Of a DNA stretch of 64,000 bases, positions 1 to 64,000 are shown piece by piece. The position numbers were made by a program, and so were the translations under genes. The notes beneath the pieces were generated by a model that was not told where the DNA came from, did no database searches, and worked only from the letters and a program-made list of their open reading frames with translations. Position 1 is the first letter of the stretch. The number at the start of each line of letters is the position of its first letter. The stretch spans positions 1 to 64,000 of the forward strand of contig NZ_FXYF01000013.1 of NCBI RefSeq assembly GCF_900184945.1, written 5' to 3'. This DNA comes from Antarctobacter aquimaris. GTDB lineage: Bacteria; Pseudomonadota; Alphaproteobacteria; Rhodobacterales; Rhodobacteraceae.

Positions 1-1
1 C

Positions 2-214
2 CGCGCGCACCGCCCCGGCCTTCCCGCCCGGATCGACGCCGACGCGGAGCTTCGCGCCTTCATCCTCGCCCGTATCGACGCCTTGACCTTCCCCCAGCTC
101 GAAGGCGAAGTGGCCAAGGCATTCCCGTCGGAACGCCGCGTGCGCAAGAGTGCAATCCACGCCTGGTGGCAGAAGCACCGCGACACCCTCGCGGCGAAAT
201 CCGGTCCGAGATAG
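2..214 (+). CDS. C-terminal fragment of a hypothetical protein
   Basis: An open frame enters from the left edge and ends at TAG (212-214), giving the last 70 residues. The fragment is charged and helical-looking, with the segment AFPSERRVRKSAIHAWWQKHR near its end, which resembles the second half of a small helix-turn-helix. Short phage or transposon DNA-binding proteins can look like this, but I do not recognise a family. The following 200 bases before the next gene hold no gene I can support. Confidence 0.4.
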   Translation, partial: RAHRPGLPARIDADAELRAFILARIDALTFPQLEGEVAKAFPSERRVRKSAIHAWWQKHRDTLAAKSGPR

Positions 215-420
215 TCCGGGCACTGCGAGGGTAGTCCGGTATCAAACCCTCTGAAACCGTAGGACAGACTATGTGAATACTAACAGCTGCCCCCGTCCCG
301 GACCAGGTCCGGGACTCCCCCGGAGGTATTTTCACCAAGAAGAAGCACAGGCGCGGGGTTTGACGGCGGCGCGCGAGCCGCGTACTTGATCGCGCAACCG
401 CAATCAGGACCGGGCCCGCG

Positions 421-1278
421 ATGCTATACCCCACTGCCTCCGCCTGGCGCGACGCGCCGTCGAAACGAGTGGTGCTCTACGCCATGTCGGGCCTGGGCAA
501 GACCCATGTCTCGAACCTGCTGCGCGACTGCGGCGACTGGTTCCACTACTCGATCGATTACCGCATCGGCACCCGCTACATGGGCGAATACATCGCCGAC
601 AACGCCAAGCGCCACGCCATGCAGGTGCCCTTTCTGCGCGACCTGCTGCTGTCGGATTCGATCTACATCGGCTCCAACCTGTCGTTCCACAACCTGACGC
701 CGGTCTCCACCTACCTGGGCAAGCCCGGCAACCCGGACAAGGGCGGCCTGCCGATGCAGGAATACCGCCGCCGGCAGGGCCAGTTCGAACGGGCCGAACG
801 GCAGGCGCTGCTGGACACCGGCTATTTCATCAGCCGGGCGCAGGACCTCTACGGCTACCCGCATTTCGTCTGCGACACCGGCGGCAGCATCTGCGAATGG
901 GTCGACCCGGAGAACCCTCAGGACGAGATCCTGACCGAGCTCAGCCAGCAGGCGCTGATGGTCTGGATCCGCGGCAGCGAGGAACACACCGAGGAGCTGA
1001 TCCGCCGGTTCGACAAGGCGCCCAAGCCGATGGCCTACCGCGCCGATTTCCTCGCCGATGCCTGGGCGCGCTACCTGTCCGAAAAGGACGTGGCCGAGAA
1101 CCGGGTGGACCCGGACGCCTTTATCCGCTGGACCTATGCGCAGGCGCTGGCGCATCGCCAACCGCTGTATCAGGCGATGGCGCGCAACTGGGGCGTGACT
1201 GTCGAGGCGGGCGATATGGCCCGCGTCCGATCCGAGGCGGATTTCACCGACCTGATCGCCGCGGCGCTGCCGGACTGA
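421..1278 (+). CDS. P-loop ATPase-like hypothetical protein
   Basis: A 285-residue protein with a P-loop at residues 21-28 (AMSGLGKT) right after a predicted beta strand (VVLY), as in small nucleotide kinases and AAA-type ATPases. No clear Walker B or partner domain is recognised. It ends 60 bases before metA on the same strand, so the two may be cotranscribed. The ATG at 421 follows a weak AGGA-type site; an ATG at residue 22 would cut into the P-loop strand and is less likely. Function unknown. Confidence 0.75.
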   Translation: MLYPTASAWRDAPSKRVVLYAMSGLGKTHVSNLLRDCGDWFHYSIDYRIGTRYMGEYIADNAKRHAMQVPFLRDLLLSDSIYIGSNLSFHNLTPVSTYLGKPGNPDKGGLPMQEYRRRQGQFERAERQALLDTGYFISRAQDLYGYPHFVCDTGGSICEWVDPENPQDEILTELSQQALMVWIRGSEEHTEELIRRFDKAPKPMAYRADFLADAWARYLSEKDVAENRVDPDAFIRWTYAQALAHRQPLYQAMARNWGVTVEAGDMARVRSEADFTDLIAAALPD

Positions 1279-1338
1279 CCTCTTGCCGCCTGCCCGCCCC
1301 GCGCCTATCTGGACGCCGCCTCGTAAAAGGACCGACCC

Positions 1339-2274
1339 ATGCCGATCAAACTGCCTGCCGACCTGCCCGCCTTCGACGTACTCACCGGCGAGGGCGTCAT
1401 GGTCATGTCCGAGGACGCGGCGGCGCGGCAGGATATCCGCCCGCTGCGGATCGGCCTGCTGAACCTGATGCCGAAGAAGATCCAGACCGAGAACCAGTTT
1501 GCCCGGCTGATCGGCGCGACGCCCTTGCAGATCGAGTTCAGCCTGATCCGGATGTCCGAGCACCAGACCAAGAACACCGCCGCCGAGCACATGGAGAATT
1601 TCTATCGCCCCTTCGCCGAGGTGGCCGACACGGGCGAAAAGTTCGACGGGCTGATCATCACCGGCGCCCCGATCGAGCACCTGCCCTACGAGGAGGTCAC
1701 CTATTGGGACGAGCTGACCCAGGTCTTCGACTGGACCCAGAGCCACGTGCATTCCACCTTTGGCGTGTGCTGGGGCGGGATGGCGATGATCTACCATTTC
1801 CACGGCGTGCCCAAGCACATGCTGGAGGCCAAGGCCTTTGGCGCCGTGCGGCACCACAACCTGGCCCCCGCCTCGCCCTATTTGCGCGGGTTTTCCGACG
1901 ACATGGTGATCCCGGTGTCGCGCTGGACCGAGATCCGCCGCGAGGACGTGGACAAGGCCGGCCTGCCGATTCTGATCGACTCGCCCGAGACCGGCCCCTG
2001 CCTGATCGAGGACCCCTGTCACCGGGCGCTCTATATCTTCAACCACTTCGAATACGACAGCGGCACCCTCAAGGAAGAGTATGACCGCGACGTCGCCTCC
2101 GGCAAGCCGATCAACGTGCCCGCCAACTACTACCCGAATGACAACCCGGCCCTGCCGCCGCAGAACCGCTGGCGCAGCCACGCGCACCTGCTCTACGGCA
2201 ACTGGATCAACGAGATCTACCAGACGACCGCTTTCGACCTATCCTTGATCGGAACGGCCCCCGTGCGGGCCTGA
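1339..2274 (+). CDS. metA: Homoserine O-acyltransferase MetA (predicted acetyl-specific)
   Basis: 311 residues, full length for the MetA/HTS family, which acylates the hydroxyl of homoserine at the start of methionine synthesis in the cytoplasm. The catalytic cysteine lies in GVCWGG (C144), with H237 and E239 in NHFEYD; these equal E. coli C142, H235 and E237 after a two-residue insertion. The position that decides acyl donor (E. coli G111) is Glu here (E113 in TGAPIEH). Family knowledge says Glu gives acetyl-CoA preference and Gly succinyl-CoA, so the product is probably O-acetylhomoserine despite the usual succinyltransferase name. The 60-base leader shows no SAM-II riboswitch features. Confidence 0.93.
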
Positions 2275-2293
2275 CCAAGACCGGGAGAGATAC

Positions 2294-3259
2294 GTGCGAC
2301 TACTGGGCGCCCTCATCGCGCTGGCGATCCTCGGCGGCTGCGCGGTGACGCAGATCCGCGCCGACCGCACCGAAAGCGACGCCGAGGCGCGCTGGCCGCC
2401 GGTGGGCCGTTTTGTCGAGGTCGACGGGCTGCGCGTGCATTACGTGCAGAAGGGGCGCGGCCCGGACGTGGTTCTGCTGCACGGCGCCAGCGGCAACCTG
2501 CGCGACTTCACCTTTCAACTCGTAGACCTCTTGGCGCGCGACTACCGGGTGACCGCCTTTGACCGGCCGGGCTTGGGCTACACCACGCGCGACGCGCGCT
2601 TTGCCGGGGCCTTCAACACGCGGGCCGAGACGCCACAGGACCAGGCGGCAATCCTGGCCAGGGCGGCGGCGCAGCTGGGCGTGACCCGGCCCGTCGTGGT
2701 GGGCCATTCCTACGGCGGCTCGGTCGCCATGGCCTGGGGGCTGGACCAGAACGCCGCGGCGGTGGTCAGCTTGGGCGGGGCGATCATGCCCTGGCCCGGC
2801 TCGCTGGACGCGCAGTACCAGGTGCTGGGCAGCGCGCTGGGCGGGGCCATCGTGCCGCAGTTCGTCTCCGCCTTCTACGACGAGGCGCGGGTGCGCGAGG
2901 CCGTCTCCGGCATCTTTGCCCCGCAGTCCGTGCCCGAGGGCTACCTCGATCACATCGGTCCCGGCCTCAGCCTGCGCCGCGACACGATCCGTGCCAACGG
3001 CCGCCAGGTCGCCGCCCTGCGCCCGGCGCTGGTCGAGATGTCGAAACGCTATCCCACGCTGACCATCCCGGTGGAGCTGGTGCACGGCAGCGCCGACACC
3101 ACCGTGGGCTACGAGATCCACACTGTTGCCGCGGCAAAACTGCTGCCCAACGCGCATGTCACGCGGCTGGAAGGCGTCGGCCACATGCCGCAGCACGCCC
3201 GCCCCGGCGCGGTGCTGGAGGCGATCCGCCGCGCGGCGCAACGGGCGGGCCTGCGCTAG
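2294..3259 (+). CDS. Alpha/beta hydrolase, predicted lipoprotein
   Basis: 321 residues starting at GTG after GGGAGAGA. The first 16 residues form a short lipoprotein signal ending in LGGC (lipobox, C16), so the enzyme is probably anchored to a membrane on the periplasmic side. The alpha/beta hydrolase fold follows: oxyanion strand VLLHGASG (61-67), nucleophile elbow GHSYGG (S139), an acidic residue in VHGSAD, and the catalytic His in GVGHMP. Substrate is not predictable. It follows metA by 19 bases on the same strand, but a metabolic link is not evident. Confidence 0.85.
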   Translation: MRLLGALIALAILGGCAVTQIRADRTESDAEARWPPVGRFVEVDGLRVHYVQKGRGPDVVLLHGASGNLRDFTFQLVDLLARDYRVTAFDRPGLGYTTRDARFAGAFNTRAETPQDQAAILARAAAQLGVTRPVVVGHSYGGSVAMAWGLDQNAAAVVSLGGAIMPWPGSLDAQYQVLGSALGGAIVPQFVSAFYDEARVREAVSGIFAPQSVPEGYLDHIGPGLSLRRDTIRANGRQVAALRPALVEMSKRYPTLTIPVELVHGSADTTVGYEIHTVAAAKLLPNAHVTRLEGVGHMPQHARPGAVLEAIRRAAQRAGLR

Positions 3260-3333
3260 GCGCCCCGCCGCGCGGGGGTTTGCACTGCCGCGCGGAATCC
3301 GCATAGTGCGCCAGACCATCTGACGAGGCCCCC

Positions 3334-4200
3334 ATGCTCCCCTTTGACGGCGCGATCTCCCGGTTCCATGAAAAAGACGCGCCAAAATCGGTGCGCGAGG
3401 CCATCGACGAGGGTGACAAGGACGACATCCTCGACCGCTCCTATCCCTACAAGGAGCAGATGAAGTCGAAAGACTACGACCGGCAGATGGACGACCTGCA
3501 AATCGAACTGGTCAAGATGCAGGCCTGGGCCAGGGACAGCGGCGCGCGCATCGCCCTGGTGTTCGAGGGGCGCGACGCCGCCGGCAAGGGCGGCACGATC
3601 GAACGCTTTCGCATGAACCTGAACCCGCGCGGCGCGCGCGTGGTGGCGCTGTCCAAACCTTCGGACACCGAGGCGACGCAGTGGTATTTTCAGCGCTACA
3701 TCCAGCACCTGCCCGCCGCCGGGGAAATCGTGTTCTTTGACCGCTCCTGGTACAATCGCGGCGTGGTCGAGCACGTGTTCGGCTTCTGCGACGACGCGCA
3801 GCGCGAACATTTCTTTGCCCAGGTGCCCGACTTTGAAAAGATGCTGGTCGAAGAGGGCATCCACCTGTTCAAGATCTGGCTCAACGTCGGCCGCGCCGAA
3901 CAACTGCGCCGCTTCCTGCAACGCGAAAGCGACCCGCTGAAACAGTGGAAACTCAGCCGCATCGACGTCGAGGGGCTGGCGAAATGGGAGGCCTACTCGG
4001 ACGCCATCCAGGAGACCCTGCGCCGCAGCCACACGCCCGAAGCGCCCTGGACGGTGATCCGCTCGGACGACAAGAAGCGCGCCCGCCTCGCCGCCATCCG
4101 CCACGTGCTGCACCGCCTCGACTACGCCCGCAAGGATCCCAAGGCGCTGGGCGACGAGGACACCCGCATCACCGGCGGCCCCGAGATCTGGGCGGCCTGA
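3334..4200 (+). CDS. ppk2: Polyphosphate kinase 2 (class I-type PPK2)
   Basis: 288 residues, the usual length of a single-domain PPK2. The enzyme moves phosphate between polyphosphate and nucleoside di- or monophosphates in the cytosol. Walker A is GRDAAGKGG (79-87); Walker B is FFDRSWYNR (134-142), both diagnostic of PPK2. The N-terminal extension before the kinase core is typical of one-domain forms. Only 14 bases separate its stop from the next start, a TetR-type regulator, so the regulator may be cotranscribed. Confidence 0.93.
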
Positions 4201-4214
4201 AGCCCCCGCACCCC

Positions 4215-4835
4215 ATGATCAAGAAACGCGGATATCACCACGGCAACCTGCGCCAGGCACTGGTCGACGCCGCGCTCCTCTTGATCGAGGAAAAGGGCCC
4301 CACCGGCTTTACCCTATCGGAGGCGGCCAAGCAGGCCGGCGTCACCCCGGCCGCCGTCTACCGCCACTTCTCGGGCCGCGAGGACCTGATCGCCGAGGCC
4401 GCCCGCCAGGGCTACGAGATCTTCGCCGACGTGATGGACTACGCCTATGAAAAGGGCCAGCCCTCGGCGCTGGCCGCCTTCGAGGCGACGGGCCGCGCCT
4501 ATCTCGCCTTTGCCCGCAAGTACCCCGGCCACTACATCGCGATGTTCGAATCCGGCATCTCGGTCAACCACTCGCCCGACCTCGCGGCCGTCTCGGCCCG
4601 CGCGCGCGGCGTGCTGGAACGCGCCGCCGAGCAGCTGTCACAGCACATCCCGCCGGAAAAACGCCCGCCGCCGGCGATGTTTTCGGCCCACATCTGGGCG
4701 CTCTCCCACGGCGTGGTCGAGCTGTTCGCCCGCAACTCGCCCGGCACCCAGTCGCCCTTCCCGCCCGAGGACCTGCTGGAAACCGGCATCGGCGTCTACC
4801 TGCGCGGGCTCGGCCTGCTGCCGATGGACAAATAG
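4215..4835 (+). CDS. TetR-family transcriptional regulator
   Basis: 206 residues. The N-terminus has a TetR helix-turn-helix (about residues 10-55) with LSEAAKQAGVTPAAVYRHFSG as the recognition part. The rest is an all-helical ligand-binding domain ending LRGLGLLPMDK, similar to the TetR_C_33-like group. The ligand is unknown. It sits 14 bases behind ppk2 on the same strand, so it may regulate itself together with ppk2 or a distant target. No operator palindrome was seen nearby. Confidence 0.9.
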   Translation: MIKKRGYHHGNLRQALVDAALLLIEEKGPTGFTLSEAAKQAGVTPAAVYRHFSGREDLIAEAARQGYEIFADVMDYAYEKGQPSALAAFEATGRAYLAFARKYPGHYIAMFESGISVNHSPDLAAVSARARGVLERAAEQLSQHIPPEKRPPPAMFSAHIWALSHGVVELFARNSPGTQSPFPPEDLLETGIGVYLRGLGLLPMDK

Positions 4836-4900
4836 GACGCGACCCATGGCCATCTTTGGTCCAGCAATATCCTGGGGGAGTCGATGCGCAGGAATCGACC

Positions 4901-4913
4901 GGGGCAGCGCCCC
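4901..4913. repeat. GGGGCAGCGCCCC hairpin (dispersed element)
   Basis: A short perfect GC hairpin with an AGC loop, preceded by AATATCCTGGGGG at 4867-4879. The same arrangement (AATATCC-GGGGG box, then a GGGGGCAGCGCCCCC hairpin) recurs at 8966-9012, and the hairpin alone at 37669-37683. It lies between the TetR gene and the sulfotransferase gene and could act as a transcript end or be a dispersed repeat. Confidence 0.5.
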
Positions 4914-4934
4914 CGGCACGCGGCGGGGGATCCC

Positions 4935-5792
4935 ATGACCAAGACCTTCTTCCTGGGCCTCGGCGGCCAGAAATGCGGCTCAACCTGGATCCAGTCCTAC
5001 CTCGCGCGCCAAACCGGGTCAGACTTCGGCCGCCTCGGCGAATACCAGGCCTGGGAGCACCACTTGGGCGGCGTCTTTGCCCGCTACCGCGCGCCGGAAC
5101 CCTCGCTGCTGGCGAAACTGCGCGCCCGCACCAAGGTGGCGCTGGGCGCCCCCGAACCCGCCGCCCACCTGCGCTGGCGCCTGCAACAGGACGGTGACGC
5201 CTATTTCGACTATTTCGCCGGGTTGCTGGACCGCCCCGGGATCACCCGCACCGGCGACATCTCGCCCTCTTACGCGGCCCTTCCCGCGGCACGGCTGGCC
5301 GACCTGCGCGACCGCCTTTCAACACGAGGAATGACCGTCAAGGTGCTGTTTTCCATGCGTGATCCCGTTGACCGCATCCGCTCTCACATGCGCATGGAAA
5401 TGGACAAGGGCCGCCTGCCGCCCAGCACGGACAACGACACCCCGCTCGCCGCCTTCTATGCCGGCCCCGAGGCCGAGGCGCGCACCCGCTACGACACCAC
5501 GCTCGACGCGCTCGAGGCGGTCTTTGCCCCGCAGGACCGTTTCGTTACCACCTTCGAGACCCTGTTCACCGCCCACGGCATCGCCGAACTGTCACGCTTT
5601 GCCGACGTCCCGGTCGATCCGCAGGCCGGCATGCGAGCGGTCAACGCGCGGGCCAAGGGCAGCGGCGTGTCCGAGGACCTCGAGGCCGAGATTGCCCGGC
5701 ACTACGCCCCGGTCTACCAGGCCGTCGCCCGCCGACTGCCTCAGGTGGCCGAGGTCTGGCCCTCGGCCCGCCACGTGCTCACCACCGCATGA
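4935..5792 (+). CDS. Sulfotransferase family protein
   Basis: 285 residues from ATG 4935, preceded by GGGGGATCCC. The N-terminus carries the 5'-phosphosulfate loop of PAPS-dependent sulfotransferases (GGQKCGSTWIQSYL, about residues 9-22), and SMRDPVDRIRSH in mid-protein matches the 3'-phosphate loop. It should transfer sulfate from PAPS to a hydroxyl on a sugar or other acceptor. It converges on the minus-strand glycosyltransferase with a 14-base overlap. The next pair repeats this arrangement, suggesting a role in decorating a surface or exported glycan. Confidence 0.85.
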   Translation: MTKTFFLGLGGQKCGSTWIQSYLARQTGSDFGRLGEYQAWEHHLGGVFARYRAPEPSLLAKLRARTKVALGAPEPAAHLRWRLQQDGDAYFDYFAGLLDRPGITRTGDISPSYAALPAARLADLRDRLSTRGMTVKVLFSMRDPVDRIRSHMRMEMDKGRLPPSTDNDTPLAAFYAGPEAEARTRYDTTLDALEAVFAPQDRFVTTFETLFTAHGIAELSRFADVPVDPQAGMRAVNARAKGSGVSEDLEAEIARHYAPVYQAVARRLPQVAEVWPSARHVLTTA

Positions 5793-6816
5793 GCCCGCAG
5801 GCCAGCAACTGCGCCGGCCCCTCGTAACGCTCTGACTTGTCGTCCAGAAACCCGTCCGGCACCCCGCGCATCCGCTCCAGCAGTTCCGCGTAGTAGCGGT
5901 ATTTCGCGGCCGCGTTGGCATGCGCCCCCCAGGCCGTGGCGCGGGCGATCTTGTCGGCGAACTGCGCGGTAAAGACAAAATGCGCCACCGTCAGCAGGAC
6001 CTCCGATGACGGTGGCAGGTTGCCATAGTGCGACCCGGTCAGCCGGCTCTGCGCATCGCGCCGCACCAGCGGCACCTTGTGGCGCGGCGACTTCTGGAAC
6101 TGCTGCGCCTTTTTGGCGGCCGACGGCATCCAGACCCGGTGCCACCCCTTGCGTTCCACTTTAGGATCAACCCCGAACATCTTGAAAAGGCGTGCTGTCT
6201 TGGACTTTCCCATCAGGTCCGGCTGGGCCCCCGGCCGCAATTCGACCAGCCGCTCGGCCTGGAAATACGGATAGGCCGCCAGCAGCCCCTCGAAGCTCTG
6301 CGGCAACGCCCCCGCCAACCCCTCCGCCGAAGCCGGAAAGAACTCCACCACCGAGGCCACCGCCGAGGGCGCGCCCTCCGCCGCCAGCCGCGCCACCACC
6401 TCGGCCATCGAGGTCACGCCCGGCGGCAGGATCAGGAACTCGTCGGCGTCGACATAGCCGACATAAGCGCCGTCAAGGAACAGGTGCGGCAGGGCGATCT
6501 TGAAGTAGGTCCCAACGCGCTCCTCGCGCACCACGCCCTCCGGATCGCGGTAGTGCAGCCGCGCGCCATACCCCAGGTCCGACCGCATCACCACCACGTC
6601 CGGCTGCGCGCAGAGGTAGTCGAACGACCCGTCGTCGCTGGCATCGTCCCAGATCAGGAACTGTTCAAAGCCGATGTCGCGGTGATGCGCCAGCCAGGCC
6701 GGCAGGAACCCCATCTCGTTCTTCATGGTGGAAAACAGCGTCAGCCGCGCCGGATCGACCGCGCCCGACACCACCCGTGCCAGTTGTCCGGCCTCCTCGA
6801 TCCCGACCGTTTTCAA
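5779..6816 (-). CDS. Glycosyltransferase family 2/GT92-like protein, copy A
   Basis: 345 residues. Motifs are those of the glycosyltransferase family 2/DUF23 (GT92) group: FSTMKNEMGFLPAWLAHH near the N-terminus, IWDDASDDGS (nucleotide-sugar site) and YVDADEFL (DxD-like metal site). I place the start at TTG 6816 because copy B starts at the aligned codon (GTG, same following VGIE residues); the longer upstream frame has no family similarity. It is the paralogue of 7892-8932, with the first half nearly identical and the second half diverged. Confidence 0.82.
   Translation of the reverse strand: MKTVGIEEAGQLARVVSGAVDPARLTLFSTMKNEMGFLPAWLAHHRDIGFEQFLIWDDASDDGSFDYLCAQPDVVVMRSDLGYGARLHYRDPEGVVREERVGTYFKIALPHLFLDGAYVGYVDADEFLILPPGVTSMAEVVARLAAEGAPSAVASVVEFFPASAEGLAGALPQSFEGLLAAYPYFQAERLVELRPGAQPDLMGKSKTARLFKMFGVDPKVERKGWHRVWMPSAAKKAQQFQKSPRHKVPLVRRDAQSRLTGSHYGNLPPSSEVLLTVAHFVFTAQFADKIARATAWGAHANAAAKYRYYAELLERMRGVPDGFLDDKSERYEGPAQLLACGLMRW
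6242..6784 (-). repeat. Near-identical DNA segment shared by the two glycosyltransferase genes (copy A)
   Basis: These 543 bases align without gaps to 8358-8900 (constant offset 2116). By hand count about 18 positions differ, so identity is near 97 percent. On both sides similarity falls sharply although the proteins stay homologous. This is the N-terminal catalytic half of the glycosyltransferase. Confidence 0.85.
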
Positions 6817-7098
6817 CGCTGCCCGCCCCCTGCTTGTGACCGGCGTCACGCTACTCTGCCGGGCGCGGAGCAGGCAACCCCGCGCAGGCAAAGACGGGTC
6901 AAGGCAGGCCAAACGAAAGGCAACCGGTTCCGCGAATCGTGCCTGGGCGCGGGTGGACCCGCCCAGAAGGCGCAGCCCCCCGGTCAGCCGGGAACACATG
7001 CCGCATTTCATATGTGTTTTCCGCCGCCTAGCACCGCAACCGTGCATCCTGCGTCTCAGCGGGTTGCCCCATGTCACACCGAAAAAGTCAGGATCAAA

Positions 7099-7905
7099 AT
7101 GATCATCAGTTACAAGTACCGCTACATTTTCCTGCATTGCCGCAAGACCGCCGGCAGTTCGATCGCCGTCTCACTGGCGCGGGACCTCGGGCCGGACGAC
7201 CTGCAACTCTCCGGACTGTCCGAAACCCAGGCCGAGGGCATCCGGCTCACCAAACGAACGCACCGGGACGCTGCGGCGCAGCTGCGCGATGTCCCGCGTC
7301 TGCGCAACAGCCTGGCGCTACGCGGCCTGCGCGGCCGCAAGCTGAAGGATCACGTGACCAAGAAGCTCGTGCTCGAACGCTATCGCACCGCCTGGAACGA
7401 ACCCCAGCCCCAGCACGCCTACGCCAAAACCCTTGCTTCCGCCCTGCCCGAGGAATGGGCCAGTTTCGCCAAGTTCTGCGTCGTGCGCAATCCCTGGACC
7501 AAGACGGTCTCCGACTACTTCTGGCGGACAAAGAACCTCTCCACCCCGCTCAGCTTTGCCGAGTTCGTCCGCGCGATCGAGCGCGGTGATCCGATGGGCG
7601 ACATCGTGCGCCCGCGCTACCACGACAATTGGCCGCTCTACACCATCGACAACCAGATCGTGGCCGATCACGTCATCCGCTTCGAAACCCTGGTGCCGGG
7701 ACTGACCGACACCTGCGCAAGGCTCGGCATCCCCTTCGACGGCTGGCTGCCCCGGGCCAAGGGCAGTCATCGGCCCAAGACCGGCGCCAAGGCGGACCCG
7801 TTCCGTTTCTACACGCCAGAACTGCGCGATACGGTCGGCCGCCTCTACGAACGCGAGATTTCGACCTTCGGCTATACCTTCGACCGCGTGCTCACCAGCG
7901 CATGA
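7099..7905 (+). CDS. Sulfotransferase family 2-type protein
   Basis: 268 residues from ATG 7099. The N-terminal strand-loop YIFLHCRKTAGSSIAVSL is the PAPS-binding form seen in carbohydrate sulfotransferases of the Sulfotransfer_2 group (consensus HxPKTAGTS), and CVVRNPWTKTVSDYFW in mid-protein matches the 3'-phosphate loop. It is not closely similar to the sulfotransferase at 4935, so this is a second type rather than a copy. It converges on the second glycosyltransferase with a 14-base overlap, exactly as in the first pair. About 280 bases upstream carry no gene and probably hold divergent promoters. Confidence 0.82.
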   Translation: MIISYKYRYIFLHCRKTAGSSIAVSLARDLGPDDLQLSGLSETQAEGIRLTKRTHRDAAAQLRDVPRLRNSLALRGLRGRKLKDHVTKKLVLERYRTAWNEPQPQHAYAKTLASALPEEWASFAKFCVVRNPWTKTVSDYFWRTKNLSTPLSFAEFVRAIERGDPMGDIVRPRYHDNWPLYTIDNQIVADHVIRFETLVPGLTDTCARLGIPFDGWLPRAKGSHRPKTGAKADPFRFYTPELRDTVGRLYEREISTFGYTFDRVLTSA

Positions 7906-8932
7906 GCCCCAGGTCCACCAGCTGCTGCGGCCCGGTGTAGCGCCGGCTGTCCGCGTCGAGAAAGCCCTCCGGCCGCCCCTGCATGGCCCGCAGCAGCTGC
8001 GCATAGCCGTGGTACTTGCGCCCACCATGGGCGTGGCTGCCCTGCCGGATCGCGCGGGCGATCTTGTCGGCGAACTGCGCCGTGAAAACGAAATGCGCCA
8101 CCGTCAGCAGAACCGTCCCGGACGGCGGCAGATTGCCGTTGTGGCTGCCCACTTGCCAGCTTTGGGCATCGCGCCGCAGCAGCGGGGTCTTGTGGCGCGG
8201 CGATGTCTGCGCCTCCTGCGCCCGGCGCACCGAGGCGGGCAACCACAGGCGGTGCCACCCACGGCGCACAAGGGGCGGACGGACATCGTATCGCTGGTAG
8301 AGAAGCGCGGTCTTTGACAGGCCGTGCAGCCTGGGACGTGATTGACCGGGCAAAACCTCGACCAGCCGCTCGGCCTGGAAATACGGATAGGCCGCCAGCA
8401 GCCCCGCGAAGCTCTGCGGCAACTCCCCCGCCAACTCCTCCGCCGAGGCCGGAAAGAACTCCACCACCGAGGCCACCGCCGAGGGCGCGCCCTCCGCCGC
8501 CAGCCGCGCCACCACCTCGGCCATCGAGGCCACGCCCGGCGGCAGGATCAGGAACTCGTCGGCGTCGACATAGCCGACAAAGACGCCGTCAAGGAACAGG
8601 TGCGGCAGGGCGATCTTGAAGTAGGTCCCAACGCGCTCCTCGCGCACCGCGCCCGCCGGATCGCGGTAGTGCAGCCGCGCCCCGAACCCCAGGTCCGAGC
8701 GCATCACCACCACGTCCGGCTGCGCGCAGAGGTAGTCGAATGACCCGTCGTCGCTGGCATCGTCCCAGATCAGGAACTGTTCAAAGCCGATGTCGCGGTG
8801 ATGCGCCAGCCAGGCCGGCAGGAACCCCATCTCGTTCTTCATGGTGGAAAACAGCGTCAGCCGCGCCGGATCGACCAAACCCGACACCACCCGTGCCAGC
8901 CGCCCCGCGTCTTCGATCCCGACCGACTCCAC
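7892..8932 (-). CDS. Glycosyltransferase family 2/GT92-like protein, copy B
   Basis: 346 residues from GTG 8932, preceded on its strand by GGGAACGG. It has the same motifs as copy A: FSTMKNEMGFLPAWL, IWDDASDDGS, YVDADEFL. The C-terminal half differs from copy A in many residues (for example PRLHGLSKTALLYQRYDV against PDLMGKSKTARLFKMFGV), which may mean different acceptors. It pairs with the convergent sulfotransferase at 7099. Confidence 0.83.
   Translation of the reverse strand: MESVGIEDAGRLARVVSGLVDPARLTLFSTMKNEMGFLPAWLAHHRDIGFEQFLIWDDASDDGSFDYLCAQPDVVVMRSDLGFGARLHYRDPAGAVREERVGTYFKIALPHLFLDGVFVGYVDADEFLILPPGVASMAEVVARLAAEGAPSAVASVVEFFPASAEELAGELPQSFAGLLAAYPYFQAERLVEVLPGQSRPRLHGLSKTALLYQRYDVRPPLVRRGWHRLWLPASVRRAQEAQTSPRHKTPLLRRDAQSWQVGSHNGNLPPSGTVLLTVAHFVFTAQFADKIARAIRQGSHAHGGRKYHGYAQLLRAMQGRPEGFLDADSRRYTGPQQLVDLGLMRW
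8358..8900 (-). repeat. Near-identical DNA segment shared by the two glycosyltransferase genes (copy B)
   Basis: Partner of 6242-6784 with no gaps and about 18 mismatches by hand count. The abrupt ends inside homologous genes point to recombination between the copies rather than uniform divergence after duplication. Confidence 0.85.
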
Positions 8933-8997
8933 CCGTTCCCGCCCCGATGGTTTCTTCTGGCCCCAAATATCCCGGGGGGCTTGCCGCAGGCAAGCGT

Positions 8998-9012
8998 GGG
9001 GGCAGCGCCCCC
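8998..9012. repeat. GGGGGCAGCGCCCCC hairpin (dispersed element)
   Basis: Perfect six-base arms around AGC, downstream of an AATATCCCGGGGGG box at 8966-8979. Between box and hairpin lies a small inverted repeat (CTTGCCGCAGGCAAG). This matches the element at 4867-4913. It lies in the gap between rpsI and glycosyltransferase copy B. Confidence 0.55.
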
Positions 9013-9040
9013 ACCGGCGCCCCGCACAGGGGCGCCCGCC

Positions 9041-9069
9041 AAAACAGAAGGGGCCCCGAAGGGCCCCTG
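9041..9069 (-). terminator. Rho-independent terminator of rplM-rpsI
   Basis: On the minus strand AGGGGCCC-TTCG-GGGCCCCT forms a stable tetraloop hairpin followed by TCTGTTTT. It lies just downstream of the rpsI stop, as expected for the end of the ribosomal protein operon. Confidence 0.85.
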
Positions 9070-9091
9070 CAATTCGAAAACCGTGAAACGG

Positions 9092-9580
9092 TCAGCGCTT
9101 GGAGAACTGGAAGCTCCGGCGCGCCTTGCGCTTGCCGAACTTCTTGCGTTCCACCACGCGGCTGTCGCGGGTCAGGAACCCGGCCGCCTTCAACGGCGAG
9201 CGCAGCGACGGATCGTAAAGCTGCAGCGCCTTCGAGATGCCGTGCTTGACCGCGCCGGCCTGGCCGGTCAGGCCGCCGCCCTTGACGGTCGCCATGACGT
9301 CGAACTCACCCTCGACGCCGGCCACCTGGAAGGGCTGGCGCAGGATCAGCTGCAGCACCGGACGGGCAAAGTACTTGCTCATGTCCTTGCCGTTGACCAC
9401 GACCTTGCCCGAACCCGGCTTGATCCAGACGCGGGCGACCGCGTCCTTCCGCTTGCCGGTGGCATAGGAGCGGCCCAGTTCGTCACGGACCGGCTCGCGC
9501 GGCTCTTCCTCAACGACGACGGCGGCTTCCAAGCCGGCAGCGGCGCCCAGAGCTTCCAGAGTGTTGATCTGCTCAGCCAT
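9092..9580 (-). CDS. rpsI: 30S ribosomal protein S9
   Basis: 162 residues. The last 130 are the conserved S9 domain: [17 protein letters not shown], a central [19 protein letters not shown] and the basic C-terminal tail ending FQFSKR that reaches the ribosomal P site. The acidic N-terminal 35 residues are an extension common in Rhodobacteraceae. Its ATG overlaps the rplM stop by one base (TAATG), so the two are translationally coupled. Confidence 0.97.
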
Positions 9581-10044
9581 TATTTCGCCACCCGGGTGTT
9601 CTTGGAATTCATGGATTTGACGTCCAGAACCTCGGGGTTCTGGGCCTCGTGCGGATGCGCGGCACCCGCGTAGATGCGCAGGTTGGTCAGCATCTGGCGC
9701 GCCAGGCGGTTGCCGGGCAGCATGCGCTTGACGGCCTGGAACACCACGCGCTCGGGGTAGTCACCCTCGAGGATCTGCGCCTTGGTGCGCGACTTGATCC
9801 CGCCGGGGTGGCCCGAGTGCCAGTAGAAGTGCTCTTCGCGCTTCTTGCCGGTCAGCTGGATCTTGTCGGCGTTCACGATGATGACGTTGTCACCCATGTC
9901 CATGTGGGGGGTGAAGGAGGGCTTGTGCTTGCCGCGCAGCCGCATGGCGACGATCGAGGCGAGACGGCCGAGAACGACGCCCTCGGCGTCGATCACGATC
10001 CATTTCTTGTCGATGTCTGCCGGAGTCGCAGAAAAGGTTTTCAT
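9580..10044 (-). CDS. rplM: 50S ribosomal protein L13
   Basis: 154 residues, the normal length. L13 signatures are visible: [16 protein letters not shown] near the N-terminus, [25 protein letters not shown] and a [12 protein letters not shown] segment. It is an early-assembly protein of the large subunit. It is the first gene of the rplM-rpsI operon; the promoter should lie in the 193 bases between it and the COQ10-like gene. Confidence 0.97.
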
Positions 10045-10237
10045 CAGGCTCTTGTCCGTTCGATTGAGAAGGCCGGGAACATCGCCCCGGCCCTGAATTC
10101 GATTGGGCGGTTATACAGGGCAGTTCGGACAGGTCAAGCGCGACATGCAAATATTCACGTAACGATTTCAGTGACTTAAAATGACGGTATCAGGATACCC
10201 CAAAAACGCGGCACTGGATCGCGGCCGCCCTGCCCGC

Positions 10238-10681
10238 TCAGCCGTAAAGCTGCGCGGCGCGCCGTTCAAAGGCGCGCACGATGCGCTGCATGGCGTCGTA
10301 AAAGAACATCCCCGCCGCGCCCTGCAGGATGCGGTTGCGGAACTCGAAGTCGACGAAAAAGGCCACCTCGACCCCTCCCGCGACATCGCGGAACTCCCAC
10401 CTCGATTGCATGTGGCTGAACGGCCCGTCCAGGTACTCGGTCTCGATCCGCCGGGCCTCGGGCCAGAGCGTCACGCGGCTGCCGAACTTCTCGCGGAAGA
10501 CCTTGAACGAGATCACCAGGTCCGCAAGCATCACCTCGTGGTCGCCGCGGTCATGGCGCGACCGGATGCGCGCGGCGGCGGTCCAGGGCAGGAACTGCGG
10601 ATAGGACGCGACATCGGCCACCAGATCATACATCTGCTGGGCGCTGTAGGGCAGGACTCGGGTTTCTTGGTGGGTCGGCAT
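10238..10681 (-). CDS. COQ10/RatA-type START-fold protein
   Basis: 147 residues from ATG 10681; an ATG further upstream adds eight residues that do not fit the family. [21 protein letters not shown] followed by YPQFLPW is the typical opening of the polyketide cyclase/COQ10 family, and the C-terminal [14 protein letters not shown] helix closes the hydrophobic cavity. In bacteria these proteins are tied to ubiquinone handling; the alternative RatA label refers to a ribosome-association effect in E. coli. I favour the quinone role. It is divergent from hpt. Confidence 0.85.
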
Positions 10682-10751
10682 GTCGCTGCTGTTCGGGACT
10701 GACAATGGGCCGGGATTTCGTATGCTCGGCCGGGGAATTCAAGGGAAAGCC

Positions 10752-11291
10752 ATGACAGAGCGTCCATATGTCGTAGACGAGATGATCTCGGCCAAGGCCA
10801 TCGCCGCACGAATCGAATCGCTGGCGCGCGAGATCGGGCAGGAGTTTGCCGGCACCGACAAGCTGGTCGTGGTGGGCCTGTTGCGCGGCAGTTTCGTCTT
10901 TATCGCCGACCTGGTACGCGAGCTGGAACTGCCGGTCGAGGTGGATTTCCTCGAGGCCTCCTCCTACGGCGACGGCATGGAATCGAGCCGCGAGGTGCGC
11001 ATCCTCAAGGACCTGCGTTCCGGCATCGAGGGGCGCGACGTGCTGGTGGTCGAGGACATCATCGACACCGGGTTCACCATGCGCCACGTGGTCCACCTGC
11101 TGAAGGCCCGCAACCCGCGCAAGCTGAAGGTCATCGCCCTGCTGGACAAGCCGTCGCGCCGCGAGGTGGGGATCAAGGCGGACTGGACCGGTTTCGAGAT
11201 CCCGGACGAATTCGTGGTCGGCTACGGCATCGACTTTGCCCAGCGCAACCGCAACCTGCCCTACATCGGCAAGGTGCGCTTTACCGACTGA
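10752..11291 (+). CDS. hpt: Hypoxanthine phosphoribosyltransferase
   Basis: 179 residues from ATG 10752 behind AAGGGAAAG. It salvages hypoxanthine and usually guanine to IMP and GMP with PRPP. The PRPP-binding motif [11 protein letters not shown] and the flexible-loop region [12 protein letters not shown] / [10 protein letters not shown] are intact. The length fits the family. It converges on the Sel1-repeat gene with only three bases between stops. Confidence 0.93.
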
Positions 11292-11294
11292 AGC

Positions 11295-12257
11295 TCAGCG
11301 CCCCTTCTGCGCCTCGGCAAAGGCGCGGGCGGCGGCGCGCTGCGCCGGGTCCAGCCCTTCGGACAGGTCCTCGCATTCCGCCGCGATGTCGCCCTCGGCC
11401 AGGCTGTGGCCCCAGTCGATCGCCAGCAGGCAATAGCCGTAGCCCTGCACCTTGTCGTGCCAGACGCCGGCGTAGTCCTCCCAGGCCACGAAAAGCCCCA
11501 GTTCGTAGGCCGCGCGGGCCACGCCCCGTTCGACCCCCAGGCGGTACAGCAGCCAGGACTTCAGCAGGTCCTGTGCGACGCCGTCGTTGCCCTCGTAGAG
11601 CCAGGCCAGGTCGGGGATCGACTTGCGGTCTCCCGCCGCGACCGCGCGTTCCAGGTAAAGCCGCGCCAGGTCCACGTCCGGCGTCACGCCATGGCCGTGG
11701 TAATAGGCATAGCCGACCTCGCGCAGCCCGTTGAAGGTGCCGGCATCCGCGCCCTTGCGGTACATGGCCAGCGCTTCGGCCTTGTCCTCGGGCACGCCGC
11801 GGCCGTGGTGGTGCAGGTCGCCGAGGATGTTCCAGGCCTCCGGGTAGCCCATCGCCACCGCCTGTTCGGCCAACGCGCGGGCCCTGGCGTAGTCGAGACC
11901 ATGACCGGCGTGATCGTTCTGCCAGAACAGCGCCATGTTGAACACCGCACGGGCGAAGCCCTGGTCGGCGGCGCGCTGATACCACATCAGCCCGGCGGCC
12001 GGGTCATAGGCGATGCCCTGCCCGCCATCCTGTTCCGTCAGCCCCACGCCCAGCATGTTCTGCGCCACAGGGCTGCCGGCCTCGGCCTCGGCGCGCACGA
12101 CCGCCCAGATGCCGTCGTAACGGCCGTCCAGCCAGGCCTGCCGTGCCTCCGCCAGGGCGGGGGAAACGGGCGCGTCCAGCGTGCCTTGCGCGCCCAGACC
12201 CAGCGGCCAGAAGGCGGTGACCAGGGCGGCGCACAGCGTCGAAAGGCTGGGTTTCAT
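11295..12257 (-). CDS. Exported Sel1-like repeat protein
   Basis: 320 residues from ATG 12257 with GGGGAT upstream on its strand. A signal peptide covers about residues 1-23 (LVTAFWPLGLGAQG). Then come Sel1/TPR-type repeats: AQNMLGVGLTEQ, WYQRAADQGFARAVFNMALFW, ALAEQAVAMGYPEAWNILGDL, MYRKGADAGTFNGLREVGYA and further degenerate units. Such proteins scaffold protein-protein contacts in the periplasm. No enzymatic domain is seen and the partner is unknown. Confidence 0.85.
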   Translation of the reverse strand: MKPSLSTLCAALVTAFWPLGLGAQGTLDAPVSPALAEARQAWLDGRYDGIWAVVRAEAEAGSPVAQNMLGVGLTEQDGGQGIAYDPAAGLMWYQRAADQGFARAVFNMALFWQNDHAGHGLDYARARALAEQAVAMGYPEAWNILGDLHHHGRGVPEDKAEALAMYRKGADAGTFNGLREVGYAYYHGHGVTPDVDLARLYLERAVAAGDRKSIPDLAWLYEGNDGVAQDLLKSWLLYRLGVERGVARAAYELGLFVAWEDYAGVWHDKVQGYGYCLLAIDWGHSLAEGDIAAECEDLSEGLDPAQRAAARAFAEAQKGR

Positions 12258-12462
12258 GGCGGTATCCCCTATTCTCGCGTCATTCAAATCCGCAACCGCG
12301 CGCGATCAGGGCCAGGCCACACGGGTGTCAATCGACCGGCTGGCCAGACCATGCAGGAATGCACACATAATGTGACTCCAAAGCCGTCCGCAAAAGCAAG
12401 AATGTAATTGTCACAAGGCGCTGAAATACTATGGTGGGACCATTCATCACAGGGAGATACCC

Positions 12463-12915
12463 ATGAAAACTGCCTTTGCCGCCCTCGCAGCCATCGCTGT
12501 TCTTGCTACCCCCGCCCTCGCCCAGGACGTTTCCGGCGCCGTGAAGGCGCGGAAAGGTCAGTTCAACATCCTCGCCCTGAACCTCGGCGTGCTGGGCGGC
12601 ATGGCCCGTGGCACTGTCGACTATGACGCCGCCGCCGCACAGGCCGCCGCCGATTCGATCGTGCATGTCACCAAGCTGGACCAGTCAAACCTGTGGCCGG
12701 CCGGGTCCGACCAGATGTCCATCGACGGCAGCCGCGCGCTGCCGGTGATCTGGGAAAAGACCGACGACGTGATGGCCAAGTGGGCCGCGCTGGGCGAAGC
12801 GGCCGTCAAGATGGCCGAGGTCGCCGGCACCGGCAAGGACGCGCTGGGCCCGAACCTGGGCGCCATCGGCGGGGCCTGCAAGGCCTGCCACGACACCTAC
12901 CGCGCGCCCGAGTAA
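12463..12915 (+). CDS. cycP: Cytochrome c' (periplasmic, c-type haem)
   Basis: 150 residues: a signal peptide (1-20, cleavage after ALA) and a four-helix cytochrome c' domain with the haem-binding CKACH at residues 139-143 near the C-terminus, the hallmark of this family. Cytochromes c' bind NO and CO and protect against nitrosative stress. It is followed after six bases by a dihaem cytochrome c, so they are cotranscribed. The 205 bases upstream include AT-rich sequence likely to contain the promoter. Confidence 0.92.
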   Translation: MKTAFAALAAIAVLATPALAQDVSGAVKARKGQFNILALNLGVLGGMARGTVDYDAAAAQAAADSIVHVTKLDQSNLWPAGSDQMSIDGSRALPVIWEKTDDVMAKWAALGEAAVKMAEVAGTGKDALGPNLGAIGGACKACHDTYRAPE

Positions 12916-12921
12916 CACGGC

Positions 12922-13800
12922 ATGCGCTTCTTTCTGAAGCTGGTGGTCCTGGCGGCGATTGTCGCCGCCGGGATCGGCCTCTGGGTCACGGCCCCCGATC
13001 GCGTCGATCCCGCCCGGTTTGCCGGGCTGACCGCCGACACCACGCGCGGCCAGGCCGTGTTCACCGCCGCAGGCTGCGCCTCGTGCCACCACACCAAGGG
13101 GGACGAGAACAAGCTGGTGCTGACCGGCGGCATGGAGTTCGTTTCTGACTTTGGCACCTTCTACGCGCCCAACATTTCGCCCTCTCCGGCGGGGATCGGC
13201 GGGTGGACGTTCGATGATTTCGCCAACGCGGTGACGCGCGGCGTGTCGCCCGAGGGCCAGCATTATTACCCGGCCTTCCCCTACACCGCCTATACCAAGA
13301 TGAAGGACCAGGACGTCGTCGATCTCTGGGCCTACATCCAGACCCTGCCGCCCAGCGATGTCGCCAGCAAACCGCATGACGTGGGCTTTCCGTTCAACAT
13401 CCGCCGGTCGGTGGGGGGATGGAAGTTCCTGTTCATGTCAGACGCCTACGTGATGGACGTCCCGCCTGATCTGGAGCGCGGCCGTTACCTCGTCGAGGCG
13501 CTGGCGCATTGCGCCGAGTGCCACACCCCGCGCAACCCGGTCGGTGCGCTGGACAAGTCGCGCTGGATGGGCGGCGCGCCCAACCCGTCCGGAAAGGGCA
13601 CGATCCCGCGCCTGACCCCGGACAAGTTCGACTGGTCGGCGGATGACGTGGCCTACTACCTCGAAACCGGGTTCACCCCCAGCTTCGACGCGGTGGGCGG
13701 ACACATGGCCGAGGTGGTCGAGAACTTCTCGCAGCTGCCGGCCGAAGACCGCAGGGCCGTGGCGGCCTACGTCAAGGCGCTGCCCGCACTGGGCAACTGA
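12922..13800 (+). CDS. Membrane-anchored dihaem cytochrome c
   Basis: 292 residues with an uncleaved-looking N-terminal membrane helix (about 4-22) and two cytochrome c domains: CASCHH (C52, C55, H56) and CAECH (C197, C200, H201). Methionines such as GGHMAEV are possible sixth ligands. The layout matches dihaem electron carriers that pass electrons from periplasmic dehydrogenases or cytochrome c' partners. It follows the cytochrome c' gene by six bases, an arrangement that suggests a redox pair. Confidence 0.9.
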   Translation: MRFFLKLVVLAAIVAAGIGLWVTAPDRVDPARFAGLTADTTRGQAVFTAAGCASCHHTKGDENKLVLTGGMEFVSDFGTFYAPNISPSPAGIGGWTFDDFANAVTRGVSPEGQHYYPAFPYTAYTKMKDQDVVDLWAYIQTLPPSDVASKPHDVGFPFNIRRSVGGWKFLFMSDAYVMDVPPDLERGRYLVEALAHCAECHTPRNPVGALDKSRWMGGAPNPSGKGTIPRLTPDKFDWSADDVAYYLETGFTPSFDAVGGHMAEVVENFSQLPAEDRRAVAAYVKALPALGN

Positions 13801-13813
13801 CCGGACGGAACCA

Positions 13814-13856
13814 CGCAGCGGGCATGGCTTTCTCCCGAAACGCCTTGCCCGCTGCG
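13814..13856. repeat. Inverted repeat after the cytochrome genes
   Basis: Eleven-base perfect arms (CGCAGCGGGCA and TGCCCGCTGCG) around a 21-base loop, lying between the dihaem cytochrome stop and the DUF1428 start. There is no T-tract, so it is more likely an mRNA-stabilising structure than a classic terminator. Confidence 0.5.
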
Positions 13857-13867
13857 GCCGCGAGACA

Positions 13868-14293
13868 ATGATCGGGGACCCGGACATCGCTTTCGCCGAC
13901 ATCACCATTGTGCCCGTGCCGTCGCGGAACAAGGCAGACTACGTCGCCTTCTCGCGCCGCATCGGCGCGATATACCGCGAACACGGCGCGCTGCGGGTCG
14001 TCGATTTCTGGCACGAACGCGCAGCGGGCGAAGACGCGGACTACCATGCCTCCGCCGCAATGGAGGGCTATGCCCTGGGCAGCTTGCCCGACCTGCGCCG
14101 GCAGGCAGGCGCCACGGAGGACGAGACGGTCGTCGTATCGCTGATCGAATGGCCGAACCGCGCCGTGCGCGACCGCGCCATGGCCGCCGTGGCCCATGAC
14201 CCGCGAATCGCGGCCACCTTGACGGAAGATCCGGTTTTCGACGGCACCCGGCTGATCGCCGGGGCATTCTCGATCGCACTGGACCTGGCCTAG
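13868..14293 (+). CDS. DUF1428-like protein
   Basis: 141 residues with features of the DUF1428 (YbaA-like, ferredoxin-fold) family: an opening strand ITIVPVPSRNKADYVAFSRR, a central EDETVVVSLIEWPNRAVRD and a C-terminal GTRLIAGAF. The family fold is dimeric alpha-beta; function is unknown. The ribosome site is weak (GCGAGACA), so the start is moderately uncertain. It converges on lipA with seven bases between them. Confidence 0.7.
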   Translation: MIGDPDIAFADITIVPVPSRNKADYVAFSRRIGAIYREHGALRVVDFWHERAAGEDADYHASAAMEGYALGSLPDLRRQAGATEDETVVVSLIEWPNRAVRDRAMAAVAHDPRIAATLTEDPVFDGTRLIAGAFSIALDLA

Positions 14294-14300
14294 ATCGACC

Positions 14301-15251
14301 TCAGCCGCGCGCCAGTTTCGCCTCGCGCGCCGCGCGCAGGCGGGCAAAATCGTCCCCCGCGTGGTAGGACGACCGCGTCAGCGGCGTCGCCGACACCATC
14401 AGGAAGCCCTTGCCATAGGCCGCTTTCTCGTAGGCGGCGAATTCTTCGGGCGTGACGAATCGGGCCACCCCGTGATGCTTGGGTGTCGGTTGCAGGTACT
14501 GGCCCACGGTCAGGAAATCGACATCGGCGGCGCGCATGTCGTCCATGACCTGCCGCACCCCCTGCGCGTCCTCGCCCAGGCCCACCATGATACCCGACTT
14601 GGTAAAGATCGACGGGTCCAGTTCCTTGACCCGCTGCAACAGCCGCAGCGAATGGAAATAGCGCGCGCCGGGCCGCACCTCGGGGTAGAGGCCGGGCACG
14701 GTTTCCAGGTTGTGGTTGAACACGTCCGGCTTGGCCGCGACGACGGTTTCCAGCGCCTCGGGGCCGCATTTCAGGAAATCCGGCGTCAGGATCTCGATCG
14801 TGGTGGCGGGCGCGCGGTGCCGCACGGCGCGAATCGTCTGGGCAAAATGCTCGGCCCCGCCGTCGTCCAGGTCATCGCGGTCGACGCTGGTGATGACCAC
14901 GTGGTTCAGCCCCAGTTTCTGCACCGCATCGGCCACCCGCCCCGGCTCGAACACGTCCAGTGCGTCGGGCCGTCCGGTGGCGACGTTGCAGAAGGTGCAG
15001 CCGCGGGTGCAGATCTCGCCCATGATCATCATGGTCGCGTGGCCCTGGTTCCAGCATTCGCTGGCGTTGGGGCACCCCGCCTCTTCGCAGACGGTGACCA
15101 GCTTGTGCTCGCGCATGATCCGGCGGGTTTCGGCATAGCCTTCGCCGCCCGGCGCCTTGACCCGGATCCAGTCCGGCTTTTTCGGCTGGACGTTGTCGGG
15201 GCGATGGGCCTTTTCCGGGTGGCGCCCGGCGGGCAATTTGAGATCACGCAC
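14301..15251 (-). CDS. lipA: Lipoyl synthase
   Basis: 316 residues. This radical SAM enzyme inserts two sulfurs into octanoyl groups on lipoyl domains. The auxiliary cluster cysteines are in [13 protein letters not shown] (C55, C60, C66), the radical SAM cluster in CTRGCTFC (C81, C85, C88), and the conserved C-terminal [10 protein letters not shown] serine that ligates the auxiliary cluster is present. All key residues are intact. lipB is not in the window. Confidence 0.97.
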
Positions 15252-15387
15252 GGAATTTTCCCCTCATACCGCAGGCGGTTGCCCTCTATTACCGGAATGC
15301 GGGGGGTGTTTCCAGTGTCCCGTGCCGCGCACAACGCGGCAGATCCCCAAGCGTAACGAGTCCCCTCTGCACCTTTCCCATGTGTAT

Positions 15388-15431
15388 CAAAACGTTAAAC
15401 CCCGGAGCGACCTGTCGTCGCTCCGGGGTCA
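15388..15431 (-). terminator. Terminator-like hairpin downstream of the DUF6456 gene
   Basis: ACCCCGGAGCGA and TCGCTCCGGGGT form twelve-base arms with a short loop. On the minus strand the hairpin is followed by TTAACGTTTTG, so it can end transcription of the leftward gene at 15479. The 227 bases between lipA and that gene hold nothing else I can support. Confidence 0.75.
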
Positions 15432-15478
15432 TGCATCTTGCGCCCGGTCGGTTTGCGCTCAGCTCAGGGCTGCGCCGC

Positions 15479-16654
15479 TCAGCGGATCAGGTCGCCGCCC
15501 GCCTGGGCGCGCTCCTCGTAGTGGCGGCGCAGGCGCTGGAGCGCGATGCGCAGCACGATCTTGCCCGACCGCGCCGACCAGCCCAGCCGCTTTTCGGTGG
15601 TCTCCAGCCCTTCGAGGTAGCAGCAGCAGCGCAGCGCCACATCGCCCAGGCCCGGGCCCAGGTCGCGCAGCGCGGACTGCAGGCGGGTCTGCGCCTCGGC
15701 CGCGCCGCCGCCCGCCCCGCCCGCCGCGGCAGTGGAGACACCGGCGGTCAGGAACTGGTCCCAGTTCTGCGTCGTGCGCGGCCCCATCTGCGCCAGCTCG
15801 AAATCCTCGCGCAGCCGCTCGCCGGCGGCCACCAGCTCTTCGGACAGGAAGGGCTCGCCGTCCTTTTCGCGCCGCCGCGACAGCGCGGTCAGCGGGCTTT
15901 CGGCCAGCATGTAGCGCCCCTTGCGGGCGCGCGGATCGCGGTCGACCTCGTCCAGGGCCGCCTCGGCCGCGCGGCCGGTGTCGAACCCGGCCTGCGCCTC
16001 GGCAAAGCCGCGCACGCGGTTTTCCTGCTCCGCGACCATGCGGTTCAGCGCCGACCGGCCCGCCGAGGTGATGCGATAGCGCGAGATCCGCGCCGGTGCA
16101 TCGCAGGCGATCCAGTCCTTCAGCGCCATCGCCTGTGCCACGGAGACATCGACCACGGCGGTGCGGGCGCTGCCGCCGTCGCCGGTGTCCCGGACAACGA
16201 CGGCCTTGTCCATCTCGGCGGCGACAGCCAGCACCGCGCCGCTTTCGCACAGGCGCCGCAAGACGCGGCGCGCCTCGCGGACAAGCGTCTGCTCATCCGG
16301 CGGAGTTGGAGTCATGGCAGCGTTCATCGGTTCCTTGTCCTTTCTGGTATCCAGCGGCGGAACCTCCGCCCCGGCAGCCCCCAGGTTGCACAAAGCCGCA
16401 TCGACAAGGGGGTCGTCCCTGCGGGTCTCGATCCTGCGCACCTGGCGCAGTACGGTCGAGGCGTGGCACCCAGCTTGCCGCGCCAGTTCCCTGATCGACT
16501 GTCCCTGTTCGGTATGCGCAAGGTAGTACCGTGCCGAGTCCGGCACCCACTTCGGCAGATCATCTGCCAGGGTGTCCGCACGCAGGTCAGGCATGCACAA
16601 CTTCCGATTGAGGGCTTCTTTCCACAGATCTATCCCCAGTGTCCATGTTCGCAA
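15479..16654 (-). CDS. DUF6456 domain protein with N-terminal helix-turn-helix
   Basis: 391 residues. The N-terminal third contains a Hin/sigma-like helix-turn-helix (SIRELARQAGCHASTVLRQVRRIE, about residues 53-76). The C-terminal half matches the DUF6456 domain seen across Rhodobacterales (EPFLSEELVAAGERLREDFELAQM, then LRDLGPGLGDVALRCCCYLEGLE). An Ala/Gly-rich linker interrupts it. Probable DNA-binding regulator; target unknown. It is divergent from the DUF6477 gene, a pairing I recall as conserved in the order. An ATG at residue 21 is an alternative start. Confidence 0.78.
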   Translation of the reverse strand: MRTWTLGIDLWKEALNRKLCMPDLRADTLADDLPKWVPDSARYYLAHTEQGQSIRELARQAGCHASTVLRQVRRIETRRDDPLVDAALCNLGAAGAEVPPLDTRKDKEPMNAAMTPTPPDEQTLVREARRVLRRLCESGAVLAVAAEMDKAVVVRDTGDGGSARTAVVDVSVAQAMALKDWIACDAPARISRYRITSAGRSALNRMVAEQENRVRGFAEAQAGFDTGRAAEAALDEVDRDPRARKGRYMLAESPLTALSRRREKDGEPFLSEELVAAGERLREDFELAQMGPRTTQNWDQFLTAGVSTAAAGGAGGGAAEAQTRLQSALRDLGPGLGDVALRCCCYLEGLETTEKRLGWSARSGKIVLRIALQRLRRHYEERAQAGGDLIR

Positions 16655-16825
16655 CCTACGCGTGTGCTCGTTACTGATACGTTAACAAAACAGTGCAAAA
16701 TCGACTATTAATTAGAAAGTTAAACCAGCGCTAAACCCGCCGAACGGCGCGAACGGGCATAACGCAACACCCGGCGAACGTGTGCATAGTCAGGTCATAT
16801 TCGCAAAACCGCGAGGGACAGGACG

Positions 16826-17113
16826 ATGAAAGACATTCTTGGTTTGCTGAACGATCTGCGCCGCCCGCGCCTGCTGATCCGGGCCGCACGGATCGGCGCG
16901 CAGGACTACCGCCGCAACCCGCACCTGCACCGGCTGCTGGGCTACGGCGGCCTGCCGCGCCCGGGATCGGCGCTGATCCAGCTGATGGAGATCGAGGTGG
17001 ACCTGGACGACAAGCGCCGCGCCGAAGATGCCGCCTACTCGGTAAGCCGCCACGTCGAGGTGCTGACTGCCATGATGGGCGAGGCCCGTCTGCTGCGCGA
17101 GGCGGCCGGCTGA
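16826..17113 (+). CDS. DUF6477 family protein
   Basis: 95 residues from ATG 16826 behind GGGACAGGACG. The sequence opens with LNDLRRPRLLIRAARIGAQDYRR and ends with AYSVSRHVEVLTAMMGEARLLRE, the pattern of the small DUF6477 family limited to Rhodobacterales. It is soluble and helical; function unknown. The divergent 171-base region shared with the DUF6456 gene is AT-rich (GTTAACAAAACAG, ATTAATTAGAAAGTTAA) and should hold both promoters. Confidence 0.8.
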   Translation: MKDILGLLNDLRRPRLLIRAARIGAQDYRRNPHLHRLLGYGGLPRPGSALIQLMEIEVDLDDKRRAEDAAYSVSRHVEVLTAMMGEARLLREAAG

Positions 17114-17137
17114 GGCCGCCCCGCACGGGGTCAGAGG

Positions 17138-18682
17138 TCAGGCAAAGGCGTCGGGCATCGAGGCTTTCTTCTGCGCGACATAGGCGTGCAACGCCTCGTG
17201 GACGCCCGGATCCATGGCCGGCTGCTGGTAGGTGTCCAGCAGGTGCTTGACCCGGGCACTGGCCAGCGTGACGGTGTCGCGCGCGCCTTCCTCGGACCAC
17301 TGCTCGTAGGGCTTGTAGTCGAACAGCTCGGAGCGCCAGAAGGCGGACTTGAAGTTGGCCTGCGTGTGCGCGCAGCCCAGGTAGTGGCCGCCCGGCCCCA
17401 CCTCGCGGATCGCGTCCATGGCCAGCGTGTCGTCGTCGACCTGGACGCCCCGCGCCATCTTGTGCAGCGCGCCCAGCTGGTCGGCGTCCATCACGAACTT
17501 CTCGAACGACGAGACCAGCCCGCCCTCCAGCCAGCCGCAGGCGTGCAGCATGAAGTTCACGCCCGACAGAAGGCCCATGTTCAGCGAATTCGCCGTCTCG
17601 TAGGCGGCCTGCGCGTCCGGCAGCTTGGACCCGCAGAACGACCCGGCCGAGCGGTAGGGCAGCCCGAGCCGCCGCACCAGCTGGCCCGCGCCATAGGTGA
17701 TCTGCGACGCCTCCGGGGTGCCGAATGTGGGCGCACCCGAGTTCATGTCGATCGAGGTCACAAAGGCCCCGGCGATGACCGGCGCGCCCTTGCGCACCAG
17801 CTGCGCATAGGCCACGCCCGCCAGCACCTCGGCCAGCACCTGCACCAGCGTCCCCGCGACCGAGACCGGCGCCATCGCGCCACCGACGATGAACGGCGAG
17901 ACGATGCAGGCCTGGTTGTTGCGCGCATAGACTTCGAGCGCGCCCATCATCACGTCGTCGAAGGTCATCGGCGAGTTGATATTGATCAGCGAAGTCATCA
18001 CCGTGTTCTGCTGGACGAACTCCTTGCCGAACAGCACTTCGCACATCTCCACGCTGTCCTGCGCCCGGCTGGGTTCGGTCACAGACCCCATGAAGGGCTT
18101 GTCCGACAGCGTCATGTGCGCCAGCAGCATGTCGAGGTGACGCTTGTTCACCGGCACGTCGGTCGGTTCGCAGACCGTACCGCCCGAGTGGTGCAGCCAC
18201 CTGGACATCTGGCCCAGCTTCACGAACTTGCGGAAATCCTCGATCGTGGCATAGCGGCGGCCGCTGTCGCCGTCGCGCACGAAGGGCGGGCCGTAGACCG
18301 GCGCCAGCACCAGGTTGCGGCCGCCGATCTCGACGTTGCGGGCGGGGTTGCGCGCGTGCTGGGTAAAGGTCGAAGGCGCGGTCTTGATCAACTCCCGCGC
18401 CAGGCCGCGCGGGATCCGCACGCGCTCGCCGGTGACCGTCGCGCCGGCCGCCGTCCACAGCGCCAGGGCGTCCGGGTTGTTGGCAAAGTTGACGCCGATT
18501 TCCTCAAGGACCTGCTCGGCGCGGTCCTCGATCATCTCGAGCGCCTCCTCGTTGAGGATCTCGAAGTTGGGGATGTTGCGCTCGATGTATTTCGCGGACT
18601 CCACCTGGACGGAGGTCCGCTCTGCCCGGCGCGCGGCACCGCCGCCCCCGCGGGCGCGTCTGCGCGCTTCTGCTTCTGCCAT
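17138..18682 (-). CDS. MttB-family (non-pyrrolysine) trimethylamine methyltransferase-like protein
   Basis: 514 residues from ATG 18682. It belongs to the COG5598/MttB superfamily: NFEILNEEALEMIEDRAEQVLEEIGV opens the domain, and GTPEASQITYGAGQL, SSFEKFVMDADQLG and HYLGCAHTQANFKSAFW follow. Archaeal MttB has an amber-encoded pyrrolysine; this frame has no internal stop, so it is the non-Pyl group. Characterised members (such as MtgB) move a methyl from glycine betaine or related quaternary amines to a corrinoid protein. A corrinoid protein is encoded at 27040, not adjacent. The substrate here is an inference. Confidence 0.85.
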   Translation of the reverse strand: MAEAEARRRARGGGGAARRAERTSVQVESAKYIERNIPNFEILNEEALEMIEDRAEQVLEEIGVNFANNPDALALWTAAGATVTGERVRIPRGLARELIKTAPSTFTQHARNPARNVEIGGRNLVLAPVYGPPFVRDGDSGRRYATIEDFRKFVKLGQMSRWLHHSGGTVCEPTDVPVNKRHLDMLLAHMTLSDKPFMGSVTEPSRAQDSVEMCEVLFGKEFVQQNTVMTSLININSPMTFDDVMMGALEVYARNNQACIVSPFIVGGAMAPVSVAGTLVQVLAEVLAGVAYAQLVRKGAPVIAGAFVTSIDMNSGAPTFGTPEASQITYGAGQLVRRLGLPYRSAGSFCGSKLPDAQAAYETANSLNMGLLSGVNFMLHACGWLEGGLVSSFEKFVMDADQLGALHKMARGVQVDDDTLAMDAIREVGPGGHYLGCAHTQANFKSAFWRSELFDYKPYEQWSEEGARDTVTLASARVKHLLDTYQQPAMDPGVHEALHAYVAQKKASMPDAFA

Positions 18683-18904
18683 GTCGTTCGCCCTTGATAT
18701 CCGTTGGCGGCGCCACCCTCGGCCCGCCGGATCAGTCTCCGTTCTACTCCGCTCCGCCGGGCCGACATCGGTCTTTTCCGGCAGGTGGGGGGGAAAAGCG
18801 ACATCCGCGCGGATCGCGCCGCTGCGCATTCCCCGGCACAGCGGGTTTACGCAAGCGCCGCGCTCGGCCATCATGCCCCGCAGGCGACGGCAGGAGGACA
18901 GCAC

Positions 18905-19597
18905 GTGCGGCAGGAAATCGAAGCGCCCGGAGAGCCCAAGCGCCGCGATTTCACGCAGGCCGAGATCGGCGCCATCGCCCACCTGTGGCGCGGCGAGGTC
19001 TACCGCAGCACGATCTGGCGCACCCGGCTGGACACGACGACGAACTGGGCGGTGGTCACGCTGGGGATCGCGCTGTCGATCGCCTTCGCCTCACCCGGCG
19101 CCTCGCCGCTGCCGCTGGTGCTGGTCGGGGTGCTGATCCTGCTGTTCCTGGTGCTGGAGGCGCGCCGCTACCGCTATTTCAACGTCTGGCGGGCGCGCTG
19201 CCGCTACATGGAGCGGCATTTCTACGCCCCCATGCTGACCGAGGGCGACCTGCACCTCGAAGACAACTGGCAGGATGTCCTGGCGCAGGACTACCTCGCG
19301 CCGAACTACCACATCGGCTTTGTCATGGCGATGGGACGGCGGATCCGGCGCAACTACCTGTGGATCCTGACCATCCAGACGACCGCCTTCTTCGGCAAGA
19401 TCGCGGTGCACCCGACCGCCCTGACCAGCGTCGCGCAGATCTGGGAACGCTCGGCCATCGGGCCGCTGCCGGGCGGCGTGACGGTCGCCTTCATCGGGCT
19501 GTACCTGCTGGGGTTCTTCGGCATCGCGGTCTGGAGCTGGGCCAGCGACTATCGCCGGGCCAAGCAGCGCGGCAGCCGGGGCAGCGCGATGGGCTGA
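18905..19597 (+). CDS. DUF2270 membrane protein
   Basis: 230 residues from GTG 18905, preceded by a strong AGGAGG. It has an N-terminal helical segment (FTQAEIGAIAHLWRGEVYR), two close membrane helices (NWAVVTLGIALSIAF and LPLVLVGVLILLFLVL), a conserved cytoplasmic RYRYFNVWRARCRYMERHF, then two further C-terminal helices (near IQTTAFFGKI and VAFIGLYLLGFFGIAV). This is the DUF2270 layout; function unknown. The 222 bases to the divergent MttB-like gene should hold both promoters. Confidence 0.85.
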   Translation: MRQEIEAPGEPKRRDFTQAEIGAIAHLWRGEVYRSTIWRTRLDTTTNWAVVTLGIALSIAFASPGASPLPLVLVGVLILLFLVLEARRYRYFNVWRARCRYMERHFYAPMLTEGDLHLEDNWQDVLAQDYLAPNYHIGFVMAMGRRIRRNYLWILTIQTTAFFGKIAVHPTALTSVAQIWERSAIGPLPGGVTVAFIGLYLLGFFGIAVWSWASDYRRAKQRGSRGSAMG

Positions 19598-19620
19598 GGC
19601 GCATCGTCGCCCCGGGCGGC

Positions 19621-19706
19621 CAAGCGGCTTCGAAGCCGCTTGAAGCGTTTTTCCAAAACGCTTGAATGCCTTTGCAAAGGCATTCAAGGCCCTTCGAAGG
19701 GCCTTG
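19621..19706. repeat. Run of four back-to-back palindromes
   Basis: Four inverted repeats follow one another with no spacer: 19621-19642 (half-site CAAGCGGCTTC), 19643-19663 (arms AAGCGTTTT/AAAACGCTT, loop TCC), 19664-19685 (half-site GAATGCCTTTG) and 19685-19706 (half-site CAAGGCCCTTC). The first, third and fourth are perfect 22-base palindromes with different sequences. They lie between convergent genes, so one or more may be terminators, but no T-tract follows. Confidence 0.85.
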
Positions 19707-19713
19707 ACCCAGC

Positions 19714-20016
19714 TCAGCCGAGCGGAAAGACCTCGATCGCCGCGCTTGCCACGACCAGCGATGCGCCCCCCGGCAGGGCCACCGCCATGCCGCCCGGCAC
19801 CACGCGCAGGTCCATGTCCCCGGCCCCGAAGGCCCGGTTCAGCCCGCTCGCATCCAGTTCCGACGGCACCGGCACGCCCAGCGTGACCACCACCTGGCAC
19901 TCCACGTCCACATGCAGGCGCGCGCGCGCCTGCGCATCCGCCAGCGCCCGCTCCGCCGCCTGCCCGGCCGTGTCGCCCACCCCCATGCCCATCTGCACGA
20001 TCAGCCGCCGCCTCAT
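19714..20016 (-). CDS. Lin0512 family protein, copy 1
   Basis: 100 residues. It starts MRRRLIVQMGMGVGDTAGQAAERAL and continues with a DVECQVVVTLGVPVP strand, the typical opening of the small Lin0512 family. The fold is probably an alpha-beta dimer; no activity is known to me. Its ATG overlaps the stop of the upstream paralogue by four bases (ATGA), so the two are coupled and may form a heteromer. Confidence 0.75.
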   Translation of the reverse strand: MRRRLIVQMGMGVGDTAGQAAERALADAQARARLHVDVECQVVVTLGVPVPSELDASGLNRAFGAGDMDLRVVPGGMAVALPGGASLVVASAAIEVFPLG

Positions 20017-20354
20017 GCCGCAGCCTCCGCAAAACGCACGGTGATGGCGACATGCGCCATGACGGTGGGGTTGCCCTCCCCCTCGGGGCGCGGCACGTCC
20101 AGCCCGCCGAAGCCGACCGTAATATCCGCCTCGCCATAGGGAAAGACCTCGGCCAGCCTGGCCTTGTCCACCTTGTCGGGCTGTTGCACCGCCACCTGCA
20201 CCACCAGGCGCATGTCGGATTTCTCGCGCCCCAGCCACTCGGCCGCGTTGATCGAGCATTTCCACAGCGCGTCCCGCAGGGCCCGCGCCGCTGCCTCGGT
20301 GTAGTCGCCCCGCCGCAGCGACGTCCCCAGTCCGAATTCCGTCAGTACCTGCAT
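20013..20354 (-). CDS. Lin0512 family protein, copy 2
   Basis: 113 residues from ATG 20354; an upstream start would add a seven-residue MIDRGGG stretch that is not family-like. MQVLTEFGLGTSLRRGDYTEAAARALRDAL aligns in pattern with copy 1, and the second half carries DITVGFGGLDVPRP and HVAITVRF. It is the first gene of a coupled two-gene operon. Two sequence-divergent neighbours with one stop/start overlap suggest unlike subunits. Function unknown. Confidence 0.75.
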   Translation of the reverse strand: MQVLTEFGLGTSLRRGDYTEAAARALRDALWKCSINAAEWLGREKSDMRLVVQVAVQQPDKVDKARLAEVFPYGEADITVGFGGLDVPRPEGEGNPTVMAHVAITVRFAEAAA

Positions 20355-20453
20355 TCCGCCCCCCCTGTCGATCACCCGGCAAGGGGACCCCGCGCGCCGC
20401 AGAATGGCAAGGCCATTTTCGGCACGCGGGGCCGTCTGACGCCGGCCGGCACG

Positions 20454-20630
20454 TCAGAGGGTACGCCCGAACAGCCGTCCCAGCCCGCGGCGCTGGCGCG
20501 GCGTGTCGGCGTCGGGGCGGATCAGCGCATGGGCCGCCTCGGACCGCAGGCGGCGGCCGCGCTGCATGTAATAGGCGGTGTCGATGGACCCGTCGGCGCG
20601 GGTGCGGATGGTGTCGGTCTGCTGGGTCAT
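20454..20630 (-). CDS. Small conserved hypothetical protein
   Basis: 58 residues from ATG 20630, with GTGAGGACC immediately upstream as a good ribosome site. The motif TRADGSIDTAYYMQRGRRLRSEAAH is one I recall from short proteins of Rhodobacteraceae; the rest is basic. No signal peptide or membrane helix. Function unknown. It is divergent from the regulator-hydrolase gene with 159 bases between. Confidence 0.6.
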   Translation of the reverse strand: MTQQTDTIRTRADGSIDTAYYMQRGRRLRSEAAHALIRPDADTPRQRRGLGRLFGRTL

Positions 20631-20789
20631 GGTCCTCACTCCGGTGATTGTGTCGATGGACCCAGTTCACCACCAATACCGCCGTGGCGCTTGAAGACCG
20701 CCTTCTGATTGTCTTGTGAAACCCTTCTGTTTCGCCCGCTCCCGGGAAAAACCGTTCCCTTTCGCAGCGCCCGGGGTGACACTGTCGGC

Positions 20790-21965
20790 ATGATCCTCAC
20801 CTTCAGCGACATCGCCCTGGATCTCGACCGTCGCCGGCTGACGCGCGGCGGCACCGAGGTGCATGTCGAACCCCAGGTCTTTGACCTGATCGCGTTCATG
20901 GCGCAAAGCGACGGCCGCGTGGTCAGCAAGGAAGACCTGGTCAGGGTGGTCTGGAACGGGCTGGCCGTCTCCGACGCCACCATCAGCGCGCGCATCAGCG
21001 CGGCCCGCAGCGCGATCGGCGATTCAGGCAAGGCGCAGAGCCTGCTGCGCACCGTCCCCAAGCGCGGCTTTGCCTTTGTCGCAGAGGTCACCGGGGCGCA
21101 GCCCGACCGTCCCGCCCCGGCACCCGTCGCGGGGCCAAGGGTGTCCTACGCCCTCTCCGCCGACGGCAGCGCCATCGCCTGGACCGCGCAGGGCGCGGGT
21201 CCGCCGCTGATGCGGATCGGGCACTGGCTGTCGCATCTGGAGCTGGACACCGGCGGCGCCCTCTGGGGCCCCCTGATCGACCGCCTGGCCACGCGGCACC
21301 GGCTGGTCCGCTACGACCTGCGCGGCACCGGCCTCTCGGCGCGCGACGCGCCGCTGACCGGGATCGACGCCTTTGCCGACGACATGGCCGCCGTCGCCGA
21401 TGCCGCCGGGCTGGACCGTTTCGACGTCTTCGCCGCCTCGCAGGCCGGGCCGGTGGCGGTCCGCTTCGCCGCGCGCTGGCCGGACCGGTTGCGCCGCATG
21501 GTGATCCTCGGCGGCTACGTGCAGGGCCGCGTCCACCGCCCCGCCGATCCCGGCATCCTGGACGAGGACACGATGCTGGCGATGGTCCGCGCCGGCTGGG
21601 GCAAGGCCGACAGCCCCTTCATGTCGGCCTTTGCGGCGCTCTTTGCGCCGGATGCCACGCGGGCGCAGCGGGCCGAGCTGGTACGGGTCCAGCTGATGTC
21701 CGCCAGCCCCGAAACCGCCGTCACCCTGCGCCGCCTGATCGACCGTTTCGACGTGACCGCCGACCTCGCCCGCGTGACGGTGCCCGCGCTGATCCTGCAC
21801 GCCGAGGGCGACGCGATCCACCCGGTCAGCCAGGGCCAGAAGCTGGCGGCGCACCTCGAAGACGCGCAGTTCGTCCGCCTGAACTCCCGCAGCCACATGC
21901 TGTTGCCGCAGGACCCGGCCTGGGAAGAGGCGCTGCGCCGCGCAGAGGCCTTTCTGAGCGGCTGA
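20790..21965 (+). CDS. Winged-helix DNA-binding domain fused to an alpha/beta hydrolase
   Basis: 391 residues. Residues 1-100 form an OmpR/CadC-type winged helix ([21 protein letters not shown], then [28 protein letters not shown] and [13 protein letters not shown]). A Pro-rich linker leads to an alpha/beta hydrolase (about 120-391) with nucleophile elbow AASQAG (S217), an acid in HAEGDAIH and a final His in RSHML. No membrane helix is present, so this is a cytosolic one-component protein that could sense or convert a ligand with its enzyme domain. Target genes and ligand are unknown. Confidence 0.85.
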
Positions 21966-22014
21966 CACGCACGCGCCCGATTGCCATTTTCGCGAGTCCT
22001 GCCTAGAGGAAGGC

Positions 22015-23573
<1,559 letters not shown>

Positions 23574-23583
<10 letters not shown>

Positions 23584-24221
23584 GCCGGGCGCGGCGCTGG
23601 GCTTTCCGGGCGGCTGCCCTCTACGCGGCGTTCTGCGCCGCCCTGACGCTCGGGTCCACCCTGATGACCCCGCCCTGCGCATCCGTCGATGCACAATACG
23701 ACATCGCCGTGGTGCTGGGCGGCGGCAGCGAAGCGGACCGGCGGACGCAGCGTGAGCGCACCGGACGCATCCACGCCGCGACCCGCCTCTACCACGAAGG
23801 CAAGGTCGCCCACCTGCACCTGACCGGCGGCGGACCGGACGGCCGCAGCGCCAATGCAGCCCTTCTGGCCCGGCTGGCCCGGGACGAAGGCGTGCCGGAC
23901 GACCGGCTCAGCCTCGAAAGCCGCTCGCTCTCGACCCTGCAGAACGCGCTGTTTTCCCGCCCGGACCTGCCGCCCGGCGCGCGCCTGCTGATCGTCACCG
24001 AGGCCTTCCATGGCTGGCGCGCCCGCGCGTCCTTCGCCTGGGCCGGCCTGCCCGCCGAGGTCTGCGCCAGCTCCGCGCCATGGCGTCCGATCTACCTGCG
24101 GCCCCTCGTGCCGCTGCGCGAAACGGCGGCCTGGGGTGTCAACATCCTGCGGGCCGGGCTGTGGCTGACCGCCGAAACCCTGGGCCTGGAACAGCGATTG
24201 CCGCAGGCGCTGCTCATCTGA
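23574..24221 (+). CDS. YdcF-like DUF218 protein
   Basis: 215 residues from GTG 23574, overlapping guaA by ten bases. One N-terminal membrane helix ([19 protein letters not shown]) anchors a DUF218 domain with [12 protein letters not shown], a HLHLTGGG strand-turn, [13 protein letters not shown] and [13 protein letters not shown]. Related proteins (SanA, ElyC, YdcF) act in envelope or peptidoglycan-precursor processes; the exact activity here is unknown. Coupling to guaA looks positional rather than functional. Confidence 0.83.
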
Positions 24222-24360
24222 CCCCGGCACGCCCCGGATGCCGCCGATCCAGGCCGGATCGCCGGCCAACCCGCCTCATGTTAATCATTATTATTATGAA
24301 TTTGCCTGTAGTCGGCAGATGTGAAAGACCGGGCGCCAACAGTTCCGGAAAGGCAATTAG

Positions 24361-25386
24361 ATGAGCGACGCACTTTCCCGGGCCCTGGCTCAGCGCGACT
24401 GGCTGCTGGCGGACGGGGCCACGGGCACCAACCTGTTCAACATGGGCCTGATGTCGGGCGATGCACCCGAATTCTGGAACGAAACCGAGCCGGACAAGAT
24501 CCGCACCCTTTACCGCGGCGCGGTCGAAGCCGGATCGGACCTGTTCCTGACCAACTCCTTTGGCGCCAATGCCTCGCGGCTCAAGCTGCACGATGCCGCA
24601 CACCGCGCCTACGAGCTGTCCAAGCTCGCCGCCGAACTGGGGCGCGAGATCGCCGATGCCTCCGGGCGCGAGGTGATCGTCGCCGGTTCGGTCGGCCCGA
24701 CGGGCGAGATCATGGGCGCGGCCGGGACGCTGAGCCATGAACGCGCCGTCGAGATGTTCGAGGAAACCGCCAAGGGCCTGATGGACGGCGGCGCCGATGT
24801 GCTCTGGGTCGAGACGATCTCGTCTCCCGAGGAGTACCGCGCCGCCGCCGAGGCCTTCGGCAACATCAACGCGCCCTGGTGCGGCACCATGAGCTTTGAC
24901 ACCGCCGGGCGCACCATGATGGGCGTGACCTCCGCCGACATGGTCAAGATGGTCGAGGAGCTGCCCAACCCGCCGATCGCCTTCGGCGCCAACTGCGGCG
25001 TCGGCGCGTCGGACCTCTTGCGCACCGTGCTGGGCTTTGCCGCCCAGGGCAGCGAGCGGCCGATCATCGCCAAGGGCAACGCCGGCATCCCGAAATACCA
25101 CGACGGTCACATCCACTATGACGGCACGCCGCAGCTGATGGCGGAATACGCGGTGATGGCGCACAACGCCGGCGCGCGGATCATCGGCGGCTGCTGCGGC
25201 ACCATGCCCGACCACCTGCGCGCCATGCGCGCCGCGCTGGAATCGCATGAGCCCGGCCCGCGCCCGACGCTCGAAGAGATCGCCGCCGCACTGGGCGGGT
25301 TTTCCTCCAGCAGCGACGGCACCGGCGACGACGACGGCGCCGGCCGCGAACGCCGGGGACGCCGACGCCGCGGCTCCGAGGGCTGA
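24361..25386 (+). CDS. bmt: Betaine/homocysteine S-methyltransferase-type protein (MetH N-module-like)
   Basis: 341 residues of the homocysteine methyltransferase family. It transfers a methyl group to homocysteine to form methionine. The zinc cysteines are C212 in GANCGVG and C278-C279 in GGCCGT. The opening LLADGATGTNLF and NSFGAN are diagnostic. There is no corrinoid or folate domain, so it could use betaine directly or act with a separate corrinoid protein such as 27040-27744, as proposed for split methionine synthases of related genera. The 139-base leader is AT-rich near 24280-24300, a likely promoter; no riboswitch was recognised. Confidence 0.88.
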   Translation: MSDALSRALAQRDWLLADGATGTNLFNMGLMSGDAPEFWNETEPDKIRTLYRGAVEAGSDLFLTNSFGANASRLKLHDAAHRAYELSKLAAELGREIADASGREVIVAGSVGPTGEIMGAAGTLSHERAVEMFEETAKGLMDGGADVLWVETISSPEEYRAAAEAFGNINAPWCGTMSFDTAGRTMMGVTSADMVKMVEELPNPPIAFGANCGVGASDLLRTVLGFAAQGSERPIIAKGNAGIPKYHDGHIHYDGTPQLMAEYAVMAHNAGARIIGGCCGTMPDHLRAMRAALESHEPGPRPTLEEIAAALGGFSSSSDGTGDDDGAGRERRGRRRRGSEG

Positions 25387-25482
25387 GGCCCGCCAACGTC
25401 CCGGCACAGCCCGGGTCACGCCGCGCCACCCGTCCCTGGCACCCGCAAGACGCTGTTAACCAAGAGTGGCTAGCCTGATGAC

Positions 25483-25713
25483 ATGCAGCCCCTTCCGCCC
25501 CGGATTCGTCCCGATGACTGGCTTCGCCGGATCTTTTCCGCCCGCGCCGTGGCCGAGGGCGGCGTCATCCGGCGCAAGGTCCGCGATGTCGAACGCATCG
25601 TCGGGCGTGACCGTTTCCTGGCCGAGCTGCAGCGCCGCGGCTACCGCGCGGTCGAGAACGGCGGACAGATCGTCATCTTCTGCAACACCGAGCCGGTGCG
25701 CATCCTGCGATGA
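25483..25713 (+). CDS. Small conserved hypothetical protein
   Basis: 76 residues from ATG 25483. It is rich in Arg, with ARAVAEGGVIRRKVRDVERIVGRDRFLAELQRRGYRAVENGGQIVIFCNTEPVR. The codon pattern is typical of this genome and the frame is clean, so I take it as real. No signal or membrane segment is seen; a small nucleic-acid-binding role is possible from its charge, but that is inference. Confidence 0.65.
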   Translation: MQPLPPRIRPDDWLRRIFSARAVAEGGVIRRKVRDVERIVGRDRFLAELQRRGYRAVENGGQIVIFCNTEPVRILR

Positions 25714-25734
25714 ACGACCTCTGACCCGGGCGAG

Positions 25735-25778
25735 CAAATTCCATGTGTGGAATTTGCAAATTCCGCATACGGAATTTG
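25735..25778. repeat. Double palindrome with CAAATTCC/GGAATTTG arms, copy 1
   Basis: Two adjoining 22-base hairpins: 25735-25756 (arms CAAATTCCA/TGGAATTTG, loop TGTG) and 25757-25778 (arms CAAATTCCG/CGGAATTTG, loop CATA). The AT-rich arms stand out from the GC-rich surroundings. It fills the gap between convergent genes and is a relative of the element at 34515-34558. Confidence 0.88.
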
Positions 25779-25783
25779 TCCGC

Positions 25784-26866
25784 CTAAAACAACGCGAGCT
25801 GGTCCCCCACCCGCGGCGGCACCCGGAACAGGTCGCAGCGCAGCGGCGGCTGGTCCCGGTCCAGTCCCAGCGCGGCGGCGGCACGCCGGAACCGCGCTCC
25901 GACCAGGTCGGCATAGGGACCTTCCCCGCGCATCCTCCGGAACCAGGTCGCCGAATAGACCTCGCCGCCGTGCATGTCGCGCAGGTGGCCGAGGATGCGC
26001 CTGGCCCGGTCGGGGTAATGCGTCGCCAGCCAGTCCTGGAACAGCGGCGCCACCTCCAGCGGCAGGCGCAGCATGATCCAGCTGGCCGAAGTCGCCCCCG
26101 CCTCGGCCCCGGCTGTCAGGATCGACTCCAGCTCGGGATCGGTCAGTGTCGGGATCATGGGCGAGGCCATGACACGCACGGGAACCCCTGCCTCCCTCAA
26201 CCGCCGGATCGTCGCCAGCCGGCGCTTGGGCCCCGGCGCGCGCGGCTCCATCCGGCGCGACAGCTTCTCGTCCAGCGTGGTGACCGAAATGCCCACCCGC
26301 ACCAGCCCCTGCGCCGCCATGTCGGACAGGATGTCGATGTCACGCTCGATCAGCGCGCCCTTGGTCACCACGGCGACCGGGTGGCGAAACTCGCGCAGCA
26401 CCTCCAGGCAGGCGCGCATGATGTCGCGGTCCCGCTCGACCGGCTGGTAAGGGTCGGTGTTGGTGCCGATGGCCAGCGGCGCGACACTGTAGCCCTTCAC
26501 CCGCAGCTCACGTGCCAGCACCTGTGGCGCGGCGGGCCGCGCCACCAGCCGCGTCTCGAAATCCAGCCCCGGCGACAGGCCCAGCCAGGCATGCGTCGGG
26601 CGGGCAAAGCAGTAGATGCAGCCGTGTTCGCAGCCGCGATAGGGGTTCAGCGTCCGGTCGAACGGCAGGTCGGGCGAACGCACGTAATTGATGACCGAAC
26701 GCGGCACCTCCTCCGTGACCTCGGTGCGGATCACGCCGGCCTCCTCGGGGATGTCCCAGCCGTCGCTTTCATCCACCCGCTGAAGACGTTCGTAGCGCCC
26801 GCTGTCGCGGCTGAGCGCGGCGCGGCCACGGGCCAGGGCGGGATCGACGGGGCGGGCGGGAGACAT
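25784..26866 (-). CDS. PA0069-family radical SAM protein
   Basis: 360 residues. The cluster motif is CEHGCIYC (C79, C83, C86), preceded by LNPYRG, and IGTNTDPYQPVERD is the hallmark of the PA0069/SplB-like group. SASWIMLRLPLEV and a C-terminal YSATWFRRMRGEGPYADLVGARF tail also fit. Members resemble DNA-photoproduct lyases, but the substrate is unknown. All iron-sulfur ligands are intact. Its stop lies six bases from the double palindrome. Confidence 0.88.
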   Translation of the reverse strand: MSPARPVDPALARGRAALSRDSGRYERLQRVDESDGWDIPEEAGVIRTEVTEEVPRSVINYVRSPDLPFDRTLNPYRGCEHGCIYCFARPTHAWLGLSPGLDFETRLVARPAAPQVLARELRVKGYSVAPLAIGTNTDPYQPVERDRDIMRACLEVLREFRHPVAVVTKGALIERDIDILSDMAAQGLVRVGISVTTLDEKLSRRMEPRAPGPKRRLATIRRLREAGVPVRVMASPMIPTLTDPELESILTAGAEAGATSASWIMLRLPLEVAPLFQDWLATHYPDRARRILGHLRDMHGGEVYSATWFRRMRGEGPYADLVGARFRRAAAALGLDRDQPPLRCDLFRVPPRVGDQLALF

Positions 26867-27039
26867 GCCCGCACGTTAGAACCAAACAAGAACATTTGCA
26901 AGATTACGCACAATGGAAGACGCAAGGTCGGTCCCGCAGCGCCCCATGTCGCAATTTGCCAATTGAACCCGACCAAAAAGAACGAATAGTCCCCCCAACT
27001 TCGGCGTGCCCCGCCGAACCAGTGTCAAGGAAACGCGCC

Positions 27040-27744
27040 ATGTCCGACGAAGACGCAGACATCATCCTGTCCGAACTCGACGACGACGAACTCGTCCAGC
27101 AGATGTTCGACGACCTCTACGACGGTCTCAAGGAAGAGATCGAGGAAGGCGTGAACATCCTGCTCGAACGCGGCTGGACCCCCTACGACGTACTGACCAA
27201 GGCGCTGGTCGGCGGCATGACCATCGTCGGCAACGACTTCCGCGACGGCATCCTGTTCGTCCCCGAGGTGCTGCTGGCCGCCAACGCGATGAAGGGCGGC
27301 ATGGCCATCCTCAAGCCGCTGCTGGTGCAGACCGGCGCGCCGCGCATGGGCAAGATGGTGATCGGCACCGTCAAGGGCGACATCCACGACATCGGCAAGA
27401 ACCTCGTCGGCATGATGATGGAGGGCGCGGGTTTCGAGATCGTCGACCTGGGCATCAACAACCCGGTCGACAAGTACATCGACGCGCTCAAGGCCGAAGA
27501 GGCGGACATCCTCGGCATGTCGGCGCTGCTGACCACCACCATGCCGTACATGAAGGTGGTGATCGACACGATGAAGGAAATGGGCATCCGCGACGATTAC
27601 ATCGTCCTGGTCGGCGGCGCGCCGCTGAACGAGGAATTCGGCAAGGCGATCGGCGCCGACGCCTACTGCCGCGACGCGGCGGTGGCGGTCGAGACCGCCA
27701 AGAAGTTCATCGCCCGCAAGCACAACCAGATGGCGGCGGGCTGA
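27040..27744 (+). CDS. Stand-alone corrinoid (cobalamin-binding) protein
   Basis: 234 residues from ATG 27040 behind AAGGA. An N-terminal four-helix cap domain (about 15-100) precedes a Rossmann cobalamin domain with the base-off motif DIHDIG (D114, H116, G119), SALLTTTMP and VGGAPLNEEF, exactly the MtaC/MtbC/MetH B12-module pattern. It carries a methyl group between a donor methyltransferase and an acceptor such as homocysteine or folate. Likely partners in the window are bmt (24361) and the MttB-like protein (17138). A strong terminator follows. Confidence 0.93.
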   Translation: MSDEDADIILSELDDDELVQQMFDDLYDGLKEEIEEGVNILLERGWTPYDVLTKALVGGMTIVGNDFRDGILFVPEVLLAANAMKGGMAILKPLLVQTGAPRMGKMVIGTVKGDIHDIGKNLVGMMMEGAGFEIVDLGINNPVDKYIDALKAEEADILGMSALLTTTMPYMKVVIDTMKEMGIRDDYIVLVGGAPLNEEFGKAIGADAYCRDAAVAVETAKKFIARKHNQMAAG

Positions 27745-27766
27745 ACCACGCCCCACTGTCTGACCT

Positions 27767-27793
27767 GCCCCGCCCTCACCGGCGGGGCTTTTT
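27767..27793 (+). terminator. Rho-independent terminator after the corrinoid gene
   Basis: GCCCCGCC and GGCGGGGC pair around CTCACC and are followed by TTTTT. It marks the end of typical core DNA; base composition changes just downstream. Confidence 0.93.
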
Positions 27794-27797
27794 CGTT

Positions 27798-28057
27798 TGA
27801 GGGGGAGGTAATGGTGTGGGGTGGTGTGGGCGGGGAGCGGTCGTTCGCTGCGCCAGGCACGAATGGCGGCACCGCGCAGAATTTCAGCTGCGAAGATACG
27901 TGAGCGCGATGCGCAATTACTTCTAGACACAGCCAAGAGCCTAACACCGTGATGCCTCTTGTTGCATCGGGCATCTTCTGACTTAATCGATGACATCGAA
28001 GTCCTACCGCCCAGCGACGGCGCTCAGTTCTTCACATTTCACTTTGGAAGGCGACAG
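27798..28057. other. Left junction and leader of the accessory ATPase gene
   Basis: About 260 bases without a gene of their own. The first 100 are GC-rich with G-runs; from about 27900 the sequence becomes AT-richer. A small inverted repeat GATGCC...GGCATC spans 27951-27975. A TTG-started extension of the ATPase frame reaches 27959 but lacks a ribosome site. No tRNA, direct repeat or integrase was found here. Confidence 0.5.
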
Positions 28058-29347
28058 ATGGCTGATTTTGTTTTCGATGTTTTTGTCCCAAACGGAACGC
28101 CTACTCATACTTACGTGACGAGAGCCGAAGAAAAGAACGAGGAAAAGCTCGCTGCTGCCCTCGACATGCCGAAAATGGTGATCTCCATATCCGGCCCCTC
28201 CAAGACAGGTAAGACAGCCTTGGTCGACACTCTCCTAACAGCAGAACGGATAATCCCCGTTACGGGCCACTCGCTCCGCTCCTCAAACGACCTGTGGCAA
28301 TCAGTTATGCGATGGATCGGTGGTCCGGAAGAAATCGAAAAGATCAAAGAGAGGGTGCTAAAAGCAGGTGCAGCAGGCAAGACAACTGCCGAAGCGGGAG
28401 TCATTTTTGCCAAAGGAAAGGCTGAAGGAGAAATAAACGGCGGCATTGAGATCACAACAGCGACATCAGAGAAATACGGCATTGAGTTTTTTGAGGCTGT
28501 AGTGAAAGAGCTCAGCGGAAGCGATTTTGTCGTTTTCTTAGATGACTTTCACTATATTGCCGAAGAGGCGCAGATCGACATTGCCAAGTCCATCAAGGCG
28601 ATTGCTGAACGCGGCGTTCGCGTTTGCATTGCTTCGGTGCCTCACAAATCAGATGATATGGTTCGTGCGAATGATGAATTGACGGGCCGCATAATATCGA
28701 TATTGTTTGACTATTGGACCGTTCAGGAGTTGGAAATTATTGCCAAGAACGGCTTTTCGGCTCTCGGCGTTGATATAGCACCTGCAGTAATGAAGAGGCT
28801 TGCGACCGAATCGCTTGGTTCACCACAGCTAATGCAGTCTCTGTGCTTGAGTTTGTGTCTTGAAAAGGGCATCAGAAATAAGCAAGCCTTGGAGAAGAGA
28901 ACTGAAGTTTCTGACGCGGACTATCGTGCTGCCTTAGAGCGAACTACACTTCAAACTGATTATTCGAGGACGGTTGAAAAACTTCACACAGGAGCCAAAG
29001 AGCGCGGAACGCAGCGGAAAGAGTTCAAGCTAAAAGATGGCTCGACGGGCGACGTATACCGCGCAATTCTTCTCGCCCTCATCGAAAATCCGCCAAGGCT
29101 GAGCTTTGATTACGATGAAATCATGGATAGGATAAAACAAGTCTGCACTGGAGACTCCCCTGTGGGTTCCAGCGTCCAGCTCGCCCTCAAGCAAATGGAT
29201 GGTATCGCAAAAGATATCAGAAAGGACGCTCCCGTCCTTGAATGGGACGACGACAAGCTCGAGGTTACCAACCCCTACTTCATGTTTTACCTTCGATCGT
29301 CACAGAAGATTGATCAGATTCATACAGGAAAGTCAGGAATGGTGTAA
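28058..29347 (+). CDS. Lone P-loop ATPase (STAND/AAA-like), accessory gene
   Basis: 429 residues from ATG 28058, preceded by TGGAAGG. Walker A is GPSKTGKT (46-53); Walker B is FVVFLDDF (157-164) followed by HYI. ASVPHKSDDMVRANDELTGR (192-211) looks like the sensor/arginine region of AAA or STAND NTPases, and GSPQLMQSLCLSLC follows in a helical lid. An odd Gly/Ala/Lys-rich insert (about 101-140) separates the two Walker motifs. The C-terminal third may be winged-helix. AT-richer codons, isolation and flanking core genes indicate horizontal gain. No toxin, nuclease or membrane domain is visible. A defence or regulatory role is possible but unproven. Confidence 0.85.
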   Translation: MADFVFDVFVPNGTPTHTYVTRAEEKNEEKLAAALDMPKMVISISGPSKTGKTALVDTLLTAERIIPVTGHSLRSSNDLWQSVMRWIGGPEEIEKIKERVLKAGAAGKTTAEAGVIFAKGKAEGEINGGIEITTATSEKYGIEFFEAVVKELSGSDFVVFLDDFHYIAEEAQIDIAKSIKAIAERGVRVCIASVPHKSDDMVRANDELTGRIISILFDYWTVQELEIIAKNGFSALGVDIAPAVMKRLATESLGSPQLMQSLCLSLCLEKGIRNKQALEKRTEVSDADYRAALERTTLQTDYSRTVEKLHTGAKERGTQRKEFKLKDGSTGDVYRAILLALIENPPRLSFDYDEIMDRIKQVCTGDSPVGSSVQLALKQMDGIAKDIRKDAPVLEWDDDKLEVTNPYFMFYLRSSQKIDQIHTGKSGMV

Positions 29348-29373
29348 TTGATGAACCTCGTTTTGCCAGCTGA

Positions 29374-29401
29374 CTGAAGGCTATTTTTCGGCTGCCTTCA
29401 G
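29374..29401. terminator. Hairpin after the accessory ATPase
   Basis: CTGAAGGC and GCCTTCAG form eight-base arms around a 12-base loop that contains a T-run. It begins 27 bases after the ATPase stop and may end its transcript. The remaining bases to 29578 hold no gene I can support. Confidence 0.45.
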
Positions 29402-29578
29402 ACGTTCGGAGCACTTCCTTTGGACGTCTGCTAAGGGCCGAAAACGCACCCGCGATCCCCTCGTCCCAACTCAATGCCGCTTTCCAAGAACACCCAAGAT
29501 AACGAATCTCGATGGCCGCGGCCCCGCCGCCCTTGAACCGCGCCCCCCAACCCCCAACCTTCAGTCAGGGAGACCGCC

Positions 29579-29794
29579 ATGAAGCTCGATACCCTCGTCC
29601 TGACGATCGTCTGCGTGGTCGCCGCCGTCGCGGCCACCACCTGGCTGTCGATCCTGATCCTTGCCGCGATCCAGGTGCCCTTTGCCTGGCTCGCCCTTCT
29701 GCCCGCCGCGCTGGTGGGCTTTATCGTCTAACGGGTCATCGCCGAACGCGTCGGCAATGCCGAGGAAGACCACTACGACCGGATGGACCACTGA
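29579..29794 (+). pseudogene. Small membrane protein gene interrupted by an in-frame TAA
   Basis: From ATG 29579 (GGGAGACC upstream) the frame encodes 50 residues with two hydrophobic stretches (LVLTIVCVVAAVAATTWL and LILAAIQVPFAWLALLPAAL) and meets TAA at 29729-29731. The same frame then continues for 20 more sense codons, RVIAERVGNAEEDHYDRMDH, to TGA 29792-29794, which overlaps the next start as TGATG. The conserved-looking tail and coupled overlap indicate an original 71-residue protein. It is either a recent nonsense mutation, a sequencing error or a shortened but working protein. Confidence 0.65.
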
Positions 29795-30108
29795 TGCTGA
29801 TCGTCACCACCGAAACCGTCGCCGGGCGCGAGATCGCCACCTCCCTGGGCCTGGTGCGCGGCGCCACCGTGCGGGCCAAGCACCTGGGCACCGACATCGT
29901 CGCCGCGCTCAAGCAACTCGTGGGCGGCGAGCTGACCGGCTATTCTTCGCTCATGGCGGGCGCGCGCGAACAGGCGCTGGACCGCATGACCGCCGAAGCA
30001 GAGCGCCTCGGCGCCGACGCCGTTGTCTGCATGCGTCTCCAGACCTCGGCGATCGCCAAGGGCGCCTCGGAAATCGTCACCTACGGCACCGCGGTCAAGC
30101 TGAAGTGA
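29794..30108 (+). CDS. YbjQ/UPF0145 family protein
   Basis: 104 residues. MLIVTTETVAGREIATSLGLVRGATVRAKH and RMTAEAERLGADAVVCMRLQTS are typical of the YbjQ family, which forms pentameric rings and is sometimes called heavy-metal-binding, although its role is not settled. Its ATG overlaps the TGA of the membrane-protein frame by one base, so it relied on translational coupling; the premature TAA upstream may lower its expression. Confidence 0.88.
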   Translation: MLIVTTETVAGREIATSLGLVRGATVRAKHLGTDIVAALKQLVGGELTGYSSLMAGAREQALDRMTAEAERLGADAVVCMRLQTSAIAKGASEIVTYGTAVKLK

Positions 30109-30202
30109 TTGGCAATTGATCGCGTTTTGCGGGTCCGCCATCGGATTCGGCTTTTTCTTTTTCAACCTTTGACCCATACTATGAGGGAGGAAGGAGAAAC
30201 GC

Positions 30203-30376
30203 ATGCCGGTGACCATCTTTGCCTTGCTGGTCTGTTCCGTTGTTCTGGCCGCCGCGCTGACGGTCTGGGCCATGTCCTCCTTCGGAATCCTGACTGTGCT
30301 GCCCATCCTCCTCGCGCTTGCGTTGCTCGCCCGCTGGGCCATGGCGCATGTGCCGCATGACGACAGCCGCACCTGA
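30203..30376 (+). CDS. Small hydrophobic membrane protein
   Basis: 57 residues behind an excellent GGAGGAAGGAG. Two membrane helices (IFALLVCSVVLAAALTVWAM and ILTVLPILLALALLARW) fill nearly the whole protein. It overlaps the DUF1638 gene by 20 bases in another frame, so they are probably one transcript. No family recognised. Confidence 0.7.
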   Translation: MPVTIFALLVCSVVLAAALTVWAMSSFGILTVLPILLALALLARWAMAHVPHDDSRT

Positions 30377-31007
30377 CCCCAGCCTCACGGACACCCGCCT
30401 GACCGAACAGGGGCTTGCCCCCTCCGGGGATGGCCGCGTGCTGTTGCTGGCCTGCGGCGCGCTGGCGCGCGAGATCCTGGCGCTGATCCGGTTGAATGGC
30501 TGGGATCACATGGACCTCGCCTGCCTGCCGGCGATCCTGCACAACCATCCCGAAAAGATCACCGGCGCCGTGCGCGAGGCGGTGGACAAGCACCGAGCCG
30601 ACTATGGCCGCATCTGCATCGTCTACGCCGATTGCGGCACCGGCGGGCTGTTGCAGGCCGCCTGCGCCGAGATGGGGGTCGAGATGGTGGCCGGCCCGCA
30701 CTGCTACGCCTTCTTCGACGGGCTGGCGCAGTTCGAGGCGCGCGACGAGATCACCGCCTTCTACCTGACCGACTTCCTGTGCCGGCAGTTCGATGCCTTC
30801 GTCTGGCGGCCGCTCGGACTGGACCGCCACCCGCAGCTGCGCGACATGTACTTCGGCCACTATGAAAAGTTGGTCTACCTGGCGCAGACCGAGGATGCCG
30901 ACCTGACCGCCCGGGCCGAGGCCTGCGCCGAACGCATGGGCCTGGTGTTCGAACGGCGCTTTACCGGCTACGGCGACCTTGCAACAGCGCTGGAACGCTG
31001 GGCCTGA
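30357..31007 (+). CDS. DUF1638 protein
   Basis: 216 residues from ATG 30357. LLLACGALAREILAL, CLPAILHNHPEKI, IVYADCGTGG and GPHCYAFFDG with conserved cysteines are the signature of DUF1638. In related genomes this family occurs near corrinoid-dependent methyltransferases, which fits bmt and the corrinoid protein 3 kb away, but that link is from memory of the family and not shown by the sequence. Cys and His spacing suggests metal binding. Confidence 0.85.
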   Translation: MTTAAPDPSLTDTRLTEQGLAPSGDGRVLLLACGALAREILALIRLNGWDHMDLACLPAILHNHPEKITGAVREAVDKHRADYGRICIVYADCGTGGLLQAACAEMGVEMVAGPHCYAFFDGLAQFEARDEITAFYLTDFLCRQFDAFVWRPLGLDRHPQLRDMYFGHYEKLVYLAQTEDADLTARAEACAERMGLVFERRFTGYGDLATALERWA

Positions 31008-31050
31008 CTGCCGGCCGGATTTTCCGCCAGACGGCCCGGTCCGGCAGCCC

Positions 31051-32724
31051 CTAGCGCGCCGCCAAAGTCTCCGACAGCACGGTCGACACCGGGACCAGCG
31101 TGATGGTCCCGCTGCGGTCCTGCAAACCCCACAGCACCAGCGCCGAGATCGTGTCGGCCCGCAGACGGCCCAGCATCACCACGCCGCCCTCCTGCCGGGC
31201 GCGAAACGACGCCTGGTCCAGCGTGCGGCGGATGGCGCCCGTGTCCTGCCCCTCGCCGTCGAAATCGCGGAACAGCGTGACCGCCGGAACGCCGTCCTTC
31301 AGCGCCAGCTTCTGCGCCGTGTTCAGCCCCTTGGGCTGCATGACAAGACCATGCCCCGAGGCCCCGAGATAGGTCGCCACCTGGTCGGACACCTCGCGGT
31401 TTTCCTGCAACCCGCCCGCCGGGTCCTCCAGCACCGCCACCGCCTCGGGCACCGCGCCCACCACCCCGGCCAGCGTCACCTCGACATCGCCGGCGGTCGC
31501 CCCCTCGGGCAGCGCGGCCAGCGCCAGCACCTCGAAGCCCAGCCTGCGATAGCCTGCGGCGGCCTCGGCGGCCTTCGGATGGCTGGGCGGGATCGCAAAG
31601 CTGACCGGGAAGGGGAAGGATTCCAGCCCCTCGGGGCCCAGCGGCCCGGTGCCTTCGTCGATCAGCACGATCGCCATGCGCGGCACGTCGGCCGGCACCT
31701 CGACATCGGCGGCAAAGCGGACCAGCGGGCTGTCCGGCGGCAGCGCGGCCAGCGCGGCGGGCAGCGGGCTGTCGTCCCCGGGCAGCGGGTCGGCCTCGGC
31801 CGGGGCGGTCGCCGGGCGCGTCACCAGCGACCGCGCGGGCGTGCCCACGGCGGGGCGGCTGGGCGCCACGACATCGGCGGTCTCGGGCGGATCGACCTGC
31901 GGCAGGGCGGCCACGGGCGGCGTGTCCGCCTCCGGCGCGGCAGCGGGGGGGTCTGCCTCCGGTTCCGGACCTGCGGCCTCCAGGGTCGCGTCGGCCACGG
32001 CGGGGGCGTCCGCCACCTCGGGCACCGGGGCGGGTTCGGGGGCCGGTTCAGGGGCGGCTTCGGGCGCCAGCGCGCTGTCGGCGGCAGGCACCACGGGCTC
32101 GGGCGGCTGGGCCGGTCCGGTGACGATGACCGGCCGCGCCTCGGGCCGGGGCGCGCCGGGCGCGGGCGACGGCAGCGGCGGTTGCAGCGGCGCTTCGCCG
32201 GTGACGCGGACCGGCGCGCCCGCTAGGGCCGGTGCGGCGCCTTCCGGCGCATCGGGGGCGGCGCCCACCACCGGCGGGGCCGGCGGCACGGTGTCGGCGC
32301 CGCTCACCACAGGGTCACTGGGCGCGGCCAGGCTGCCCGCGGGCGCGGCGGGCCGGTCCACGCCGGTCTCCGGCTCCGGCCTGCGGCCGGGCTGCGACAG
32401 GTCGGGGGCCGGCTCGGGCACCGTGTCGGGCGCGGGCGCGCGCGCGACCAGCGGTGCGGTCGCATCCTGCGGGGCCGGGGCGGCCGTGGCCTCCGGTTCC
32501 GGGGCCTCCGGTTCAGGAGTGTCCGGTTCCGGGACCTCCGGCTCCGCGGTCTCCGGTTCCGCGGTCTCGGGCGCATCGGCCAGCGGCGCGCTGTCCACCT
32601 GTCCCACCGGATCGGACAACGGCGCCACCCGGTCTGGCAACGGCGCCGAGAGCGACAGCGCCGCCACCCCGGCGCCCGAAAACACCACGCCCCAGATCAC
32701 GCCCGACAGAAATCCCCGTGCCAT
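31051..32724 (-). CDS. Divergent polysaccharide deacetylase family protein with Pro/Glu/Ala-rich linker
   Basis: 557 residues from ATG 32724. An N-terminal membrane helix (FLSGVIWGVVFSGAGVAALSL) is followed by about 250 residues of low-complexity Pro/Glu/Ala/Asp sequence with PE-type repeats (PETAEPETAEPEVPEPDTP). The C-terminal 220 residues form a YibQ-like divergent polysaccharide deacetylase domain: RMAIVLIDEGTGPLGPEGL, PFPVSFAIPPSHP, LGASGHGLVMQPKGLN. This places an envelope-active domain at the end of a long periplasmic tether. Metal-ligand positions appear altered, as is usual for the divergent group. Confidence 0.85.
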   Translation of the reverse strand: MARGFLSGVIWGVVFSGAGVAALSLSAPLPDRVAPLSDPVGQVDSAPLADAPETAEPETAEPEVPEPDTPEPEAPEPEATAAPAPQDATAPLVARAPAPDTVPEPAPDLSQPGRRPEPETGVDRPAAPAGSLAAPSDPVVSGADTVPPAPPVVGAAPDAPEGAAPALAGAPVRVTGEAPLQPPLPSPAPGAPRPEARPVIVTGPAQPPEPVVPAADSALAPEAAPEPAPEPAPVPEVADAPAVADATLEAAGPEPEADPPAAAPEADTPPVAALPQVDPPETADVVAPSRPAVGTPARSLVTRPATAPAEADPLPGDDSPLPAALAALPPDSPLVRFAADVEVPADVPRMAIVLIDEGTGPLGPEGLESFPFPVSFAIPPSHPKAAEAAAGYRRLGFEVLALAALPEGATAGDVEVTLAGVVGAVPEAVAVLEDPAGGLQENREVSDQVATYLGASGHGLVMQPKGLNTAQKLALKDGVPAVTLFRDFDGEGQDTGAIRRTLDQASFRARQEGGVVMLGRLRADTISALVLWGLQDRSGTITLVPVSTVLSETLAAR

Positions 32725-32887
32725 GCTGCTCACTCCGACCTGTTTCTCGCGCCTGTCCCGGCGCCTGTGCCCCCGTGTTTCCACGGCCGTGCCGGGGTTG
32801 ACGCCACCCGGCCTGCCTGCGCATGTATACCGCGACGTTGGCCCTGCCCGCCAGCCCCCGTTAACCCTGCGCCGGAATTGACGTGCC

Positions 32888-33469
32888 ATGCTGCTGCTGA
32901 TCGACAACTACGACAGTTTCACCTACAACCTCGTGCACTACCTGGGCGAACTGGGGGCCGAGGTGCAGGTCTGGCGCAACGACGCGCTGGACGTGCAGCA
33001 GGCCATGGCGCTGAACCCCGCGGGGATCGTGCTGTCCCCCGGCCCCTGCGACCCGGACCAGGCCGGCATCTGCCTTGCCCTGACCGCCGCCGCCGCCGAG
33101 ACGAAGACCCCGCTGCTGGGCGTCTGCCTCGGCCACCAGACCATCGGCCAGGCCTTTGGCGGCACCGTGGTGCGGCATGACGAGATCGTGCACGGCAAGA
33201 TGGGGCAAATGCACCACCAGGGCGAAAGCGTCTTCAAGGGCCTGCCCTCGCCGATCAAGGCGACCCGCTATCACAGCCTCGTGGTCCGCCGCTCGGACCT
33301 GCCCGACTGCCTCAAGGTGACGGCGACGCTGGAGGACGGCACCATCATGGGCCTGATGCACCGCGACCTGCCCATTCACGGCGTGCAGTTCCACCCCGAA
33401 TCCATCGCCTCGGAACATGGCCACGACATGCTGCGCAACTTCCTCGACGTGCTGAAGGTGCCGGCATGA
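32888..33469 (+). CDS. trpG: Anthranilate synthase component II (glutamine amidotransferase)
   Basis: 193 residues. It releases ammonia from glutamine for anthranilate synthase. The catalytic triad is C80 (GVCLGHQ), H169 and E171 (VQFHPESI). [13 protein letters not shown] is the family opening. It starts the trp block here; trpE is not found upstream in the window, where the opposite-strand deacetylase sits. It overlaps trpD by four bases (ATGA). Confidence 0.96.
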
Positions 33470-34485
33470 GCGACGACCTGCGCCCACTGATCGGCGCCGC
33501 CGCCGACCGCCCGCTGTCCCGGGCCGAGGCCGAGGACGCCTTTGGCATCCTCTTCGCCGGCGAGGCGACGCCGGCCCAGATCGGCGGCCTGCTGATGGCC
33601 CTGCGCACGCGGGGCGAGACGGTGGACGAATACGCCGCCGCCGCCGCCGTGATGCGCGCCAAATGCCACAAGGTCGCGGCCCCCGCCGGCGCCATGGACA
33701 TCGTCGGAACGGGGGGCGACGGCAAGGGCACGCTGAACATCTCGACCGCCACCGCCTTTGTCGTGGCCGGGTCCGGCGTGCCGGTGGCCAAGCACGGCAA
33801 CCGCAACCTGTCGTCGAAATCCGGCGCGGCGGATGCCCTGGGCCAGCTCGGCATCAACGTGATGATCGGCGCGAAAGCCGTTGAAAAAGCACTGGAATCG
33901 GTCGGCATCTGCTTCATGATGGCGCCCATGCATCACCCGGCCATGGCCCATGTCGGCCCGGTCCGGGCCGAACTCGGCACGCGGACGATCTTCAACATCC
34001 TCGGCCCGCTGACCAACCCGGCGGGGGTCAAGCGTCAGCTGACCGGCGCCTTCACCCGCGCGCTGATCCGCCCGATGGCCGAAACGCTGGCACAGCTGGG
34101 CAGCGAACGCGCCTGGCTGGTGCACGGCTCGGACGGCACGGACGAGCTGACCATCACCGGCGTCAGCTGGATCGCCGCGCTGGAAGAGGACGGCCAGATC
34201 CGCGAGGCCGAACTGCACCCCGAGGACGCCGGCCTGCCGGTCCACCCCTTCGAGGCGATCGTCGGCGGCACCCCCGAGGACAACGGCCGCGCCTTCCGCG
34301 CCCTGCTCGACGGCGCGCCCTCGGCCTACCGCGACGCGGTGCTGCTGAACGCCGCCGCCGCGCTGACCATCGCCGGCAAGGCGGCCGACCTGCGCGAGGG
34401 CGTCGGCTTGGCGCGCGACAGCATCGACAGCGGCGCGGCCCTGGGCAAGGTGCAGGCGCTCGCCCGGGCCACGCAGGCCGCCTGA
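33466..34485 (+). CDS. trpD: Anthranilate phosphoribosyltransferase
   Basis: 339 residues. It joins anthranilate to PRPP. The PRPP-binding [14 protein letters not shown] (81-94), [15 protein letters not shown] and [22 protein letters not shown] are all intact. Translationally coupled to trpG. A 78-base gap with the second double palindrome separates it from ung and the rest of the trp genes. Confidence 0.97.
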
Positions 34486-34514
34486 GCCGATGCGAACCGG
34501 CGCAGCCTGGCGGG

Positions 34515-34558
34515 CAAATTCCACACATGGAATTTGCAAATTCCGTGTGTGGAATTTG
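34515..34558. repeat. Double palindrome with CAAATTCC/GGAATTTG arms, copy 2
   Basis: Two adjoining hairpins: 34515-34536 (arms CAAATTCCA/TGGAATTTG, loop CACA) and 34537-34558 (arms CAAATTCC/GGAATTTG). With the flanking GCGGG and CCCGC (34510-34563) the whole is nearly one 54-base palindrome with a single mismatched pair. It sits directly in front of the ung start, where a ribosome site would be, and splits the trp operon. Confidence 0.88.
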
Positions 34559-34563
34559 CCCGC

Positions 34564-35232
34564 ATGACGGCCCTCGTCCCGCCCCGCTCCTGGGCGCATC
34601 TCCCCTTCTTCGCGCAGGACCTGCCGCGGATCGCGGCCGCGCTCGCCACCAGCACCGCCCAGGTCCTGCCACCCGCCCCCCATGTCTTTGCCGCGCTCGA
34701 CGCCTGCCCGCCCGAGGCCACCCGCGTCGTCATCCTTGGCCAGGACCCCTACCCGACCCCCGGCCACGCGCACGGCTTCGCCTTCTCGGTCGCCCCCCAG
34801 GTCCGCCCGCTGCCGCGCTCGCTGACCAATATCTTCAAGGAGATGCAGGACGACCTCGGCGCCCGCCCCCCCGACGGCGACCTGCGCTTCTGGGCCACCC
34901 AGGGCGTGCTGCTGCTGAACACCGCGCTGACGGTCGAGGCCGGCCGCGCCGGGGTCCATGCGAACCTCGGCTGGTCGCGCCTGACCGAACAGGTGCTTGC
35001 CGCGCTCTCGGACCGCCCGCGCGCCTTTGTCCTCTGGGGCAACCATGCGCAGGGCTTTGCGCCGCACATCAGCGGCCCCGGCCACCTGATCCTGAACAGC
35101 GCGCATCCCTCGCCGCTCTCGGCCCGGCGCGGCTTTTTCGGATCGCGGCCCTTTTCCCGCGTCAACGACTGGCTTAAGGACAAGGGCCAGACGCCGATCA
35201 ACTGGACGACGCCCGAGGGAGCCGCCCCATGA
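34564..35232 (+). CDS. ung: Uracil-DNA glycosylase
   Basis: 222 residues from ATG 34564; alternative ATGs lie inside the palindrome and add residues that merely translate the repeat. It removes uracil from DNA. The water-activating loop is [17 protein letters not shown], and the C-terminal [16 protein letters not shown] carries the leucine loop of family 1. It lies between trpD and trpC and overlaps trpC by four bases, so it is part of the transcript. The ribosome site is poor because of the repeat. Confidence 0.93.
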
Positions 35233-36032
35233 CCCTGACCATCCTCGACAAGATCAAGGCCTACAAGCTGGAGGAGGTCGCCGCCGACAAGGCGACCCGC
35301 CCCCTGGCGCAGGTCGAAGAGGCCGCCCGCGCGGCCGCCCCCGTGCGCCCCTTTGCCCGCGCCCTGACGCAGGCCGCCGCCTCCGGCTACGGCCTCATCG
35401 CCGAGATCAAGAAGGCCTCGCCCTCCAAGGGCCTGATCAGGGCCGATTTCGACCCCGCCACGCTGGCCCGCGCCTACGAGGCCGGCGGCGCCACATGCCT
35501 GTCTGTGCTGACCGACACGCCCTCCTTCCAGGGCGCGAAACCCTTCCTGCAACAGGCCCGCAATGCCTGCGACTTGCCCTGCCTGCGCAAGGATTTCATG
35601 TACGACCCCTACCAGGTCGCCGAGGCGCGCGCGCTGGGGGCCGACTGCATCCTGATCATCATGGCCTCCGTCTCGGACGCGCAGGCGGCGGAACTCGAGG
35701 ATTGCGCCACCCACTGGGGCATGGACGCGCTGGTCGAGGTGCACGACGCGCCCGAGCTTGACCGCGCGCTGGCGCTGAACAGCCCGCTGATCGGCGTCAA
35801 CAACCGCAACCTCAAGACCTTCGAGACCACGCTCGACTGCACCCGCCAGCTCTCGAAACGCATCCCCGCAGGCCGCTTCCTGATCTCCGAATCCGGCCTC
35901 AACACCCCCGCCGACCTGGCCGACATGGCGGCCCACGGCGCCCGCGCCTTCCTGATCGGCGAAAGCCTGATGCGCCAGGCCGACGTGACCGCCGCCACCC
36001 AGGCCCTGCTGAAAAACCCGGTGCCCGCATGA
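35229..36032 (+). CDS. trpC: Indole-3-glycerol phosphate synthase
   Basis: 267 residues. It closes the indole ring of the tryptophan precursor. [45 protein letters not shown] and SESGL mark the (beta/alpha)8 active site and are complete. The start overlaps ung by four bases and the stop overlaps moaC by four, so translation is coupled through the block. Confidence 0.97.
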
Positions 36033-36505
36033 CTGGACTGACCCATTTCGACGCCGCCGGCAACGCGCACATGGTCGATGTCTCGGACAAGCCGGTGACC
36101 GACCGCATCGCCACCGCCGAAGGTTTCGTCACCATGGCGTCCGAAACCTTTGTCCTGATCACCGAGGGCCGCGCGAAAAAGGGCGACGTGATCGGCGTCG
36201 CGCGCCTCGCCGGAATCATGGGGGCGAAAAAGACCCCCGAACTGATCCCGCTCTGCCACCCGCTGCCCGTGACCAAGGTCACGGTGGACCTGGCGCCCGA
36301 CCCGGATCTGCCCGGCCTCAGGATCACCGCCACGGTCAAGACCTCCGGCCAGACCGGGGTCGAGATGGAGGCGCTGACCGCCGTCTCGACCGCCGCTCTG
36401 ACGGTCTACGACATGGTCAAGGCGGTGGACAAGGGCATGACCATCGGCGGCATCCGCGTCCTGCTCAAGGACGGCGGCAAATCGGGACGGTACGAGGCGA
36501 AATGA
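36029..36505 (+). CDS. moaC: Cyclic pyranopterin monophosphate synthase
   Basis: 158 residues. MoaC, together with MoaA (not in the window), makes the first molybdenum-cofactor intermediate. The opening [34 protein letters not shown] and [22 protein letters not shown] with KGM are all conserved. It is coupled to trpC upstream and moeA downstream by four-base overlaps. Confidence 0.97.
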
Positions 36506-37668
36506 TCACCGTCGCGCAGGCCCTCGACCAGCTGTTCGCCCTCGCCCGCCCGCTCGAGGCCGAGACCGTGCCGCTCAGCGCCGCCGCCGGCCGCGTTCTG
36601 GCCCGTCCCGTCACCGCGCGGCGTGACCAGCCGCCCTTCCCGGCATCGGCCATGGACGGCTACGCGGTGCCTCAGGCCACGCCGGGCGCGCGCTTCACCG
36701 TGATCGGCGAAAGCGCCGCCGGCAGCCGCTTTGACGGTCCGGTCGGCCCCGGCCAGGCGGTGCGCATCTTCACCGGCGCGCCGGTGCCGCAGGGCGCCAC
36801 CCGCATCGTCATCCAGGAGGACACGATGCGCGAGGGCGACACGATCACCCTGCGCGACACGCTGGACGACAACCCCTACATCCGCCCCGCCGGCACCGAC
36901 TTCCGCATCGGCGACACCGTCGCCGCCCCGCGCCTGCTGTCCTCCCGCGACGTGGCCCTGCTGGCGGCGATGAACATCGCCGAGGTGCCCGTCACCCGCA
37001 AACCGCGCGTCGCCCTGATCTCCACCGGGGACGAGCTGGTGATGCCCGGCGACACCCCCGGCCCCGACCAGATCATCGCCTCGAACACCTTCGGCCTGCA
37101 CGCGCTCCTGCGCGACATCGGGGCCGCACCGCGCATCCTGCCCATCGCCCGCGACACCGCCGCCTCGCTGACCCACGCCTTCGACCTGGTCGAGGATGCG
37201 GACCTGGTGATCACCATCGGCGGCGCATCGGTCGGAGACCATGACCTGGTGGCCCGCGTCGCGGCCGAGCTGGGCATGGAGCGCGCCTTTCACAAGGTCG
37301 CCATGCGCCCGGGCAAGCCGCTGATGTCCGGCCGCCTGCGCGACGCCATGATGATCGGCCTGCCGGGCAACCCGGTCTCGGCCATGGTCTGCGGCCACGT
37401 CTTCGTGGCGCCGGTGATCCGCGCCATGCTGGGCCTCGGCGCCGCGCCCGCCCCGCGCCGCCGCGCCACGCTGACCGCGCCGCTGGAGCCAAACGGCAAG
37501 CGTGAACACTACATGCGCGCGCAGCTGACAGATGACGGCATCGCCGCGCTCGACCGGCAGGACTCCAGCCTGCTCAGCGTGCTGGGCGCGGCCAACGCCC
37601 TGCTGGTCCGCCCGGTGGACGATCCCGCCCGCGCCATCGGCGAGCAGGTCGACTACCTGCCGCTGTAA
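36502..37668 (+). CDS. moeA: Molybdopterin molybdenumtransferase
   Basis: 388 residues. MoeA inserts molybdate into adenylylated molybdopterin. [52 protein letters not shown] and KPLMSG...GLPGNPVSA show the complete gephyrin-like fold. It ends the coupled trp-moco run; the GGGGGCAGCGCCCCC hairpin starts at the base after its stop and may end the transcript. Confidence 0.97.
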
Positions 37669-37683
37669 GGGGGCAGCGCCCCC
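37669..37683. repeat. GGGGGCAGCGCCCCC hairpin after moeA (dispersed element)
   Basis: A perfect six-base-arm hairpin with AGC loop that directly follows the moeA stop. Same core as 8998-9012 and 4901-4913. Position suggests a transcript end, although no T-tract follows. Confidence 0.55.
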
Positions 37684-37747
37684 GGGGCCGTGTCCCCCAC
37701 GCGCCTCTCGCGCCTGATTTACCGACAGGCCCGTTGACACAAACCGT

Positions 37748-37762
37748 GAACGCCCGTAGAAC
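37748..37762 (+). promoter_or_regulatory. LexA (SOS) box upstream of lexA
   Basis: GAACGCCCGTAGAAC is an exact GAAC-N7-GAAC direct repeat, the reverse-strand form of the alphaproteobacterial LexA site GTTC-N7-GTTC. It lies 28 bases before the lexA start, which indicates autoregulation. Confidence 0.9.
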
Positions 37763-37790
37763 AAAAGTTAACAGGCAACGGAGCGGCGGC

Positions 37791-38486
37791 ATGCTGACCA
37801 AGAAACAACTCGACCTTCTGAACTTCATCAACAAGCGCATGTCCCGCGACGGCGTGCCGCCGAGTTTCGACGAAATGAAAGACGCGCTCGACCTTCGGTC
37901 CAAGTCCGGCATCCATCGCCTGATCACCGCGCTGGAAGAGCGCGGCTTCATCCGCCGCCTCGCCCATCGCGCCCGCGCCATCGAGATCGTCAAGCTGCCC
38001 GAAAGCCTCGGCGGCCCCGCCACCGGCTTCACGCCACGGGTGATCGAGGGCGACCGCCCCGCCGGCCGCCCGTCCGATGCCTTCGACCTCGGCCCGGCCA
38101 ACCTGACCGAACTGCCGCTGATGGGCCGCATCGCCGCCGGCCAGCCGATCGAGGCGATCAACGACATGCCGCCGGGCGTCGCGGTGCCCGGCCAGATGCT
38201 GCGCGGCCAGGGGCGGCACTACGCGCTCGAGGTCAAGGGCGACTCGATGATCGACGCCGGGATCAACGACGGCGACGTGGTGGTGATCCGCGAAACCTCG
38301 CACGCGCAGGACGGCGACATCGTCGTGGCGCAGATCGAAGGCTACGAGGCCACGCTCAAGCGGTTCCGCCGCAAGGGCGAGATGATCGTGCTGGAGGCGG
38401 CGAACCCGGCCTACGAATCGCGCGTGCTGCCGCAGGGCGCGGTCACCGTACAGGGCCGGCTGGTCGGGCTGATCCGCACCTACTGA
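37791..38486 (+). CDS. lexA: LexA repressor
   Basis: 231 residues from ATG 37791 with GGAGCGGCGGC upstream. The N-terminal winged helix (1-65) is followed by the self-cleaving peptidase domain: cleavage site A116-G117 (RIAAGQP), Ser152 in KGDSMI and Lys190 in EATLKRF. Typical of Alphaproteobacteria. It represses SOS genes and, through the box just upstream, itself. Its last codons form the first unit of a 14-base tandem triplication. Confidence 0.97.
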
Positions 38487-38510
38487 TCCGCACCTACTGA
38501 TCCGCACCTA
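38469..38510. repeat. Three tandem copies of a 14-base unit at the lexA/comEC junction
   Basis: CTGATCCGCACCTA is repeated exactly three times. The first unit encodes the end of LexA (LIRTY without its stop), the second supplies the LexA stop, and the second and third supply the comEC stop and its last residues (QLGADQ) on the other strand. Confidence 0.95.
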
Positions 38511-40578
38511 ACTGATCCCAGAACGCCAGCCGCACCACCCCCGGTGCGGCGCCGTGCCAGAGCCGCCATCCCGCCACGTCGCGATTGGTGACGATGCGCA
38601 GCGATCCTTCACCGGGCCACAGCGCGACGGACCCGCTGTCGCGCAGGCGCGCGGGGTCAAAGACCTCGCAGCCGCCGGGCAGGGCCAGGTCGACGCTCGA
38701 CACCACCACCTGCCCCGGTGCGCAGCGCGCCAAGCCCCGCGCCGCCACCTTGCCCTGCACGTGCAGGATCTCCAGCCCGCCCAGCGTCACCCGCGCCAGC
38801 CGGTCCGCCACCGATCCGGGCCAGAGCCCCGCCGCCGCCGCCTGATCCCGGCCCGCGCCGTCGTTCTCCAGCCAGACCTCGGCGACAAAGCCCGACCCCC
38901 GGTCGCGCGACAGCCCGCGCCCCTCGGGGGTCATCACCCCCACCAGCGTCCCGGTGTCGGCGATCAGCACCGGCGGCCGCTCAGTCCCCGACCACAGCGC
39001 AACAGCCAGCGCCAGCGGCACCAGCCCCGCCACCCGCCCGCGCCCGCGCCACAGGCACAGCACCAGCCCGCCAAGCGCGATCAGCGGCAGCACCCAGGGC
39101 CCCGGCGCCACAACGTGCCCCACCGATCCGTCCCAGCCCGCCACCGCCCCCGCCACGCCCAGGATCCAGCCCAGCCCCGGCGCCATCAGCCACAACGCGA
39201 TCCAGTCCAGCCCGAAGGGCATCAGCAGCGCCGCCAGCACCGCCATCGGCACCACCACCAGCCCCATCACCGGCACCGCGACGAGGTTGGCCAGCAGCCC
39301 GTAGTGCGACACCTGGTTGAAATGCGCCATGCCCACCGGCGCCGTCGCCACCCCCGCCACGAAGGATGACAGCGCCACCGACAGCACCGGCGCCAGCCAG
39401 CGCGGCAGGCGGTGTTCACGCTGCCACAGGCTCACCGCCTCGAACACCGCCACCAGCGCCGTGGTGGCGGCAAAGGACATCTGGAACCCCGGCCCCAGCA
39501 GCGCCTCGGGCTGCATCAGCAGCACGATCAGCGCCGCCATCGCCACGCTGCGCAGCGACAGCGCGCGGCGGTCCAGCATCAGCGCACACAGCGCCACGGC
39601 GACCATGATAAAGGCGCGCTCGGTCGCCACGTTGCCGCCCGACAGCGCCAGATAGCCCGCCGCCGCCAGCAGCGCGCCCCCGGCGGCCAGTTTCTTGACC
39701 GGCCAGTGGTGGCGCGGGTGCGGATGAAGCAGCAGCCCCAGCCGCAGCGCGGCAAAGACAAAGCCCGCCAGCAGCCCCATGTGCAGCCCGGAAATGGCCA
39801 GCAGATGCGCCAGGTTGCTGTCGCGCAGGTCCTGCAAGGTCTCCTGCCCCATGCCGGACCGGTCGCCGGTCATCACGGCGGCGGCAAAGGCGCCGCGCTC
39901 ACCGGGCAGCGCCGCCTGCACCCGCGCCGACAGCCACAGCCGCATCCGCGCCACCGCCAGCCCCTCTTGCGGGTCCTCCAGCAACAGCACCGGCGTGCGG
40001 GTGTAGCCCACGGCGCCCAGCCCCAGGAACCAGGCGTGGCGGCGGAAATCGAACCCGCCCGGCTCCACCGCGCCGCCGGGGGCCGACAGGTGGCCGGTCA
40101 GGATCACCACCTGCCCCGGACGTGGCTCCAGATACCCCTGCGTGCCATGCAGCGACACGCGCACGCGGCGCGGCGTGTCGTCCGGGTCCATCCGCTCCAG
40201 CACCACGCGGTCCAGCGTCAGCCGCAGCGCGTCCGAGGCCGAACGGTCGATATCGACCACCCGCCCCTCGACCGGGCCGTAATAGCGGAAATCCAGCACC
40301 GGCCCGGCCACCGTGTGCGCCCGCAGCCCGGCCAGCGCAAAGCCCAGAAAGACCAGCGCGCAGCCCGCCAGCACCGGGCCGAACACCGGCCCCGCACGTT
40401 GTTGCAGCACCGCCAGAATGCCGATGGACCCGCAGGCCCACAGCAACGCCACCGGCGGTTCGACCCGCAGGGCAAAATAGGCACCGATCCCGACCGCCAG
40501 AAAGACCGGCGTCCAGGGAAACAGGTGCCCGCGCTGGCCCAGCAGGCCCGCCGCCAGCCACGAGAATACCAGGCCCAT
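38494..40578 (-). CDS. comEC: ComEC/Rec2-family DNA-uptake channel protein
   Basis: 694 residues with at least ten membrane helices. An N-terminal DUF4131 region (GHLFPWTPVFLAVGIGAYF, then an OB-like FRYYGPVEGRVVDI) precedes the competence domain with LLAISGLHMGLLAG and NVATERAFIMV. The C-terminal 170 residues correspond to where a metallo-beta-lactamase domain sits in other ComEC, but I see no HxHxDH motif, as is common in this order. It would move single-stranded DNA through the inner membrane during transformation or gene-transfer-agent reception. Convergent with lexA, eight bases apart. Confidence 0.92.
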   Translation of the reverse strand: MGLVFSWLAAGLLGQRGHLFPWTPVFLAVGIGAYFALRVEPPVALLWACGSIGILAVLQQRAGPVFGPVLAGCALVFLGFALAGLRAHTVAGPVLDFRYYGPVEGRVVDIDRSASDALRLTLDRVVLERMDPDDTPRRVRVSLHGTQGYLEPRPGQVVILTGHLSAPGGAVEPGGFDFRRHAWFLGLGAVGYTRTPVLLLEDPQEGLAVARMRLWLSARVQAALPGERGAFAAAVMTGDRSGMGQETLQDLRDSNLAHLLAISGLHMGLLAGFVFAALRLGLLLHPHPRHHWPVKKLAAGGALLAAAGYLALSGGNVATERAFIMVAVALCALMLDRRALSLRSVAMAALIVLLMQPEALLGPGFQMSFAATTALVAVFEAVSLWQREHRLPRWLAPVLSVALSSFVAGVATAPVGMAHFNQVSHYGLLANLVAVPVMGLVVVPMAVLAALLMPFGLDWIALWLMAPGLGWILGVAGAVAGWDGSVGHVVAPGPWVLPLIALGGLVLCLWRGRGRVAGLVPLALAVALWSGTERPPVLIADTGTLVGVMTPEGRGLSRDRGSGFVAEVWLENDGAGRDQAAAAGLWPGSVADRLARVTLGGLEILHVQGKVAARGLARCAPGQVVVSSVDLALPGGCEVFDPARLRDSGSVALWPGEGSLRIVTNRDVAGWRLWHGAAPGVVRLAFWDQLGADQ

Positions 40579-40654
40579 GCTTGCCCCCCGTTGGGTGGCT
40601 GGTTAAGGAACGGCCAAGCTTAGGCCCCGCGCCGTTAGGAAAAGGTTAACCACG

Positions 40655-42070
40655 ATGTCCGAGACCCAGGTCGTTACCCGCTTTGCCCCCTCGCCCACCG
40701 GATACCTGCACATCGGCGGCGCGCGCACCGCGCTGTTCAACTGGCTCTATGCCCGCGGCCGGGGCGGCAGGTTCCTGTTGCGGATCGAGGACACCGACCG
40801 CGCCCGCTCCACCCCCGAGGCGACGCAGGCGATCCTGCGCGGGCTCGACTGGCTGGGGCTGGACCACGACGGCGAGGTGATCTCGCAGTTCGACCGCGCC
40901 CCGCGCCACGCCGAGGTGGCGCATGAATTGCTCGCCAGCGGCAAGGCCTACAAGTGTTTCGCCACCCAGGACGAGATCGAGGCCGCGCGCGAGGCCGCCC
41001 GCGCCGAGGGCCGCTCGACCCTCTACCAGAGCCCCTGGCGCGACGCCGACCCGGCGACCCACCCCGACGCGCCTTTCGTGATCCGGCTCAGGACGCCGCA
41101 GGACGGCGAGACGGTGATCGAGGACCGCGTGCAGGGCCGCGTGGTGATCCGCAACGACCAGCTCGACGACATGGTGCTGCTGCGCTCCGACGGCACGCCG
41201 GTCTACATGCTGGCCGTGGTGGTCGACGATTTCGACATGGGCGTCACCCACGTGATCCGCGGCGACGACCACCTCAACAACGCCGCCCGCCAGATGGGCA
41301 TCTACACCGCGATGGGCTGGCCGCTGCCGGTCTACGCGCATATCCCGCTGATCCACGGCCCGGATGGCAAGAAGCTGTCGAAAAGGCACGGTGCGCTGGG
41401 GGCCGACGAATACCAGAAGATGGGCTACCCCGCCGCCGGCATGCGCAACTACCTCGCCCGGCTCGGCTGGAGCCATGGCGATGATGAATTCTTTACCGAT
41501 GCGCAGGCACAAGAGTGGTTCGACCTCGACGGAATCGGCAAGTCCCCGGCCCGCTTTGACCTGAAGAAACTGGAAAACCTCTGCGGCCAGCACATCGCCG
41601 TTGCGGACGATGCTGCACTGCTGCAAGAATTCCGGGACTACCTGGCCGCAACCGGCGCGCCGGATCTGACAGAGGCGCAGCAGGACGGCATGGCACGTGC
41701 GATGTATTGCCTCAAGGAGCGGGCCAAGACGTTTCCGGAACTGGCTGAAAAGGCACACTTTATTCTTGCGGAATCGCCCCCGGAACCGGACGGAAAGGCG
41801 GCCGCGCAGCTGGATACGGTATCCCGTGGTATACTGGCTGCGTTGACGCCGCACCTGCAAGATGCTAGCTGGGAACGGGAAAATCTGGAGGCGGTGCTCA
41901 ACCGCTTCGCCGAAGATCAGGGCACCAAGTTCGGCAAGCTCGCGGGTCCGCTGCGGGCGGCGCTGGCCGGACGCATGGTCACGCCGTCGGTCTTTGACAT
42001 GATGCTGGTCCTGGGCCGCGAGCAAAGCCTTGCGCGGCTGACCCGGGCCGCGGCCGCAAACGGGGGCTGA
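40655..42070 (+). CDS. gltX: Glutamate--tRNA ligase
   Basis: 471 residues. It charges tRNA-Glu. [22 protein letters not shown] carries the HIGH-type motif, and KKLSKRHG the KMSKS-type motif of class I Glu[14 protein letters not shown] and the C-terminal anticodon-binding helices are complete. From about 41490 to 41900 the codons are noticeably less GC-biased than elsewhere in the gene. Rhodobacteraceae often have two gltX genes; this is the one beside gltA. Confidence 0.95.
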
Positions 42071-42152
42071 TCCAGCCCCGCCTCGGCCATGTGACTTCAA
42101 TCGGCAGGGCCGCGAACCGGCCCCGCCCCACGACACCAGAGGGACGACAAGC

Positions 42153-43448
42153 ATGGCTGAGACCAGCAAGACCGCGACGCTGACAATCGACGGCAAGAGC
42201 TACGAACTGCCGATCCACTCGCCGACCGTGGGTCCGGACGTGATCGACATCCGCAAGCTTTACGGCCAGGCCGGCGTCTTCACCTACGACCCGGGCTTTA
42301 CCTCGACCGCGGCCTGCGACTCGACCATCACCTTCATCGACGGCGAAGAAGGCGTGCTGTTGCACCGCGGCTATCCGATCGACCAGCTGGCCGCCAAGTC
42401 GCACTACCTCGAGGTCTGCTTCCTGCTGCTCTATGGCTACCTGCCCAAGGCCAAGGACCTGGAGCACTTCGAAAACACCATCCCCCGCCACACCATGCTG
42501 CACGAACAGATGCAGTATTTCTTCCGCGGCTTCCGCCGCGACGCGCATCCCATGGCCACCATGGTCGGCGTGGTCGGCGCGATGGCGGCCTTCTACCACG
42601 ACAGCACCGACATCAACGACGAACGCCAGCGCGAGATCGCGTCGCACCGGCTGATCGCCAAGGTGCCGACCATCGCCGCCTGGGCCTACAAGTATTCGAT
42701 CGGCCAGCCCTTCGTGTACCCGCGCAACGATCTCGATTACGCGGCGAATTTCCTGCACATGTGCTTTGCCGTCCCGGCCGAGGAATATGTCGTCGACCCG
42801 ATCCTGAGCCGCGCGATGGACCGGATTTTTACCCTGCACGCCGACCACGAACAGAACGCCTCGACCTCGACGGTGCGGCTGGCCTCCTCCTCGGGCGCCA
42901 ACCCCTTTGCCTGCATCGCCGCCGGCATCGCCTGCCTCTGGGGTCCCGCGCACGGCGGCGCCAACCAGGCCTGCCTCGAGATGCTCAAGGAGATCGGCAC
43001 CCCCGACCGCATCCCCGAATACATCGCCCGCGCCAAGGACAAGAACGACCCGTTCCGCCTGATGGGCTTCGGCCACCGCGTCTACAAGAACTTCGACCCG
43101 CGCGCCAAGGTGATGAAGCAGTCCGCCGACGAGGTGCTGGAACTGATGGGGATCGAAAACAACCCGATCCTTGCCACCGCCAAGGAACTGGAACGCCAGG
43201 CGCTCGAGGATCCCTATTTCGCCGAGAAAAAGCTGTTCCCCAACGTCGACTTCTACTCCGGCATCATCCTCGAGGCGATGGGCTTCCCGACCTCGATGTT
43301 CACGCCGATCTTCGCGCTGTCGCGCACCGTCGGCTGGGTGTCGCAGTGGAAGGAACAGCTGGCCGACCCGCAGATGAAGATCGGCCGCCCGCGCCAGCTG
43401 TATCAGGGCGAGACCATGCGCGACTACGTCGACATCGAAAGCCGCTGA
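42153..43448 (+). CDS. gltA: Citrate synthase
   Basis: 431 residues, the hexameric, NADH-sensitive type by length. It condenses oxaloacetate and acetyl-CoA. Catalytic regions are visible: [15 protein letters not shown] (His), [10 protein letters not shown] (His) and the Asp in [29 protein letters not shown] is the usual N-terminal part. Transcription ends at the strong terminator 23 bases after the stop. Confidence 0.98.
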
Positions 43449-43470
43449 ACCGGCTCCCCCGCACAACAGC

Positions 43471-43500
43471 AAAGGCCCGGCACAACGCCGGGCCTTTTGT
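43471..43500 (+). terminator. Rho-independent terminator after gltA
   Basis: AAAGGCCCGGC and GCCGGGCCTTT pair around ACAAC and run into TTTTGT. The A-run on the other side makes it usable in both directions. Confidence 0.93.
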
Positions 43501-43533
43501 CTTCGGGACTCGCCCTCTGTCCGCGCAGGGGCT

Positions 43534-44310
43534 TCAGCGCCCCTCGTAGACCGCCGGGCGCTTTTCCATGAAGGCCACGACGCCCTCCTTGAAATCGCGC
43601 GTCTTGCCGCATTCGCCCTGCAACCGCGACTCGACCGCCAGCTGCTGTTCCAGGTCGTTGTCGAACGACCCGCGCAGGGCCTGCTTGACGCGGGCATAGG
43701 CCGCCGTCGGCCCCTTGGCCAGGTGGGCGGCGCGGGCCTGCACATGCGCGGCAAAGCCGTCGTCCGGCACCGCCTCCCAGATCATGCCCCAGTCGTCCGC
43801 CTGCCGGGCGGTGATCTTTTCCGCGAACAGCGCCGCCCCCATCGCCTTGGCCAGGCCCATCTGGCGCGGCAGGAACCAGGTGCCGCCGGCGTCCGGGATC
43901 AGCCCGATCCGGGCAAAGGCCTGAAGGAAAAAGGCCGACTCGGTGGCGATCACCACGTCGGCGGCCAGCGCCAGGTTGGCCCCCGCCCCCGCCGCGGCGC
44001 CGTTCACCGCGCTGATCGTCGGCACCGGGCAGTCAAAGATCGCCCGCAGCATCGGCACGTATTCGTCGCGCAGCGTGCGCTCCAGGTCCAGGTTGGCGGC
44101 ATTGGCGCGGTCGCCCAGGTCCTGACCCGAGCAGAACGCCCGCCCCGCCCCGGTCAGCACCACCACCCGCGCCTCGGTGCCGCCGCGTGTCACCGCGTGG
44201 GTGATCTCGGCGCGCATCTGGGTGTTGAGCGCGTTCATCACGTCGGGCCGGTTCAGCGTGACCGTGGCGACCCGGTCGGCCAGCTGGTAGGTGATCATCT
44301 CGTACTGCAT
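43534..44310 (-). CDS. Enoyl-CoA hydratase/isomerase, PaaG-like
   Basis: 258 residues of the crotonase family. GRAFCSGQDLGD and NGAAAGAGANLALAAD form the two oxyanion-hole peptides, and GLIPDAGGTWFLPR has the Asp typical of PaaG, the isomerase that opens ring-1,2-epoxyphenylacetyl-CoA. No other paa genes are in the window, so a general fatty or aromatic acyl-CoA role is equally possible. Confidence 0.88.
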   Translation of the reverse strand: MQYEMITYQLADRVATVTLNRPDVMNALNTQMRAEITHAVTRGGTEARVVVLTGAGRAFCSGQDLGDRANAANLDLERTLRDEYVPMLRAIFDCPVPTISAVNGAAAGAGANLALAADVVIATESAFFLQAFARIGLIPDAGGTWFLPRQMGLAKAMGAALFAEKITARQADDWGMIWEAVPDDGFAAHVQARAAHLAKGPTAAYARVKQALRGSFDNDLEQQLAVESRLQGECGKTRDFKEGVVAFMEKRPAVYEGR

Positions 44311-44458
44311 CTGGGGCTCCCTTGTTCTTGGCGCGCATCAAACACAGAGCGCGCCGGAAAGGCAAAGGCAAACGCCGCGTCACGGGCGCCCCCGCCCCGG
44401 CGACCTCCAGGGCGCGCGGCGCTTGACCCGGGCCTGCCGGCTCTGTCACGCTCGGACC

Positions 44459-44836
44459 ATGGCCTACAAACCCGACGGTTACACCGATCTCGCCCCCTAC
44501 CTGGTCGTCGAAGACCCGGACGCGGTGCTGCGGTTCTGCGAAGCGGTGTTCGACGCAGAGCGCCTGCGCGTGTTCCACGACGGCGACAGGATCATGCACG
44601 CCGAATGCCGGATCGGCGACACGGTGCTGATGATCGGCGGGGCGCCGGGCGGCGGGCCTGCCATGCTGCACCTCTACCTGCCGGACCCGGACACCGCCTT
44701 TGCCCGGGCCTTGTCGCTGGGCGCGGAAGAGATGCAGCCGATGACAGACAAGGGCGATGGCGACCGCCGCGGCGGCTTTCGCGCGCCCTGCGGCACGCAA
44801 TGGTTCGTCGCACGGCAAATGGACGCCCCGGCTTGA
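44459..44836 (+). CDS. VOC/glyoxalase-like protein
   Basis: 125 residues from ATG 44459. LAPYLVVEDPDAVLRFCEAVF and HAECRIGDTVLMIG, then HLYLPDPDTAFARAL and a final FRAPCGTQWFVA, fit the PhnB-like part of the vicinal-oxygen-chelate superfamily. Metal ligands are only partly conserved, so it may bind rather than convert a small molecule. Confidence 0.82.
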   Translation: MAYKPDGYTDLAPYLVVEDPDAVLRFCEAVFDAERLRVFHDGDRIMHAECRIGDTVLMIGGAPGGGPAMLHLYLPDPDTAFARALSLGAEEMQPMTDKGDGDRRGGFRAPCGTQWFVARQMDAPA

Positions 44837-44885
44837 CCGGGCGGCGTGCGGCGCGGCCACGCATCGCGACCGCCGCCTTGGGGTC

Positions 44886-45383
44886 TCAGCCCTCGCCCTT
44901 CATCAGTTCTTCCAGGCGCTTCTTCTCGTCCGCGCTGAGCGCCGTGTCCGAGGCCGAGGAGGCCGTCGACCGCCGCCGCACGTAGACGATCCCCAGCCCC
45001 AGCGCGATCACGAACAGCCCCGGCCCGGTGGCCCAGAGCAGCCAGTTCCAGCCGCCGGTGGTCGGCTTCAGCAGCACGAACTCGCCGTAGCGGGCGACGA
45101 TGAAGGCAACGGCCTCCTCGTCGGTGTCACCCGCCACCAGCCGCTCGCGCACCAAGAGGCGCAGGTCGCGCGCCAATGAGGCGTTGCTCTCGTCGATGCT
45201 CTCGTTCTGGCAGACCAGGCAGCGCAGCCCGGCCGAGATGTCGCGCGCCCGCGCCTCCAGCGCCGGATCGTCCAGCACCTCGTCCGGCTGCACCGCCAGC
45301 GCCACGCTGGCCAGCAGCGCCAGCACCAGCCCCAGGATGTAGGGTGGGGTTCCACCCCACCGCGCCGTCGCCATCCTGCTCAT
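44886..45383 (-). CDS. ccmH: Cytochrome c maturation protein CcmH
   Basis: 165 residues from ATG 45383, which overlaps the ccmF stop by four bases. A signal/membrane segment (YILGLVLALLASVALA) leads to a periplasmic domain with the redox motif LRCLVCQNE (C55, C58), followed by a C-terminal membrane helix (LLWATGPGLFVIALGLGIVYV). It keeps apocytochrome c thiols reduced for haem attachment with CcmF. Confidence 0.93.
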   Translation of the reverse strand: MSRMATARWGGTPPYILGLVLALLASVALAVQPDEVLDDPALEARARDISAGLRCLVCQNESIDESNASLARDLRLLVRERLVAGDTDEEAVAFIVARYGEFVLLKPTTGGWNWLLWATGPGLFVIALGLGIVYVRRRSTASSASDTALSADEKKRLEELMKGEG

Positions 45384-47347
45384 TCCGCCGGCACCCCCTG
45401 CACGGGCGCGGCCTTGCGCGCGCCCGCGGCGATGCGGTAACGGCGGTCCGACAGGCTCAGACAACCGCCCAGCGCCATGATGATGCAGCCGGCCCAGATC
45501 CAGTTGGCCAGCGGCTTGATGTAGGTGCGGACCACCCAGCCGCCTTCGCCCTGCGGATCGCCGATCACGACGTAGACGTCGCGCATCACCCGATAGTCGA
45601 TCGCCGCCTCGGTGGTGGGCATGCCCGCCACCGGATACATCCGCTTTTCCGGGTACAGCACGGCCACCTCCTGCCCGCCCTTGGACACGGCGATCTCGCC
45701 CATGGTCGAGGTATAGTTCGGCCCCTGCACCCGCTTGACGTCGGTCAGCACCAGTTCGTAGGCGCCCACGGTGAACGGCTCACCCACCTTGGCGACGCGG
45801 ATGTCCTCCTGTTGCCAGGCCAGCATCGCGGCGATGCCCAGCATGGTGATGCCCAGCCCGCTGTGCGCCACGCTCTTGCCCCAGTCGGCGCGCGGCAGGC
45901 GCAGCAGGCGGCTCAGGTCGCGCGACTGCCCGGTGCGGCCGATCAGGTCGGTCACCGACCCGGCCACCAGCCAGGTGCCCAGAAAGACGCCGATCGGCCC
46001 CATCAGGCTGCGGCCGGACTGCATCGCCCAGACCAACCCCATCAGCGCCACGGCCAGGACAAAGGCCGGCGCCAGCGCGCGCAGCACCTTGTCCAGCTTG
46101 CCGCGCTTCCAGCTGATCATCGCGCCGACCGGCAGGATCAGCCCCAGCACCACCATGAAGGGCGTGAAGGCCATGTTGAAGAAGGGCGCGCCGACCGACA
46201 GTTTGCGGTCGAACAGCATCTCGGCCACAAACGGCCACATGGTGCCGACAAAGACGACAAAGCTGGAGACCGCCAGCAGGATGTTGTTGACCACCAGCGC
46301 GCTTTCGCGGCTGACCACGCTGAACACGCCCTTGGCCTCCATCGCATGCGCCCGCGCCGCGAACAGCGTCAGCGCCCCGCCGGTGAAGAACACCAGGATA
46401 TACAGGATGAACTGGCCGCGCACCGGGTCGTTGGCAAAGGCATGCACCGAGGTCAGCAGCCCCGAGCGCACGATGAAGGTGCCGATCAGCGAAAAGCCGA
46501 AGGCGAGGATCGCCAGCAGGATGGTCCAGCTTTTCAGCGACTCGCGCTTTTCCACCACGATGGCGGAATGCAGCAGGGCCGCGGCAAACAGCCAGGGCAT
46601 GAACGACGCGTTTTCCACCGGGTCCCAGAACCAGAAACCGCCCCAGCCGAGTTCGTAGTAGGCCCACCACGATCCCAGCGCGATGCCGACGGTCAGAAAG
46701 ATCCAGGCCGCCAGCGTCCAGGGCCGCACCCAGCGGCCCCAGGCCGCGTCCACACGCCCCTCGATCAGCGCCGCAACGGCAAAGCTGAAACAGATCGAAA
46801 GCCCGACATAGCCGAGGTAGAGGAACGGCGGATGGAAGGCCAGGCCCGGGTCCTGCAACAGCGGGTTGAGGTCGGTGCCGTTGATCGGCGCCATGCCCAG
46901 CCGGTCGAAGGGGTTCGAGGTGAACAGGATGAAGGCGTAGAACGCCGCCGAGATCGACGACTGCACCGCCAGCACCCGCGCCCGCAGCGTCGGCGGCAGG
47001 TTGGCCCCGAACCAGGCCGCGCAGGCGCCGAACAGCGCCAGGATCAGCACCCAGAGCAGCATCGAGCCCTCGTGGTTGCCCCAGACGCCCGAGATCTTGT
47101 AGAGCATCGGCTTGTCCGAATGGCTGTTCTCGTAGACCAGCCGCAGGGAAAAGTCCGACACGACAAAGGCATGGGTCAGGGCGGCAAAGCTCGCCGCGAC
47201 CAGGATGAATTGCGCCGTCGCGGCGGGTTCGGCCACGGCCATCCACCCCGGCCAGCGCCGCTGCGCGCCGATCATCGGCACGACCATCTGCACCAGGGAG
47301 ACCAGGAAGGCCAGGATGAGGGCGAAATGTCCGAGTTCTGTGATCAT
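45380..47347 (-). CDS. ccmF: Cytochrome c haem lyase subunit CcmF
   Basis: 655 residues from ATG 47347 with about 14 membrane helices. The tryptophan-rich haem-handling motif WGGFWFWDPVENASFMPW is intact, as are GSMLLWVLIL and conserved loop histidines. It joins haem to apocytochromes c in the inner membrane. The genome's dihaem cytochrome and cytochrome c' above depend on it. ccmE, ccmG and ccmI are not next to it in the window. Confidence 0.95.
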   Translation of the reverse strand: MITELGHFALILAFLVSLVQMVVPMIGAQRRWPGWMAVAEPAATAQFILVAASFAALTHAFVVSDFSLRLVYENSHSDKPMLYKISGVWGNHEGSMLLWVLILALFGACAAWFGANLPPTLRARVLAVQSSISAAFYAFILFTSNPFDRLGMAPINGTDLNPLLQDPGLAFHPPFLYLGYVGLSICFSFAVAALIEGRVDAAWGRWVRPWTLAAWIFLTVGIALGSWWAYYELGWGGFWFWDPVENASFMPWLFAAALLHSAIVVEKRESLKSWTILLAILAFGFSLIGTFIVRSGLLTSVHAFANDPVRGQFILYILVFFTGGALTLFAARAHAMEAKGVFSVVSRESALVVNNILLAVSSFVVFVGTMWPFVAEMLFDRKLSVGAPFFNMAFTPFMVVLGLILPVGAMISWKRGKLDKVLRALAPAFVLAVALMGLVWAMQSGRSLMGPIGVFLGTWLVAGSVTDLIGRTGQSRDLSRLLRLPRADWGKSVAHSGLGITMLGIAAMLAWQQEDIRVAKVGEPFTVGAYELVLTDVKRVQGPNYTSTMGEIAVSKGGQEVAVLYPEKRMYPVAGMPTTEAAIDYRVMRDVYVVIGDPQGEGGWVVRTYIKPLANWIWAGCIIMALGGCLSLSDRRYRIAAGARKAAPVQGVPAE

Positions 47348-47562
47348 GACGCGAACTATAGGGCCGGCGAAATAGCGGGCCAATCGAAATCGGTCGGCGC
47401 GTCAGATCACAATGTCGCAAGGGGGGCCGCGCCCTTGTTCGTGCGTGGCGCCGCGCCCCGGCGTTGCAGGGGTATTTTTGCAGAAAAGAAGCCACGGGCG
47501 CGCGCCGGGCTTCCTCTCTCTTGCACTACACGGCCCGGGCCCGGGCCCAGGGGGCCCGGTCT

Positions 47563-48126
47563 TCAGGACGCGCGGCGGCGCCAGTCGGCCAGCGCCGGGT
47601 TGTCCGCGGGCGCGTCATAGTCGCGCGTCTCGACCGGCTCGGGCGCGTCTTCCGGCAGGCCCCGCAGCGACTCGACGTCGCGCACGGTCTGCACCACCTG
47701 CGGCACCGCCGCCAGCGTCGTCGCCAGTTCGCGCTGGAAATCCTGCCCCTTGGCCTGGTGGCGCGCGCCGAAGTAGAAGCTGACGATCGCCGCCAGCAGC
47801 CACCACAGCGGTTCCGGCACCAGCGCGATGCCCGCCATGCGCGCGGCAAACCAGATCGGGTCCACCATCGCCGCCACGAACAGCCCCAGCGTGCCCAGCG
47901 CCATCGCCGGGCGCGGCACGCGGTTCAGCGCGTCCATCAGCCGGTCGAACCAGCCGCGCCGGACGATCTTGAACTCGCCCGCCATCTGCGCCAGCGCGTC
48001 GGACTGCGCGTCAAAGCCGCGCTGCGCCTGCGCCTCGGCGTTGACGCGGAACACCTCCGCCGTCTCGGCCACCACGTTGCGGCCCGAGCCGAACAGCGCG
48101 CCGAGGATCTGACCGATCAGCCCCAT
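47563..48126 (-). CDS. Holin family protein (gene-transfer-agent-type lysis)
   Basis: 187 residues with two adjacent membrane helices (ALGTLGLFVAAMVDPIWF and PLWWLLAAIVSFYFG) and a charged C-terminus. This is the 3TMs-type phage holin family found beside an N-acetylmuramidase in Rhodobacteraceae, where homologues serve in release of gene transfer agents. It overlaps the muramidase gene by ten bases. The 215 bases downstream to ccmF hold GC-rich repeats but no gene. Confidence 0.85.
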   Translation of the reverse strand: MGLIGQILGALFGSGRNVVAETAEVFRVNAEAQAQRGFDAQSDALAQMAGEFKIVRRGWFDRLMDALNRVPRPAMALGTLGLFVAAMVDPIWFAARMAGIALVPEPLWWLLAAIVSFYFGARHQAKGQDFQRELATTLAAVPQVVQTVRDVESLRGLPEDAPEPVETRDYDAPADNPALADWRRRAS

Positions 48127-48740
48127 GAGGACACCCGCGCCTGGAACTCGGCCTCCGACAGGTGATACCGGGGCGCGATGAATTCCTCGGCCCGCTTGAT
48201 CCAGCCGCCCTTGCCGCCCGCCCGGGTGCGTGCGTATTTGCGCGAGGCCGGGCGGTTGTCGGCGATGCGGAAATAGTAGTTGCGCCGGGCGATGCCGTAG
48301 GCGTCGACCATGTGACCGGGGGCCTTGGAATAGGCGCGCGCCGCGGCGCCGATGGTCTGCGGCCCGATCGCCCCGTCGACCGAGACCCGTTCGCCCATGT
48401 CGTTCAGCAGCCGTTGCAGGATCTTCACCGCGTTGCCGCCGGCGTTGACGTACATGTCAAAGACCGTGGCGTGCAGCGGTTCGGGCAGCTCGGCGATGCG
48501 CGGCTTGAGAAAGTAGTGCGTCAGGAAGATGGTCACCGCCTGTTCGCGGGTGATCCGGCGCACGTCCTCGGCGTCGACCTTGCCGTCGCCGGTCAGGTCC
48601 AGCCCCAGCCGCCGCATGGTGTGGATGGTGACGCCGTGGTTCGTCGCCCCGCCGGGATCGTCGGGGTCGTTGACATAACCGCCCTCGCGGGCAACGATTT
48701 CTTCGGCCATCTGCCGGACACGGCTTGTGAGTGTCGACAT
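48117..48740 (-). CDS. Holin-associated N-acetylmuramidase (GH108)
   Basis: 207 residues from ATG 48740. EIVAREGGYVNDPDDPGGATNHGVT contains the catalytic Glu (E19) of glycoside hydrolase 108, and the C-terminal VDGAIGPQTIGAAAR resembles a peptidoglycan-binding module. It has no signal peptide, so export relies on the adjacent holin. Together they look like the stand-alone lysis cassette of Rhodobacterales gene transfer agents; capsid genes are not in the window. Confidence 0.9.
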   Translation of the reverse strand: MSTLTSRVRQMAEEIVAREGGYVNDPDDPGGATNHGVTIHTMRRLGLDLTGDGKVDAEDVRRITREQAVTIFLTHYFLKPRIAELPEPLHATVFDMYVNAGGNAVKILQRLLNDMGERVSVDGAIGPQTIGAAARAYSKAPGHMVDAYGIARRNYYFRIADNRPASRKYARTRAGGKGGWIKRAEEFIAPRYHLSEAEFQARVSSWG

Positions 48741-48825
48741 CGCGGGCCCTCCTGCTTGGTGGTGTGACGATGCGACAGAGCCTGCGCCGCAGCCGTTAAC
48801 CAAACCTCAGGGGAGCGTACGTTGC

Positions 48826-49248
48826 ATGACCGCCGATGAGATCATCGCCCTGCTGGACCTTTCCCCGCATCCCGAGGGCGGGCATTACCGCCAGACCTGG
48901 GCCGCCCCGGCCGAGGGCGACCGGCCGCCCGGCACCTGCATCTATTTCCTGCTGAAGGCAGGCGAGCGCAGCCATTGGCACCGCGTCGACGCGGGCGAGA
49001 TCTGGCATTTCTACGCCGGCGCGCCCCTGCGCCTGATGCGCGCGGCCACGGACACTGGCCCACGCGACGACATCATCCTCGGGCCGGACCTCGCTGCCGG
49101 GCAGCGTCCGCAGGGCATCGTGGAACCGGGCCACTGGCAGGCCGCGCAATCCCTGGGCGACTGGACTCTGGTGGGCTGCACCGTCTCGCCGGGGTTCCGC
49201 TTTGACGGCTTCGAACTGGCCGCGCCCGGCTTCGACATCCCGACATAG
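48826..49248 (+). CDS. Cupin_5 (DUF985-like) protein
   Basis: 140 residues from ATG 48826 behind GGGGAGCG. LSPHPEGGHYRQTWAA, SHWHRVDAGEIWHFYAGAPL and LVGCTVSPGFRFDGFEL are signatures of the cupin_5 family. Histidines in HWHRVD and WHF may bind a metal. Function unknown. It ends a few bases before a strong hairpin. Confidence 0.87.
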   Translation: MTADEIIALLDLSPHPEGGHYRQTWAAPAEGDRPPGTCIYFLLKAGERSHWHRVDAGEIWHFYAGAPLRLMRAATDTGPRDDIILGPDLAAGQRPQGIVEPGHWQAAQSLGDWTLVGCTVSPGFRFDGFELAAPGFDIPT

Positions 49249-49253
49249 CAAAA

Positions 49254-49277
49254 CGCCCGGGGGTCTCCCCCCGGGCG
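49254..49277. terminator. Terminator between convergent genes
   Basis: CGCCCGGGGG and CCCCCGGGCG form ten-base arms around TCTC. There is an A-run on the left (CAAAA), so on the minus strand it ends in TTTTG and can terminate the PRC-barrel gene. Confidence 0.8.
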
Positions 49278-49298
49278 CGTCGTCGTCAGTCAAACCGG

Positions 49299-49853
49299 TT
49301 AGTAGGCTGCGGTGTCTTCGTAGGCGTCCATGCCGGTCAGCTGCTCCGAGGTGTAGCGCGTCACCACCGAATAGCTCGCTTCGTCCACCAGCACGGTCTT
49401 CATGTCCTCGACCGGCAGCAGGACCAGCTTGTCGCCGATGCCGAGGAAGCCGCCGACCTCGGCCAGCACCCCTTCGATCCGGCCGTCAGCCGACAGGACC
49501 ACGTCCTCGACCGAGCCGATGCGCTCCCAGTTGTCGGCCACCTTGGTGTAGTCCACCGTCAGGTCCCAATCCGCGCCGGTCTCGGCCGAAATGGTGTAGA
49601 TCGGCGAGCCGGCGATGGCGGACAGCTTCACCGGACCGTGGAACAGGACATCCGCGGTGGGATCCGCCCCCTCCACGTCGGTCTTGGCCATCTCGCTGCC
49701 GACCGGGTTGGCGTCCATCGGCACCACGGTATCGGCCGGCTGGGCCTGTTCCATGGGCTTCGGTTCCATCGCCGGATCGGCGGCATGGCTTTCGGCAAAG
49801 GCCACGGCGGGAACGAGGGCAGCGGCAGCAACGGTCATTGTCAGGCGTTTCAT
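49299..49853 (-). CDS. Exported PRC-barrel domain protein
   Basis: 184 residues: a signal peptide (LTMTVAAAALVPAVAFA), a flexible Met/Pro-rich stretch, and a C-terminal PRC-barrel-like domain (GSVEDVVLSADGRIEGVLAEVGGFLGIGDKLVLLPVEDM). Proteins of this kind are periplasmic and often stress-linked in Alphaproteobacteria. The 90 bases before pgi show no feature. Confidence 0.85.
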   Translation of the reverse strand: MKRLTMTVAAAALVPAVAFAESHAADPAMEPKPMEQAQPADTVVPMDANPVGSEMAKTDVEGADPTADVLFHGPVKLSAIAGSPIYTISAETGADWDLTVDYTKVADNWERIGSVEDVVLSADGRIEGVLAEVGGFLGIGDKLVLLPVEDMKTVLVDEASYSVVTRYTSEQLTGMDAYEDTAAY

Positions 49854-49943
49854 AACGGTCTCCTTTTTTCCGTTTCTTCTGCCCTGACAACCTCTCTGTC
49901 CGCCCCTCCGTTCCAGCCTTTATTTTTCGCGTTTCCGGGAACT

Positions 49944-51527
49944 TCAGCCGCGTCCGTGCGTATGCACATACTTGAGCAGCTGCGCGGTCGACCCGTCCTT
50001 GCCGGTCACCGGCTGCGCGCCCGTCACCATCGGCCCCAGCGCGGTGGCCAGTTCCTTGCCCAGCTCCACGCCCCACTGGTCGAACGAGTTGATTCCCAGG
50101 ATCACCCCCTCGACAAACACCCGGTGCTCGTACAGCGCCACGATCTTGCCCAGCGTCTCGGGGTCGAGCATCGGGTAGATCAGCGTGGTGGACGGCCGGT
50201 TGCCCGGGAACACCCGGTGCCGCGCCTGCCGCTCCAGCTCGGCGCCCTCGAACTGGCCCGCCACCTTGCCGCGCGCCTCGTCCAGCGACCGGCCGCGCAT
50301 CAGCGCCTCGGACTGCGCCAGGCAGTTGGCCACCAGCAGCGCGTGATGGTGCTGCAACTCGGGCTCGTGGCCCTTGGCGGCGACCAGGAACTCGGCCGGG
50401 ATCACCCGCGTGCCCTGGTGGATCAGCTGGTAGAACGCGTGCTGGCCGTTGGTGCCCGGCTCACCCCAGACCACCGGGCCGGAATGATAGGGCAGGTCCG
50501 CGCCGTCCATGCTGACGCCCTTGCCGTTCGATTCCATCTCCAGCTGTTGCAGGTAGGCGGGCAGCCGCATCAGCCGGTTGTCATAGGGCAGCACCGCGCG
50601 CGAGGCATGACCCAGCACCTGGTTGTGCCAGATCCCCACCAGCGCCAGCAGCACCGGCAGGTTCTGCGCAAAGGGCGCGGCCTGGAAATGCCGGTCCATC
50701 TTCATCGCGCCGGTCAGGAAGGCGCGGAACTGCTCCGGCCCCACCGCCAGCATCACCGACAGGCCGATCGGCCCCCAGACCGAATAGCGCCCGCCGACCC
50801 AGTCCTCAAAGCCGAACACCCGGTCCGCCGGGATGCCAAAGGCGCCGGCCTTCGCGACGTTGGACGACAGTGCAATGAACTTGCCGTCGTCCGACACGCC
50901 CTTGTCCGCCAGCCAGGTCTTGGCGGTCTGCGCGTTGGTCATCGTCTCGATGGTGGTAAAGGTCTTGGAGGCGACGATGAACAGCGTCGTCTCCGGGTTG
51001 CACCGCGCCAGAGTGTCGGCGATGTCCGCGCCGTCCACGTTGGACACGAAATGCGTCGCCGGCCCGTCGTGGTAGGGCGCCAGCGCCAGCACCGCCATCA
51101 CCGGCCCCAGGTCGGACCCGCCGATGCCGATGTTGACCACATCCCGAACGCCCGAGGCGCGGATCTCGCGCGCCAGCGCCTCCATCCGGCCCAGCGTTTC
51201 CAGCACCGGCGGCATGACGTCCACGCCATCCACCCGCACCTCCGACCCGTCAAGATTGCGCAGGGCGGTGTGCAGCACCGCGCGGCCCTCAGTCTCGTTG
51301 ATCTTTGCGCCGCCGAACATCGCGTCGCGCCGCGCCGCCACCTGCCGCCGCTCGGCCAGCGCCAGAAGGGCGGCCAGCACCTGCGCGTCGATCTGCGTCT
51401 TGGAGTAGTCGAACAGCAGCCCCTCGGCCTCCAGGCTGAACGCTTCCGCCCGCCCGGCGTGGTCGAACAGCGACTCGATCCGGCGGTCGCCCATGCCCGC
51501 CGCCAATGCCTTCAGATCATCGAACAT
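49944..51527 (-). CDS. pgi: Glucose-6-phosphate isomerase
   Basis: 527 residues. It interconverts glucose 6-phosphate and fructose 6-phosphate. [41 protein letters not shown] and [12 protein letters not shown] are the family signatures and are complete. Third gene in a zwf-pgl-pgi run with 81 bases before it, where a weak hairpin may tune expression. Confidence 0.97.
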
Positions 51528-51608
51528 CCTGCGTCTCCTTCGCCATCCACGGATGGCATTTTTTTATAGCGTGATCCGCCCCCCACGGGGCGCATGAGGG
51601 GGCGGGCG

Positions 51609-52286
51609 CTACAGCGCCCAATGCACCCGCGCGTCCGACAGCACCGCGTTGATCGGCGCCTCCGAGGCCGGCAGCCCGCGCGCGGCCTCCAACGCCTTGC
51701 GCTTTTCCGCGCCAAAGATCAGCACGTGCTTGGACATGGCGTCATCCAGCACCCGCGCGGACAGCGTGATGCGCGGCTCGGGCGCGCCCGGCGCGCGCAT
51801 CGGCAGCAGCACCGGCGCATCGCGCGACAGTGCCTCTTCCAGCCGGTCGGCGCCGGGAAACAGCGACGCGGTGTGCAGGTCCGCCCCCATCCCCATCAGC
51901 GCCACCGCCAGCGGCAGTTCCGCCTCGATCGGCTTGGCCAGCGCCGCCATGGCATCGTCCGGGTCCGGCACATCGGCATAGAGCGGCAGGTAGCCCGCCG
52001 CCGCCGCCCGTTCGACCAGCAGCCGCCGGCGCAACAGCGCGGTGTTCGACCGCGGGTGATCCGCCGGCACCCAGCGTTCGTCAGTCAGCAGCACGTCCAC
52101 CCGCGCCCAGTCCAGGTCGACCGCGCAGAGATCGTCGAACACCGGCCCCGGAGAGGTCCCGCCCGGCACCGCAAAGGCCACCCGCTCGCGCTGCGCCAGC
52201 GCGCTGCGCAGCTCGCCGGCCAACTGGTTGGCCAGGTCGATGGCCAGCATCTCGCGGTCCTGGTACTCGATCAGTTCGTAGGTCAC
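51609..52286 (-). CDS. pgl: 6-Phosphogluconolactonase
   Basis: 225 residues from GTG 52286, overlapping the zwf stop by four bases (GTGA). It hydrolyses 6-phosphogluconolactone. FAVPGGTSPGPVFDDL, DVLLTDERWVPADHPRSN and ALMGMGADLHTASLFPG carry the active-site Arg and His residues of the family. Translationally coupled to zwf. Confidence 0.95.
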   Translation of the reverse strand: MTYELIEYQDREMLAIDLANQLAGELRSALAQRERVAFAVPGGTSPGPVFDDLCAVDLDWARVDVLLTDERWVPADHPRSNTALLRRRLLVERAAAAGYLPLYADVPDPDDAMAALAKPIEAELPLAVALMGMGADLHTASLFPGADRLEEALSRDAPVLLPMRAPGAPEPRITLSARVLDDAMSKHVLIFGAEKRKALEAARGLPASEAPINAVLSDARVHWAL

Positions 52287-53737
52287 GATTTCAGCTCCCG
52301 CCAGCGGCGCCCGTCCTTGTGCATCAGGATCTGCGCCTCTTCCGGCCCGACGGACCGCGGCTCGTAGGGCTTGGGCACCTCGCCCCGGCTCTGCCAGCCG
52401 GCGATGATCGGATCGGTCCAGGCCCAGGCCGCCTCGACCTCGTCGCCGCGCATGAACAATGTCTGGTTGCCCCGGATCACGTCCATGATCAGCCGCTCGT
52501 AGGCGTCGGGCACCTCCTCGGCTTCCGGCCCCAGCGCCTCGGCAAAGCTCATGTCCAGCGGCACGTCGACCAGCCGCATGCCGCCCGGCCCCGGCTCCTT
52601 GATGGTCACGTCCAGCGTCATGCCCTCGTTCGGCTGCAACCGGATCGACAGCACGTTGCGGTGCCGCCCCGCGTCGGCGCCAAAGATCGAATGCGGCGCG
52701 TCCTTGAACACCACCGCGATTTCCGAGGCGCGCGTCTTCAGCTTCTTGCCGGTGCGCAGGTAGAACGGCGTCCCGGCCCAGCGCCAGTTCGAGATATGGC
52801 ACTTCAGCGCGATAAAGCTCTCGGTGGTCGACCGCGGGTTTTCCACATGCGCGCGATAGCCCGGCTGGCTGTCGTCGGCGGCGTATTGCCCGCGCACGAT
52901 GTGATGGTATTCCACCGGGTCCAGCGCCCGGATCACCTTCAGCTTTTCGTCGCGCACCGCGTCCGGCTCGAACCGCGCGGGCGGCTCCATGGCGATCAGG
53001 CACAACAGCTGCATCAGGTGGTTCTGCACCATGTCCCGCATCGCGCCCGAGGTGTCGTAGTAGCCGCCGCGCCCGCCCACGTCGACCGTCTCGGCCACGG
53101 TGATCTGGATGTGGTCGACGTATTGCGCGTTCCACAGCGGCTCGAACAGCATGTTGCCAAAGCGGACCGCCATCAGGTTCTGGACCGTTTCCTTGCCCAG
53201 GTAATGGTCGATCCGGTAGATCTGCGTCTCGTCGAAATGCCGGCGCAGCGTGTCGTTCAGCGCCTTGGCGCTTTCCAGGTCGTGGCCAAACGGCTTTTCG
53301 ACCACCACGCGCGACTCGTCGTCGGCCAGGCCGAACCCCTTGAGCCGTTCCGCCAGCGCGCCGAACAGCGAGGGCGCGACCGAGAAGTAGAACGCCCGCA
53401 CCGTGTCCGGCCGCAGCCGCGCCTTCAGCGCTTCCCAGCCGCCCTCGCCCTTGGCGTCGACCGCCTCGTAGCCCAGCCGCTCCAGAAAGGCGTCCAGCGT
53501 GCCGGCCTCGCAGCTGCGGCCGCCGCCGAACTCGGCGATGGACTCGGCCACCATGGCGCGGAACCCGGCATCGTCCATGTCGCTGCGCGCCGCGCCGACG
53601 ATGCGCGCGCCCTCGGGCATCTGCCCGCTGCAGAATCGCCGGAACAGCCCCGGCAGGATCTTGCGCCGCGCCAGGTCGCCGGTGGCGCCAAAGATGACAA
53701 GGTCGAAAGGATCGACGGGAATTACGCGTGAAACCAT
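52283..53737 (-). CDS. zwf: Glucose-6-phosphate 1-dehydrogenase
   Basis: 484 residues from ATG 53737. The NAD(P)-binding FGATGDLARRKILP and the active-site RIDHYLGKETVQN are intact. EKPFGHDLESAK is the usual substrate-side segment. It commits glucose 6-phosphate to the pentose phosphate and Entner-Doudoroff routes; edd and eda are not in the window. First gene of the zwf-pgl-pgi unit, with a perfect palindrome 51 bases upstream of its start as a candidate operator. Confidence 0.97.
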   Translation of the reverse strand: MVSRVIPVDPFDLVIFGATGDLARRKILPGLFRRFCSGQMPEGARIVGAARSDMDDAGFRAMVAESIAEFGGGRSCEAGTLDAFLERLGYEAVDAKGEGGWEALKARLRPDTVRAFYFSVAPSLFGALAERLKGFGLADDESRVVVEKPFGHDLESAKALNDTLRRHFDETQIYRIDHYLGKETVQNLMAVRFGNMLFEPLWNAQYVDHIQITVAETVDVGGRGGYYDTSGAMRDMVQNHLMQLLCLIAMEPPARFEPDAVRDEKLKVIRALDPVEYHHIVRGQYAADDSQPGYRAHVENPRSTTESFIALKCHISNWRWAGTPFYLRTGKKLKTRASEIAVVFKDAPHSIFGADAGRHRNVLSIRLQPNEGMTLDVTIKEPGPGGMRLVDVPLDMSFAEALGPEAEEVPDAYERLIMDVIRGNQTLFMRGDEVEAAWAWTDPIIAGWQSRGEVPKPYEPRSVGPEEAQILMHKDGRRWRELKS

Positions 53738-53787
53738 GAGTCTTCTGCCTTTTCCGCTCCGCGCCGCGCCGTCGGGTCCGATTCTGG

Positions 53788-53807
53788 ACCCGTTAGCGCT
53801 AACGGGT
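53788..53807. promoter_or_regulatory. Perfect palindromic operator candidate upstream of zwf
   Basis: ACCCGTTAGCGCTAACGGGT is a 20-base perfect palindrome with the TTAGCGCTAA core typical of LacI/GalR-family operators. It lies 51 bases before the zwf ATG, inside the expected promoter, so a LacI-type regulator probably controls zwf-pgl-pgi. The regulator gene is not in the window. Confidence 0.7.
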
Positions 53808-53950
53808 TTTTCGGCCCCCGGATAACCCATGTCCGAACGAAAGTCTAACACCCATCGCATGCTTCACAATGGCGTCAGGAAAAATCTTTGGGGGTGGTCC
53901 GGTCCCGGAGGCCGCACTACGCCTTGATCCGACACCGTGAGGACACCCGC

Positions 53951-54898
53951 ATGAAAGACGCCGTCGCCGCGAACATCGGCAAGTTCGAGAATCCCCAGCT
54001 GACCGCCAAGGGCGAGCCGCGCGCGCAGGTGGCCCTGACCAACCCCACCACGCTGTGGTTCAACACCGGCACCCTGTGCAACATCACCTGCGTGAACTGC
54101 TACATCGAAAGCTCGCCCGAGAACGACCGCCTGGTCTACATCACCGCCGACGAGGTGTCGTCCTACCTCGACCAGCTCGCCGACCGCGCCTGGGGCGTGA
54201 CCGAGATCGGCTTTACCGGCGGCGAGCCATTCATGAACCCGCAGATGATCGAGATGGCCCGCCGCAGCCTCGCGCGCGGCTACCGGGTGCTGATCCTGAC
54301 CAACGCCATGCGCCCGATGATGCGCCCCGCCATGCGCCAGGGGCTCCAGGCGCTGGTGGCCGACTACGGCGACGAACTCACCCTGCGCATTTCGCTCGAT
54401 CACTGGTCCGCCGCGCAGCACGACGCCGAACGCGGCACCGGCACCTTCGACAAGACGCTGCAAGGCATGCGCTTCCTGCGCGACGCCGGCGTGACCATGA
54501 CCGTCGCCGGCCGCTCCCTCTGGGGCGAGACCGAGACCGAGGCCCGCGCCGGCTTTGCCCGCCTCTTCGCGGCCGAAGGCTTTGCCATCGACGCCGCCGA
54601 CCCGGGCGCCTGCGTGCTCTTCCCGGAAATGGACGTCACCGTCGAGGTGCCCGAGATCACCACCGCCTGCTGGGACATCCTGGACAAATCGCCCGACGAG
54701 GTGATGTGCGCCTCCTCGCGCATGGTGGTGAAACGTCGCGGCGCCGCCAGCCCCTCCGTCGTCGCCTGCACCCTCCTGCCCTACGAGGCCGAGTTCGACC
54801 TGGGCGAAACGCTGGAACAGGCCGAACGCCCGGTGCCGCTCAACCACCCCCATTGCGCCAAGTTCTGCGTGCTGGGCGGGGCCAGCTGCTCCGGCTGA
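53951..54898 (+). CDS. Radical SAM protein of unknown substrate
   Basis: 315 residues from ATG 53951. The cluster motif is CNITCVNCY (C43, C47, C50) after a LWFNTGTL strand; GFTGGEPFMNP is the SAM-binding GGE motif. The C-terminus has further cysteines (CAKFCVLGGASC), which may bind a second cluster. No peptide precursor is seen nearby. It precedes a nucleoside hydrolase by 114 bases on the same strand; a link to nucleoside metabolism is only positional. Confidence 0.88.
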   Translation: MKDAVAANIGKFENPQLTAKGEPRAQVALTNPTTLWFNTGTLCNITCVNCYIESSPENDRLVYITADEVSSYLDQLADRAWGVTEIGFTGGEPFMNPQMIEMARRSLARGYRVLILTNAMRPMMRPAMRQGLQALVADYGDELTLRISLDHWSAAQHDAERGTGTFDKTLQGMRFLRDAGVTMTVAGRSLWGETETEARAGFARLFAAEGFAIDAADPGACVLFPEMDVTVEVPEITTACWDILDKSPDEVMCASSRMVVKRRGAASPSVVACTLLPYEAEFDLGETLEQAERPVPLNHPHCAKFCVLGGASCSG

Positions 54899-55012
54899 CC
54901 CACGTCCGCGATGGGCGGCAAGTCTTTGCCGACACCACCTGCCAACTTGCACCCGCGACGCCCCCGTGCGACTGCTCTGCCACCCGCGCCAGCGACCGGA
55001 CAGGAGGCAGGC

Positions 55013-55954
55013 ATGACCCGCAGAAAGATCATCATCGACACCGACCCCGGTCAGGACGACGCCGTCGCCATCCTGCTGGCACTCGCCTCCCCGGATGAGC
55101 TTGAGGTGCTGGGCATCACCGCCGTCGCCGGCAACGTGCCGCTGCCCTTGACCCAGCGCAACGCTCGCATGGTCTGCGAACTGGCCGGCAAGCGTGACAC
55201 CCCCGTGTTTGCCGGCTGCGACCGGCCGCTGGCGCACACGCTGGTGACGGCCGAGCATGTCCACGGCAAGACCGGGCTCGACGGCCCCGACCTGCCCGAA
55301 CCCACCATGCCGCTGCAGGACACCCACGCCGTCGATTTCCTCATCGACACCCTGCGCGCGCACCCCTCCGGCAGCGTCACGCTCTGCCCGCTCGGCCCGC
55401 TCACCAACATCGCCACCGCGCTGCAGCGCGCCCCCGACATTGCCCCCCGCATCGCCGAGATCGTGCTGATGGGCGGCGCCTATTTCGAGGTCGGCAACAT
55501 CACCCCGGCGGCCGAATTCAACATCTACGTTGACCCCGAAGCCGCTGACATCGTGTTCAGATCCGGCGCGCCGCTGACCGTGATGCCGCTCGACGTCACG
55601 CACAAGGCGCTGGTCACCGCCCCGCGCAACGACGCCTTCCGCCGCCTCGGCACCCCGGTCGGCGTCGCCGTCGCCCAGATGACCGAGTTCTTCGAACGCT
55701 ACGACAAGGAGAAATACGGCTCGCTCGGCGCCCCCCTGCACGATCCCTGCGTCACCGCCTACCTGATCCGCCCCGAGCTGTTCACCGGCCGCCACGTCAA
55801 CGTCGAGATCGAAACCGGCTCGCCGCTCACCCGCGGCATGACCGTCGCCGACTGGTGGGGCGTCACCGACCGCGCGCCCAACGCCATGTTCATGGGCGCG
55901 GTCGATGCCGACGGCTTTTTCGCGCTGCTGACCGAACGGCTGGCCCGGCTATGA
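55013..55954 (+). CDS. Inosine/uridine-preferring nucleoside hydrolase
   Basis: 313 residues from ATG 55013 behind CAGGAGGCAG. IIIDTDPGQDDAVAIL binds the active-site calcium, LCPLGPLTNIATAL and MGGAYFEVGNITPAAEFNIYVDPEAA complete the pocket, and HDPCVTAYL supplies the catalytic His-Asp. It splits ribonucleosides into base and ribose for salvage. It overlaps the GNAT gene by four bases. Confidence 0.94.
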   Translation: MTRRKIIIDTDPGQDDAVAILLALASPDELEVLGITAVAGNVPLPLTQRNARMVCELAGKRDTPVFAGCDRPLAHTLVTAEHVHGKTGLDGPDLPEPTMPLQDTHAVDFLIDTLRAHPSGSVTLCPLGPLTNIATALQRAPDIAPRIAEIVLMGGAYFEVGNITPAAEFNIYVDPEAADIVFRSGAPLTVMPLDVTHKALVTAPRNDAFRRLGTPVGVAVAQMTEFFERYDKEKYGSLGAPLHDPCVTAYLIRPELFTGRHVNVEIETGSPLTRGMTVADWWGVTDRAPNAMFMGAVDADGFFALLTERLARL

Positions 55955-56397
55955 AATCGCTGCACCTCGCCACCGAGGACGACGCCGACAAGCTGCTGCC
56001 GATGGTCGCCGCCTTCCATGCCGAGATGGGCTTTGACACCGACGAAGCCCACCGCACCGCCGCCCTCGCCCCGCTGCTCTCGGGCTCGCCGCACGGCGCC
56101 GCCTGGCTGATCGGCCCGCGCCGCGCCCCGGTGGGCTACATCGTGCTGACCTTCGGCTGGTCGCTGGAATTCGGCGGGCTCGACGCCATCGTCGACGAGA
56201 TCTACATCCGCCCCGCCGTGCGCGGCCGCGGCATGGGGCTCGAGGCGCTCGACGGCATCGCCAAGTCGATGAAATCCGCCGGCGTGCGCGCCCTGCATCT
56301 CGAGGTCGACAGCACCGACGACAACGCCCGCCGCCTCTACGCCAAGGCGCTGTTCCGCCCGCGTGAAAACTACATCTTCATGAGCCGCACGCTCTGA
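55951..56397 (+). CDS. GNAT-family N-acetyltransferase
   Basis: 148 residues from ATG 55951. It has the GNAT fold: a first helix with [28 protein letters not shown], and the acetyl-CoA loop [18 protein letters not shown]. The end [21 protein letters not shown] is typical. The acceptor is unknown. Translationally coupled to the nucleoside hydrolase. Confidence 0.92.
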
Positions 56398-56473
56398 ACA
56401 CTTCGCCCCGCAGCCTGCCGCCAGACACGCGAACCCGCTGGCGCGACGGCCCCGCGCGCCCTATATCCGGCGC

Positions 56474-57892
56474 ATGACCCTGCACATCCCCTTTGACAAC
56501 TCCTATGCCCGCCTGCCCGGCCGTTTCTACACGCGCCAGGGCCCGACCCCGGTCAAGGCGCCGCAGACCATCGCCTTCAACCACGCTCTGGCCGAAACGT
56601 TGGGCATCACCGGCGCGGACGACCCCACGCTGGCCGCGCAATTCGCCGGCAACACCGTCCCCGAGGGGGCCGAGCCGCTGGCCCAGCTCTACGCCGGCCA
56701 CCAGTTCGGCCAGTTCAACCCGCAGCTCGGCGATGGCCGCGCGCTGCTGCTGGGTGAGGTGATCGGCACCGACGGCATCCGCCGCGACATCCAGTTGAAG
56801 GGCTCCGGCCCCACCCCCTATTCCCGCATGGGCGACGGCCGCGCCTGGCTCGGCCCCGTGCTGCGCGAATACGTGGTGTCCGAGGCGATGCACGCGCTTG
56901 GCGTGCCCACCACCCGCGCGCTGGCCGCCGTCCGCACGGGTGAGGAGGTGATCCGCGAACGCCCCCTGCCCGGCGCCGTGCTGACCCGCGTCGCGCAAAG
57001 CCACATCCGCGTCGGCACCTTCCAGGTCTTTGCCGCCCGCCGCGAAACCGACCACCTGCGCACCCTCTTCGACTACACCGCCGACCGCCACTACCCCGGC
57101 GTCACGGACCCGCTCGACCTGCTCGAACAGGTGATCAAGCGGCAGGCCGCGCTGGTGGCGCAGTGGATGTCCATCGGCTTCATCCACGGCGTGATGAACA
57201 CCGACAACTGCACGCTGTCGGGCGAAACCATCGACTACGGCCCCTGTGCCTTCATGGATGCCTACGACCCGGACACGGTGTTTTCCTCCATCGACCGCTA
57301 TGGCCGCTACGGCTATGCCGCGCAGGCCGACATCATCGCCTGGAACATGGCGCAGCTGGCCACCGCGCTGGTCCCCCTGATGCCCGACACCGACAAGGCG
57401 ATCACGGATTTCACCGCCGCCGTCCACGCCATGCCGGACCTGCTGCGCGGCGAATGGCTGGCCCGCTTCGGTGCCAAGATCGGCCTGTCGGCCCCCACCC
57501 CGGACGACTTCGCCCTGATCGGCGACCTGCTGTCGCTGATGCAGGCGGGCGGCTCGGACTTCACCAACACCTTCCGCGCGCTGGCCGAGGGCAGCGCCCG
57601 CGACCAGATCGCCGACCGGCAGGCCTATGCCGAGTGGGAGTCGCGCTGGCAGCGGCGGCTAGAATCCGAGGGCGACCCGCAGGCGCTCATGGCCCGCGTG
57701 AACCCGGTGCTGATCCCGCGCAACCACCGCATCGAACAGATGATCGAGGCCGCCGTCGCCGGCGACGACGCCCCCTTCCACCGGCTGAACGCGGCGCTCG
57801 CCCGCCCCTTCGACGCGGACCCCGCGCAGGACGACCTGCGCCAGCCGCCAAAGCCGGACGAACGCGTGCGCGCCACCTTCTGCGGCACCTGA
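56474..57892 (+). CDS. selO: Protein adenylyltransferase SelO (YdiU/UPF0061)
   Basis: 472 residues. SelO pseudokinases transfer AMP to Ser, Thr or Tyr of proteins. [50 protein letters not shown] and [24 protein letters not shown] contain the ATP-site residues. The C-terminus ends CGT, with Cys where the eukaryotic protein has selenocysteine. Linked to oxidative stress in other bacteria. Confidence 0.94.
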
Positions 57893-57979
57893 GCCGCCCC
57901 CGCCGCCGGAATATTTGCCCCGCTCACGCCCTTGTGACCGGCGCTTCTGGCCGTCCGAGGGTCGTCGACCCCGGGTTTT

Positions 57980-58023
57980 GTACCAAACGACATTTTTCGC
58001 GTACAAGACGTACCTTTTGTACG
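57980..58023. promoter_or_regulatory. Cluster of four GTAC motifs with an inverted CGTACAA repeat
   Basis: GTAC occurs at 57980, 58001, 58010 and 58019. CGTACAA (58000-58006) and TTGTACG (58017-58023) form a perfect seven-base inverted repeat with ten bases between. It lies in the convergent gap between selO and the DMT permease gene, an odd place for an operator. The rest of this 232-base gap holds nothing I can name. Confidence 0.35.
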
Positions 58024-58124
58024 ATTCGCCCCGGCGCGCGCGGCACGCGCAGACCGTCCAAACCCGCCGAAGCGGTCAGGAAACCTGACCGACTCCCGGT
58101 TAATAACCGCTTGATTGCCCGGGG

Positions 58125-59045
58125 TTAACCGGGCGGACGCCCGTTTTCGACGGGTTTGACCCGTTTGCGCGATCTGCGGTTGATCAGCACGACCCCCACC
58201 GCCACCAGCCCCAGCGCGCCGAGGAACTTGATCCCCACCGGCTCGTCGAAGATCAGCCAGCCAAAGGCCACCGCCATCACCGGCGACAGGAAACTGAACG
58301 ACGCGATGTCCGACGCCGGGTAGATCGTCATCACCCGCAACCAGAACAGGAATCCCATCGACGCCACCAGCGTGCCATAGCCCAGCCCGAACAGGCTCAG
58401 CAGGTCCACCTCGCGCAGCAGCGGCCCGAACAGCGGCGCGAGCCCCGTCAGCACCACCGCCGACACCGTGATCTGCCAGAACAGCTGCCCCTCCGGCGGC
58501 AGGGTCGACACCTTCGTCAGCCGCACGATCAGCGCGATTCCCGCCCAGCTGAGCGAGGCCAGCACCGCCAGCACGTCGCCCCGCAGGTCGCCCGCGCCCC
58601 GGCTCTGCGGGTCCGACAGCGCCAGCGCCACCCCCGCCATCGCCAGCACCAGCCCCAGCGCGCGCCGCGCCGACAGCCGCTCGCCCGGCAGGACAAAATG
58701 CGCGATCGCCGCCAGCCAGACCGGCATCGAGTAAAACACCACCGAGGCGCGCGACACGCTGGTCATGTCCAGGGCCGTGAAAAGAAACAGGAATTCGGAG
58801 CTGAACACGAGACCCAGCAACAGCCCCGGCCACAGCGTCGCGCGCAGCCCGGTGATCTTGCGCCCGGTCAGCAGCACCCACAGCCCCAGCACCAGCAGCG
58901 CCAGCCCCGACCGGACGCCCGCCGCGAAGACCGGCGAAAACCCGGCGTTGGTGAACTTGATCGTGACCTGGTTGAAGGCCAGAACGTTGGCAAAGACGAC
59001 CATGCCGACGACGCCCGCCAGGTCCATGGAGTCCTTGCGCATCAT
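58125..59045 (-). CDS. EamA-family (DMT) transporter
   Basis: 306 residues from ATG 59045 (or 59042) behind AAGGGGGGC. Ten membrane helices in two EamA repeats, for example VVGMVVFANVLAFNQVTIKF and LLLGLVFSSEFLFLFTALDM in the first half and LSWAGIALIVRL and FSFLSPVMAVAFGWLIFDEPV in the second. Probably exports an amino acid or other metabolite; the substrate cannot be told. Divergent from the DUF533 gene. Confidence 0.9.
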   Translation of the reverse strand: MMRKDSMDLAGVVGMVVFANVLAFNQVTIKFTNAGFSPVFAAGVRSGLALLVLGLWVLLTGRKITGLRATLWPGLLLGLVFSSEFLFLFTALDMTSVSRASVVFYSMPVWLAAIAHFVLPGERLSARRALGLVLAMAGVALALSDPQSRGAGDLRGDVLAVLASLSWAGIALIVRLTKVSTLPPEGQLFWQITVSAVVLTGLAPLFGPLLREVDLLSLFGLGYGTLVASMGFLFWLRVMTIYPASDIASFSFLSPVMAVAFGWLIFDEPVGIKFLGALGLVAVGVVLINRRSRKRVKPVENGRPPG

Positions 59046-59166
59046 GCCCCCCTTGGACACCCTGCCCGCGTCAAGGTCAATCCTGCGCAGCCTTCCCCTG
59101 TGCGAAGCGGCCCGCATCTGTCATGGTCGGGAGGGAAGAACCAGAACCGGAACGAAAGGACAGCCA

Positions 59167-59997
59167 ATGAGTCTCATGGGAACGCTTGCGAAACTGGCAA
59201 TCGGCTACGCGGCGGCGCGTGGCGTGGACCGGATGTCCGGCGGCCAGGGGCTGGGCACGCTGCTGGGCGGCGGCGCGCAGGTCAAGGGCCGCACCTCCGC
59301 CTCGGCGATGCAGGACAAGATGAAGGACCTGGTCGGCGGCAAGATGCCCGAGGGCGGCGGCATGGCCGACATGATGAAGGCCCTGCAAGGCGGTGCCACC
59401 GGGGCGGCCAACCCCATGGCGGAGCTCATGAAATCCATGCAGTCCGGCGGCATGGACCTGTCCGCCATCATGGGCCGCGCGGGCAAGTCCGACGGCGGCG
59501 GACTGCTGTCGCAACTGGGCAGCGGCGGCACCGGGCTGGCCGGCATGATGTCGGCCATGGCCGGCACCGCCGCCGCCGCGCAGGCACAGGGCGCGGGCGC
59601 CATGCTCGACGCCTTCAAGACGCAGGAAAGCGCGCCCGAGGCCGACAAGGCCGCCGGCCTGATGCTGCGCGCCATGATCATGGCCGCGAAAAGCGACGGC
59701 GGCATCGACAAGGCCGAACAGGCCAAGATCCTCGAAACCCTGGGCGACGACGCCGATGCCGAGGACCGCGCCTTTGTCAAGGCCCAGCTGGCCGCGCCGG
59801 TCGATCCCGAAGCGCTGGCCGCCGACACGCCGCAGCCGATGCGGATGCAGGTCTACTCGGCCTCGCTGATGACCATCCGCGTCGACACCCAGGCCGAGGC
59901 CGAGTACCTGGACCAGCTCGCCCGCACGCTCGAACTGGACGAGGCGACGGTGAACGTGCTGCACCTGCAAATGGGCCTGCAGCCGCTCTACGCCTGA
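59167..59997 (+). CDS. DUF533/TerB-like protein
   Basis: 276 residues from ATG 59167. The first half is a Gly/Met-rich low-complexity stretch with repeated GGM and GGG, and an N-terminal LAKLAIGYAAARG helix. The second half is a TerB-like DUF533 domain (AAGLMLRAMIMAAKSDGGIDKAEQAKILETLGD) with a calcium- or metal-binding acidic loop. The family is linked to stress and tellurite responses; role here unknown. Confidence 0.87.
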   Translation: MSLMGTLAKLAIGYAAARGVDRMSGGQGLGTLLGGGAQVKGRTSASAMQDKMKDLVGGKMPEGGGMADMMKALQGGATGAANPMAELMKSMQSGGMDLSAIMGRAGKSDGGGLLSQLGSGGTGLAGMMSAMAGTAAAAQAQGAGAMLDAFKTQESAPEADKAAGLMLRAMIMAAKSDGGIDKAEQAKILETLGDDADAEDRAFVKAQLAAPVDPEALAADTPQPMRMQVYSASLMTIRVDTQAEAEYLDQLARTLELDEATVNVLHLQMGLQPLYA

Positions 59998-60001
59998 TCC
60001 C

Positions 60002-60928
60002 ATGGCGCGCGGCAGTGCCTTCGGCATCGGCCTGGCCCTGGCCGGTGCATTGATCCTGACCCCGGACGTGGTGTTCATGCGCTGGTCCGGCATGTCCGCC
60101 GCGCAGATGCTGGGCTGGCGCGGCCTCTGCATGGCGCTGGTCTTCGTCCTCGCCTGGGGCCTGACCAGCCGCACCCGCAAGAGCGACCTCGCCGCGCTGG
60201 CCGGCGGTGCCGCGCCGCTCGTCGTGCTCTGCCAGGCCGGCAACGCGACGCTGTTCCCGCTGGGCATCGCGCTGGCCCCGGTCACGCCGGTGCTGCTGGG
60301 CGTGGCCACCGTGCCGGTCTGGTCGGCGCTGCTGGCCCGGGTGCTGCACGGCGAACGCGCCTCGGCCGCCACCTGGACCGCCATCGCGCTGGTGCTGGCC
60401 GGGATCGCCCTGGCGGTGACCGACCACGGCGACGCGGCGCTTGACGCGGGCGCGCTCACCGGTGCGGCCTGCGGGCTGGGCGTCGCGCTGGCGCTGGCGG
60501 TGAACTTCGTCACCCTGCGCCACAACCCGCAGGTGCCGCTGCTGCTGGCGATCGGACTCGGCGCCTTCATCGCCGGCTGCGCCGGCTGGATCTTCGCCGG
60601 CCCGGCCCGGATGACCCAGGGCAACGTCCCCGCCATCCTCTTCACCGCGCTGCTGATCCTGCCCACCGCCTTCTTCCTGCTCAGCCTCGCCTCGCGCTAC
60701 ACCGCCGCGGCCAACGTCAGCCTGCTGATGCTGCTGGAAACCGTGCTGGCGCCGCTCTGGGTCTGGCTCGCCCTCGGCGAGGCGCCGACCGGCCGGATGC
60801 TGGCCGGCGGCGCCGTGGTGGTGGTGACACTGGCCATCTACGTCCTGCGGCCGCGGCGCCGAGAGCGCTTGGCCTCGGTCCCGCCCTTGCCTACAACACC
60901 CCCCGAAACAACGACGCCGGGCCCATGA
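60002..60928 (+). CDS. EamA-family (DMT) transporter
   Basis: 308 residues from ATG 60002, four bases after the previous stop. Ten helices in two EamA halves (FGIGLALAGALILTPDVVFMRW and LLLAIGLGAFIAGCAGWIF; the end is VVVVTLAIYVLRPRRRE). Different from the DMT protein at 58125. Its stop overlaps the Fur-type gene by four bases, so it is cotranscribed with it; metal dependence is possible but not shown. Confidence 0.9.
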   Translation: MARGSAFGIGLALAGALILTPDVVFMRWSGMSAAQMLGWRGLCMALVFVLAWGLTSRTRKSDLAALAGGAAPLVVLCQAGNATLFPLGIALAPVTPVLLGVATVPVWSALLARVLHGERASAATWTAIALVLAGIALAVTDHGDAALDAGALTGAACGLGVALALAVNFVTLRHNPQVPLLLAIGLGAFIAGCAGWIFAGPARMTQGNVPAILFTALLILPTAFFLLSLASRYTAAANVSLLMLLETVLAPLWVWLALGEAPTGRMLAGGAVVVVTLAIYVLRPRRRERLASVPPLPTTPPETTTPGP

Positions 60929-61338
60929 CCGACACCATCGCAGACCGCTGCGCCGCCCGGGGGCTGCGCATGACCGACCAGCGCCGCACCATCGCCGAGG
61001 TGCTGGATCGCGCCACCGATCACCCGGACGTGGAGGACCTCTACGCCCGCGCCTCCGCGCGCGACCCGAACATCTCGCTCGCCACGGTTTACCGCACGGT
61101 AAAGCTGTTCGAGGAGGCCGGCATCCTCGACCGCGTCGATTTCGGCGACGGCCGCGCCCGCTACGAGGACGCCGAGCGCGAACACCACGACCACCTGATC
61201 GACCTCACCACCGGCGCGGTGATCGAATTCGTCGATCCCGAGATCGAGGCGCTGCAGGAAAAGATCGCCGAGAAACTCGGCTACCGGCTCAAGGGCCACC
61301 GCATGGAGCTCTACGGCGTCCCGATCAAGAAGCGCTGA
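60925..61338 (+). CDS. Fur-family metal-dependent regulator, Mur-like
   Basis: 137 residues with a winged helix (1-80; ISLATVYRTVKLFEEAG as the recognition helix) and the metal-binding EREHHDHLIDL. Only one cysteine (C9) is present, so the CxxC zinc sites of classical Fur are missing. The pattern matches alphaproteobacterial Mur/Fur, which usually responds to manganese or iron. It is coupled to the DMT gene. No operator was assigned. Confidence 0.9.
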   Translation: MTDTIADRCAARGLRMTDQRRTIAEVLDRATDHPDVEDLYARASARDPNISLATVYRTVKLFEEAGILDRVDFGDGRARYEDAEREHHDHLIDLTTGAVIEFVDPEIEALQEKIAEKLGYRLKGHRMELYGVPIKKR

Positions 61339-61485
61339 CCGCGCGCCACCGCGATCCGCCGGTCTTCGTTCCGGTGACTCCGGAAGCGGCCACCGCCCGC
61401 GCCTCGGGACGACCACCCGACAAGAGCGTCACGCCGCCACAGGCGACATCCAGCGCGCGGCAGCGCTCCTTTGGATCCCGCCCCC

Positions 61486-61836
61486 TCAGCAGGACCCGGC
61501 CCGGGTCTCCTGGAAGGCCAGGTTCATGCACATCGAGAAATGCGCCAGCCGGGCGCAGTCCGGGTCCGTCTCGGCATAGCGCACGATCACCGCCGCCGCC
61601 TCGGCCGGTGTCATGAAGGGGTCGAGGCAATAGCCAAGCGCGGACGAGATCGGCGAATAATCCTTGCCCAGCAGCCCGAAAGCCCCCAGGGCGCCCTCCA
61701 GCATGGCTTCGCAGGTGGCGCCGCCCTCGCGGCCCTCGTGCAGCGCGCGGCAGCTTTCCAGAAAGGCCTCGGTCGAGGTGTCTGCCAGGCCCGCAGAGGC
61801 GGCAAGACCCGCGCAAAGGACAACGGCAAGGCGCAT
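61486..61836 (-). CDS. Small exported cysteine-rich protein (Rap1a/Tai-like pattern)
   Basis: 116 residues from ATG 61836 with a signal peptide (MRLAVVLCAGLAASAGLA). The mature part has cysteines in FLESCRAL, ATCEAML, GYCLDPFMTPAEAAAVIVRYAETDPDC, SMCMN and the C-terminal GSC. This Cys-x-P, long helix and terminal Cys layout resembles the Rap1a/Tai immunity-protein family, which folds as a small disulfide-stabilised helical bundle. Assignment is tentative; no toxin gene is adjacent. Confidence 0.65.
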   Translation of the reverse strand: MRLAVVLCAGLAASAGLADTSTEAFLESCRALHEGREGGATCEAMLEGALGAFGLLGKDYSPISSALGYCLDPFMTPAEAAAVIVRYAETDPDCARLAHFSMCMNLAFQETRAGSC

Positions 61837-61908
61837 CGGAACATCCTCCGGTCGGTGACACCCCGGCCAGTCTAGCGGCAAACTTGGCGCCGTCCCAGCC
61901 CGCCGTCT

Positions 61909-62625
61909 TCAGGCCAGCGAGATGTTCACGCGGCGGTTCTGCTTGCCCTTGTTCTCGATCTTGCCGATCTTCACCCGGCCGATCTCGCCGGTCCAGGCGA
62001 CGTGGGTGCCGCCGCAGGGTTGCAGGTCCACCTGCTCGGTCGCGGTGCCGATCCGCACAAGCCGGATGCGCCCGGCCCCGCGCGGCGGCTGCACCGACAT
62101 GGTCTTGACCAGGTCCGGCTGCGCGTCCAGTTCCGCTTCGGATATCCAGGTCTCGGTGACCGCAAGATCACGCGCGACAAAGAGGTTCAACGCCTGCTCC
62201 AGCGCGTCGCGGTCCGAGGGCGGTTCGGGCATGAGGAAGTCCAGCCGCCCGGTCCCGGCACCGATCTGCCCGCCGGTGACCGGCAGGGGGATCACCACGC
62301 TCAGCAGGTGCAGCGCGGTGTGCACCCGCATGTGCCTGTGCCGCCGCTCCCAGTCCAGCACCTGCCTGACCTGCGTGCCCACCGGCGGCAGCGCGGCCGG
62401 TTCCGCCGGCACCAGCACCGACACGCCGCCCTCGCCCTTGACCGTGGTGGCCACGGTCAGGCTCTGGCCGCCCCACTCCAGCCGACCGCTGTCGCCCGGC
62501 TGGCCGCCGCCGGTGGGATAGAACAGCGCGTGCGACAGCACGACGCCGCCCTCCGCCGTCAGGCCGATCACCTCGGCCGGGGCGTCGCGCAGGTAGGCAT
62601 CGTCGCGATAGAGCGCCTCCGACAT
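61909..62625 (-). CDS. Alanyl-tRNA editing protein (AlaX)
   Basis: 238 residues. It hydrolyses mischarged tRNA-Ala. LFYPTGGGQPGDSG opens the domain; zinc ligands are HTALH and CGGTH near the C-terminus (PCGGTHVAWTGEIG). Free-standing editing protein with no synthetase domain. Stop and start regions are compact; it follows the MscS-type gene by three bases on the same strand. Confidence 0.93.
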   Translation of the reverse strand: MSEALYRDDAYLRDAPAEVIGLTAEGGVVLSHALFYPTGGGQPGDSGRLEWGGQSLTVATTVKGEGGVSVLVPAEPAALPPVGTQVRQVLDWERRHRHMRVHTALHLLSVVIPLPVTGGQIGAGTGRLDFLMPEPPSDRDALEQALNLFVARDLAVTETWISEAELDAQPDLVKTMSVQPPRGAGRIRLVRIGTATEQVDLQPCGGTHVAWTGEIGRVKIGKIENKGKQNRRVNISLA

Positions 62626-62628
62626 GGC

Positions 62629-64000
62629 TCAGTCCTCCGGTTCCACGGACGACGGATCCGACACCAGCGGACGCGGCGCGGTGCTGCGCGGCTTTTCCGG
62701 TGCTATGGCCTCCGGCGCGGCGGGTGGTTCGTTGCGCTTGTCCATCGCCTCGGCCAGCGCCTCGGGGTTGCGCAGCCAGACATCGCGCTGGGCAAAGGGG
62801 ATCTCGATCCCCTCCTTGGTAAAGCGTTCGACGATCTGGTGCCGCATCTCGGTGCGCACCGCGACACCCAGCCCGATGTCGTGCAGCACGGCGCGGATGC
62901 GGAAATCCAGCGAATCCGCCCCAAAGCCCATGAAATCCACCGCCGGCGCCGGGTTCATCAGCACCGCCTCGTGTTCGCGCGCGATGTTCAGCAGGATGCG
63001 TTCCACCTTGCGGGTGTCGGTGCCATAGGCCACGCCCACCTCGACGATGATCCGGCCCAGCGAATTGCCGCGCGTGTAGTTCGACACCGTCCCCGACACC
63101 AGGTCCGCGTTGGGGATGATCATGTCGTACTTGTCGAAGGTTTCCAGCCGGGTGGAGCGGACCGAGATGTCCTTGACGATGCCGTGGGTGCCGTTCACCT
63201 CGATCCAGTCGCCCTCGCCGATCGGCCGTTCGATCAGCAGGATGATCCCAGAGACAAAGTTCGACACGATGTTCTGCAAGCCGAAACCGATGCCGACCGA
63301 CAGCGCACCGGCGACGATGGCCAGCGACGACAGGTCCAGCCCGCCGGTCGTCACCGCGACGATCACCGCGGTGATGACCCCGACATAGCCCACGCCCGAA
63401 ACAATGGCGTTCTGCCCGCCCTGGTCGATCTTGGTCTTGGGCAGGACCGAGGTGCGCAGCGCCCCCTGCAACAGCCGTGTCAGCATGTAGCCGGTGGCAA
63501 AGACCGCCAGCACGACAAAGAAGCTCATCGGCGTGATGCGGGCGTCGCCGATGCTGACGCCCTCCTGGATGCGGGTCCAGATCTCGGTCAGGTCGGCCTC
63601 GCGCGCGCCCCAGATCAGCGCCAGGAAGGGCATCGCCAACAGCGCCAGGGCAAAGCCGCCCAGCACCGGCAGCAGGCTGTCGTTGCCCTTGGAATGGCGG
63701 CCCGTCACCATTTCGTAGAGGCTGATCAGGAACTTCTGCAGCACCATGACAAGGCCGACCAGCGCCAGTGTCGCGACCGCCGGATAGACCAGCGCCTCGC
63801 CGACGCGGAAATAGCCGATCGCGGCCAGCAACGGGCCCAGCACGCCCAGGATCTGGATCGACCGCCCCAGCAGCCGCGCAAAGCGCAGGCGAAAGTCGCC
63901 CGGCCCGGCATCGCGCGCCTCGCGCGAGCCGACCATGGCCGCGTCGTTGCGCACACGGCCCAGGCGGAACAGGAAGAACCCCGACAGAAGCAGGATCGGG
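62629..64000 (-). CDS. Mechanosensitive channel of the MscS family (partial)
   Basis: The frame runs off the right edge: codons before 63954 continue in frame (PILLLSGFFLF), so the true start lies outside. At least 456 residues are seen, with several membrane helices and a classical MscS core: GGQNAIVSGVGYVGVITAVIVAV, AGALSVGIGFGLQNIVSNFVSG (pore helix), then the beta domain GDWIEVNGTHGIVKDISVRSTRL. The tail is Pro-rich. It opens under membrane tension to release solutes. Confidence 0.93.
   Translation of the reverse strand, partial: PILLLSGFFLFRLGRVRNDAAMVGSREARDAGPGDFRLRFARLLGRSIQILGVLGPLLAAIGYFRVGEALVYPAVATLALVGLVMVLQKFLISLYEMVTGRHSKGNDSLLPVLGGFALALLAMPFLALIWGAREADLTEIWTRIQEGVSIGDARITPMSFFVVLAVFATGYMLTRLLQGALRTSVLPKTKIDQGGQNAIVSGVGYVGVITAVIVAVTTGGLDLSSLAIVAGALSVGIGFGLQNIVSNFVSGIILLIERPIGEGDWIEVNGTHGIVKDISVRSTRLETFDKYDMIIPNADLVSGTVSNYTRGNSLGRIIVEVGVAYGTDTRKVERILLNIAREHEAVLMNPAPAVDFMGFGADSLDFRIRAVLHDIGLGVAVRTEMRHQIVERFTKEGIEIPFAQRDVWLRNPEALAEAMDKRNEPPAAPEAIAPEKPRSTAPRPLVSDPSSVEPED

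Follow-up and report, generated by a model that had tools for sequence, protein, structure and literature searches.

Between two convergent genes of the window (the whole stretch of 64,000 nucleotides of Antarctobacter aquimaris DNA analysed here), positions 19621-19706 are taken up by four inverted repeats placed end to end, three of which are perfect 22-bp palindromes. Why should two genes that end face to face be separated by such a row? As the DUF2270 and Lin0512-family genes end at 19597 and 19714, the array makes up most of the 116-bp gap between them (Table 1). The first-pass annotation had reported this run, and its coordinates proved exact. The run is also beyond chance, since order-3 Markov simulations of the window and of two 400-kb samples (one simulation each) contained 0 units, while the real sequences contain 4, 26 and 26. 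A known Rfam RNA family was rejected, as the four matches obtained for 19400-19900 all lie far below gathering scores, and so was plasmid carriage, as the window's own array has no match in the plasmid collection.

Table 1. Palindromic units of the array and neighbouring genes (positions in the window)
Feature	Position	Strand	Description
DUF2270 gene	18905-19597	+	ends 23 nt before the array
Unit 1	19621-19642		CAAGCGGCTTCGAAGCCGCTTG; perfect 22-bp palindrome; core GCGGC; centre CG; word 4 read from the other end
Unit 2	19643-19663		9-bp arms AAGCGTTTT/AAAACGCTT; 3-nt loop; word 3
Unit 3	19664-19685		perfect over 22 bp; core TGCCT; centre GC; word 2
Unit 4	19685-19706		perfect 22-bp palindrome; core GGCCC; centre CG; word 1
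Lin0512-family gene	19714-20016	-	convergent; ends 7 nt from the array
Second Lin0512-family gene	20013-20375	-	upstream of the first Lin0512-family gene

The four repeats had been described as unrelated in sequence, a description that has to be abandoned, as all of them fit one 20-bp frame, AA-N5-TT-SS-AA-N5-TT (unit 2 with a 3-nt centre), in which the core is variable and self-complementary and the centre deviates occasionally. Successive 20-bp units of the window array are 1 base apart, and the symmetry of unit 3 reaches 28 bp (19661-19688). The run represents a dispersed element, each copy of which consists of two to five such palindromic words with linkers of 1-6 nt and a unit-to-unit distance of 21-26 bp. 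A DNA search of the window's own genome (G000), a check suggested by the first-pass annotation, found further runs, and the nine regions that were read out carry arrays of 3-5 palindromes. The frame matches this genome 150 times, versus 3 times for the reversed control, and two tandem units match 55 times, versus 0 (some of these matches straddle neighbouring units). The frame alone is common to these units, as there are 32 different cores among 70 of them, and it is kept between genera while the cores range from GC-rich to AT-rich.

When genomes with at least 15 matches and at least three times the control are considered enriched, and those with at least 50 matches and ten times the control strongly enriched, 24 genomes, the window's own among them, show enrichment of the frame out of 198 sampled from the family (one per genus), and 10 show strong enrichment; a reverse excess occurs in one genome. 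Tandem units are present in all seven of the strongly enriched genomes in which they were sought (14-50 each, control 0) and in none of a further 141 genomes from the class (one of them a member of the same family). Scanning 84,980 species genomes with an oriented two-word pattern returned 46 stretches. Those of Tropicibacter, Pseudoponticoccus, Nioella and Rhodovulum are from Rhodobacterales (NCBI families Roseobacteraceae and Paracoccaceae), and the remaining genera presumably belong to the same order, except for two stretches labelled Enemella. The latter (L125 and L129) are from assembly JAFKDC01, labelled Enemella evansiae (Actinomycetota), where a flanking protein is 80% identical to one of the window's genome; the assembly appears to be genome G002 of the window's family, and its label was treated as wrong. 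As far as searched, the element is limited to one family-level group of Rhodobacterales, and it is patchy there. No earlier description of the arrays was found in the literature searched, a corpus that lies outside most subscription journals and that contains none of five core strings, and the passages cited from PMC5217627, PMC13155455 and PMC2267715 contain none.

The words of an array can follow a fixed order. In G025, a genome taken as Pseudoponticoccus marisrubri, there are 15 four-unit arrays that mostly read GGCCC, CGCGT, GCGGT, GCCGC, six of them exactly so. Read on the minus strand, the window array has this same order with altered cores (GGCCC, TGCCT, GCGTT, GCGGC), while G035 uses other words. 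Either orientation of the word order relative to gene direction occurs, as would be expected of a two-way element. When the arrays of G025 are compared position by position, the words are 83-95% identical, linkers of equal length (linker lengths vary by one or two bases) 28-39% and the 10 nt outside the arrays 46-50%, this last figure probably reflecting a shared G+C-rich composition.

Within an array, the words differ. Not one of 273 within-array unit pairs shares a core, versus 18.5 expected when units are reshuffled within genomes; for the window's genome alone the count is 0 of 88, versus 3.2 expected (P = 0.03). Among 47 arrays of at least three units, 68% form local hairpins only and none forms a helix of at least 18 bp, while the corresponding values are 23% and 36% for random units of the same genome and 0% and 85% for equal units. 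Swapping G025 words at the same position yields arrays that behave like the real ones, with no long helices, and swapping in words from any position does not; consequently, the mutual non-pairing resides in the ordered vocabulary. It may have been inherited from one ancestral array, and the result on word differences is partly explained by the common word order.

The two arms of a unit change together, with almost no half-changed intermediates. Among 55 matches found by the frame only (864 kb), 46 have perfectly complementary cores, versus 3.7 after permuting arms. When 25 four-word arrays of four genomes are aligned, 99.1% of the cells pair; both sides have changed in 55 cells, 1 cell is a wobble and 8 lack pairing, although the rows are related paralogues, so that cells are not independent events, and the window's row is misaligned in helix 3 of A1. 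Of 36 pairs, 19 are changed on both sides; 0 of 500 shuffles were as high, and no slide comes near. One outcome named in advance as speaking against the run, a single hairpin kept and the rest varying at random, is the reverse of what is seen, since the units vary and yet stay palindromic.

The 55 double changes comprise 27 GC-AT transitions, 21 flips of GC to CG and 7 other transversions. Wobble pairs are nearly absent: 2 of 2151 pairs over 239 units, versus 15 of 452 for the 43 terminators with a U-tail in that DNA sample (P = 3e-10; the array and terminator finders differ somewhat in tolerance). By contrast, the passages cited from PMC5381666 describe Bacillus cereus terminators in which GC-AU switches make up 79% of all switches, versus the 27 of 55 found here, and wobble is the main intermediate. 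The evolution of the arrays is therefore unlike that of common terminators.

The missing intermediates may reflect either DNA-level symmetry or arm copying by template switching, for both of which the rarity of wobble pairs and the frequent flips leave room. A protein-binding array and template switching had been among the first-pass suggestions. The arrays could, for instance, be a mutational product, in which template switching would copy arm onto arm, making palindromes perfect without any function, while an unknown copying process would spread them. Paired changes almost without intermediates and 21 flips among 55 are what one-step arm copying predicts, and template-switch homogenisation of inverted-repeat arms has been published, according to the passages cited from PMC7202029 and PMC8604942. 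We nevertheless regard a purely mutational origin as improbable, as it leaves unexplained the fixed AA/TT frame, the location at gene 3' ends, the word order and the conservation of words beside much less conserved linkers.

The location of the arrays was evaluated in two unbiased stretches of 400 kb (C16 of the window's genome and contig 1 of G025). In gaps of 40-800 bp, with the window excluded, 6 of the 59 convergent ones hold a multi-unit array, as do 7 of the 254 co-directional ones and none of the 99 divergent ones (Fisher P = 0.002 for convergent versus divergent and 0.02 for convergent versus co-directional). A gap of 1363 bp that was called divergent, and that may contain a missed gene, holds one three-unit array; with gaps of any length, the counts become 6 of 64 convergent versus 1 of 106 divergent (P = 0.012). 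A looser count, which also took in three single units, units spaced more widely and the window itself, gave 9 of 67 convergent, 9 of 278 co-directional and 0 of 111 divergent gaps, and in the pattern-selected set an array was present in 3 of 165 divergent gaps. In the unbiased stretches, 13 of the 14 array-bearing gaps have a gene 3' end and 7 of the 14 are co-directional. When all sources are joined, the 80 multi-unit arrays, which include orthologous copies in Nioella (three species) and count two adjacent dimers separately, comprise 35 in convergent and 34 in co-directional gaps, 4 whose gap was called divergent and 7 lying at the edge of a locus, and a 3' end is adjacent to 73 of them at a median of 15 nt; the loci behind these numbers are 46 chosen by pattern and 8-kb regions of the window's genome chosen around known arrays, with genes from a home-made caller. 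In one region of that genome (L043 6544-6694, G000:C16:206544-206694), two copies of a two-unit array, separated by 65 bp, lie between a pair of co-directional genes that, judged by eye, look like an ABC transporter permease and ATPase.

A multi-step terminator had also been among the first-pass suggestions. The place of the arrays, in most cases directly behind stop codons, and the preference for convergent gaps agree with an end-of-transcript element; the part that fails is a row of ordinary intrinsic terminators, as no U-tract follows the arrays. As in intrinsic terminators, a GC-rich stem-loop lies behind a gene, although the cores are AT-rich (mostly with a GC linker) in G121. Some units and their T-rich linkers look like Rho-independent terminators, 4 of the 5 terminator matches in array gaps are the units themselves, and in the window two overlapping terminator-like matches fall on unit 1. 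However, the 8 nt after the last unit contain a mean of 0.89 T (108 ends) and only 1 of the 108 ends has five or more T, which, together with a wobble rate unlike that of U-tailed terminators, makes a simple row of Rho-independent terminators very improbable. The converse idea, an exclusion of canonical terminators from array gaps, was suggested by a first sample (0 of 9) and did not hold in a larger one (P = 0.24 and 0.46). A general outer stem, suggested by the Nioella dimers, was also rejected, as the mean longest pairing between flanks of 79 arrays is not above that of swapped flanks.

We favour a different reading, to which we give about even chances: from the position and pairing observed, we infer that the run acts on RNA as a two-way, multi-hairpin end-of-transcript element. 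As a palindrome reads alike on both strands, the transcript of either convergent gene would fold in the same way, as a series of short hairpins independent of one another. Such hairpins would stall the polymerase and block 3'-5' exonucleases, thereby defining and protecting the 3' end of each transcript. As the lack of U-tracts argues against self-sufficient intrinsic termination, termination would more likely depend on Rho or on another mechanism, and the hairpins would then serve to halt exonucleases; they would thus probably act together with Rho. The words of one array would be different so as to let each hairpin fold only on itself; equal words would be expected to merge into a single long duplex in RNA, and a single long palindrome in DNA, open to RNase III or to palindrome-cutting nucleases. 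The arms are probably kept perfect by selection on two strands, perhaps helped by template-switch copying of one arm.

The main facts that an end-of-transcript role explains poorly are the missing wobble pairs and the symmetric centres. In 195 of 239 units, and likewise in 73 of 90 from co-directional arrays, the two central bases, which an RNA loop would leave unpaired, form CG or GC. Both facts could be explained by use of the two strands, by template switching or by recognition of the DNA. In the last case, a dimeric protein, either gyrase or a nucleoid protein, would recognise the units as double-stranded dyad sites through their AA/TT frame, or the units would form cruciforms that absorb supercoils between convergent genes, as proposed for enteric BIMEs. 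Such an element would account for symmetry running through the centre, for a frame kept while cores go from GC-rich to AT-rich between genera, for the unit spacing of 21-26 bp, for the orientation-free use, for the rarity of wobble pairs and for the enrichment between convergent genes. By contrast, a protein blind to the N5 core would not keep the two halves complementary, as they are in 46 of 55 matches, and half of the array-bearing gaps in the unbiased stretches are co-directional, with a gene 3' end at nearly all of them. Consequently, we consider a DNA-level element unlikely, though less so than a mutational product.

Several sites are shared between genomes: three are common to three Nioella species; one behind a 3-hydroxyisobutyrate dehydrogenase-like gene is common to the window's genome and G025 (with a different dimer in G137); one behind an FAA-hydrolase gene is common to the window's genome and G002; and two further pairs join the window's genome with Antarctobacter and Rhodovulum with MAG HLUCCA09. 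At a moaA-like gene of Pseudoponticoccus and Tropicibacter, four words are kept, and all four cores differ and stay paired. As the other 29 of 30 loci of the moaA-like gene and 28 of 30 loci of the dehydrogenase gene have no array, arrays come and go. DUF2270 itself is a further shared site, and the first-pass annotation had recommended looking there in relatives. A DUF2270 homologue is present in 8 of 34 searched genomes, and six of the seven loci from other genera (L061-L067) have no multi-unit array, in a scan that left out two partial extra matches in G099 (L068, L069). The seventh (L065 1435-1479, in G005) carries an array of two AT-rich units in the same frame, which starts 12 nt after the stop codon of the DUF2270 homologue, the same slot as in the window. 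DUF2270 was thus rejected as a fixed partner, given the six loci without an array and the different array of G005.

Contacts between neighbouring hairpins were also considered. Among the matches listed, neighbouring loops are complementary above chance in G121 (21 of 33, 10.6 expected, after dropping three of 36 rows that straddle two units) and in G186 (16 of 23, 10.3 expected, these being 23 of 50 rows), and G121 has seven GG-CC neighbours and no GG-GG or CC-CC. Values fall below expectation in G035 (3 of 16, 6.8 expected) and G025 (13 of 51, 20.3 expected), and they were considered near it in the window's genome (10 of 38, 12.2 expected), the Nioella loci (9 of 13, 5.9 expected) and other loci (28 of 45, 25.5 expected). 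Loop-loop kissing was therefore rejected as a general rule, and the hint in G121 and G186 is a genus-specific lead.

Other palindromic elements accompany the arrays. At 25734-25779 and 34514-34559 of the window, in gaps after open reading frames, there are two-hairpin elements of the form GCAAATTCC-N6-GGAATTTGC that share a GC; they are AT-rich and related to the arrays, but their loops are longer. Similar two-hairpin elements occur at G000:C16:142974, 180994, 294327 and 297250, and the two 6-nt loops at 180994 are exact reverse complements. In the same contig, a 142-bp direct repeat (L034 12841-13021, G000:C16:32841-33021) has other adjacent palindromes, GAACCCTCCACCGGAGGGTTC and CACCGCGCTCCGCGCGGTG.

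A broader proposal can be put forward tentatively, with somewhat less confidence than the end-of-transcript reading of the run itself. Several genera of Rhodobacterales would have a genus-specific vocabulary of palindromic words in one invariant AA/TT frame, in an order fixed at least in some of them, and would use it as two-way punctuation at gene ends. The arms of these words would evolve by matched change with hardly any wobble intermediates, and the words of an array would not pair with one another; the whole would be a two-strand or DNA-level element and not merely an RNA hairpin. The arrays add a genome-wide, lineage-restricted class of gene-end element, in bacteria that have no transcript 3'-end map in the literature searched. 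Their variable yet matched arms allow selection through intermediates to be compared directly with one-step template switching, and their words, which do not pair with one another, offer a natural case of orthogonal hairpin design.

Some known systems resemble the arrays. The intercistronic hairpins of the puf operon of Rhodobacter capsulatus also lie behind a gene and protect the upstream message, but they belong to a single operon, whereas the arrays are a genome-wide ordered repeat. REP elements and BIMEs have been proposed to protect mRNA 3' ends and to bind gyrase. In enterobacteria and pseudomonads, they are dispersed intergenic palindromes found in clusters, as here (described in part in PMC2817692), and the arrays are likewise extragenic and located at gene 3' ends. 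They differ in having nothing in common beyond the AA/TT frame, several ordered words and perfect palindromes; whereas REP elements have one conserved palindromic sequence, the units of the window's genome have 32 different cores. Y1_Tnp (PF01797), which we take to be the RAYT transposase family, is present in 1 of 10 array-rich genomes (G186), 0 of 10 array-poor genomes and 5 of 14 control genomes, and RAYT-driven spread was rejected on the first of these counts. In Haemophilus, the paired DNA uptake signals that act as terminators are also dispersed short motifs whose inverted pairs form a 3'-end stem (in the passages cited from PMC5217627); the freely varying core of the arrays, with no single uptake word, rules out uptake signals of this type. 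Finally, bidirectional intrinsic terminators are symmetric hairpins common to convergent genes that also show compensating changes (PMC5381666, same passages), from which the arrays are set apart by 2-5 hairpins in a row, the lack of a U-tract and the near absence of wobble intermediates.
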